This document shows, piece after piece, positions 1-37,861 of a stretch of 37,861 bases of DNA. Every line of letters starts with the position of its first letter. The first letter of the stretch is position 1. The stretch comes from Acidovorax sp. CF316 (GTDB taxonomy: Bacteria > Pseudomonadota > Gammaproteobacteria > Burkholderiales > Burkholderiaceae_C). The stretch is taken from positions 1-37,861 of the forward strand of contig NZ_AKJX01000205.1 of NCBI RefSeq assembly GCF_000276605.1, in the 5' to 3' direction. A program made the position numbers and the translations under genes. The notes beneath the pieces are model-generated. The model ran no database searches. It saw nothing but the letters and a program-made list of their open reading frames with translations, and was not told the DNA's origin.

Positions 1-83
1 GGGTCGCCTTTCTTTTGGGTACTTTTCTTTGGCGAAGCAAAGAACAAGTACCTCGGCCGCCGGGCCGAGACCCGGTCTCCGCC
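1..83 (-). repeat. Boundary repeat, copy A (structured dispersed element)
   Basis: Inverted copy of the element at the other end of the window (37777-37861). Read on the minus strand, it starts GGCGGAG at position 83 and ends GGCGACCC at position 1. It folds into two adjoining hairpins. The first (plus coordinates) pairs 53-58 with 63-68 (TCGGCC/GGCCGA) around a GCCG loop. The second pairs 18-24 with 46-52 (GGTACTT/AAGTACC) and 25-31 with 38-44 (TTCTTTG/CAAAGAA), with a GCGAAG loop and one bulged C at 45. It lies 3' of the cupin gene and could be its transcript end or 3' stabiliser. I recall similar elements as common in Comamonadaceae genomes but cannot check. It may continue outside the window. 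Confidence 0.8.
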
Positions 84-133
84 CTCGACTAAGGCATGCC
101 GCTCACAACAGATCGCACATGCATGCAGGGAAA

Positions 134-568
134 TTACTGCTCTGCAATCACATCCACAAAAACCAGCGGCTCAGTGCCCGTGTTCGTGAGCCCATGTGAT
201 TCGTTCTTGCGCACGATGGTCACATCCCCGGCCTTCACCGGCACATCCTTGCCATCCTTGTCCTTGAAGGTGCCACGGCCCGAAATGATGATGTAGGTGT
301 CCTCGTTCGTCGTGTGCTTGTGGTAGCCGATGGAGTCGCCGGGCTTGAGGGTCAGCCAGCTGATTTCCTTGATCGCCTGGTCCTTCAGGGCCTTGTCGCG
401 CGTGAATGCGTATTCACCGATCAGGGTGCCCTTGCCGCCGCCCGCGGCTTCCTTGTTGACCTTGATGAGTTCTTCCTTGGTGAACACGTCGGCCAGGGCG
501 GGCGTGGCAGCGAAGGACAGGGCCATGGCTGCGCACGCAGCCCATGCAGAGATTGCTTTTGTCGTCAT
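134..568 (-). CDS. Exported single-domain cupin
   Basis: 144 aa. The first 26 residues form a signal peptide (MTTKA start, hydrophobic core, ALA cleavage site before DVFTKEE), so the protein is probably periplasmic. The rest is one cupin barrel. Motif 1 holds the HKH pair followed by a Glu (GYHKHTTNEDTYII). Motif 2 is AGDVTIVRKNESHGLTN and supplies the fourth ligand His, so the His-His-Glu-His metal site looks intact. Function within the superfamily cannot be told from sequence: small exported cupins include isomerases, dioxygenases and simple sensors. The start at 568 has a good Shine-Dalgarno (TGGAGA) 5 nt upstream. It lies 110 bp downstream of the TauE-like gene on the same strand and may be transcribed separately. 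Confidence 0.85.
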   Translation of the reverse strand: MTTKAISAWAACAAMALSFAATPALADVFTKEELIKVNKEAAGGGKGTLIGEYAFTRDKALKDQAIKEISWLTLKPGDSIGYHKHTTNEDTYIIISGRGTFKDKDGKDVPVKAGDVTIVRKNESHGLTNTGTEPLVFVDVIAEQ

Positions 569-678
569 ATGTCTCCAGTGTTGTTGTCTGTCGCGGCAGC
601 GCAGGGCGCACTGCCGGTGGAGATATTAGAGCGTGCCGGGCTGCGCGTGCTTGGGCCGTCAGGAATCTGAAGGCCCCG

Positions 679-1428
679 TCATCCCGCCAGCTTGGGCAAG
701 GCGGATGCCAGCATCGCCACGCCCGACAGCGTGAGCATGCCCAGCACGATCTGGCGAAAGCGCGCCTCGCTGATGCCGTGGTACAGCCGCGCGCCCAGCA
801 GCACGGGCACCAGCATGGCCGGCAGCGCCACCGCCAGGTAGGGCAGCATGGGCGCCGTGACCATGCCCGTGGCCAGGTAGGCCACCATGGTCACGAGCAG
901 CATGGACAGGTTGAAGTTCTGGATCACCGCACGCTGGGCGTCCTTGTCCCAGCCGCGCAGGGTGCACCACAGCGTGGGCAGCACGCCGGTGAAGCCGCCG
1001 ATGCCGCCCATCACCCCACCTGCCATGCCCACCACCGCATCGGCGAGCCGGCCGCCGCGCGCGATGCGCGGCAGCTGTTGGGCCAGCAGCATGGCCGGGC
1101 ACCACAGCACCAGCAGCACGCCCAGCACGATCTTGAAGGCGTCCATGTCCAGCCGCGGCAGCAATGCCACGCCGATGGGGATGCCGGCGAGCCCGCCCAG
1201 CACGAAGGGCAGCAGGCGCAGCCTGTCGAAGCCCCGGCGCACCGAGAACGCCGCCAGCACCTGGCCCGTGAGCGAGCCCGCGACCACCAGCACCGCCGCC
1301 AGGCGCGGCTCCAGCGTCCAGGCCCAGAGCGACATGGCCGTCAGGCCAAAGCCGAAGCCCGACAAGCCCTGCACGAAGCCTGCCGCCGCCGCACCCAGCG
1401 CCACGATCACGAACACCGACGAATCCAT
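679..1428 (-). CDS. TauE/SafE family (sulfite exporter-like) membrane protein
   Basis: 249 aa, the usual length for the family. The N-terminal helix carries a glycine-rich GFVQGLSGFGFG segment typical of TauE/SafE proteins, and about seven to eight hydrophobic segments follow, with a second half-repeat around GMAGGVMGGIGGFTGVLPTLW. Members export small organic or sulfur anions such as sulfite, sulfoacetate or sulfolactate across the inner membrane; the substrate here is unknown. The start at 1428 is preceded by a GGGGGCAGG ribosome-binding region. It is divergent from a LysR gene starting at 1577, the common arrangement in which the LysR protein controls the transporter. Confidence 0.85.
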   Translation of the reverse strand: MDSSVFVIVALGAAAAGFVQGLSGFGFGLTAMSLWAWTLEPRLAAVLVVAGSLTGQVLAAFSVRRGFDRLRLLPFVLGGLAGIPIGVALLPRLDMDAFKIVLGVLLVLWCPAMLLAQQLPRIARGGRLADAVVGMAGGVMGGIGGFTGVLPTLWCTLRGWDKDAQRAVIQNFNLSMLLVTMVAYLATGMVTAPMLPYLAVALPAMLVPVLLGARLYHGISEARFRQIVLGMLTLSGVAMLASALPKLAG

Positions 1429-1463
1429 TGCCTGCCCCCGCTACTGCTGTTGTTGCCTGGTGC

Positions 1464-1476
1464 CCGTACCGTACGG
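1464..1476. promoter_or_regulatory. 13-bp perfect palindrome in the tauE/lysR divergent region
   Basis: CCGTAC-C-GTACGG sits 36 bp upstream of the TauE-like start and about 100 bp upstream of the LysR start. A second, imperfect dyad (TGGTCGCT at 1500-1507 facing AGCAAACCA at 1515-1523) lies nearer the LysR gene. Either could be the LysR-protein site. No convincing -35/-10 pair was found for either gene. Confidence 0.4.
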
Positions 1477-1576
1477 CAGCCACATGCATCCACGGATTGT
1501 GGTCGCTCCATATAAGCAAACCATCAGCAATTACTATTCACCCATGCGATTTTCCGCATACCCATTCCAGACCGCC

Positions 1577-2554
1577 ATGCCACCCCACGACACCGACGCC
1601 ACCCAGGCCCTGCAGGCCCGGCTGGCCTCTCGCCTGAAGATGCGGCACCTGGTGCTGCTGCAGCAGATCGAAACGCACGGCACCCTCACCCGCGTGGCGC
1701 ACCACATGGCCACCAGCCAGCCGGCCATCACCCATGCGCTGGCCGAACTCGAGGCACTCTTCGGTGCGCCGCTGTTCGAGCGCCTGCCGCGCGGCATGGT
1801 GCCCACCGCGCTCGGCACCCTGGCACTGGCCCGAGCACGCACCATGCTGCAGGACCTCACCCACTGGGCGCTGGACATCGAGGCCACCAGCGCCGGCCGC
1901 GCCGCCCACCTGCAGATCGGCGTGATCCCCTTCGTGCCGGGCCGCCTGCTGGCCGCCGCCATCGGACAGACCCGGCCGCGCGGGCTGCGCGCCACCGTCA
2001 GCATCCACGAGGGCACCAGCGACCACCTGCTGCAGCGCCTGCGCGCGCACGAACTCGACTGCGTGATAGGCCGCGCCTCGGCCGTGCTCGACATGGACGG
2101 ACTGGTGCACGAGGTGCTCTACCACCAGGAACCCCGCCTCATCGCCCACCGCCGACTGGCAGCACGACTGGCGCGGCGCCCGCTGTCCTGGCCCGAGCTC
2201 GCCGAACTCGACTGGGTGCTGGGCGCGCGCCAGACCCCCATGCGCGAGCAGATCACCGACTTCTTTCTGCGTGCCGGCGTGGCGCCACCGCAGGCCTATG
2301 TGGAGAGCCTGTCGTCCAAGATCATCGGCGAGCTGATCGCCGCCAGCGAACGCGCCGTCTCCATCGTGCCGGCCGACATCGCGCAGGAGCTGGTGCGCAT
2401 TGCCGGCGTGGCCATCGTGCCGCACCGCTTTGGCTGGACGCTGCCGCCCATCACCCTGTTCCAGCGCTCCGAAGGGGCGCAGTACGCGGAGGTGGCGCTG
2501 CTGGCGCAGGCCCTGCGCGATGCGGCCACGGGGTTTGCGGCAGAGCAGGCCTGA
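1577..2554 (+). CDS. LysR-type transcriptional regulator (GbpR/CbpR-like), divergent from TauE
   Basis: 325 aa from the ATG at 1577; an in-frame ATG at 1544 would add 11 residues. An N-terminal winged helix-turn-helix (RLKMRHLVLLQQIETHG ... TSQPAITHALAELEALFGAPLFERLPRGMVPTALG) is followed by a LysR substrate-binding domain. The opening, with a short tail before the KMRHL helix, is that of the GbpR/CbpR group, which often senses sugars or aromatic compounds. It probably regulates the adjacent divergent exporter gene and itself. The effector is unknown. The open frame extends far upstream over the exporter gene, but that part is a GC-rich shadow. Confidence 0.87.
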   Translation: MPPHDTDATQALQARLASRLKMRHLVLLQQIETHGTLTRVAHHMATSQPAITHALAELEALFGAPLFERLPRGMVPTALGTLALARARTMLQDLTHWALDIEATSAGRAAHLQIGVIPFVPGRLLAAAIGQTRPRGLRATVSIHEGTSDHLLQRLRAHELDCVIGRASAVLDMDGLVHEVLYHQEPRLIAHRRLAARLARRPLSWPELAELDWVLGARQTPMREQITDFFLRAGVAPPQAYVESLSSKIIGELIAASERAVSIVPADIAQELVRIAGVAIVPHRFGWTLPPITLFQRSEGAQYAEVALLAQALRDAATGFAAEQA

Positions 2555-2624
2555 GTTCCGCTGCGCAGGGAACCTTTGGCGCGGGGCGCCACTCCATAGA
2601 GCCCAGGAACCGGGGACACCAGCC

Positions 2625-3302
2625 ATGCAACGAAGAACGCTTGTCATCGCCGCCGCCAGCCTGGCGGCTGGCTGCACTGCGCGAGCGCCGCTGGCCGAGT
2701 CCGCTGGCAGCACCGCCGACCCGGCCTCGGATGCGCCGGAGCCAGGCCGCACCACCAGGGCCCTGGCCGACGCACCGGCCTCGTATGCCGAAGCCTTGCA
2801 GCGCTGGAAGGGTGCGGCCGAGGTGAACACCTGGATAGGTGCGCGCTTCGAGTACGACCTGCAGCGCGCCATGCAGTTGTCCGAGACCCAGCGCAGCCGC
2901 AGCGCTCGCATGCCCATCCACGAACCGGCGGCCTTCTTTGCCAACCCCCGTGGCGTGTGCGTGGACCTGTCCCGCTTTGCCGTGGAGACATTGCGCGCCG
3001 TGGACCCGGCCTCGCGCCCCGGCTACGTGATGATCGAATTCAACCCTATCGCCATCCGCGGCAACACCCTGCGCCGCCACTGGGTGGCCTCGTTCCAGCG
3101 GGATGGCCAGACCTGGTTCTTTGCCGACTCCAAGCGGCCGGGCCATATCGCCGGCCCGTATGCAGACACGCAGGCCTTCATGGCCGAGTACGCCCAGTAC
3201 CGCGGGCGCGAGATCGTGGCGTTCAAGGAGATGGACGGGCACGAGCGCAAGCTGCGCTCGGCATCCTCCGCGAAGGATCGCGATACCGATTCTCCGCAAT
3301 AG
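2625..3302 (+). CDS. Putative lipoprotein with transglutaminase-like catalytic triad
   Basis: 225 aa from the ATG at 2625, preceded by a GGGGA ribosome-binding site. The N-terminus is a lipoprotein signal (MQRRTLVIAAASLAAGC, lipid Cys17), so an outer- or inner-membrane anchored periplasmic enzyme is expected. Further on, GVCVD (Cys112), RHWVASF (His152) and FFADSK (Asp168) have the order and spacing of the Cys-His-Asp triad of transglutaminase-like cysteine proteases. That assignment is inference from the triad alone; I do not recognise the exact family. The C-terminal 25 residues are charged and low in complexity. It ends 37 bp from the convergent aldo/keto reductase gene. Confidence 0.75.
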   Translation: MQRRTLVIAAASLAAGCTARAPLAESAGSTADPASDAPEPGRTTRALADAPASYAEALQRWKGAAEVNTWIGARFEYDLQRAMQLSETQRSRSARMPIHEPAAFFANPRGVCVDLSRFAVETLRAVDPASRPGYVMIEFNPIAIRGNTLRRHWVASFQRDGQTWFFADSKRPGHIAGPYADTQAFMAEYAQYRGREIVAFKEMDGHERKLRSASSAKDRDTDSPQ

Positions 3303-3339
3303 CGGGCCGGGCGCCAGGCAGTGTCCGGCGCGTGCCCAC

Positions 3340-4173
3340 TCAGAACGCCGCCGTCAGCGGATTGGGCCCGATGCGCCCCTCCGCCTGGTCCAGTTTCGCG
3401 ACGGCCGCCATGTCCTGCGCGTCCAGCGCGAAGTCGAACACACCCGCGTTCTCGGCGATGCGGCCCGGGTTCACCGACTTCGGGATCACCACATGGCCCA
3501 TGTCGATGTGCCAGCGCACGACCACCTGGGCGGCGGTCTTGCCGTACTTCCTGGCGATGGCCTGGATGGCCACATCCTCCAGCAGTTGGCCCTGGCCCAG
3601 CGGGCTCCAGGCCTGGGTGGCGATGCCGTGGGCGGCGTGGTAGTCGCGCAGCCGGTGCTGCTGGAACCGCGGGTGCAGCTCGATCTGGTTGAGCACGGGC
3701 TTGGCGCCCGTCTCCTGCACGATGCGGTCCAGGTGCTCGGGCTCGAAGTTCGAGACACCGATGGAGCGCACACGCCCTTCGTCGCGCAGGCGGATGAAAG
3801 CGCGCCAGGTGTCCACATACAGTTCGCGCGAGGGGCAGGGCCAGTGGATCAAATACAGGTCGAGCACATCGAGGCCCAGCAGCTGCATGCTGGCGTCGAA
3901 GGCGCGCAGAGTGCTGTCGAAGCCCTGTTCGGCATTCCACAGCTTGGTGGTGATGAACACCTGATCCCGCGCCACGCCGCTGGCGCGCAATCCTTCGCCC
4001 ACCCCGGCCTCGTTGCCGTAGATGGCTGCCGTGTCGATGTGCCGGTAGCCCGAGGCCAGCGCGGCCTTCACGGCCTGCGCGGTGGCATCGGCCGGCGTGC
4101 GCCAGACACCCAGGCCGAGCTGGGGGATGGAGCGGCCGTCGTTGAGGGGCAGGGAAGGAGGCGGCTGGGTCAT
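3340..4173 (-). CDS. Aldo/keto reductase
   Basis: 277 aa. Catalytic tetrad visible in order: Asp and Tyr in HIDTAAIYGNE, Lys in FITTKLWN, His in LIHWPCPS. The NADPH-site sequences GVSNFEPEHL, IELHPRFQQ, WSPLGQG and VIPKSVNPGRIAEN all match the 2,5-diketo-D-gluconate reductase/prostaglandin-F-synthase-like branch of the superfamily. It should reduce aldehydes or ketones in the cytoplasm with NADPH; the physiological substrate is not predictable. The start at 4173 (MTQPPPSLPLNDG) gives the family's usual N-terminus; upstream in-frame codons only extend into non-conserved sequence. Confidence 0.9.
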   Translation of the reverse strand: MTQPPPSLPLNDGRSIPQLGLGVWRTPADATAQAVKAALASGYRHIDTAAIYGNEAGVGEGLRASGVARDQVFITTKLWNAEQGFDSTLRAFDASMQLLGLDVLDLYLIHWPCPSRELYVDTWRAFIRLRDEGRVRSIGVSNFEPEHLDRIVQETGAKPVLNQIELHPRFQQHRLRDYHAAHGIATQAWSPLGQGQLLEDVAIQAIARKYGKTAAQVVVRWHIDMGHVVIPKSVNPGRIAENAGVFDFALDAQDMAAVAKLDQAEGRIGPNPLTAAF

Positions 4174-4596
4174 TGCGGGGTTCCTGGCGTCTGGCGGTTG
4201 GGAGATTCGATCCGCTGCATGCGGCTTTGCAAAGCATCTTCGCACGCCTGCCAATTGGCTGCACAACCGCGTCCCATGGCGCCAGCCGAAGGGACTGCGT
4301 TGTCCAGGCGGTCCTTTGCCATCAACCCGATTGGCTGCCAAATAAAATATTTCCGCCGCGCCTACCAAAATGCATCCATATGCAACCGCCCCAAAACAGG
4401 GAGAACCTAGGGGGCAAGCCACGCGCCGATAGACATGGACCCACAACGGACCCTTGGCAGATACGTCTGCATACGTTCTGCAATTAATTAACGCAAATTA
4501 ACTGAGGCGCCCACGCAACTGCGGTAGACGGCGCGATGGCCTGCATGCCTATGATTTGCCCACAACAAACGCACACGGATGCGGGGTGGGAACAGC
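4174..4596. promoter_or_regulatory. 423-bp divergent intergenic region with dyads
   Basis: No gene is supported here. It separates the aldo/keto reductase from the di-heme lipoprotein and is locally AT-rich. Visible elements: GCAGA-TACG-TCTGC dyad at 4457-4470; an adjoining near-direct repeat ACGTCTGCA (4464-4472)/ACGTTCTGCA (4473-4482); TTAATTAA palindrome at 4484-4491; an AT-rich stretch around 4340-4355 that could hold the reductase promoter. No -35/-10 pair was clear enough to call. Confidence 0.45.
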
Positions 4597-7398
4597 ATGC
4601 AGCACACGATGAAAAAGGGCGCGCACCGCGGTGCGCGCTGGGGCGCCTTGAGCGCATTGGCCCTGGGCCTGGTCGCCTGCGGCGGCGGCAGCAGTTCGGA
4701 CAGCGGCGGCAGCGGCCAGGGGGCTTCGCAGTCCTCGTCCGAAGTGGTGTACGTCCAGCACAAGTCCGCCTACGAGGTGGCTGCAGCGGCGCCCACCCAG
4801 CCGGGCGTGGCGATCAAGCCGGTGAAGGCCACCTCCTCTGCCGTGGAGAATCCCGGCATGTCGGCCAGCGCCGCCATCGACGGCAACCCGAACAGCCGCT
4901 GGGGCAGCACCTTCGTGGACGATGCCTGGATCCAGTTCGACTTTGGCGCCAAGGTCGATGTGGGCTACATGAAGCTGGTCTGGGAGCGCTCCTACGGCAA
5001 GGAGTACGCGCTGCAGGTCTCGCAGGACGGTGAGAGCTGGACGCAGATCCGCTACGTCACCAACGGCAAGGGCGGCACCGAGGAGTTCCTGAACCTGGGC
5101 ATGAGCGCACGCTACATCCGCCTGCAGGGCGTGGCGCGGGCCGGTGGCTACGGCTACTCGCTGTTCGAGGTGGAGTTCAAGACACCGGGCACCGACAACA
5201 CCCAGGGCGTAGGCACTACCTCGGCCTGGCGCTACCCGGCCAATGGCCAGGGCCTGGCGCCCCTGCCAGCCGCACCCGAGGCCGCCGAGCTGACCCAGTT
5301 CCGCCTGGCCGATGGCACACTGGTGACGCGCTTCGGCGCACGTGCCCTGGGGCGCCATGGCCGCGAGCGCGGCGAAGAGTGGAACGAGATCGGCTTCGGA
5401 CCCAACGACACGGTGGACCCGGTCACGGGCGCCCCGGTGGACAAGGGCCCCGGCGCACACCTGACCTTCGTGACGCAGTATTTCCAGAACCGCACCTGGG
5501 GCATGGAGATCATCGACAACAGCCGCGTGGCGGGTGTCACCAAGCCCACGCTGGTGGTCAACCGCTACACCACGGTGGACTTCCTGGCGGGCGACACGGC
5601 GTTCTTCCGCGCCTTCGACCGGCCCGGTGTCACCGGCTACGGCTGGATGAACCCGGGCGAACTGGTGGACCGCAACGCCAAGGTCTGCACGCCCACGCCC
5701 TACCCGGCCAATGGCCGCCTGGCCAGCCCCGACGGCATCAATGGCCCCTGCACCCTGCGCATCAAGGACTACCCGGGCCACGGCGGACTGGGCGCCGACG
5801 GCCTGCCCAACGGCACCAACGTGCCTTCGCGCGCGCTGGTGGCCGGCGATGCGATCGAAGTCTCTCCTGCCATGTTCAGCACCCGCGAATCCATGGCCGG
5901 GAAGGGCGACAACGGCGGCATCCGCTACTACTCGGCCGAATGGCTGTACGTGGTGGGCACGGGCCTGGTGCCCTGGTATGGCGTGCAGCCACGGCTGAAC
6001 TCGGCGCCGCTGCCGGCGATCACGCTCTCGGGCGGCACGGGCTCGGTCTCGTACAACTACTCGGACAACGGCGCCTCGATGTTCCAGCAGCCCTTCAACA
6101 ACGTGGGCATGCAGAACATGCAGCGCTTCGTCGAGGGGCGCCGGCTGATCCACACCAGCTTCGACACCGGGGCCCACAGCGAGCCGGGCAACGACCCCTA
6201 CCTGCCCGCCGCCAAGCTGCAGGGCACGCACTTCAACCAGTCGGCCTGCGTGGCCTGCCACATCAACAACGGCCGCAGCCCTGCGCCCATGCAGGTCAAC
6301 CAGCGCCTGGACAGCATGTCGCTGCAGACTGCCAGCCTGGGCGAGGGCGGCCAGCAGCAGCCGCACCCGCGCTACGGCAGCGTGCTGCAGATGAACGCCC
6401 GCGCCGCCACCGGCGAGGCGCAGGACTGGGGCAACAGCGTGCGCGTGGCGAAGTTCGAAACGCGCAACGTGCGCCTGGCCGATGGCACCGTGGTGGAGCT
6501 GCGCAAGCCCGTGCTCGGCTTCGACGGCCCCGTGCCAGCCGTGCACTCGCTGCGCGCCGCACCGCCCATGATCGGCATGGGCCTGCTGGAAGCCGTACCC
6601 GAAGCCGACATCCTGGCCCGTGCACGCGCCACCCCGGATGCCGATGGCGTCAAGGGCGTGCCCAACTACGTCTACGACCCCGAGAGCGGCGTGGTGCGCC
6701 TGGGCCGCTTCGGCTGGAAGGCGTCCAAGGCCACGCTGCGCCAGCAGGCCTCCACGGCGCTGCTGCAGGACATGTCGGTGACCTCCACCGTCTACCCCTC
6801 GCGCGACTGCAACTACGGCCCCAGCGCCTGCGCATCGGGCGTGCGCAAGCCCGGCATCACCGAGGCCGACCTGGCCTCCATCTCCAACTACCTGGCCCTG
6901 GTGGCCGTGCCGGCCCAGCGCAGCCAGGCCAGCGGATTCCCCAAGGGCGTGGCGCCGCTGGACGAGCACCGCGTGAACCCGCAGCAGGTGGCCCTGGGCA
7001 GCAAGCTGTTCGACAGCCTGCGCTGCGTGGCCTGCCACACGGCCGAGATGAAGACCGGCTCGGGCCACCTGTTCGCCGAGCTGCGCGACCAGACCATCAA
7101 GCCCTACTCCGACCTGCTGCTGCACGACATGGGCGCCGAGCTGGCCGACAACTTCGCCCAGGGCCAGGCCACCGGCGCGCTGTGGCGCACCGCGCCGCTG
7201 TGGGGCATCGGCTATACCGACAAGGTGATGGGTGCGGGCCAGGCTGCCAAGGTGGGCTACCTGCACGACGGCCGCGCCCGCTCGCTGACCGAAGCGGTGC
7301 TGTGGCACGGTGGCGAGGCCGACGCGGCACGCCGCCGCTTCGAGGCCCTGCCCACGGCCGACCGCGAAGCGCTGCTGGCCTTCCTGCGCTCGCTGTGA
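4597..7398 (+). CDS. Lipoprotein: F5/8C (discoidin) domain fused to di-heme oxidoreductase (DUF1111/COG3488-like)
   Basis: 933 aa from the ATG at 4597, chosen because GGTGGGA lies at the right distance; ATGs at 4579 and 4609 are alternatives. A lipobox (LALGLVAC) precedes a Gly/Ser linker, so the protein is surface- or periplasm-anchored. Residues about 75-195 form an F5/8 type C domain (GNPNSRWGS, WIQFDFG, ARYIRLQG, YSLFEVEF), a carbohydrate- or lipid-binding jelly roll. Residues about 215-500 match nothing I know. The C-terminal part has two heme c motifs, CVACH at 551-555 and at 810-814, and the style of putative di-heme thiol oxidoreductases/peroxidases (RLGRFGWKA, TAPLWGIG, YLHDGRARSLTEAVLWHGGEA). 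Heme attachment requires export and the Ccm system. The discoidin fusion and added middle region make it roughly twice the length I expect for the family. Confidence 0.85.
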   Translation: MQHTMKKGAHRGARWGALSALALGLVACGGGSSSDSGGSGQGASQSSSEVVYVQHKSAYEVAAAAPTQPGVAIKPVKATSSAVENPGMSASAAIDGNPNSRWGSTFVDDAWIQFDFGAKVDVGYMKLVWERSYGKEYALQVSQDGESWTQIRYVTNGKGGTEEFLNLGMSARYIRLQGVARAGGYGYSLFEVEFKTPGTDNTQGVGTTSAWRYPANGQGLAPLPAAPEAAELTQFRLADGTLVTRFGARALGRHGRERGEEWNEIGFGPNDTVDPVTGAPVDKGPGAHLTFVTQYFQNRTWGMEIIDNSRVAGVTKPTLVVNRYTTVDFLAGDTAFFRAFDRPGVTGYGWMNPGELVDRNAKVCTPTPYPANGRLASPDGINGPCTLRIKDYPGHGGLGADGLPNGTNVPSRALVAGDAIEVSPAMFSTRESMAGKGDNGGIRYYSAEWLYVVGTGLVPWYGVQPRLNSAPLPAITLSGGTGSVSYNYSDNGASMFQQPFNNVGMQNMQRFVEGRRLIHTSFDTGAHSEPGNDPYLPAAKLQGTHFNQSACVACHINNGRSPAPMQVNQRLDSMSLQTASLGEGGQQQPHPRYGSVLQMNARAATGEAQDWGNSVRVAKFETRNVRLADGTVVELRKPVLGFDGPVPAVHSLRAAPPMIGMGLLEAVPEADILARARATPDADGVKGVPNYVYDPESGVVRLGRFGWKASKATLRQQASTALLQDMSVTSTVYPSRDCNYGPSACASGVRKPGITEADLASISNYLALVAVPAQRSQASGFPKGVAPLDEHRVNPQQVALGSKLFDSLRCVACHTAEMKTGSGHLFAELRDQTIKPYSDLLLHDMGAELADNFAQGQATGALWRTAPLWGIGYTDKVMGAGQAAKVGYLHDGRARSLTEAVLWHGGEADAARRRFEALPTADREALLAFLRSL

Positions 7399-7408
7399 TC
7401 TGATCCTG

Positions 7409-7447
7409 AAGGCCGCTGCGGGCGAATCGCCTGCAGCGGCCTTTTTT
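7409..7447 (+). terminator. Rho-independent terminator after the di-heme lipoprotein
   Basis: AAGGCCGCTGC at 7409-7419 pairs with GCAGCGGCCTT at 7433-7443, with an inner GGCGA/TCGCC extension, followed by a T-run. It lies 10 bp after the stop codon. Because its arms are A-rich then T-rich it can also act for the convergent flavoprotein gene ending at 7452. Confidence 0.92.
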
Positions 7448-7451
7448 CGTT

Positions 7452-8084
7452 TCAATAGAGGGTTGTGCGTTGCCGCTCGGGCAGTGCCTGGTCGTAGGCT
7501 GCGCCGTCGAAACTCTGGCTGATGGCCGAGAGGATCGCGCCCGGCGTGGGCACGGGCCGCGGCGCGGCGGGGTCCACCGCCTCCCACAGGCGCGAGCGCA
7601 GGATGGCGCGGCCACACTGGAAATACACCGACTCCACCGCGATGCGGATCACGCATTTGGGCGCCTGGCCGCTGACCACGAAGCGCTCCATCAGATCCGG
7701 CGCCGTGGTGATGCTGGCGCGGCCATTCACCCGCAGCGTCTCGCCCACGCCGGGGATCAGGAACAGCAGCGCCACGCGCGGGTCGGCCACGATGTTGCGC
7801 AGGCTGTCCACGCGGTTGTTGCCGCGCCGTTCGGGCAGCAGCAGGGTGTGCTCGTCCAGCACCTGCACGAAGCCCGGCGCATCGCCGCGCGGCGAGGCAT
7901 CGAGCCCGCCCGGGCCCGAGGTGGCCAGCACGGCGAAGGGCGAGGCCTCGATCATGGCGCGGTACGACGGGTGCACGAAAGGCACCTCCTTGGACAGCGA
8001 TGCTTCGCCGGGCGTGCCGAACAAGGCTTCGAGCTGGGCAATGCTCTCGATCGAATGGGCGGTATCGGCGACGGTAGCGGTCAT
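7452..8084 (-). CDS. Pyridoxamine 5'-phosphate oxidase-like FMN flavoprotein (MSMEG_1061/DR2398 type)
   Basis: 210 aa from the ATG at 8084 (MTATVADTAHSIES). The split-barrel FMN-binding fold is indicated by SPFAVLATSGPGGLDASPRGDAPGFV, LLLPERRGNNRVDSLRNIVADPRVALLFLIPG and ETLRVNGRASI. The C-terminal CVIRIAVESVYFQCGRAILRSRLW, followed by a proline-rich segment, is characteristic of the MSMEG_1061-type subfamily rather than true PdxH. Proteins of this group bind FMN or F420-like flavins; reactions are mostly unassigned. An in-frame ATG at 8207 would add 41 residues of non-conserved sequence running over the divergent gene, so I prefer 8084. It is divergent from the LysR gene at 8201, which probably controls it. 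Confidence 0.87.
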   Translation of the reverse strand: MTATVADTAHSIESIAQLEALFGTPGEASLSKEVPFVHPSYRAMIEASPFAVLATSGPGGLDASPRGDAPGFVQVLDEHTLLLPERRGNNRVDSLRNIVADPRVALLFLIPGVGETLRVNGRASITTAPDLMERFVVSGQAPKCVIRIAVESVYFQCGRAILRSRLWEAVDPAAPRPVPTPGAILSAISQSFDGAAYDQALPERQRTTLY

Positions 8085-8182
8085 GGCAGGTTCCAGGGGT
8101 TGATGGCGAAGATCGGGCAGAACATGGCCGCCATGGTGCAGTGCGGCACCGCCGGCGACAAACGAGTTTACGGCCCGCCATG

Positions 8183-8199
8183 CGTGAGAAAATCGCACG
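8183..8199. promoter_or_regulatory. Inverted repeat immediately before the lysR start
   Basis: CGTGAGA-AAA-TCGCACG, arms matching at six of seven positions, ends one base before the ATG at 8201 and lies about 100 bp upstream of the divergent flavoprotein gene. This is where an autorepressing LysR-type protein would bind. It would be coding if translation began at the in-frame ATG at 8180. Confidence 0.35.
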
Positions 8200-8200
8200 T

Positions 8201-9091
8201 ATGACACCCCGCCTGCCCCCGCTGAATGCCGTGCGCGCCTTTGCGGCGGCGGCGCGCCACCAGAGCTTCACGCTGGCGGCGGCCGAGCTGTTCGTGACGC
8301 ATGGCGCCATCAGCCGGCAGGTCAAGGCGCTGGAGGAGTTCCTGGGCGTGGCGTTGTTCGAGCGGCGCGTGCGGCAGGTGTCGCTCACGCCCGAGGGACA
8401 GCGCTTCTTTGCCGAGGTGGCCCCGGCGCTTGCGCAGATCGGCGCTGCCGCGCAGTCGCTGATGCAGGACGCGCCCGCCCGCACGGTCACCATCAACGTG
8501 CGCCCCTCGTTCGCGGTGCGCTGGGTGATTCCGCGCCTTCCGGCCTTTGTGGCGCAGTTCCCCGGCATCGCACCCCAGGTGGTCACCAGTACCGTCCCGC
8601 CGGACCAGGCCAGCGAGCATTTCGACGTGGCGATCCGCCGGGGCCGCACCACGGGCTGGCCGACCTCCATCGCCGTGCAGCCCTTCCTGCAGGACGAGGC
8701 GCTGATCGTGGGGACCCCGGCCCTGTTCGCCAGCGCAGCCGTGGCCGAACCCCGCGGCTTGGCCGCCCACGTGCTGCTGTGGTCGCGCTCGCGCCCCGAC
8801 GACTGGGACCACTGGAAGCGCCAGGTGGGAACGCCCCGCCTGCGGCCCGCAGGCCAGTTGCAGTTCGACCACCTGCACTTCGTGCTGCAGGCGGCCATCG
8901 ATGGCCTGGGCTTTGCGCTGGCCCCGGCTTCGCTGGTATCCCACGACCTGGCCGCCGGCCGCCTGGTCTGCCCCCTGCCCGCGCTGCGCCTGCCGCTCAC
9001 GCGCCACTACTACGGCCTGGCACCTGACGCGGCGCCCGAGGCGCAGTGCTTTGCACAGTGGCTGCAGGCGCAGTTGCCGCCCCTGGACTGA
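8201..9091 (+). CDS. LysR-type transcriptional regulator (GcvA-like)
   Basis: 296 aa from the ATG at 8201. The N-terminus (MTPRLPPLNAVRAFAAAARHQSFTLAAAELFVTHGAISRQVKALEEFLG, quoted in part: PPLNAVRAFAAAARHQSF) is the GcvA-type start, and ALFERRVRQVSLTPEGQRFF is the standard recognition-wing sequence. A LysR substrate-binding domain follows, with the ITINVRPSFAVRWVIPRLPAF-like strand (VTINVRPSFAVRWVIPRL) typical of this group. It is divergent from the FMN flavoprotein, which is the likely target. It converges on the next gene with 22 bp between stops. Confidence 0.9.
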   Translation: MTPRLPPLNAVRAFAAAARHQSFTLAAAELFVTHGAISRQVKALEEFLGVALFERRVRQVSLTPEGQRFFAEVAPALAQIGAAAQSLMQDAPARTVTINVRPSFAVRWVIPRLPAFVAQFPGIAPQVVTSTVPPDQASEHFDVAIRRGRTTGWPTSIAVQPFLQDEALIVGTPALFASAAVAEPRGLAAHVLLWSRSRPDDWDHWKRQVGTPRLRPAGQLQFDHLHFVLQAAIDGLGFALAPASLVSHDLAAGRLVCPLPALRLPLTRHYYGLAPDAAPEAQCFAQWLQAQLPPLD

Positions 9092-9113
9092 ACGACTGGG
9101 CAGCCAGCGCAGG

Positions 9114-11354
9114 TCAGTCCTGCGCCATCAGGTGGCGAAAAAAGCCGTTGCATTCACGTTCGCGCTCGATGTCGGCCAGCACCTCGGCATCGCCCGCCGC
9201 CTGCGCCGCAGCGACAGCGGCTTTCAGGGTGGGCAGCAGCGACCGGGCCGCGGCCACGATGGCGTTCGCATCCACGGTGTTGGCATAGGAATGTGCTGCT
9301 GCGTAGGTGCCCTCGAAGCGCTTCCAGTGGGCGAGAGGATGCAGGTAGGGATGCGCGCGGTAGGCCAGGTAGAAATCGCCCTGGTTGGGTGAGTTGCGGG
9401 CATAGGACCTCGATGCCGTGCCCTCCACGAGGTGGTGGTTCAGGTAGCGTGTGAAGACCTGCCGCAGCGGGTGGTCGCGCGCCGGGTCCTGCGCATCGGC
9501 CAGCGGTGCGAACGAAGTGCCAAGCGCCAGCCGGCGCAAGAATCCGCCCAGCGCCCGGGTGCCGTGCTGCCCGTCGATGGGCGGCAGTTCCAGGATGGAA
9601 TCCAGCAGTTGCGGCGACACCTGAGGTGTGGAGGTCTGCCGTGCCTGCTCGGCCATGGCCTGGAATTCGGGGTGCTGGTGCAGCGCCGACAGATCGGGGT
9701 CTTGCCAGAGCTTGTCGAGGTGCGGATAGCGATAGACCATGGCCCGGCGCACCTCCTCCAGTGCCTCGTCCACGCGGCCCAGGGCGGCGTAGCTGCAGGC
9801 GGTGTGGTGAAAGAGGTGGGGATTGAACCAGGCGGTTGCCTCTATGCGCGGATAAAAAGCAATCACCTCGGCCGGCCGGCCCAGCTGGAACAGCGCATAA
9901 AAGTAGTTGTTGACATCGCGGTACAGCGAGCCGTCGGCATCCAGGCGATCGCGCGCGTACTCCGCATCGAAGTGCTCGCTGGCCCAACGCGCAAAAAGGT
10001 CTGCATAGGCGCCAATAGCGGCCCGGTCCTCCGGGCTTGCCGGGTGGGGCATCGAAGGGCGGCCTTGCCCGGGCTGATTGCGGTCATGGTAGGCCTGCCC
10101 CCTCTGCGCCAGCAGTACCTGCGCAGCCGCCAGGTCCGCCACGGGCGTGAGCCGCAAGCCGTCGAATCGACCGCTTGGCAGACACTCCCGATCCAGCAGG
10201 TAGCGCCCGCTGGCATCACCGACCACATAGGCGTTGACGAATGCGATGCCTGTGCCCTCTACCGGCAGGTCGTGCTCCAGCCGGAAGCTCGCGGCATCGA
10301 GCGGCAGGCGGTCCGCGCCCAGGTACACGGCATGCTCGCCCACGAGCAGCTTGAGGTCATGGAAGTAGCCCGCCGGCTCGACCCGGCAGGTGCCGATGTC
10401 GGCACGCGGCACCACCTTGCCGCGAAAGTAGAAATGGTGCGCGTCCTCGGCCAGGAAATCGCCCCGCAGCTTGAAGCTGTGCGCGTCGGCCTGGGGTATG
10501 CGCCGCAGTTGCCGGGGCCATGTCGCCTCGCCATGGAAGTCGGTGGAGAACACCTGCGACTGGTCCTTGTAGAACTCCGTTTCTCCCTTCTGCAGCATCC
10601 GGAAGCTGGCGGCGTCCACCTGCAGGACCTGCCTTGCGACAACGGCGTGCCGCGCATCGGTGCCGCCCCATGCGGCAGGGCGGAAGCTCGCGGCATCGAT
10701 CTCGGGCAGCGGCGTGATGTCGCCGGCCTTGTGATAAACGCACTGCCCGTTGAAGAAGTAGTCGCCGAAGAGGTGCATCGGCTGCACGAAGCTCGCCTCG
10801 TGCAAGCTGTCGACCAGGCGCTCGATGCGCTGCGCCTCGACACGCGCCAGGCTGCGCTTGGCAATGGACTTGTCCACGATGCGCCCCTTGGGCAACTGCA
10901 GCGCGAAGTGGACCTCGGTGGCACGAAAGAAGTGCTTCTTGCATTCCTTGAGGAATGCCGGCTGGTCCAGCCCCTGGACCAGCGCCAGCGGTGTTTCCGT
11001 GCAGCGCCCCTCCGCCACCTGGTAGGCGGCAACGGTGTCGTCGAACAGATTCAGCGCGTCCAGGCTGTGCAGCACGAAGCCACCCGGCCCGGTGGCATGC
11101 GCCGCCAGCTGCTGCAAGGCCTGCCATTCGCGGGATTCCTGCAGGAATGCAGCATTGCCGTGGTTGAAATAGAAAAACGCGAACAGCGCCTGCTCCAGCT
11201 TGAGGTAGCGGAACACCGGGTAGGCGTTGGAAGGCTGCATCAGCTCGTCGGCAATGCAGTCGGCCAGCAAGCCGGCGGCCTTGCTGCGCAGGAATTTCTT
11301 GAAGGCCGCTTCGGTCAGCGGGATGCGGGCGATGAGGGCAACGGGTTGGGACAT
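9114..11354 (-). CDS. Large DKNYY-repeat protein with TPR-like C-terminal part
   Basis: 746 aa, no signal peptide or membrane segment seen, so probably cytoplasmic. Residues about 195-400 contain degenerate DKNYY-type repeats: DAASFR at 220, 247 and 353, DAHSFK at 290, and units such as FYKDQSQVF (261-269), HHFYFRGKVV and HAVYLGADRLP. Residues about 450-590 look like helical TPR-type repeats (YALFQLGRPAEVIAFYPRI, HTACSYAALGRVDEALEEVRRAMVYRYP). The first 190 and last 150 residues match nothing I know. DKNYY proteins are generally uncharacterised. It lies 166 bp downstream of the acyl-CoA synthetase gene on the same strand; its own promoter is likely in that gap but I could not pick it out. Confidence 0.75.
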   Translation of the reverse strand: MSQPVALIARIPLTEAAFKKFLRSKAAGLLADCIADELMQPSNAYPVFRYLKLEQALFAFFYFNHGNAAFLQESREWQALQQLAAHATGPGGFVLHSLDALNLFDDTVAAYQVAEGRCTETPLALVQGLDQPAFLKECKKHFFRATEVHFALQLPKGRIVDKSIAKRSLARVEAQRIERLVDSLHEASFVQPMHLFGDYFFNGQCVYHKAGDITPLPEIDAASFRPAAWGGTDARHAVVARQVLQVDAASFRMLQKGETEFYKDQSQVFSTDFHGEATWPRQLRRIPQADAHSFKLRGDFLAEDAHHFYFRGKVVPRADIGTCRVEPAGYFHDLKLLVGEHAVYLGADRLPLDAASFRLEHDLPVEGTGIAFVNAYVVGDASGRYLLDRECLPSGRFDGLRLTPVADLAAAQVLLAQRGQAYHDRNQPGQGRPSMPHPASPEDRAAIGAYADLFARWASEHFDAEYARDRLDADGSLYRDVNNYFYALFQLGRPAEVIAFYPRIEATAWFNPHLFHHTACSYAALGRVDEALEEVRRAMVYRYPHLDKLWQDPDLSALHQHPEFQAMAEQARQTSTPQVSPQLLDSILELPPIDGQHGTRALGGFLRRLALGTSFAPLADAQDPARDHPLRQVFTRYLNHHLVEGTASRSYARNSPNQGDFYLAYRAHPYLHPLAHWKRFEGTYAAAHSYANTVDANAIVAAARSLLPTLKAAVAAAQAAGDAEVLADIERERECNGFFRHLMAQD

Positions 11355-11520
11355 GAGGACGTCAACAGCGAGGAACAGGGTCAGCCCATTGATTACAGTG
11401 CGCGCATGTCCTCACACGCCGCACTGTCTGGTGAGAACAACGCAGCGATGAGGAAAAGTGCACGAATGCACGCGATATCACTGGACGCCGGCCGCCCTCT
11501 TGCTGCTTTTGAACAGGCCC

Positions 11521-13167
11521 TCAAACGTCGATGGCGCTGGCAGAGCCCGCCTGCTTGCGCAGCTCGAATTTCTGGATCTTGCCGGTGCTGGTCTTGGGCA
11601 GCTCGCCAAACACCACGGCGCGCGGCACCTTGAAGCCCGCCAGGTGCTGCTTGCAGTGGGCCACGATGTCCTCGGGCGTGAGCGTGGCGCCGGCCTTGAG
11701 CTCAACGAAGGCGCAGGGTGTCTCGCCCCACTTGGGGTCGGGCCGTGCCACCACGGCGGCGGCCAGCACGGCGGGGTGGCGGTAGAGCACGTCTTCCACC
11801 TCGATGGAGGAGATGTTCTCGCCGCCCGAGATGATGATGTCCTTGCTGCGGTCCTTGATCTTGATGTAGCCGTCGGGGTACTGCACGGCCAGATCGCCGC
11901 TGTGGAACCAGCCGCCTGCGAAGGCTTCGTCCGTGGCCTTGGGGTTCTTGAGGTAGCCCTTCATCACGATGTTGCCCTTGAACATGATCTCGCCCATGGT
12001 CTCGCCGTCCTGCGGCACGGGCTGCATGGTGGCGGGGTCGAGCACGCGCACGTCGCGCTCCAGGTGGTAGCGCACGCCCTGGCGGGCGTTCAGGCGGGCA
12101 CGCTCGCCGATGTCCAGTTCGTCCCAGGCCGCATGCTTGGCGCACACGGTGGCTGGGCCATAGACTTCGGTCAGGCCATACACATGGGTGAGATCGAAGC
12201 CCATCTTCTCCATGCCCTCGATCATCGAGGCCGGCGGCGCGGCACCCGCCACCATGGCCTTTATGCCGGCGGGCACGCCGGCCTTCATGGCATCGGGTGC
12301 GTTCACCAGCATGCCGTGCACGATGGGTGCGCCGCAGTAGTGCGTCACACCATGCTCGCGCATGGCGTCGAAGATGGCCTGCGCCTCCACCCGGCGCAGG
12401 CAGACGTTGACACCCGCGCGTGCCGCCACCGTCCACGGAAAGCACCAGCCGTTGCAGTGGAACATGGGCAGCGTCCACAGGTAGACCGCCCCCTTGGGCA
12501 TATCCCACTCCAGCACGTTGCTGATGGCATTGGTAGCCGCGCCGCGGTGGTGGTAGACCACGCCCTTGGGGTTGCCGGTGGTGCCGCTGGTGTAGTTCAG
12601 GGCAATGGCGTCCCACTCGTCGGCCGGTAGTTCCCACGCGTGCTTGGCATCGCCTGCAGCCACGAAGGCGTCGTAGTCCGTGCCGCCCAGGTCCTGCACG
12701 GCCGGGCCGTACACGGCGTCCTGCACCGTGAGCACCAGCAGCGGCGCCTGGGACTTGCGCCATGCCAGGGCCTTGGCCAGGGTGCCGGTGAACTCCGGGT
12801 CGACGATGATGGCGCGCGCCTCGCCATGGTCGAGCATGAAGGCAATGGTCTCGGGATCGAGCCGGGTATTGATGGCATTGAGCACGGCGCCGGCCATGGG
12901 CACGCCGAAATGCGCCTCCACCATGGGCGGGGTGTTGGGCAGCAGTGCCGCCACGGTGTCGTTCTTGCCGATGCCGGCGCGGTTCAGGCTGCTGGCCAGC
13001 TGGCGGCAGCGCGCATGGGTCTGGCCCCAGGTCTGGCGCAGGCTGCCGTGCACGATGGCCAGGCGGTCGGGGTAGACCTCGGCCGTGCGCTCGATGAAGG
13101 ACAGGGGCGACAGGGGCGCGAAGTTGGCGCTGTTGCGCTCCAGGTGCTGGTCGAACATAGGGGGCAT
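11521..13167 (-). CDS. Acyl-CoA synthetase (AMP-forming, AlkK/DmdB-like)
   Basis: 548 aa from the ATG at 13167 (MPPMFDQHLERN). The ATP/AMP signature YTSGTTGNPKGV lies near residue 192. Other core motifs are HVYGLTEVYGPAT, GGWFHSGDLAVQYPDGYIKI, DRSKDIIISGGENISSIEVE and the C-terminal catalytic lysine in PKTSTGKIQK near residue 529. It activates a carboxylic acid, probably a short- or medium-chain fatty acid or 3-(methylthio)propionate-like substrate, to its CoA thioester through an acyl-adenylate. The open frame upstream to 13233 is not conserved in style. A perfect AGAAC-CT-GTTCT dyad at 13189-13200 sits just upstream of the start. Confidence 0.92.
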   Translation of the reverse strand: MPPMFDQHLERNSANFAPLSPLSFIERTAEVYPDRLAIVHGSLRQTWGQTHARCRQLASSLNRAGIGKNDTVAALLPNTPPMVEAHFGVPMAGAVLNAINTRLDPETIAFMLDHGEARAIIVDPEFTGTLAKALAWRKSQAPLLVLTVQDAVYGPAVQDLGGTDYDAFVAAGDAKHAWELPADEWDAIALNYTSGTTGNPKGVVYHHRGAATNAISNVLEWDMPKGAVYLWTLPMFHCNGWCFPWTVAARAGVNVCLRRVEAQAIFDAMREHGVTHYCGAPIVHGMLVNAPDAMKAGVPAGIKAMVAGAAPPASMIEGMEKMGFDLTHVYGLTEVYGPATVCAKHAAWDELDIGERARLNARQGVRYHLERDVRVLDPATMQPVPQDGETMGEIMFKGNIVMKGYLKNPKATDEAFAGGWFHSGDLAVQYPDGYIKIKDRSKDIIISGGENISSIEVEDVLYRHPAVLAAAVVARPDPKWGETPCAFVELKAGATLTPEDIVAHCKQHLAGFKVPRAVVFGELPKTSTGKIQKFELRKQAGSASAIDV

Positions 13168-13188
13168 GGCGGCGTTCCTTGGCAGTTG

Positions 13189-13200
13189 AGAACCTGTTCT
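13189..13200. promoter_or_regulatory. 12-bp palindrome upstream of the acyl-CoA synthetase
   Basis: AGAAC-CT-GTTCT, perfect, centred 28 bp upstream of the minus-strand start codon at 13167. It is placed where a repressor of the gene could act. No regulator gene lies next to it, so this is only a candidate. Confidence 0.35.
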
Positions 13201-13282
13201 AAGGGCAATCGGGCCATTAGACCAAAGGGCCATGCCGCCGCATTCAGGGCCAACCCGCGGGCCGTCCGTCCTTCCTGGCGGC

Positions 13283-14569
13283 TCATTCCTTGCGGTTGAG
13301 CAGCGCGTACAGCAGGATGGCGCCGAAGGTGGCTGTGCCGATGCCGCCCAGTGCGAACTGGCCGAACTTGAGCGTGAAGTCGCCCGTGCCCAGGATGAGC
13401 GTGATGGCGGCCACGATGAGGTTCTTGTTCTGCGAGAAGTCCACCTTGTTGTCCACCCAGATCTTGGCGCCGGCCACTGCGATCAGGCCGAACACCACGA
13501 TCGACACCCCGCCCATCACCGGCAGCGGAATGGTCTGGATCAGCGCGCCGAACTTGGGGGAAAAGCCCAGCACCAGCGCGAACACGCCCGCCAGCAGGAA
13601 CACGGCGGTGGAGTAGATCTTGGTGGCCGCCATCACGCCAATGTTCTCCGCATAGGTGGTCACGCCCGTGCCGCCCACACCGCCACTCACCATGGTGGCC
13701 ACGCCATCGCCGATGAACGCGCGGCCCATGTAGCGGTCCAGGTCGCGGCCGGTCATGGCCGTCACGGCCTTGATGTGACCCAGGTTCTCGGCCACCAGAA
13801 TGATGGCCACCGGGGCGATGAGCAGCATGGCGTTGCCGCTGAACACCGGTGCGGCGAAGTTGGGCATGCCCACCCACGCGGCGTTCGCCAGGACGGAGAA
13901 GTCGATCGGCTTGCCCAGGCCCATGCCGTTGGTGAGCACCGCGTAGATGATGCTGGCCACGATCAGGCCCACCAGGATCAACAGGCGCTGCACCATGCCG
14001 CGTGTGAGCACGGCCACCAGGCCCACGCTCACGAAGGTCACGAGCTGCATCCAGCTGTCGAAGTTGCTGGCTGCCATGTTCTTGATGGGGATGCCCGCCA
14101 GGTTCAGGCCGATCACGGCCACCACGGCACCGGTGACCACGGGCGGCATGAAGCGCTCGATCCAGCCCGTGCCGATGGCCTGCACCAGCACGCCAATCAG
14201 CGTGTAGAGCAGGCCGCACGCGATGATGCCGCCCAACGCCACGCCGATGTTGGCGTTGGGGCCGCTGCCCGCATGGCCCGTGGCCGCGATCACCACGCCG
14301 ATGAAGGCGAAGCTCGAACCCAGGTAGCTGGGCACCTTGCCGCCGGTGACGATGAAGAAGATCAGCGTGCCCACGCCGCTCATCAGGATGGCGACGTTGG
14401 GGTCGAACCCCATCAGGATGGGCGCCAGCACCGTGGCGCCGAACATGGCGATCACGTGCTGCACGCCCATGGCCGCCGTCTGCGGCCAGGGCAGCCGCTC
14501 ATCCGGCGCGATCACGCCCCCCTGCTGCAGCACGTCTGCACTCTTTTCCTGCCAGTTCATGAATCCCAT
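13283..14569 (-). CDS. NCS2 family uracil/pyrimidine permease, RutG-like
   Basis: 428 aa with about 12-14 hydrophobic segments; an inner-membrane nucleobase:proton symporter. The substrate-site segment [19 protein letters not shown], then [43 protein letters not shown] and [13 protein letters not shown], follows my recollection of RutG (pyrimidine utilisation) more closely than UraA. No other rut genes are in the window, so the role may be general uracil, thymine or xanthine uptake. The start at 14569 (MGFMNWQEK) is supported by AAGGA upstream; 14560 is an alternative. It is divergent from dnaG across about 165 bp, which includes a CCTGGCCC-AA-GGGCCGGG hairpin at 14664-14681. Confidence 0.9.
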
Positions 14570-14734
14570 GATGTATTGTTCCTTGTGATTTGAGGCGGGA
14601 ATGCTAGTGGATGAATAGCGGCCCAACGCGCTGGTTCGGCAGGTTTTCGTCTTTCAGGGACAACCTGGCCCAAGGGCCGGGCAGCCGGATTCAGGGTCCA
14701 ACCGCGGGCATTGCAGATGGAGGAAAATGCCCAG

Positions 14735-16813
14735 GTGTCCATCCCCCAGTCATTCATCCAGGAACTGCTTGCCCGCACCGACGTGGTCGAGATCGTGGGC
14801 CGCTACGTCCAGTTGAAGAAAGGCGGGGCCAATTTCATGGGGCTGTGCCCCTTCCACGGGGAAAAGTCGCCATCCTTCAGCGTCAGCCCCTCCAAGCAGT
14901 TCTACCACTGCTTCGGCTGTGGCAAGAACGGCAATGCCATCGGCTTCCTCATGGACCATGCGGGCATGGGTTTCGTCGAGGCCGTACAGGACCTGGCCCA
15001 GCAGGTGGGCCTGCAGGTGCCCGACGACGACATCTCCCCGCAGGAGAAGGAGCGTGCCGCCGCCGCCCGCCAGAAGCAGGCCACGCTGACCGACGTGCTG
15101 GAAAAAGCCGGTGACGCCTACCGCCGCCAGCTGCGCGAGTCGCAGCGCGCCATTGCCTACTTCAAGGGCCGGGGCGTCTCGGGCGCGGTGGCCAAGCGCT
15201 ATGGCCTGGGCTATGCGCCCGAGGGCTGGCGCAGCCTGGCCAGCGTGTTCCCGCACTACGACGACCCGCTGCTCGAGGAAAGCGGCCTGGTCATCGTGGG
15301 CGAGGACGGGCAGGACAAGCGCTATGACCGCTTTCGCGACCGGGTGATGTTCCCCATCCGCAACGTCAAGGGCGAATGCATCGGCTTTGGCGGGCGCGTG
15401 CTGGGCGACGACAAGCCCAAGTACCTCAATTCGCCCGAAACCCCGGTGTTCCACAAGGGGCGCGAACTCTACGGCCTCTTCGAGGCGCGCACGCCCATCC
15501 GCGAGCATGGCTATGCGCTCGTGACCGAAGGCTACATGGACGTGGTGGCGCTGGCGCAGCTCGGTTTTCCGAACGCCGTGGCCACGCTGGGCACGGCGTG
15601 CACGCCCGAGCATGTGCAAAAGCTGCTGCGCTTCACCGAGGCGGTGGTGTTCAGCTTCGACGGCGACAACGCCGGCCGGCGCGCCGCGCGCAAGGCGCTC
15701 GATGGCGCCTTGCCCCACGCCACGGACACGCGCAGCATCAAGTTTTTGTTCCTGCCGGCCGAGCACGACCCGGACAGCTTCATCCGCGCCCATGGCACGG
15801 ATGCCTTTGCCAGGCACGTGAGCGAGGCAGTGCCGCTGAGCCGCTTCCTGGTCGAATCGGCCAGCGACGGCTGCGACCTGACCACCGCCGAGGGCCGCGC
15901 CCACATGGCCAGCAACGCTCGCCCCTTGTGGACGGCGCTGCCCGATGGGGTGCTCAAGCGCCAGCTGCTGGGCGAACTGGCCGAGCTCACGCAGCTCAAT
16001 GCACGTGACCTCTCCGAGCTGTGGAACCCCGGCGGAGCCCGCGCTCCCGCCGCAGCGCCGGCACCCCAGCAGCGGCCTTCACGCACGCAGGAAGCCGCCA
16101 ACCCGTCTGCCGATGAGCCCCCCTGGGGTGGTTCCCCGCCCGACCTGGACGGCTGGCAGCCCCCCCATGGGCCCGACTACGTGGGCGGCGGGTACCAGGG
16201 CCAGAGCGATGGCGGCCATGGCGGCTACAGCGGTGGTGGAAGCGTCGGGGCCGGCAATGGCAAGCCCCCCTTCCGCAAGGGCGGCAGCAGTGAATGGGTC
16301 AACAGCGGCGGCAAGTGGAAAAAGAAGGACAAGGACTCTCCCTGGGGCCCCCAGCCGCGCTTGCCGCGCACCCCCGCCATGGGCCGGGCAGACCACGCTG
16401 CGCGCCTGCTGCTGTCCCACATGGGCTTTCTCGAAGAGCTCACCCACGACGACCACACCGCCCTGTGCGCCCTGCCGGCGCCCCATGGACCGCTGTTCAC
16501 CTGGCTGGAAGCGCAGTTCCACGAGCACGGCCCGCAGGCCTGGGCGGTACTGCGCGAGAGCCTGCGCGACCACGAATGCGAGGAACTGGGCGTCAAGGTG
16601 ATGACCGGCGCCCACGCCCAGACCGAGGGCGAACTGGCGGAACTCCGGCTGGAATTGCGGGATCTACTGAACCGGATGCTCATCGAAGACATCAAGGAAC
16701 AACAGAAACTGCTGATCCTGCAGGCGGCCAAGGACCCCACCGCCCTGGAGCGCTACCGCGTTCTGGAACAAAAACGTGTTGTTTTATTGGGTGCAACCGT
16801 CAAGGCGGCTTGA
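14735..16813 (+). CDS. dnaG: DNA primase DnaG, GTG start
   Basis: 692 aa. Synthesises RNA primers at the replication fork. The GTG at 14735 is chosen as start because GGAGGA (14719-14724) lies 10 nt upstream. It also puts the TOPRIM residues at Glu265 (EGYMD), Asp309 and Asp311 (FDGDNAGRR), the numbers I recall for E. coli DnaG. Upstream ATG 14717 or TTG 14711 would overlap that ribosome-binding site. The zinc-binding domain has Cys38-His41-Cys59-Cys62 (CPFHGEKS ... YHCFGCG). After the catalytic core (to about 430) comes a Gly/Pro-rich linker of about 110 residues, then a helical C-terminal domain expected to bind the DnaB helicase. rpsU is absent upstream, but rpoD follows, as in the macromolecular-synthesis operon. 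Confidence 0.96.
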   Translation: MSIPQSFIQELLARTDVVEIVGRYVQLKKGGANFMGLCPFHGEKSPSFSVSPSKQFYHCFGCGKNGNAIGFLMDHAGMGFVEAVQDLAQQVGLQVPDDDISPQEKERAAAARQKQATLTDVLEKAGDAYRRQLRESQRAIAYFKGRGVSGAVAKRYGLGYAPEGWRSLASVFPHYDDPLLEESGLVIVGEDGQDKRYDRFRDRVMFPIRNVKGECIGFGGRVLGDDKPKYLNSPETPVFHKGRELYGLFEARTPIREHGYALVTEGYMDVVALAQLGFPNAVATLGTACTPEHVQKLLRFTEAVVFSFDGDNAGRRAARKALDGALPHATDTRSIKFLFLPAEHDPDSFIRAHGTDAFARHVSEAVPLSRFLVESASDGCDLTTAEGRAHMASNARPLWTALPDGVLKRQLLGELAELTQLNARDLSELWNPGGARAPAAAPAPQQRPSRTQEAANPSADEPPWGGSPPDLDGWQPPHGPDYVGGGYQGQSDGGHGGYSGGGSVGAGNGKPPFRKGGSSEWVNSGGKWKKKDKDSPWGPQPRLPRTPAMGRADHAARLLLSHMGFLEELTHDDHTALCALPAPHGPLFTWLEAQFHEHGPQAWAVLRESLRDHECEELGVKVMTGAHAQTEGELAELRLELRDLLNRMLIEDIKEQQKLLILQAAKDPTALERYRVLEQKRVVLLGATVKAA

Positions 16814-16825
16814 AATCGGCCCAGA

Positions 16826-16834
16826 TGGTATAAT
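16826..16834 (+). promoter_or_regulatory. Extended -10 promoter for rpoD
   Basis: TG-G-TATAAT, a perfect extended -10, begins 12 bp after the dnaG stop and about 228 bp before rpoD. The only -35-like hexamer (TTGAAA at 16810-16815) is 13 bp away, too close, so recognition would rest on the TGn element. It would let rpoD be transcribed independently of dnaG, with a leader of roughly 220 nt. Confidence 0.75.
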
Positions 16835-16970
16835 GTAGGGTTAGGCAAGAGCGACAGCAGCACCTCCGAGCCGGGCCACCGTGACAAACGCGCACAACCG
16901 CCCACCCATCGCAAGGACTGCACACCAAATGTTCGCCCAGACATCTTGCCCCTGAGGGATGCCCCTCGAG

Positions 16971-16993
16971 CTGCAAAAGCACGGCTTTTGCAG
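16971..16993 (+). other. Perfect 10-bp hairpin in the rpoD leader
   Basis: CTGCAAAAGC at 16971-16980 and GCTTTTGCAG at 16984-16993, with an ACG loop. No T-run follows, so it is not a standard terminator. It may be an mRNA processing or stability element, or a protein-binding dyad. Confidence 0.7.
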
Positions 16994-17001
16994 TGCCACC
17001 C

Positions 17002-17028
17002 GCGCCGGGATCTGTGGCGCTTGCGTTT
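17002..17028 (+). other. Attenuator-like hairpin in the rpoD leader
   Basis: GCGCC (17002-17006) pairs with GGCGC (17016-17020) and is followed by a T-rich stretch (TTGCGTTTTCTTTG), about 40 nt before the rpoD start. The stem is short, so it would at best be a weak terminator or attenuator. It lies directly after the 10-bp hairpin at 16971-16993. Confidence 0.4.
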
Positions 17029-17061
17029 TCTTTGTGTCCGTTTTTGATTCTGAGGTTGTTC

Positions 17062-19440
<2,379 letters not shown>

Positions 19441-19458
19441 GCAACAGCTCTGGCGAAC

Positions 19459-19474
19459 GTCCCCTGGCGGGGAC
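19459..19474 (+). other. Hairpin after rpoD
   Basis: GTCCCC-TGGC-GGGGAC, a perfect 6-bp stem 18 bp after the rpoD stop, followed by CTTCTCC rather than a clean T-run. It probably works with the stronger terminator just downstream as a 3' end structure. Confidence 0.5.
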
Positions 19475-19488
19475 CTTCTCCACCTCCG

Positions 19489-19523
19489 ACGCCCTGCCCC
19501 GCACCCGCGGCGCAGGGCGTTTT
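19489..19523 (+). terminator. Rho-independent terminator after rpoD
   Basis: ACGCCCTGC at 19489-19497 pairs with GCAGGGCGT at 19512-19520 and is followed by TTT. It ends the dnaG-rpoD transcription unit, about 50 bp after the rpoD stop. Confidence 0.85.
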
Positions 19524-19648
19524 CCATGGTGGCGTGGCGGCCACAGATGTCACCCGCTTCGGCGTATACCCTGATACCCTGGACAGCCAAATGACAGTTT
19601 CAGCGCCCACCATGGCGACTGGATACATCCGCTTACCGAGGGAATGCC

Positions 19649-20665
19649 ATGACCGCCACCACCCCAGAGAACACGCAGCGCCGCAAGGTGCTGGCCCGTG
19701 CCGCCGCGTTTGCCGCCCTGGCAACCCCCTTGGGCAGCACCGTGCTGGCCCAGGCCCGCCCACCGGCCAAGGTCGCCAAGCTGGCCGGCAACCTGCGCAT
19801 CGTGATCCCCGCCAACGCGGGCGGCGGCTGGGACCAGACCGGCCGTGCGCTGGGTGCCGCCCTGGTGGGGGCCGGTGCCGTGGACCAGGTGGAGTACGAG
19901 AACGTGGGCGGCAAGGGCGGCACCATCGGCCTGGCCCGCTACGCCGAAAAATACGCCAACGACCCGAACACCCTGCTCATGGGCGGCATGGTGATGGTGG
20001 GCGCCGTGGCGCTGCAAAAGCCTGCCGTGGACCTGACGCAGATCCAGCCCATTGCGCGCCTGACCAGCGACTACCTGGTGGCCGCCGTGCCGGCGTCGTC
20101 CCCCATCCGCAGCGCCAAGGACCTGGTGGCCGCCATGAAGGCCGACCTGCCCGCCCTGCCCGTGGCCGGCGGCTCCGCGGGCGGCGTGGACCACATCTAT
20201 GCGGGCGTGCTGGCCCGCGCCGCCAAGGCCAGCCCCGAAGCACTGGTCTACCGCCCCTTTGCGGGCGGCAACGAGGTGGTGGATGCCCTGGTCACCGGCA
20301 AGGCCGCCCTGGGCCTGTCGGGCTACAGCGAGTTCAGCGAGGCCATCGCGGCCGGCAAGCTGCGCGCCATCGGCGTGTCGGCCCGGCGCAGCGTGTTCGG
20401 CCTGCCGGCCTTCCGCGAGCAGGGCATCGATGCCGTCATGGCCAACTGGCGTGGCGTGTTCACGGGCAAGGGCGTTTCTGCCGCACGCCTGGCCGAGATG
20501 GTGACCGCAGTGGAAGCGGCCACCGTGCATGAATCCTGGGTGCGCACCCTGAAGGCCAACAAATGGGACGCCTCCTGGCTCACCGGCAAGGACCTGACCG
20601 AATTCATGGAACTGGACCTGACCACCGCGCGCGTGATGGTCTACCTGCTCAAACTGAAGGCCTAG
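19649..20665 (+). CDS. Bug/TctC family solute-binding protein with Tat-like signal
   Basis: 338 aa, ATG preceded by GAGGGA. The N-terminus [20 protein letters not shown] has a twin-arginine pattern before the hydrophobic core and an AQA cleavage region, so it may be exported folded by Tat. The mature part is a tripartite-tricarboxylate-type binding protein ([63 protein letters not shown]). Such proteins bind carboxylates or other small acids in the periplasm. No TctA/TctB membrane subunits are nearby, as is usual for the expanded Bug family in Burkholderiales. A chemoreceptor gene starts 16 bp downstream, which suggests a sensing rather than purely transport role. A tandem ATACCCTG repeat at 19566-19581 lies in its upstream region. 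Confidence 0.88.
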
Positions 20666-20681
20666 GCTCAAGGATTTCCTG

Positions 20682-22223
20682 ATGAACATGTCCCGCTACT
20701 CCATCGGCACCCGCATGGCGGGCGCGCTGGGCCTGGTGCTGGCGCTGATGATCGGCGCGGCACTCTTCGGGATTGCCGCGCTGTACGGCACGCTCGGTAC
20801 CTATGACGCCACCGTGCTGCAGCGCGTGGCGCAGGAGCGCGCGGTCTCGCGCATGGAGAGCGAGTTCAAGACCCAGGTGATGGAGTGGAAGAACACGCTC
20901 CTGCGCGGCGAGGACTCGCGCAAGCGCGAGCTGCACTGGAACGCCTTCCAGGCCAGCGAAAAGCGCGTGGCCGATGCGGCCAAGGCGCTGGCACCGCAGC
21001 TGGTGGACAGCAGCGAGCGCGCCGCGCTGCAGAAATTCGCCGACGCCCACACCCAGATGGCCCAGGGCTACCGCAAGGGCTTCGAGGCCTTCCAGTCGCT
21101 GGGCTTCGTGGCCTCGGCCGGCGATGCCGACGTGGCCGACATCGACCAAGGCCCTGCCAAGCTCCTGGGAGAGCTGAGCCGGCAGGTGGCCGACAGCAGT
21201 GCCGCCATTGCCCAGCAGGCCGCACAAGATGCGCGCCGGGCCCTGGTCAGCAGCCTGGTGGCGCTGGCCCTGGTGAGCGCACTGGGTGTATTTGCGGGCT
21301 GGGTGCTCACCCGTTCGGTGGTGGGCCCGCTGCGCGTGGCCGTGTCCCTGGCCAACAAGGTCGCGGCAGGCGACCTGACGACCACCATCTCCATCGACGG
21401 CAACGACGAGCCCGCGCGCCTGCTGCAGGCCCTGGCTGCGATGCAGGAAAACCTGGAGCGCGTGGTCTCGGGCGTGCGCACCAATGCCGAGGGCGTGGCC
21501 AGTGCCAGCGCCGAGATCGCCCAGGGCAACACCGACCTGAGCATGCGCACCGAAGACCAGGCCTCGTCGCTGGACGAAACCTCGTCGTCCATGCAGCAGC
21601 TGCAGCAGACCGTGCAGAACAACGCCGCCAGCGCCCAGCGCGCGAACGAGCTGGCCAAGAGCGGTGCCTCGATCGCCGAGCGCGGCGGCCAGGTCGTGGG
21701 CCAGATGGTGGAGGTGGTGCAGGGCATCCAGGACAGCTCGCGCAAGATCGCCGACATCATCGGCGTCATCGACGGCATTGCCTTTCAGACCAACATCCTG
21801 GCGCTCAATGCCGCCGTGGAAGCGGCCCGCGCCGGCGAGCAGGGCCGCGGCTTTGCCGTAGTGGCCAGCGAGGTGCGCAACCTCGCCACGCGCAGCGCCA
21901 GCGCCGCGCGCGAGATCAAGGCCCTGATCCAGACCAGCGTGGATCGCGTGCAGGCCGGCTCCGACCTGGCGCGCAACGCCGGCAGCACCATGGACGAGGT
22001 GGTCACATCCATCCGCGGCGTGAGCACCCTGGTGGAAGAGATCAGCCAGGCCAGCGCCGAGCAGACCCGCGACATGCTGCGCGTGACCCAGGCCATCGTG
22101 CGCATGGACGACGCCACGCAGCAAAATGCCGCACTGGTGGAGCAGAGCGCGGCTGCCGCCGGCAGCCTGAGCGGCCAGGCCCACCAGCTGGTGGAGGCTG
22201 TGGCGGTATTCCGGCTGCGCTGA
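20682..22223 (+). CDS. Methyl-accepting chemotaxis protein
   Basis: 513 aa, ATG preceded by AAGGA. Membrane segment 1 at about 13-35, periplasmic helical ligand domain about 36-186, membrane segment 2 about 187-209, HAMP about 211-263 ([21 protein letters not shown]). The signalling domain carries the conserved tip near 367-400 ([20 protein letters not shown], then [15 protein letters not shown]). It signals to CheA/CheW. It ends [12 protein letters not shown] without the NWETF-type CheR/CheB docking pentapeptide. Probably co-transcribed with the Bug protein upstream, which is a plausible ligand-delivering partner (inference). Confidence 0.94.
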
Positions 22224-22238
22224 GACCCACGCAGCGCT

Positions 22239-23165
22239 TCAGGGCGTGGCGCGCCCGGTGCCTGCGGCCTCGCACACCACGGCCTCCCACAGCGCCTCGG
22301 CGGCGCGCCCCATCTGAGTGTGGGAGCGGTAGACCCGGATCTCGAGTTCGATGTTCCATTGCGGCGTGGCCGCAGCGGCGGCCAGCCGACCGGCTGTCAG
22401 GTCATCGCCCACCAGACTCTGGGGCAGCCAGGCAATGCCCCGGCCTTCCAGTGCCATGGTCCTGAGCACGGACGCCAAATGCGCGGTGAAGACGGTATGG
22501 GTCGGCAGCCGGCCCAGCGCGCTGTCGAGGGTCTTGTGCAGGATGTTGCCCAGGCCTGATTCCGCGCTGTAGGCCAGCAACGGCGCTGCCGCGCCGGAGC
22601 GCTCCAGGCCGTACAGGGCTGCGCTGCCCGGCCCCATGGCGCACACGGGCCGCAGAACGTCCGAGCCCACGCAGACCGAAGGGTAGCCCTGCGCATGCAG
22701 TTGGCTGGGTGCCTGCGCATGCGCGTGGCACAGCACGAACTGCACCTTGCTCTGGGCCAGCAGCGCCTCGCAGCGGTGCAGCATGTCGGACTCCAGCTGC
22801 AGGGTACCGGCCATGGTGTGCGCGCCGTAGCTGCGCAGCCAAGCCGGCATGAAGGTCAGCGACAAGGCATGGGTCGCTGCAAAACGCAGGCTTTGGGAGC
22901 TTGCCTCGGCCACCGCACGCGCCGCACCGGGCAGGCGCGCCACCTCCGCGAGCAACTCGGGCGCAACGCCCTGGAACCACAGGCCCGCCTCAGTGAGCTT
23001 GACCGGCTGCGTGCTGCGATCAAACAGCTCCGCCCCCAGCCACTCTTCCAGCGCGCGCACGCGGCGGCCGAAGGCGGGCTGCGTCATGTGGCGATCTTCC
23101 GCCGCGCGCGAGAAGTTTCCGACCGCGGCCAGGACCAGGAAATCCTCGAGCCAGGAGATGTGCAT
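22239..23165 (-). CDS. LysR-type regulator of the D-tartrate locus
   Basis: 308 aa from the ATG at 23165 (MHISWLEDFLVLAAVGNFSRAA). A standard LysR DNA-binding helix-turn-helix (RHMTQPAFGRRVRALEEWLG, then AELFDRSTQPVKLTEAG) is followed by a substrate-binding domain. It is divergent from the D-tartrate dehydratase gene with 108 bp between starts, so it is the likely regulator of that gene and its Bug partner, with tartrate or a related hydroxy acid as inducer (inference). A perfect palindrome lies just upstream of its start. It converges on the chemoreceptor gene with 15 bp between stops. Confidence 0.9.
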   Translation of the reverse strand: MHISWLEDFLVLAAVGNFSRAAEDRHMTQPAFGRRVRALEEWLGAELFDRSTQPVKLTEAGLWFQGVAPELLAEVARLPGAARAVAEASSQSLRFAATHALSLTFMPAWLRSYGAHTMAGTLQLESDMLHRCEALLAQSKVQFVLCHAHAQAPSQLHAQGYPSVCVGSDVLRPVCAMGPGSAALYGLERSGAAAPLLAYSAESGLGNILHKTLDSALGRLPTHTVFTAHLASVLRTMALEGRGIAWLPQSLVGDDLTAGRLAAAAATPQWNIELEIRVYRSHTQMGRAAEALWEAVVCEAAGTGRATP

Positions 23166-23170
23166 GGGCG

Positions 23171-23185
23171 GTGCTTTGAAAGCAC
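23171..23185. promoter_or_regulatory. 15-bp perfect palindrome at the lysR/tarD control region
   Basis: GTGCTTT-G-AAAGCAC lies 5 bp upstream of the LysR start codon on its minus strand, suggesting autoregulation. A second inverted pair, GGTCAAAC (23208-23215) and GTTTTGACC (23252-23260), lies nearer the dehydratase start. No clear -35/-10 pair was identified. Confidence 0.5.
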
Positions 23186-23273
23186 TGAAGAGAAGAAAAA
23201 CGGCATTGGTCAAACGCCGTGCAGTTGCGGATCATACCGACCCCGACACCCGTTTTGACCTATGGAGCACCGC

Positions 23274-24440
23274 ATGAAAATCGTTGAGATCCGAGAAAAG
23301 ACCATCCCCATCAGCTCCCCCATTCGCAATGCCTACATCGACTTCAGCAAGATGACGCTGAGCCTGGTGGCGGTAATCACCGACGTGATTCGCGACGGCA
23401 AACCGGTGGTCGGCTATGGCTTCAACTCCAACGGCCGCTATGGCCAAGGCAAGCTGATGCGCGAGCGCTTCATCCCGCGTGTGCTCGAAGCCAACCCTGA
23501 TTCCCTGATCGATGACAGCGGCAAAAACCTGGATCCGCACAAGATCTGGAACGCGATGTTCACCAACGAAAAGCCAGGGGGTCACGGTGAGCGCTCTGTC
23601 GCCATCGGCACCATCGACATGGCCGTGTGGGACGCTGTGGCCAAGATCGAAGGCAAGCCACTGTTCCAGTTGCTCGCCGACCGTTATGGCAATGGCACGC
23701 CCAACCGCAATATCTTCGTCTACGCTGCCGGCGGTTACTACTACCCCGGCCAGGACCACGGCAAGCTCAAGGACGAGATGAAGAGCTACATCGACCGCGG
23801 CTACACCGTGGTCAAGAAGAAGATCGGCGGAGCCTCGCTCGACGAAGACCTTCGCCGCATCGACTCCATCCTCAGCGTGCTGCAGGACGGCCAGAAGCTG
23901 TGCGTGGACGCCAATGGCCGCTTCGATCTGGACACCGCCATCCAGTACGCCAAGGCGCTGTCTCAATACGACCTGTTCTGGTACGAGGAGCCAGGTGACC
24001 CACTCGACTTCGAGCTGCAGGCAGCCTTGCGCAACTACTACAAGAACCCCATGGCCACGGGTGAAGACCTGTTCTCCATGCAGGACGCGCGCAACCTGAT
24101 TCGCTATGGCGGCATGCGCCCCGACCGCGACTGGCTGCAGTTCGATTGCGCGCTGAGCTACGGCCTGGTGGAGTACCTGCGCACTCTGGACATGCTCAAG
24201 GAACACGGCTGGTCCGCAAGCCGTTGCATCCCGCACGGCGGGCACCAGATGTCGCTGAACATCGCGGCCGGCCTGGGCCTGGGCGGCAACGAGTCCTATC
24301 CGGACCTGTTCCAGCCGTTCGGCGGCTTCCCGGACGGCGTGAAGGTGGTCGACGGCCACGTGACGCTGCCCGACCTGCCGGGCATCGGTTTCGAAGGCAA
24401 GGCCGACCTGTATGCGCAGATGCAGGCCCTGTCCGCCTGA
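23274..24440 (+). CDS. tarD: D(-)-tartrate dehydratase, enolase superfamily
   Basis: 388 aa. Predicted to dehydrate D-tartrate to oxaloacetate in the cytoplasm. Metal ligands Asp212 (CVDANG), Glu238 (WYEEPGD) and Glu264 (MATGEDLF), base Lys183 in the KxK of VVKKKIGG, and His321 (IPHGGHQMS). These match what I recall of the characterised Bradyrhizobium TarD (Lys184, Asp213, Glu239, Glu265, His322) with a constant offset of one. The C-terminal SLNIAAGLGLGGNESYPDLF stretch also fits TarD. The ATG at 23274 is preferred over 23262 because GGAG overlapping the earlier ATG lies six bases before it. Followed after 37 bp by a Bug protein gene and divergent from a LysR gene. Confidence 0.88.
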   Translation: MKIVEIREKTIPISSPIRNAYIDFSKMTLSLVAVITDVIRDGKPVVGYGFNSNGRYGQGKLMRERFIPRVLEANPDSLIDDSGKNLDPHKIWNAMFTNEKPGGHGERSVAIGTIDMAVWDAVAKIEGKPLFQLLADRYGNGTPNRNIFVYAAGGYYYPGQDHGKLKDEMKSYIDRGYTVVKKKIGGASLDEDLRRIDSILSVLQDGQKLCVDANGRFDLDTAIQYAKALSQYDLFWYEEPGDPLDFELQAALRNYYKNPMATGEDLFSMQDARNLIRYGGMRPDRDWLQFDCALSYGLVEYLRTLDMLKEHGWSASRCIPHGGHQMSLNIAAGLGLGGNESYPDLFQPFGGFPDGVKVVDGHVTLPDLPGIGFEGKADLYAQMQALSA

Positions 24441-24477
24441 TCACCCCCTCATAAACAGAACCTGAAGGGGACAAACC

Positions 24478-25467
24478 ATGGGCACTTTGAAGCGAGGGGC
24501 TGCGGCCGCAGCCATCGGACTGATTGCGATCAGCAGCAGCACTACCGCATGGGCGGAATTTCCGGACAAGCCAATTACCTTGGTCGTCCCCTTTTCCGCT
24601 GGCGGTCCCAGCGACAAGATTGCCCGTGATCTGGCAGAAGCCCTGCGCAAGCCTTTGGCCCAGACAGTGATCGTCGACAACACTGCGGGCGCGGGAGGCA
24701 CCATCGGCGCGGCGCGCGTCGCACGTGCATCCCCGGATGGCTACACCCTGCTGGTGCACCACATCGGCATCTCCACGGCCCCCGCGCTCTACAAGAAGCT
24801 GCCCTACAGAACGCTGGAAGACTTCGAGAACCTCGGACTCATCAACGAAGCGCCTTCCACCCTGATCGGCAAGCCAGGCCTGGCGGCCAACAACTTTGCC
24901 GACCTTCGCAAATGGATCAGTTCCAACGACGGCAAGGTCAACCTCGCGAATGCCGGCGTGGGCTCGGCATCCCACCTGTGCGGGTTGGTGCTGCAGGCCA
25001 CCCTGCCATCGAAAATGGCCTTCGTTCCCTACAAGGGAACGGCGCCCGCCATGACCGACTTGATGGGCGGACAGGTGGACCTGATGTGCGAGCAGGCCAC
25101 CAACGCCGTGCCCCAGATCGAAGCGAAGAAGGTCAAGGTCTTTGGCGTCACCAGCAAGCAGCGGATGGCGTTGCCCGCGCTTGCCCAAGTGCCCACGCTG
25201 GCAGAAGCGGGCCTGACCGGCTTCGAGATGTCGGTATGGCACGGCGTGTACGCACCCAAGGGCACGCCACCGCCCGTGCTGGCCAGACTGCACGCCGCCA
25301 TCCGGGCAGCGCTCAAGGATCCCGAACTCATCCAGCGCGAGGAAGCACTTGGCGTGCGTATCGTGACCGACGCACGCCTGGAACCTGCGGAGCATAAGAA
25401 ATACGTGGAGGGCGAGATGATCCGCTGGGCCAGGATCATCAAGGACTCCGGGGAATCCGCGGACTGA
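24478..25467 (+). CDS. Bug/TctC family solute-binding protein, probable tartrate binder
   Basis: 329 aa, ATG preceded by AAGGGGA. A Sec signal peptide ends at about residue 26 (TTAWA before EFPDKPITLVVPFSAGG). The TctC fold is shown by VDNTAGAGGTIGAARVARASPDGYTLL (in part: GAGGTIGAARVARASPDGY), VPYKGTAPAMTDLMGGQVDLM and QVPTLAEAGLTGFE. It should bind its ligand in the periplasm. Its place directly after tarD and under the same divergent LysR gene points to D-tartrate or a related dicarboxylate (inference). No TctA/TctB genes are in the window, so the membrane partner must be elsewhere. It ends 66 bp before the convergent Mpo1-like gene; a weak GGGGC/GCCCC hairpin lies in that gap. Confidence 0.9.
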   Translation: MGTLKRGAAAAAIGLIAISSSTTAWAEFPDKPITLVVPFSAGGPSDKIARDLAEALRKPLAQTVIVDNTAGAGGTIGAARVARASPDGYTLLVHHIGISTAPALYKKLPYRTLEDFENLGLINEAPSTLIGKPGLAANNFADLRKWISSNDGKVNLANAGVGSASHLCGLVLQATLPSKMAFVPYKGTAPAMTDLMGGQVDLMCEQATNAVPQIEAKKVKVFGVTSKQRMALPALAQVPTLAEAGLTGFEMSVWHGVYAPKGTPPPVLARLHAAIRAALKDPELIQREEALGVRIVTDARLEPAEHKKYVEGEMIRWARIIKDSGESAD

Positions 25468-25533
25468 CGATGGAAGGCGGCCGCTGGATCGATTCGACCG
25501 AAGACTCCGGGGGCTGCCAGGCCCCTCGGCGCC

Positions 25534-25872
25534 TCAGAACGGCACCCGGCCCCGCCAGATGTCCCGGTACATCGCCCAATCGCCCATGAAGCTGTACAGA
25601 GGCCGCTTGAAGCTGGCCGGCTTGTTCTTCTCAAACCCGAAATGCCCCACCCACGCAAACCCGTAGCCGCACAGCAGCCCCACTAACAGAAACCACGGTT
25701 GGCGGGCGGCAACCGCCAAAGCCACGCACAGGAGCGACAGGGTCGACCCCACGAAATGCAGCCGCCGGCAGGTCCGGTTGCTGTGTTCGGTCAAGTAGAA
25801 CGGGTAGAACTCCGCAAAGCTCTTGAAGGCCCGCGGGTCGGTGGGATTCGTGGGCGCAGCGCTCAGGTCCAT
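25534..25872 (-). CDS. DUF962 / Mpo1-like membrane protein
   Basis: 112 aa, start supported by AAGGAG upstream. The conserved features are FYPFYLTEHSNRTCRRLHFVG, two hydrophobic segments around 42-75, and GHFGFEKNKPASFKRPLYSFMGDW. The yeast member Mpo1 is an Fe(II)-dependent dioxygenase acting on 2-hydroxy fatty acids; the histidines in RRLHFVG and VGHFGFEKN are the candidate iron ligands. Bacterial function is not established. A TATAAA (-10-like; plus strand TTTATA at 25905-25910) lies upstream. It is divergent from tetR over 133 bp, so the TetR protein may also control it. Confidence 0.85.
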   Translation of the reverse strand: MDLSAAPTNPTDPRAFKSFAEFYPFYLTEHSNRTCRRLHFVGSTLSLLCVALAVAARQPWFLLVGLLCGYGFAWVGHFGFEKNKPASFKRPLYSFMGDWAMYRDIWRGRVPF

Positions 25873-25941
25873 GGCTTGTCTCCTTGGGGTTTTGTTATCT
25901 GCGCTTTATACGCCCAAGTGCACTGCACAAGCGTGCCGGGT

Positions 25942-25971
25942 TTGACAACGCACAAAGTCCAATGTTTTAAT
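25942..25971 (+). promoter_or_regulatory. Promoter of tetR-DUF418
   Basis: Consensus -35 TTGACA at 25942-25947, 18-bp spacer, -10 TTTAAT at 25966-25971. The -10 runs into the operator at 25967-25994, so bound repressor would block RNA polymerase. Confidence 0.72.
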
Positions 25972-25994
25972 AGATCGACTAGTTGATCTATTAA
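25967..25994. promoter_or_regulatory. 28-bp TetR-family operator
   Basis: Arms TTAATAGATC-G-ACT and AGT-T-GATCTATTAA are reverse complements except for one mismatched pair, giving a 28-bp dyad centred between 25980 and 25981. It starts 39 bp before the tetR ATG and overlaps its -10. Strongly AT-rich against a GC-rich background. About 95 bp from the divergent Mpo1-like start. Confidence 0.85.
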
Positions 25995-26005
25995 TTACCC
26001 GATCC

Positions 26006-26605
26006 ATGCGCACCCTCAATCCCGCACAGCACCAGGCCCGGCGCCAGCACATCCTGGCTGCGGCCGTGGAGTGCTTCATGCGCAAGGGCTTTCATGGCAC
26101 CCGCACGGCCGAGATCTGTGCCGAGGCCGGCATGAGCCCCGGCAACCTGTTCCACTACTTCCCCACCAAGGAGGCCATCATTGCCGCCATCGTGGAGGAG
26201 GACCAGCGCGAGACCGCCGAGCGCTTTGCCCAGGCCGCGCACGAGCAGAACCTGTACCAGGCGCTGCTGGGCATCTTGGAAGACAGCCTGGCCCTGCTGG
26301 CGGACCCCGTCTACACCCGCATCGGCCTGGAGGTGCTGGCCGAGGGAGTGCGCAACCCGGCAGTCATGGCCTGTGTGGCGCAGGGCGAGGCGGTGCGCAA
26401 GGCTGCGCTGGTGCAACTGCTGGAGGCGGCCGTGGAGCGCGGGCAGGTGCGCCTGTCCATGCCTGCGGCCCAGGCGGCGGACTGGGTGCTGCTGCTGCTC
26501 GACGGCGCCTTTGGCCGCGCCATGGTGGAGGTGCCGTTCGACAGCACCGCCTACCGCACGCTGGTGCTGGCCGCGCTGGCGACCGTGATCGGACCCCTGG
26601 CATGA
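26006..26605 (+). CDS. TetR family transcriptional regulator
   Basis: 199 aa. The N-terminal helix-turn-helix domain covers residues 12-60 (ILAAAVECFMRKGFHGTRTAEICAEAGMSPGNLFHYFPTKEAII, seen in parts: FMRKGFHGTRT, MSPGNLFHYFPTKE). The C-terminal helical domain binds an unknown ligand. It almost certainly represses its own promoter through the adjacent 28-bp operator. Its stop overlaps the start of the DUF418 gene (ATGA at 26602-26605), so the two are translationally coupled and DUF418 is the primary target. Confidence 0.93.
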   Translation: MRTLNPAQHQARRQHILAAAVECFMRKGFHGTRTAEICAEAGMSPGNLFHYFPTKEAIIAAIVEEDQRETAERFAQAAHEQNLYQALLGILEDSLALLADPVYTRIGLEVLAEGVRNPAVMACVAQGEAVRKAALVQLLEAAVERGQVRLSMPAAQAADWVLLLLDGAFGRAMVEVPFDSTAYRTLVLAALATVIGPLA

Positions 26606-27816
26606 TACCGGTAGTCACCCCCGCCCGCGAACATGCCATCGACGCACTGCGCGGCTTCGCGCTGCTGGGCATCCTGGTCGTCAACGCAGGCAGCTTTGCC
26701 TCGACCTACTTCGGCCTCGGCGTAGCCGACCCTGCGTTCTCGCGGCCCGTGGACCATGCCGTGCGCTGGTTCGTGGCCCTGGTCTTCGAGACCAAGTTCT
26801 ACCTCTTGTTCTCGCTGCTGTTCGGCTACAGCTTTGCCCTGCAGATGGACTCGGCCCAGCGCTCCGGCAGCGCCTTCGGGCCGCGCTTCCTGCGGCGCCT
26901 GGCGGGATTGCTGCTGCTGGGTGTGGCGCATGCCTGGCTGCTGTTCGCGGGCGACATCCTGGTGACCTATGCGCTGCTGGGCGCGCTGCTGCTGCTGATG
27001 CGCCGGTTGCGGCCAGGCACTGCGGTGGTGCTGGCCGTGGCGCTGCTGGGGCTGGTGTCAGCCTGCTGGGGGCTGCTCGCCTGGTTGATGTCGCTGGCGC
27101 CGCCGATGGATTGGCCCCTGGCCGAGATCCATGCCAAGGCCCAGCAGGCCGCCGCTGCCTACCGCGCCGGGGCCCTCGACGCCATTGCCCAGCGCGGGCG
27201 CGATATGGCCGATGGCGTCTGGTTCGTGCTGGTGTTCGTGCAGGCGCCCTGCGCACTGGCCATGTTCCTGCTGGGGCTGGCGGCCCACCGCTCGGGCTAT
27301 CTGGCCCGCGCCGCATCAGAGCCAGCGCGCCTGCGCCGGTGGCTGTGGTGCTGCCTGCCGATCGGGGCTGCAGGCGCCTTGCTCTATGCCACGGTGCAGA
27401 CCAGCATGGTGCGCCCGAGCGACCATGTCTCTGCGGCAGTGCTGGCCGTGGACCTGGCCACGGCACCGTTCCTCACACTGGGCTATGTCGCCGCGTTACT
27501 CTGGGCGCTGCAGCACCGCCCCGGCGGCGGGACGCTGGCCGCATGGCTCGAACCCGCGGGCCGCATGGCGCTGTCCAACTACCTGCTGCAGTCTCTGGTG
27601 GGTGCGCTGGTGTTCACGGCCTACGGCCTGGCGCTGGTGGGGCGGGTGCCACCGCTGGCGGTGCTGCTGGGCTGCGTGGCGCTGTACGCGGCACAGCTTT
27701 CACTGAGCCGCCGCTGGATGGCGCAGCACGCCTACGGGCCGGTGGAGTGGCTGCTGCGCGCCTTCACGCTGCTGCGCTGGCCCGCATGGCGGCGTGCACC
27801 CCGGCCGGCAGAATGA
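26602..27816 (+). CDS. DUF418 family multi-pass membrane protein
   Basis: 404 aa. The start overlaps the tetR stop by four bases. The N-terminus AREHAIDALRGFALLGILVVN and the segment KFYLLFSLLFGYSFALQM are hallmarks of the DUF418 (YeiB-like) family, which is related to membrane acyltransferases. About ten hydrophobic segments are visible. The C-terminal half with GRMALSNYLLQSLVGALVF is the DUF418 domain itself. No biochemical function is established for the family; its control by a TetR protein suggests induction by a membrane-active or hydrophobic compound (inference). It ends directly against the stop of the convergent gene, with no intervening base. Confidence 0.88.
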   Translation: MIPVVTPAREHAIDALRGFALLGILVVNAGSFASTYFGLGVADPAFSRPVDHAVRWFVALVFETKFYLLFSLLFGYSFALQMDSAQRSGSAFGPRFLRRLAGLLLLGVAHAWLLFAGDILVTYALLGALLLLMRRLRPGTAVVLAVALLGLVSACWGLLAWLMSLAPPMDWPLAEIHAKAQQAAAAYRAGALDAIAQRGRDMADGVWFVLVFVQAPCALAMFLLGLAAHRSGYLARAASEPARLRRWLWCCLPIGAAGALLYATVQTSMVRPSDHVSAAVLAVDLATAPFLTLGYVAALLWALQHRPGGGTLAAWLEPAGRMALSNYLLQSLVGALVFTAYGLALVGRVPPLAVLLGCVALYAAQLSLSRRWMAQHAYGPVEWLLRAFTLLRWPAWRRAPRPAE

Positions 27817-29562
27817 TCACCGCCCAATGGGCACGAGCTGGTCGTCCGCCATGCCCACCAGCAGGGCCTTGCCGTCCGGCTGCACGCGGAATTCACCAAA
27901 GCGCGCCTGCTCCCAGCGGCTGGCATCGCCCTCGGTGAAATACCAGCCATCGGTCACCAGTGTCCACTCGCCGTTCTTGGGCGTGAGCTGGATGCGGAAC
28001 TCGCCGGAGGCGATGGGCGCGTCGTACTTTTCCACACGCTCCCAGTCCACCACGCCGCGCGCATCGAGCCGGCCGACGGCATAGGGCCGGCTGCCCAGCA
28101 GGCCTTCCACACCGGCCTCGCGCCGGTCGACACCGGGAATCTGCGGCAGCGTGAAACGCAGGCGCATGTAGTCGCCCTGCATCAGCGAGCGCGGGTCCAC
28201 CGGGGCCAGGGGCACGTAGACCTTCTGGCCCTTGGCAATCGTGTTTTCCTTGTCGGCGATGCCGATGTTGGCCACGGCCACGGTGGCCACCGCGCTCAAG
28301 GCCAGCAGCCAGGGGCTGGCGCGGTGGGCCCAGTGGCGGGCTGCGTGGCCAGGCACCGCAGTGGCGGCAGCACGTGGCGTGCGCAGTGCGCTCCAGGCCA
28401 GCACCCCAAGCAGCGCGCCACAGCCCACGAGCACCATGGCCTTGGTGGCCAGGGGCCAGGCCAGCAGGTAGTAGAAGCCGCCCATGATCCAGGTGCAGGC
28501 CAGTGCGGCCGCGGTGGCCTGGCCCCAGCGGCGGGTGGTACCGGCGATGGCCAGGGCCAGCAGCGCACTGCCCAGCAGGGGCGAGAACCAGCACAGCAGG
28601 GCCAGCACCAGGGCCACCACGGCGGCGCGGGGCTGGCGCAGCACCGGCCAGGCGCGCTGCGCAATCGCGGCGGCAGCCAGCGCCAGCAGCACGCTGCCGG
28701 CCTGCACCATCCACCACAGCGCGTAGCCGCGCGGCCCGACCTCACGGCCCACCTCGCGCACCAGCTCGCCGCCGATGCCGGCACCGAACGCACCGCCCAC
28801 CAGAAAGGTCTGGCCCGACAGGCCGCAGATGCCCCACAGCAGCACCAGCAGCCAGCCGCAGGCCAGGGGCTCCAGCAGCGCCGCCAGCCAGTTGCCGGCC
28901 GTACCCCGGCCAAGCGCATGGCGCTGCCACAGCAGCAGGCCCACCCACACCGCGAGCACGGCGTGCACCATGCTCCAGGGCACCAGGGGTGACAGGGCCC
29001 AGCGGCCATCGGCACCGGGCCAGATGAGCACGGCAAACAGCGCCGCCGCGCCCGCCCCCAGCAGCACCCGCAGCCAGGGCAAGGCCACGAGCGCGGCCAC
29101 TGCCAGCGCCACCACCAGCATGACCGCTGCAGCCGGCTGCAGGCCCATGTCGCGCCCGCAGGCAAAGCCCAGCAGGCCCGCGCCGGTCAGCAGCGCGGGA
29201 AACGCCAGCTGCTCCAGAAAGATCGGCAGGTCCTTGCGGCGCAGGGCCGCCGTGGCGCCGGCCAGCACCACGGCGCCGATGACGTAGGCACCCGCGTCCC
29301 GCACGATCCACTCGCCGAAGAACAGGCCGAACATGGCCAGCAGCGGCAGCGCCGCCAGCCAGGCGCCCAGCGCCGTGAGCAGCACCACCGGCCAGGGGCG
29401 CGCCGTGCCGCGGGCCCGGTTCGCATCGGCCGCAGAGGCGCCGGCCGGCAGGATGCCCTGCTCCACGGCGACCTGCACGATGGTTTCCAGCGCACCGGGC
29501 GTGGGCACGGGCACAGCAGCGCTGGCAGACAGATTCACGGGATCACCGGATACCTCGCTCAT
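27817..29562 (-). CDS. DUF4401-GDYXXLXY fusion membrane protein
   Basis: 581 aa from the ATG at 29562 (MSEVSGDPVN), which overlaps the DUF2157 stop by four bases. Residues about 60-360 hold eight or more hydrophobic segments in the style of DUF4401. After another membrane segment near 405-425 (WLLALSAVATVAVANIGI) comes an extracytoplasmic C-terminal domain of the GDYXXLXY family. Its signature reads GDYMRLRF at 463-470, so the last Tyr is replaced by Phe. In many bacteria these two domains are separate proteins; here they are one chain. Function unknown. The tight coupling to DUF2157 indicates a membrane complex. Confidence 0.8.
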   Translation of the reverse strand: MSEVSGDPVNLSASAAVPVPTPGALETIVQVAVEQGILPAGASAADANRARGTARPWPVVLLTALGAWLAALPLLAMFGLFFGEWIVRDAGAYVIGAVVLAGATAALRRKDLPIFLEQLAFPALLTGAGLLGFACGRDMGLQPAAAVMLVVALAVAALVALPWLRVLLGAGAAALFAVLIWPGADGRWALSPLVPWSMVHAVLAVWVGLLLWQRHALGRGTAGNWLAALLEPLACGWLLVLLWGICGLSGQTFLVGGAFGAGIGGELVREVGREVGPRGYALWWMVQAGSVLLALAAAAIAQRAWPVLRQPRAAVVALVLALLCWFSPLLGSALLALAIAGTTRRWGQATAAALACTWIMGGFYYLLAWPLATKAMVLVGCGALLGVLAWSALRTPRAAATAVPGHAARHWAHRASPWLLALSAVATVAVANIGIADKENTIAKGQKVYVPLAPVDPRSLMQGDYMRLRFTLPQIPGVDRREAGVEGLLGSRPYAVGRLDARGVVDWERVEKYDAPIASGEFRIQLTPKNGEWTLVTDGWYFTEGDASRWEQARFGEFRVQPDGKALLVGMADDQLVPIGR

Positions 29563-30542
29563 GCTGCGTCTCCTTGCTGCTGCACAGCACGGCGCGCCAG
29601 GCGCATCACCAGATTCACGGTGGCCGCCAGCAGCCCCGCCGCCACCAGGCCAATGAGCAGCAGCGAACCCACAAAATCCCCGAAGCGGGAAGCCGAGAAC
29701 ATGGCACGCGCCAGCCCGGTCACCAGCAGGATGTTGAGCCCCAGCGCCGCACCGCTGAGCAGGAAGATATCGAAATGCGTGCGCGTGCCCACCAGCGCCG
29801 CAGCCGCCGCCAGCAGCGCCAGGCCCAGGCCGTAGTGGCCCGCCACCGGCGAATGGAACAGGCCCCCGAGTGCGGTGAGCGTGACCAGCATCAGCGCCAG
29901 CGTGCCCGCCGTGCGCAGCGCCCAGACGCCCGCGCCGGTGAAGCGCTGCGCCTGCGGCAGCATGGCGGCCGCTACGGCCAGCGCGGCGCCCAGGGAGACC
30001 AGGTGCACCGTCATGTCCGCGGGCGACACGCGCCAGCTGTGGCCCGTGTGCGCCTGCGCCCACAGCGAGATGCCGACTATGGCCACCAGGGTCCACGGCA
30101 CCCACACCACGTCGCTGCGCACGGCCAACGCCAGGGGCAGCGTGAGCGCGGCCCACACGGCAAACAGCTGCCAGGGATCGGCCCCGGTCTGGTAGGTCTG
30201 CCCGAAGTAGGCGAACAGCGCACCCGTGCCCAGCAGCGCCAGCATGGCCAGCGGTGCGCGCGCTCCGGCACGCAGCGCAGCGCCCGCACACATGGCCAGC
30301 ACAAAGCCCTGCAGCAGCGCAAAGCGCATGAAGCGACCCAGGCTCTCCCAGTTGGCCGCGATCCACATCACCAGCCCCAGACCGCCGAGCGCCGCGGCGA
30401 TGACCGCCACGGTGCGCCACAGCGTGGTGTGCAGGGCGGCAGGCGGGCGGTCGAACCCCGCCAGGCCCAGCAGCCGGGTGGCGGCCGGTCGGGCCAGCGT
30501 GTGCTGGCGGGCCAGCTCGAACAGGGCGGTGCGCAGGGTCAT
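29559..30542 (-). CDS. DUF2157 multi-pass membrane protein
   Basis: 327 aa. A short cytoplasmic N-terminus is followed by about ten hydrophobic segments; ALGGLGLVMWIAANWESLGRF is the characteristic DUF2157 opening motif and GQTYQTGADPWQLF another conserved stretch. Function unknown. DUF2157 genes are commonly found with DUF4401/GDYXXLXY genes, as here with an ATGA overlap, which argues for a stoichiometric complex. It follows the alpha/beta hydrolase gene by 16 bp. Confidence 0.85.
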   Translation of the reverse strand: MTLRTALFELARQHTLARPAATRLLGLAGFDRPPAALHTTLWRTVAVIAAALGGLGLVMWIAANWESLGRFMRFALLQGFVLAMCAGAALRAGARAPLAMLALLGTGALFAYFGQTYQTGADPWQLFAVWAALTLPLALAVRSDVVWVPWTLVAIVGISLWAQAHTGHSWRVSPADMTVHLVSLGAALAVAAAMLPQAQRFTGAGVWALRTAGTLALMLVTLTALGGLFHSPVAGHYGLGLALLAAAAALVGTRTHFDIFLLSGAALGLNILLVTGLARAMFSASRFGDFVGSLLLIGLVAAGLLAATVNLVMRLARRAVQQQGDAA

Positions 30543-30558
30543 GGGAGAGGCCTTTGGC

Positions 30559-31371
30559 TCAGGACAGGGAAATGAAGTCGCGGATCGCCATCAGCGTACC
30601 GTCCGGCGCCTCGCTCATCTGGTTGTGGCCCACGGGCAGGCTAGTGGTGTGCACCCGCTTGCCGGCTGCGCGCGCGGCCGCCACCAGGCCCTGGGCGGCC
30701 TTGGGCGCGGTCATCTGGTCCTGCGCGCCCAGCGCGAACAGCACGGGGCACTGCACGGCGGCAATCGCATGCTCGCCGTTGGCATAGCTGTCGCAGGCCA
30801 CGAAGCCGCGGTGGAACACATTCACGGCGCTGTTGCTGCGCAGCACCTTGCGGCCCAACGCCATGCCCGCGTTGTAGACCCAGAAGCCCGCGCCCGAAGG
30901 CGGCGCCAGCGTGCTGCGCGAGAACACGTTGACCATGCGCAGCGCCTTCTCGGGCTCGTTGAGCGCCGCGTCGATCAGTGCGGGCGAGACCTTCATCGGG
31001 TAGGCCGTGCCCACCAGCACCAGGTGGCTCACGCGCTCGCCCAGGCGGGCCGCGGCCTCCAGCGCGATCAGCGAACCGAAGCTGTGGCCCACCAGCGCCG
31101 CGCGCCGCACGCCCGCGGCATCGAGCAGCGCAGCGACGAAGTCCGCCCCCGCCTCGACGCTGGCCGGGGCTTCGCCCGCGCTGCGGCAGTGGCCCGGCAG
31201 GTCCACCGCCAGCACGTTCCAGCCATGGTTGGCGAGGTAGCGGCTTTGCAGCGCCCACACGCTGTGGTCGTTGAGCACGCCGTGGACCATGACCACGGTG
31301 GGCAGTGCGGGGTTGAACGCCTTGCCGCCGGTGTAGCAGTAGGTGGTGTGGCCGTTGACTTGGATCTGCAT
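30559..31371 (-). CDS. Alpha/beta hydrolase
   Basis: 270 aa, no signal peptide. Nucleophile Ser97 in the elbow GHSFG, acid Asp218 (LGAQDQMT) and His249 (PVGHNQMSE) give a complete catalytic triad, and VVMVHGVLNDHSVW supplies the oxyanion loop. The cap region around 130-190 is helical. A cytoplasmic esterase, lipase or C-C hydrolase acting on a small ester is likely; the substrate cannot be told. It lies between the HEAT-repeat gene (66-bp gap) and DUF2157 (16 bp), so it is probably in the same minus-strand transcript. Confidence 0.9.
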   Translation of the reverse strand: MQIQVNGHTTYCYTGGKAFNPALPTVVMVHGVLNDHSVWALQSRYLANHGWNVLAVDLPGHCRSAGEAPASVEAGADFVAALLDAAGVRRAALVGHSFGSLIALEAAARLGERVSHLVLVGTAYPMKVSPALIDAALNEPEKALRMVNVFSRSTLAPPSGAGFWVYNAGMALGRKVLRSNSAVNVFHRGFVACDSYANGEHAIAAVQCPVLFALGAQDQMTAPKAAQGLVAAARAAGKRVHTTSLPVGHNQMSEAPDGTLMAIRDFISLS

Positions 31372-31437
31372 ACGGATGGTTCCTCTTTGTCTGTCTTTGT
31401 TTCGTCGTTCTTGTCGTGCCAGGCGCGATGGTCGCCC

Positions 31438-32934
31438 TCAGCGTGGCGGCACACCGGCGGCCAGGTCGTCCAGCACCTGGAGCCAGCGCTGCGCTGCGTC
31501 ACGCACCTTGGTGCTGCCGTCCCCTCGGGCTGTGGCCTCGGCCAGCGGTCGCTGTGCGACGGCCGCGCCACGCCAGTCGTCCAGCGCCAGCACGGCCAGG
31601 TAGCGCACGGTCTCGTCGCTGTCGTGCACCACGGCATGGGCCAGCGCGGGCACGGTGCGCGCACCGGCCTCGGCGCCCAGGGCCCGTTCGCCCAGCACCA
31701 TGGCCGCATGCTGGCGCACCACGGTGAGCGGCGACTGCAGGCCGCGCAGGGCCTCGTCCACCTCGTGCAGGCGCAAGGTGCAGGTGCCCTTGCCGGGGCG
31801 CAGCCATTGCTCCACCAGCGGCAGCAGCGCAGGCTGCACGGCGGGCAGGGATTCGACCGGGCGGTAGTCGAGCGGCAGCGGGTCCAGCGCACGGTTGCGG
31901 AACGCGCCATAGGGCGATGACAGGCCCTGCGCCACGCACTCGTCGCCGAGCGTACCCGCCTGGGCCTGCTGCAGCAGCCAGGCGCTGTCGCCCAGGTGGG
32001 CCAGCGCACCGGCGCAGATATTGCGCCCGGCCTGGGCCAGATGGCGCAGGCTGCTGCGCGGCACGGCCCGGAGCACCTGGGCCCGCAAGGCAGCCACCAC
32101 CTCGGGCGTGGCCGCGCCGATCTCGCCCAGCAGGCGTGCGGCCTCGCACTGTGTCTCGGTGCGCGCCAGCAGGGGCAGCAGTGCCGGGATGGCTGCGGGG
32201 CCGAAGGCACGCAGCGCGCGCTGCGCCGCCTCGCCATGGCGCTGGGCCTGCTCGCGCGTCAGGCCCAACTCGGGCGCGGGCTGGTGCGCCAGGCAGGCCA
32301 GGTGGTAGCGCAGGCGCTCTGCATCGGGCAGCGCCGCCACGCGCGCTGCCTCGGCCAGGTCGGCGGCATGGCCAGGCAGCAGGCGCGCAAAGGCTTCGTC
32401 GCCCAGGCAGCGCAAGGCCATGGCAACGCCCTCGTCGCTGTCCTCGTGCAGCAGCACGGCAAAGCCGGGCGTGAGCCGGTCGGCCACGGCCGATGCGTGC
32501 AAGGCATCGCGCAGGCGCTGGCACACGCGCACCAGGGCGTCGATGCAGCGGCGGTCCGCAGCCTCCCACTGCGCCACGTCGCCCCCTTGGGCCTCGGTCG
32601 CCAGTGTGGCTTCGGCGGCGGCCATGGCGGCGCTGCCCGATGCCATGTCGGGCCAGCACCAGTCCGCCGGGTTCCAGCGCAGGTCGTAGAGCGTTCCCTC
32701 GCCTTCCGAGGCCTCGTCCCCGGCCCCGGCCAGTGCGGCCTCGCTGTTCATCGCCACCGTGGGCAGGTGGATGGGGCCATCGTGCTCGCGGTAGATGCCC
32801 GCGAGCGCCACGGCATAGACATCGCTGCGCAGCGGGTGCGCCCGCAGCGCGGGCAGCACCTGCGCCAGCGCATCGTCGAGCAGCGTCTGCTCGAAGGCCT
32901 GCCAGTCCATGGCGGGTGCCGCCTGCGGTCCCAT
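31438..32934 (-). CDS. HEAT-repeat protein, possible N-terminal DUF4303 domain
   Basis: 498 aa. The first 110 residues (DWQAFEQTLLDDALAQVLPAL ... YAVALAGIYREHDG ... LRWNPADWCWPD) resemble the DUF4303 style (inference; not certain). From about 160 the chain is a run of Ala/Leu-rich helical pairs of HEAT type, for example LLARTETQCEAARLLGEIG, SPLTVVRQHAAMVLGERALG and DSDETVRYLAVLALDDWRG. HEAT solenoids bind proteins or, in PBS-lyase-like members, load bilins; no catalytic site is seen. The start at 32934 is only 8 bp after the metY stop; the ATG at 32910 (MDWQ) is an alternative. Confidence 0.72.
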   Translation of the reverse strand: MGPQAAPAMDWQAFEQTLLDDALAQVLPALRAHPLRSDVYAVALAGIYREHDGPIHLPTVAMNSEAALAGAGDEASEGEGTLYDLRWNPADWCWPDMASGSAAMAAAEATLATEAQGGDVAQWEAADRRCIDALVRVCQRLRDALHASAVADRLTPGFAVLLHEDSDEGVAMALRCLGDEAFARLLPGHAADLAEAARVAALPDAERLRYHLACLAHQPAPELGLTREQAQRHGEAAQRALRAFGPAAIPALLPLLARTETQCEAARLLGEIGAATPEVVAALRAQVLRAVPRSSLRHLAQAGRNICAGALAHLGDSAWLLQQAQAGTLGDECVAQGLSSPYGAFRNRALDPLPLDYRPVESLPAVQPALLPLVEQWLRPGKGTCTLRLHEVDEALRGLQSPLTVVRQHAAMVLGERALGAEAGARTVPALAHAVVHDSDETVRYLAVLALDDWRGAAVAQRPLAEATARGDGSTKVRDAAQRWLQVLDDLAAGVPPR

Positions 32935-32942
32935 CGCCGGGC

Positions 32943-34250
32943 TCAGGCCGCCTTCTCCGCGGCCTTGAGGGCGCGCTTGAGGTCGTCGATCAGGTCATCG
33001 GCATCTTCGAGCCCGATGGACAGGCGGATGGTGCCCTGCGTGATGCCGGCGTTGACCAGCGCCTCGTCGCTCATGCGGAAGTGCGTGGTGCTGGCCGGGT
33101 GGATCACCAGGCTGCGGCAGTCGCCCACGTTGGCCAGGTGGCTGAAGACCTTGAGCGCCTCGATGAACTTCTTGCCCTGCTCGCGGTTGCCCTTGAGGTC
33201 GAAGCTGAACACCGAGCCCGCGCCGCGCGGCAGCAGTTTTTGCGCCAGCGCGTGGCTGGGGTGAGTGTCGAGCATAGGGTGGCCCACGCGCGAGACGAAG
33301 GGTTGGCTGGCCAGGAACTCGACCACGCGCGCGGTGTTGCGCATGTGCCGCTCCATGCGCAGCGGCAGCGTCTCGATGCCCTGAAGGATGAGCCAGGCCG
33401 TGTGCGGGCTCATGCAGGCGCCAAAGTCGCGCAGGCCTTCGCGCCGCGCGCGCAGCAAGAAGGCGCCGACCGAGCTTTCCTCGCTGAACACCATGTTGTG
33501 AAAGCCCTCGTAGGGCGCCGTGAGCTCGGCGAACCGGCCCGCTGCGCGCGGGCCGTCCCAGTCGAAGCTGCCGCCATCGACCACGATGCCGCCCACCACC
33601 GTACCGTGGCCCGAGAGGAACTTGGTGGCCGAGTGGTAGACCAGGTCGGCACCCAGCTCCAGCGGCTTCATGAGCCAGGGCGAGGTCAGGGTGGAATCGA
33701 CCAGCAGCGGCACACCCGCCTCGTGCGCGATGGCACTGATGGTGGGGATGTCCAGCACATCCAGGCCCGGGTTGCCCACGGTCTCGCCGAAGAACAGCTT
33801 GGTGTTGGGCCGCACGGCGGCGCGCCAGCCGTCGATGTCGCCGGGCTTGACGAAGGTGGTGGCTATGCCGAAGCGCGACAGCGTGTAGTGCAGCAGGTTC
33901 TGCGAGCCACCGTACAGCGCCGTGCTGGCCACGATGTGGCTGCCCGCGCCCATCAGCGTGCAGATGGCCAGGTGCAGCGCGGCCTGGCCACTGGCGGTGG
34001 CGATGGCGCCCACGCCGCCTTCCAGGGCAGATACGCGCTGCTCCAGCACTGCGTTGGTGGGGTTGCTGATGCGGCTGTAGACATGGCCGGGCCGCTCCAG
34101 GTTGAACAGCGAGGCGGCGTGGTCGCTCGATTCGAAGACGAACGAGGTGGTCAGGTGGATCGGCACGGCGCGTGCGCCGGTGGCCGGATCGGGGGTGGCT
34201 CCGGCGTGCAGCGCAAGCGTGTCAAAGCCGGGGTCGGAGTAACCGGGCAT
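32943..34250 (-). CDS. metY: O-acetylhomoserine aminocarboxypropyltransferase (O-acetylhomoserine sulfhydrylase)
   Basis: 435 aa, the length typical of MetY. PLP-dependent Cys/Met metabolism fold: substrate motif VYSRISNPTNAVLEQRVSALEGG, PLP-stacking region STALYGGSQNLLHY, Lys210 as Schiff-base lysine in YHSATKFLSGHGT, and HPASTTHFRMSDEA at the C-terminal domain. It makes homocysteine from O-acetylhomoserine and sulfide in direct-sulfhydrylation methionine synthesis. The ATG at 34250 has GGGAGA upstream and is used rather than the longer open frame to 34400. First gene of a five-gene minus-strand run; I saw no SAM riboswitch in its 112-bp upstream region. Confidence 0.94.
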   Translation of the reverse strand: MPGYSDPGFDTLALHAGATPDPATGARAVPIHLTTSFVFESSDHAASLFNLERPGHVYSRISNPTNAVLEQRVSALEGGVGAIATASGQAALHLAICTLMGAGSHIVASTALYGGSQNLLHYTLSRFGIATTFVKPGDIDGWRAAVRPNTKLFFGETVGNPGLDVLDIPTISAIAHEAGVPLLVDSTLTSPWLMKPLELGADLVYHSATKFLSGHGTVVGGIVVDGGSFDWDGPRAAGRFAELTAPYEGFHNMVFSEESSVGAFLLRARREGLRDFGACMSPHTAWLILQGIETLPLRMERHMRNTARVVEFLASQPFVSRVGHPMLDTHPSHALAQKLLPRGAGSVFSFDLKGNREQGKKFIEALKVFSHLANVGDCRSLVIHPASTTHFRMSDEALVNAGITQGTIRLSIGLEDADDLIDDLKRALKAAEKAA

Positions 34251-34362
34251 CCAATGTCTCCCATGTTGTCGGTGCTGGCAGGCATTGTGGGCTATATTTG
34301 ATCGGAAACAAGCTGCGCCACCCCGTCCGTGGCCGCCCCGCTCGCCCCATTGGAGACCGATC

Positions 34363-34812
34363 ATGAAAGTCAGCGATATCCTTCGCGTCAAAGGCAACAC
34401 CCTCTACACCGTCACCCCCGACGAGCCGCTGGCCAACGCCGTGGACATCATGGCCGACCGCGACATCGGCTCGCTGGTGGTGATGGAGCTCGGTGACCTG
34501 GTGGGCATGCTCACCTTCCGCGAGGTGATCCAGGCCATCGTCAAGAACGGCGGCAGCGTGGGCACGTTGCAGGTGCGCTCGGCCATGGACGACCACCCGC
34601 TGACCTGCACCCTCGAAACCGAGATGGACGAGGTACGCCGCATGATGCTGGACCGCCACGCGCGCTACATGCCGGTGATGGACAAGCGCATGCTCATGGG
34701 CGTGATCAGCTTCTACGACGTGGCCAAGGCGGTGGTGGACAGCCAGAACTTTGAGAACAAGATGCTCAAGGCCTATATCCGCGACTGGCCCGAGGAAGAG
34801 TCGGGCGGCTGA
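34363..34812 (+). CDS. Two-CBS-domain protein
   Basis: 149 aa, ATG with TGGAGA upstream. CBS domain 1 covers about residues 3-60 ([30 protein letters not shown], seen in part: [20 protein letters not shown]) and CBS domain 2 about 75-130 ([26 protein letters not shown]). A stand-alone Bateman module of this kind binds adenine nucleotides and regulates partner proteins; no partner is evident. It lies 32 bp upstream of aroC on the same strand and divergent from metY, so it may be co-transcribed with aroC. A TATATT stretch at 34293-34298 in the divergent gap may be a -10 element but has no good -35. Confidence 0.92.
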
Positions 34813-34844
34813 ACAGGTTCCGCCACTCTGGGATAATCGGTCCC

Positions 34845-35942
34845 ATGAGCGGCAACACCATCGGTACCCTATTCGCTGTCACCAATTTTGGTGAATCCCA
34901 CGGCCCGGCCATTGGCTGCGTGATCGACGGCTGCCCGCCGGGCATGCCGCTCGCCGAGGCGGACATCCAGGCCGACCTGGACCGCCGCCGCCCCGGCACC
35001 AGCCGCCACGTGACCCAGCGCAACGAACCCGATGCGGTGGAGATCCTCTCAGGCGTGTACGAAGGCAGGACCACCGGCACCCCCATCGCGCTCTTAATCC
35101 GCAACACCGACCAGCGCAGCAAGGACTACAGCAACATCTCCGAGAGCTTTCGCCCGGGCCATGCCGACTACACCTACTGGCACAAGTACGGCATTCGCGA
35201 CCCGCGCGGCGGCGGCCGCTCGTCGGCACGCCTGACGGCGCCCACCGTGGCCGCTGGCGCCGTGGCCAAGAAGTGGCTGGCCCAGAAGTACGGCACGCAG
35301 TTCCGCGCCTGCATGACGCAGCTGGGCGAGCTGCCCATCCCCTTCGAGAGCTGGGACCATGTGCGCGCAAACCCCTTCTTCGCCCCCGTGGCCGACGTGC
35401 AGCAGTACGAGGACTACATGGACGCGCTGCGCAAGGCCGGCGACTCCTGCGGCGCGCGCATCCGCATCTCGGCCAGCGGCGTGCCCGTGGGCCTGGGCGA
35501 GCCGCTGTACGACAAGCTCGACGCCGACATCGCCCACGCCATGATGGGCCTGAACGCCGTCAAGGGCGTGGAGATCGGTGCCGGCTTCGAGAGCGTGGCC
35601 CACCGCGGCACCATGCACGGCGACTCGATGACGCCCCAGGGCTTTCGCACCAACCACGCTGGCGGCGTGCTCGGCGGCATCAGCACCGGGCAGGACCTGG
35701 AGATCTCGATCGCGATCAAGCCGACCAGCTCCATCATCAGCCCGCGCGAGTCCATCGACATCCACGGTCAGCCCACCGAGGTGATCACCAAGGGCCGCCA
35801 CGACCCCTGCGTGGGCATCCGCGCCGCACCGATTGCCGAGGCGCTGCTGGCGCTGGTGGTGATCGAGCACGCCCTGCGCAACCGCGCCCAGTGCGCGGAC
35901 GTGGTGCGCGAGGTGGCCCCGATCCAGGCGTCGTTCCTTTGA
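34845..35942 (+). CDS. aroC: Chorismate synthase
   Basis: 365 aa. Converts 5-enolpyruvylshikimate-3-phosphate to chorismate with reduced FMN, the last common step of aromatic amino acid synthesis. The three family signatures are present: [20 protein letters not shown] near the start, the [20 protein letters not shown] segment near 121-140, and [18 protein letters not shown] near 265-282. Length is normal for bacterial enzymes. Its TGA stop overlaps the TTG start of the following lipoprotein gene by three bases. Confidence 0.97.
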
Positions 35943-37726
35943 GCTCCGCCGCCCGCACCCGTGGCGCCCGGGCATGCGCCACGGCGCTGGCCCTGGCGGC
36001 AGCAGCACTGCTGGCAGGCTGCGCGTCGACGCCCGCGCCCACGCATATCGACATCGGCCTCATCGCCTTCAACGACCTGCACGGCAACCTGGAGCCGCCG
36101 CGCATGGCGCTGCAGGTGGCTGCGCCCGATGGCAGCGGCCCGGCGCGCGTGCCCGCGGGCGGCGCGGCCTACATGGCCAGCGCCATCGCGCACCTGAAGA
36201 CCCTCCACAGGCACCATGCGGTGGTGGCGGCCGGCGACATGGTGGGCGCGTCCCCCCTGGTGTCGGCCTTGTTCCTCGACGAGCCGACCATCGAGGCGGT
36301 CAACCGCATGGGCATCGACTTCAATGCCGTGGGCAACCACGAGTTCGACAAGGGCTGGCGCGAGCTGCTGCGCCTGAAGAACGGCGGCTGCGAGAAGCAC
36401 ACCGTGCGCGAGCCCTGCCAGCTCAACCCCGGCTTTCCCGGCACCAACTTCGGCCTGCTGGCGGCCAACACCGCGCACGACGACGGCCGCCCGCTGCTGC
36501 CGCCCACCGGCATCAAGCGCTTCACCGAAGGCGGCGTGACGGTCAGCGTAGGCTTCATCGGCCTGACCCTGCGCGGCACACCCGCCATGGTGGCGCCCGC
36601 CGGCGTGGCCGGCCTGCGCTTTGCGGACGAGGCCGACACGGTCAACGCCCTCATCCCCGGCCTGCGCGCCCAGGGCGCCGACGTGATCGTGGTCATGGTG
36701 CACGAGGGCGGCGAAACCGAGGCCGCCCTGGGCGAGACCAGTTGCAAGGGCCTGAGCGGCGACATCGTGCCCATCCTGGAGCGGCTCGACCCGGCGGTGG
36801 ACGTGGTGGTCTCGGGCCACACGCACCGCTCCTACCTGTGCGACTACGGCACCGTGAACCCCGCGCACCCGCTGCTGCTGACCAGCGCAGGCCAGTACGG
36901 CACGCACGTCACCGACATCAGCCTGCGCGTGGACACCGCCACCCGCCGCGTGGTGCGCAAGAGCGCGCGCCAGGTCATCGTGCAGGGCGAGGGCTTCACC
37001 AGCGGCCCCACCACCTTCGCGGTGGACCAGCGCTTCCCCGTCTTCGCGCGCGATGAGGGCGTGCACGCCATCGTGGAGCGCTACCGCGCCGCTGCCGAGC
37101 CTCAGGCCCAGCGCCCCGCGGGCCGCCTCACGGGCCCGGTCTCGCGCGAGCCCGCACCTTCGCTCGAAACCTCCATGGGCAACCTGATCGCCGACGCACA
37201 ATTGCTCGCGGCCCAGGGCCCGGGCCTTGCCGCCCAGATCTCCTTCATGAACCCCGGCGGCGTGCGCGGCGTGCTGGTGCCCGGGACCGATGGGCAGGTG
37301 CGCTACGGCCAGATGTTCACGGCCCAGCCGTTCGGCAACAGCCTGATGGTGCAGTCCTTCACGGGCGCGCAGGTGAAGGCCATCCTGGAGCAGCAGTTCG
37401 CCAGCGGCACCAACACCGCGCAGAGCCCGCGGGTGCTGTCGGTCTCCAAGGGCTTCACCTACCGCTATGACCTGCGGTTGCCTGCGGGGCAGCGGGTGAG
37501 CGGCGTGTTGCTCAACGGCCAGCCGCTGCGCGCCGATGCGGTCTACCGGGTGGTGGTGAGCAGCTTCCTGGCTACGGGCGGGGATAACTTCACTGTCTTC
37601 ACGCAAGGCGTGGATGGGCTGGGGGCGGGGCAGGATCTGGATGCGTTGGAGGCTTACTTCACTGCGGCTGGCGGGGCTGTGGTGCCGCCGGCTACGGATC
37701 GGATTGTTCGCGTGGATCTGCCCTGA
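35939..37726 (+). CDS. Bifunctional metallophosphatase/5'-nucleotidase lipoprotein, TTG start
   Basis: 595 aa. No ATG or GTG in frame precedes the signal peptide without running into aroC, so I place the start at TTG 35939, in a TTGA overlap with the aroC stop. The signal ends in a lipobox (AAALLAGC), so the enzyme is membrane-anchored in the periplasm. N-terminal calcineurin-like domain: [37 protein letters not shown] and SGHTH, the full two-metal set. C-terminal nucleotidase domain: [27 protein letters not shown], and the substrate-stacking [10 protein letters not shown]. UshA-like: hydrolyses nucleotides or UDP-sugars for salvage. Followed by the boundary repeat 50 bp downstream. Confidence 0.92.
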
Positions 37727-37776
37727 TTTTTCTGTTGTCGGCTTGGGGCTTGTTTGAGCCGCGTGCTTGCATTGAC

Positions 37777-37861
37777 GGCGGAGGCCGGGGTATGCGCCCG
37801 GCGGCGCACCTACTGTTCTTTTGCGTCGCCAAAAGAAAGTAGGCAAAGAAAAGGCGACCCC
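37777..37861 (+). repeat. Boundary repeat, copy B (structured dispersed element)
   Basis: Second copy of the element at 1-83, in inverted orientation. Hairpin 1: TGCGCC (37793-37798) with GGCGCA (37803-37808), CGGC loop. Hairpin 2 abuts it: CCTACT (37809-37814) with AGTAGG (37838-37843), and TTCTTTTG (37816-37823) with CAAAAGAA (37830-37837), CGTCGC loop, one bulged G at 37815. An A-rich linker and GGCGACCCC complete it. The loop GTCGC can also pair with the downstream GCGAC. Like copy A, it lies 3' of a gene in the same sense. It may be a transcript-end element; no T-run follows, so it is not a classical terminator. Confidence 0.8.

Follow-up and report, generated by a model that had tools for sequence, protein, structure and literature searches.

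The described repeats with which the present element is best compared are the REPINs, i.e. REP doublets with a RAYT (Bertels and Rainey 2011, PMC3116915), the GTAG- and CGTC-tagged REPs (Di Nocera 2013, PMC3733652), and the beta-proteobacterial repeat element BRE (PMC3110155). As far as PMC3116915 describes them, REPINs share with the element the inverted pair of palindromic units, the extragenic position, the many copies, the compensatory changes in hairpins and the persistence of populations. The REPIN-type inverted pair is present here in 65 of 78 units of ten closed Acidovorax genomes, which consist of a plus arm followed by a minus arm. The main differences concern length, with about 0.68 kb (median 676 bp) for the element versus a 71-bp spacing of GI doublets in the same article, and architecture, as the arms of the element are arrays of several hairpins and come in two types, whereas REP/REPIN repeats are described in these articles as short and without two distinguishable arms. 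A RAYT gene beside the copies, which is a trait of REPINs as described there, was not found for the element in its own genome. Relative to REP/REPIN repeats, the element stands out in being several times longer, in having two arm types, in its concerted evolution at shared sites and, within Acidovorax, in its orientation with replication, and this one family makes it testable whether such repeats are fork parasites or parts of the chromosome.

The GTAG- and CGTC-tagged REPs are, according to the description in PMC3733652, likewise palindromic, often arranged as inverted dimers, and located mostly downstream of genes, between unidirectional or convergent ORFs, but most of their dimer spacers are 20-100 bp long, unlike in the element. 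The conserved unpaired GTAG/CGTC tag is absent from the element when judged by eye, as the edge of its A/T-rich hairpin is paired and varies (GTAGG, GTCAC, GTACC, GTAAG, GAAGG). The main text of that article contains none of the terms Acidovorax, Comamona-, Delftia, Variovorax, Burkholderiales and betaproteobacteria. By taxonomy, the nearest system is BRE, an intergenic repeat of about 90 bp in Bordetella and Comamonadaceae, including Acidovorax (4 and 1 copies), all copies of which are chromosomal; PMC3110155 describes it as tandem, variable in number and not co-oriented with the replication fork. The element differs from BRE as described there, its arms forming inverted pairs at a set spacing instead of tandem arrays. 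With MITEs, the element shares terminal inverted repeats, since its arms are inverted at both ends. REPs have been described as targets of insertion sequences (PMC1525189), and likewise an IS30-family gene lies between two arms in the genome analysed here, and IS200/IS605 members are described as targeting the lagging-strand template (PMC6006769). No description of the element was found in the open-licence PMC literature, as covered by titles, abstract starts and selected full texts.

Truncated arms in the window and the complete element

The window, i.e. the whole stretch of DNA analysed, is the entire contig C205 (37,861 bp) within the 7.09-Mb, 315-contig genome of Acidovorax sp. CF316 (G000). 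It begins with a repeat copy on the minus strand (copy A, 1-83, read from 83 to 1) and ends with a second one on the plus strand (copy B, 37777-37861), both recognised by BLAST, in which 1-83 (-) and 37777-37860 (+) are 79% identical across all 83 query bases. This fits the approximately 17 substitutions and one indel that the first-pass annotation of the sequence had counted. With copy A as query, 11 matches including itself were obtained at E <= 2.5e-14, of the same arm subtype. In copy A, the GC-rich hairpin H1 (CTCGGCC-CGGC-GGCCGAG; 52-69, minus strand) is identified by sequence, pair counts and the plus-strand fold only, the A/T-rich hairpin H2 (GTACTTGTTCTTTG-CTTCGC-CAAAGAAAAGTAC; 19-51, minus strand) by sequence and by RNAfold on both strands as well as by the inverted repeat 18-33/37-52, and the beginning of a conserved linker (..CAAAAGAAAGGCGACCC; 1-18, minus strand) by alignments of copies. 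Copy B contains on the plus strand H1 (TGCGCC-CGGC-GGCGCA; 37793-37808; sequence, RNAfold and pair counts), H2 (CCTACTGTTCTTTTG-CGTCGC-CAAAAGAAAGTAGG; 37809-37843; sequence, inverted-repeat search and RNAfold), and the conserved linker CAAAGAAAAGGCGACCCC (37844-37861; sequence and arm alignment), where the interior begins. Outside of these positions, the arms probably continue into outer borders at 84-106 (minus strand, GCATGCCTTAGTCGA..) and 37752-37776 (plus strand), and a degenerate version of GCATGCCTTAGTCGA.. is found outside many copies. Each arm is read into by a gene at a distance of 50 bp. On the left, this is a 144-aa gene (134-568, minus strand), whose protein has weak cupin-family matches below cut-off, and on the right a 587-aa gene (35963-37726, plus strand, predicted start codon), whose protein is 5'-nucleotidase-like, also below model cut-offs.

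In gap-corrected alignment rows, a comparison of the window copies shows six pairs with changes on both sides, two of them in the GC-rich hairpin (columns 20/33 and 21/32) and four in the A/T-rich one (columns 35/70, 36/69, 45/62 and 46/61). Six covarying pairs had also been reported in the first-pass annotation, and the counts agree if its second hairpin corresponds to the A/T-rich one. Outermost in the GC hairpin, columns 18/35 form a C-G pair in the left copy, and the right copy has an unpaired A.C there. Folding z-scores of the end copies range from -2.0 to -3.4. In the right copy, H1 and H2 are both present in the minimum-energy fold of the plus strand. Of the hairpins of the left copy, the A/T one belongs to the minimum-energy fold, and the GC one is outcompeted by another hairpin on the minus strand and present only in the plus-strand fold.

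A hand count places 37 of 41 distinct own-genome arm loci (48 loci minus 7 found twice) within 66 bp of a contig end, with the outer border always inside the contig, which implies that the repeat is one half of an inverted structure. The window copies are truncated outer arms of two elements, cut by the contig start and the contig end, and a complete unit has about eight times their length. The element thereby accounts for the frequent breaks of the CF316 draft assembly at one sequence. In ten closed Acidovorax genomes (one or two contigs each), 143 arms form 65 head-to-head pairs (plus then minus) and 13 singles, so that 130 of the 143 arms are used in pairs, and the paired elements measure 349-804 bp, mostly 0.55-0.8 kb. 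Ten genomes from eight other genera of the same family contain 136 arms, corresponding to 44 pairs of 416-839 bp and 48 singles. This plus-then-minus pairing into larger elements rules out the 83-bp repeat as a complete unit. The earlier proposal of an 83-bp REP- or MITE-like unit thus has to be revised, the repeat being the terminal part of a polar element that is about 0.7 kb long.

The element is a mirror array of hairpins with conserved linkers, multi-copy, chromosomal and apparently non-coding. From each end inward, the order is H1 (GC-rich), H2 (A/T-rich), a linker GGCGACCC..TCTGCG, H3, and a linker ACCTGCG. The type-1 arm continues with a three-way junction, in which P4 encloses P5 and P6, and then reaches the centre, beyond which a second arm of a different type follows in mirror order. 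In the arm alignment, the linkers are conserved between variable hairpins, and the hairpin variants are discrete and recur as cassettes across many copies and genomes. The longest ORF has a median length of 156 aa, as compared to 112 aa in simple shuffles, and a reading frame within the element is possible. Two mini-elements were observed in the CF316 genome, one of approximately 96 bp, in which the two H1/H2 subtypes are represented by a single arm each, joined back to back (L011, G000:C173, ~1464-1560), and one of about 240 bp (L057, G000:C135, ~1346-1586); these are probably deletion derivatives.

Local hairpins, covariation and the RNA reading

The complete element L063 folds with -619 kcal/mol (z -36), and for 20 of the 65 elements, the fold is on average more stable than that of simple shuffles by 0.25 kcal/mol per base. 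Covariation was formally counted in 61 of 63 typed type-1 arms (L108 and L132 excluded) over 41 pairs in H2 (helix 1), P4, P5 with its inner stems, and P6, with H1 and H3 excluded. In this alignment, 98.7% of the cells are paired, 18 of the 41 pairs are changed on both sides (shuffled mean 11.3), and the covariation score is 0.241 versus 0.102 in shuffles (0/500 as high) and 0.034-0.067 with slid partners, with the caveat that structure and alignment derive from the same sequences and that relatedness inflates such counts. The 27 further pair types do not exceed the 30.6 of the shuffles, and therefore few variants account for the covariation. It is demonstrated for H2, P5 and P6, and P4 is nearly invariant (1 of 10 pairs changed). 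RNAalifold, which had been proposed as a check, on its own finds both-side changes in 18 of 60 pairs. In the 24 own-genome copies of alignment A1, in which one gap is misplaced in five rows, there are 39 both-side cells versus a shuffled mean of 9.4 (0/500 as high), 8 both-side pairs versus 5.7 (23/500 as high), and 10 further pair types versus 12.1.

What could generate such covariation apart from selection on the fold? Template-switch (quasi-palindrome) correction would make the two sides of a hairpin complementary, the fold being a by-product. The recurring hairpin cassettes, due to which the counts overstate independent events, and the pair types that do not exceed shuffles would be in agreement with this, but the long arms, which constitute the larger palindrome, are not homogenised together, whereas it is the short local stems that are almost completely paired, and we regard an origin without selection as highly improbable. 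In the outer arms (0-86), identity to the own partner is 0.846, to arms in pairs drawn from two elements of the genome 0.840, and among same-type arms 0.872; at positions 86-200, the values are 0.725 for the own partner, 0.727 for arms of different elements and 0.880 for the same type. As arms are no more alike within an element than between elements, a long stem is not maintained per element; the short hairpins are kept, and the two arms of one element are different things. Palindrome correction as the main cause of the covariation is held unlikely on the same grounds. The earlier claim that the fold and not the sequence is kept is thus supported for the local hairpins.

A conserved fold could function in RNA. 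As a structured RNA or 3'-UTR element, the hairpins would act in read-in transcripts, on termination, stability or processing. The very stable fold of L063 and covariation that resembles that of structured RNAs agree with this, and so does the position, as 89 of 124 scored element borders face a gene 3' end at a median distance of 132 bp. However, no Rfam family matches the window (E <= 1), and the element loci L063, L065, L073 and L057 gave no more than three miRNA-like matches, all of them sub-threshold; in 37600-37861, no intrinsic terminator (a GC stem followed by a T run; 0.4 expected) and no promoter-like site was found, and in tandem gene contexts, the orientation of elements follows replication better than transcription (see below). 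A role in RNA therefore appears quite unlikely to us. The original alternatives of a functional RNA or a hairpin-processed mobile element are still the right pair.

Copy number, gene setting and turnover

The model R1, which was built from 24 own-genome copies and whose E-values are rough, has 59 matches in the CF316 genome (96 of 10,383 first-look candidates were scored), which bears out the early statement that the similarity of the two copies exceeds chance. Within the genus, 44 of 47 genomes are positive for it (E <= 0.01), as are 124 of 299 sampled genomes of the family (E <= 1e-4) and 57 of 369 sampled genomes of the class (E <= 1e-5; own genome and two family members included), where the matches are weaker. 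Positive genus genomes that are at least 90% complete have 4 to 81 matches each, and the Acidovorax genome G008 (two contigs) has no R1 match. A copy-number expansion has taken place in part of the genus: G000, G014, G020 and G044 (6.8-7.5 Mb) contain 48-81 arm matches, as compared to at most 29 in the other genus genomes. With element L163 as query, no match was found in 72,556 plasmids or 50,697 phages.

Elements are frequently located between convergent genes, namely 33 of 62 versus 23 of 171 control gaps that neighbour them within the loci (p=4e-9), as determined with a rough GC3-based gene caller and with 12 of 74 elements omitted as no gene was called within 450 bp; a cruder first version of gene calling gave 36 of 74. 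In 57 of the 74 cases, both flanks are common to an element in another genome. Arm identity is 0.859 between paralogues, 0.819 between orthologues and 0.807 between other positions, and out of 148 arms, 76 have their nearest relative within their own genome, 9 in an orthologue and none in their own partner. Arms are thus closer to paralogues than to orthologues, which indicates concerted evolution.

One orthologous site was compared by eye with respect to its neighbours, the left neighbours being checked except in G003 and G023. Full elements are present in G017, G026 and G023, one detected arm with an element-like interior in G003, and a short remnant of fused borders in G012. In G037, G029 and G025, the element is absent next to the same left neighbour, and G016 and G045 have another left neighbour and no element. 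No target duplication was resolved in the comparison of filled and empty sites by eye at one locus, where the intergenic flanks are highly diverged.

Other repeats occur in the vicinity of elements. Beside the query gene, L238 and L244 have another repeat (CAGGCTCAGC..GAACGG type) in the same gap, which once adjoins an element and once is found where the element is missing. A further repeat, AGCTATTGAT..TGTAG, is present in inverted orientation on both sides of an element (L147, ~2381-2600, and the facing flank in L237); it lies just behind gene ends and looks like a separate gene-end repeat.

Direction of the element, replication and mobility

The two types of arms give the element a direction. 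When positions 84-200 were clustered without supervision (k-medoids), the two arms of an element fell into different classes in 62 of 65 cases. When whole elements were scored both ways, every within-genome pair was consistent in orientation, for 186 pairs in Acidovorax and 91 in the other genera. The window copies end before the polarity-bearing part, which in copy A falls past the contig end, and they thus cannot be assigned an arm type. For the replichores, dnaA was mapped and the terminus was assumed to be opposite to it, because a dif-like pattern was found in 0 of 10 genomes. By whole-element scoring, 58 of 65 Acidovorax elements have their type-1 arm on the side of the origin. Typing by regular expressions, which were devised after viewing the labels and for which the unsupervised and whole-element versions serve as checks, gave 56 of 63 with replication (two of the 65 untyped), and the unsupervised classes of the 84-200 window gave 55 of 62. 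Counting each shared locus once, 25 of 26 are oriented with replication (p=8e-7; 23 of 24 by unsupervised classes). When the clustering window was 84-260, 35 of 65 elements were mixed, 31 of these 35 with replication; with 0-84, 9 of 65 were mixed and there was no signal, and UPGMA clustering separated only 2-3 outlying arms. When the replichore was judged from local GC skew, it agreed with orientation in only 41 of 63 cases.

In convergent gene contexts, 30 of 32 elements are oriented with replication. In tandem contexts, 15 of 19 follow replication and 11 of 19 transcription, and transcription as the cause of the orientation is held unlikely on the basis of these 19 contexts. Outside Acidovorax, in ten genomes from eight genera, orientation with replication was found for 24 of 44 elements by the Acidovorax reference, or for 31 of 41 (p=0.066) with the sign left free per genome, and in G194 and G234 the orientation is evenly split. 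Replication bias is a strong feature of the ten Acidovorax genomes and absent or weak in the other genera sampled. In the ten closed Acidovorax genomes, paired elements are missing from about 8% of chromosome length on one side of dnaA and about 12% on the other, as well as from the interval 0.44-0.59 of the circle; single arms do occur closer to dnaA than paired elements.

Such an orientation might be of use to the host. The element could be a chromosomal site that is kept at fixed, replication-oriented positions for a DNA-binding or DNA-structuring protein of the host, with possible roles in nucleoid organisation, fork passage, or the separation of convergent transcription and replication. 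The positions that are common across the genus, the orientation with replication, above all in convergent contexts, the conserved linkers between variable hairpins, and the query element that was not found on plasmids or phages speak in favour of this, but the number of matches varies between 4 and 81 among the positive, at least 90% complete genus genomes, with none in G008, the one examined site is empty in some species, and other genera do not generally show the replication bias. We consider such a site rather unlikely. It is likewise conceivable, though unlikely, that polar, replication-oriented mirror arrays of conserved DNA hairpins, joined by sequence-specific linkers, are a new class of chromosomal element which the cell uses for forks or chromosome structure and which is not a parasite, being placed at fixed intergenic sites between convergent genes and homogenised within each genome.

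The reading to which we give about an even chance is that the element is non-autonomous, REPIN-like mobile DNA. Recognition of the hairpins would take place while the DNA is single-stranded, in the simplest case on one of the template strands at the fork; this would result in an orientation bias and would explain the direction in Acidovorax. Either gene conversion or an enzyme whose gene lies elsewhere may then spread and overwrite the copies, and insertions may survive mainly behind gene 3' ends. The spread in copy number, the empty sites, the homogenisation and the hairpins fit this reading. Against it count that no transposase is linked to the element and that no target duplication was resolved, that the shared positions indicate a longer life than would be expected of a busy transposon, that the one query element had no plasmid or phage match, that the replication bias was not reproduced in the ten genomes of eight other genera, and that pair types do not exceed shuffles, with few variants behind the covariation. 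The RAYT that had been suggested as a target of search did not turn up near the repeat: the CF316 genome has three PF01797 matches, of which two proteins were scanned with NCBIfam and are RAYT-like (80.2 and 70.7 bits, cut-off 80), but within 1.5 kb on either side of the three genes there is no convincing arm, the best match being 26 bp at 81% (E 0.008) on L033.

A transposase gene of another kind was observed in direct contact with arms. At L042 (G000:C122, 1567 to ~2698), an IS30-family transposase gene (ORF 1620-2690, 356 aa; NF033563 at 280.9 bits, cut-off 80) is located exactly between two arms, and at L054 (G000:C208, 1567-1587), the same IS end abuts an arm at the same junction. In total, three arm/IS junctions were found among the loci examined, and none at the other loci. 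The gene between the arms is read as an insertion into an element, and the recurrence of the same IS end at the same junction suggests that this IS30-family IS may target the repeat hairpin.
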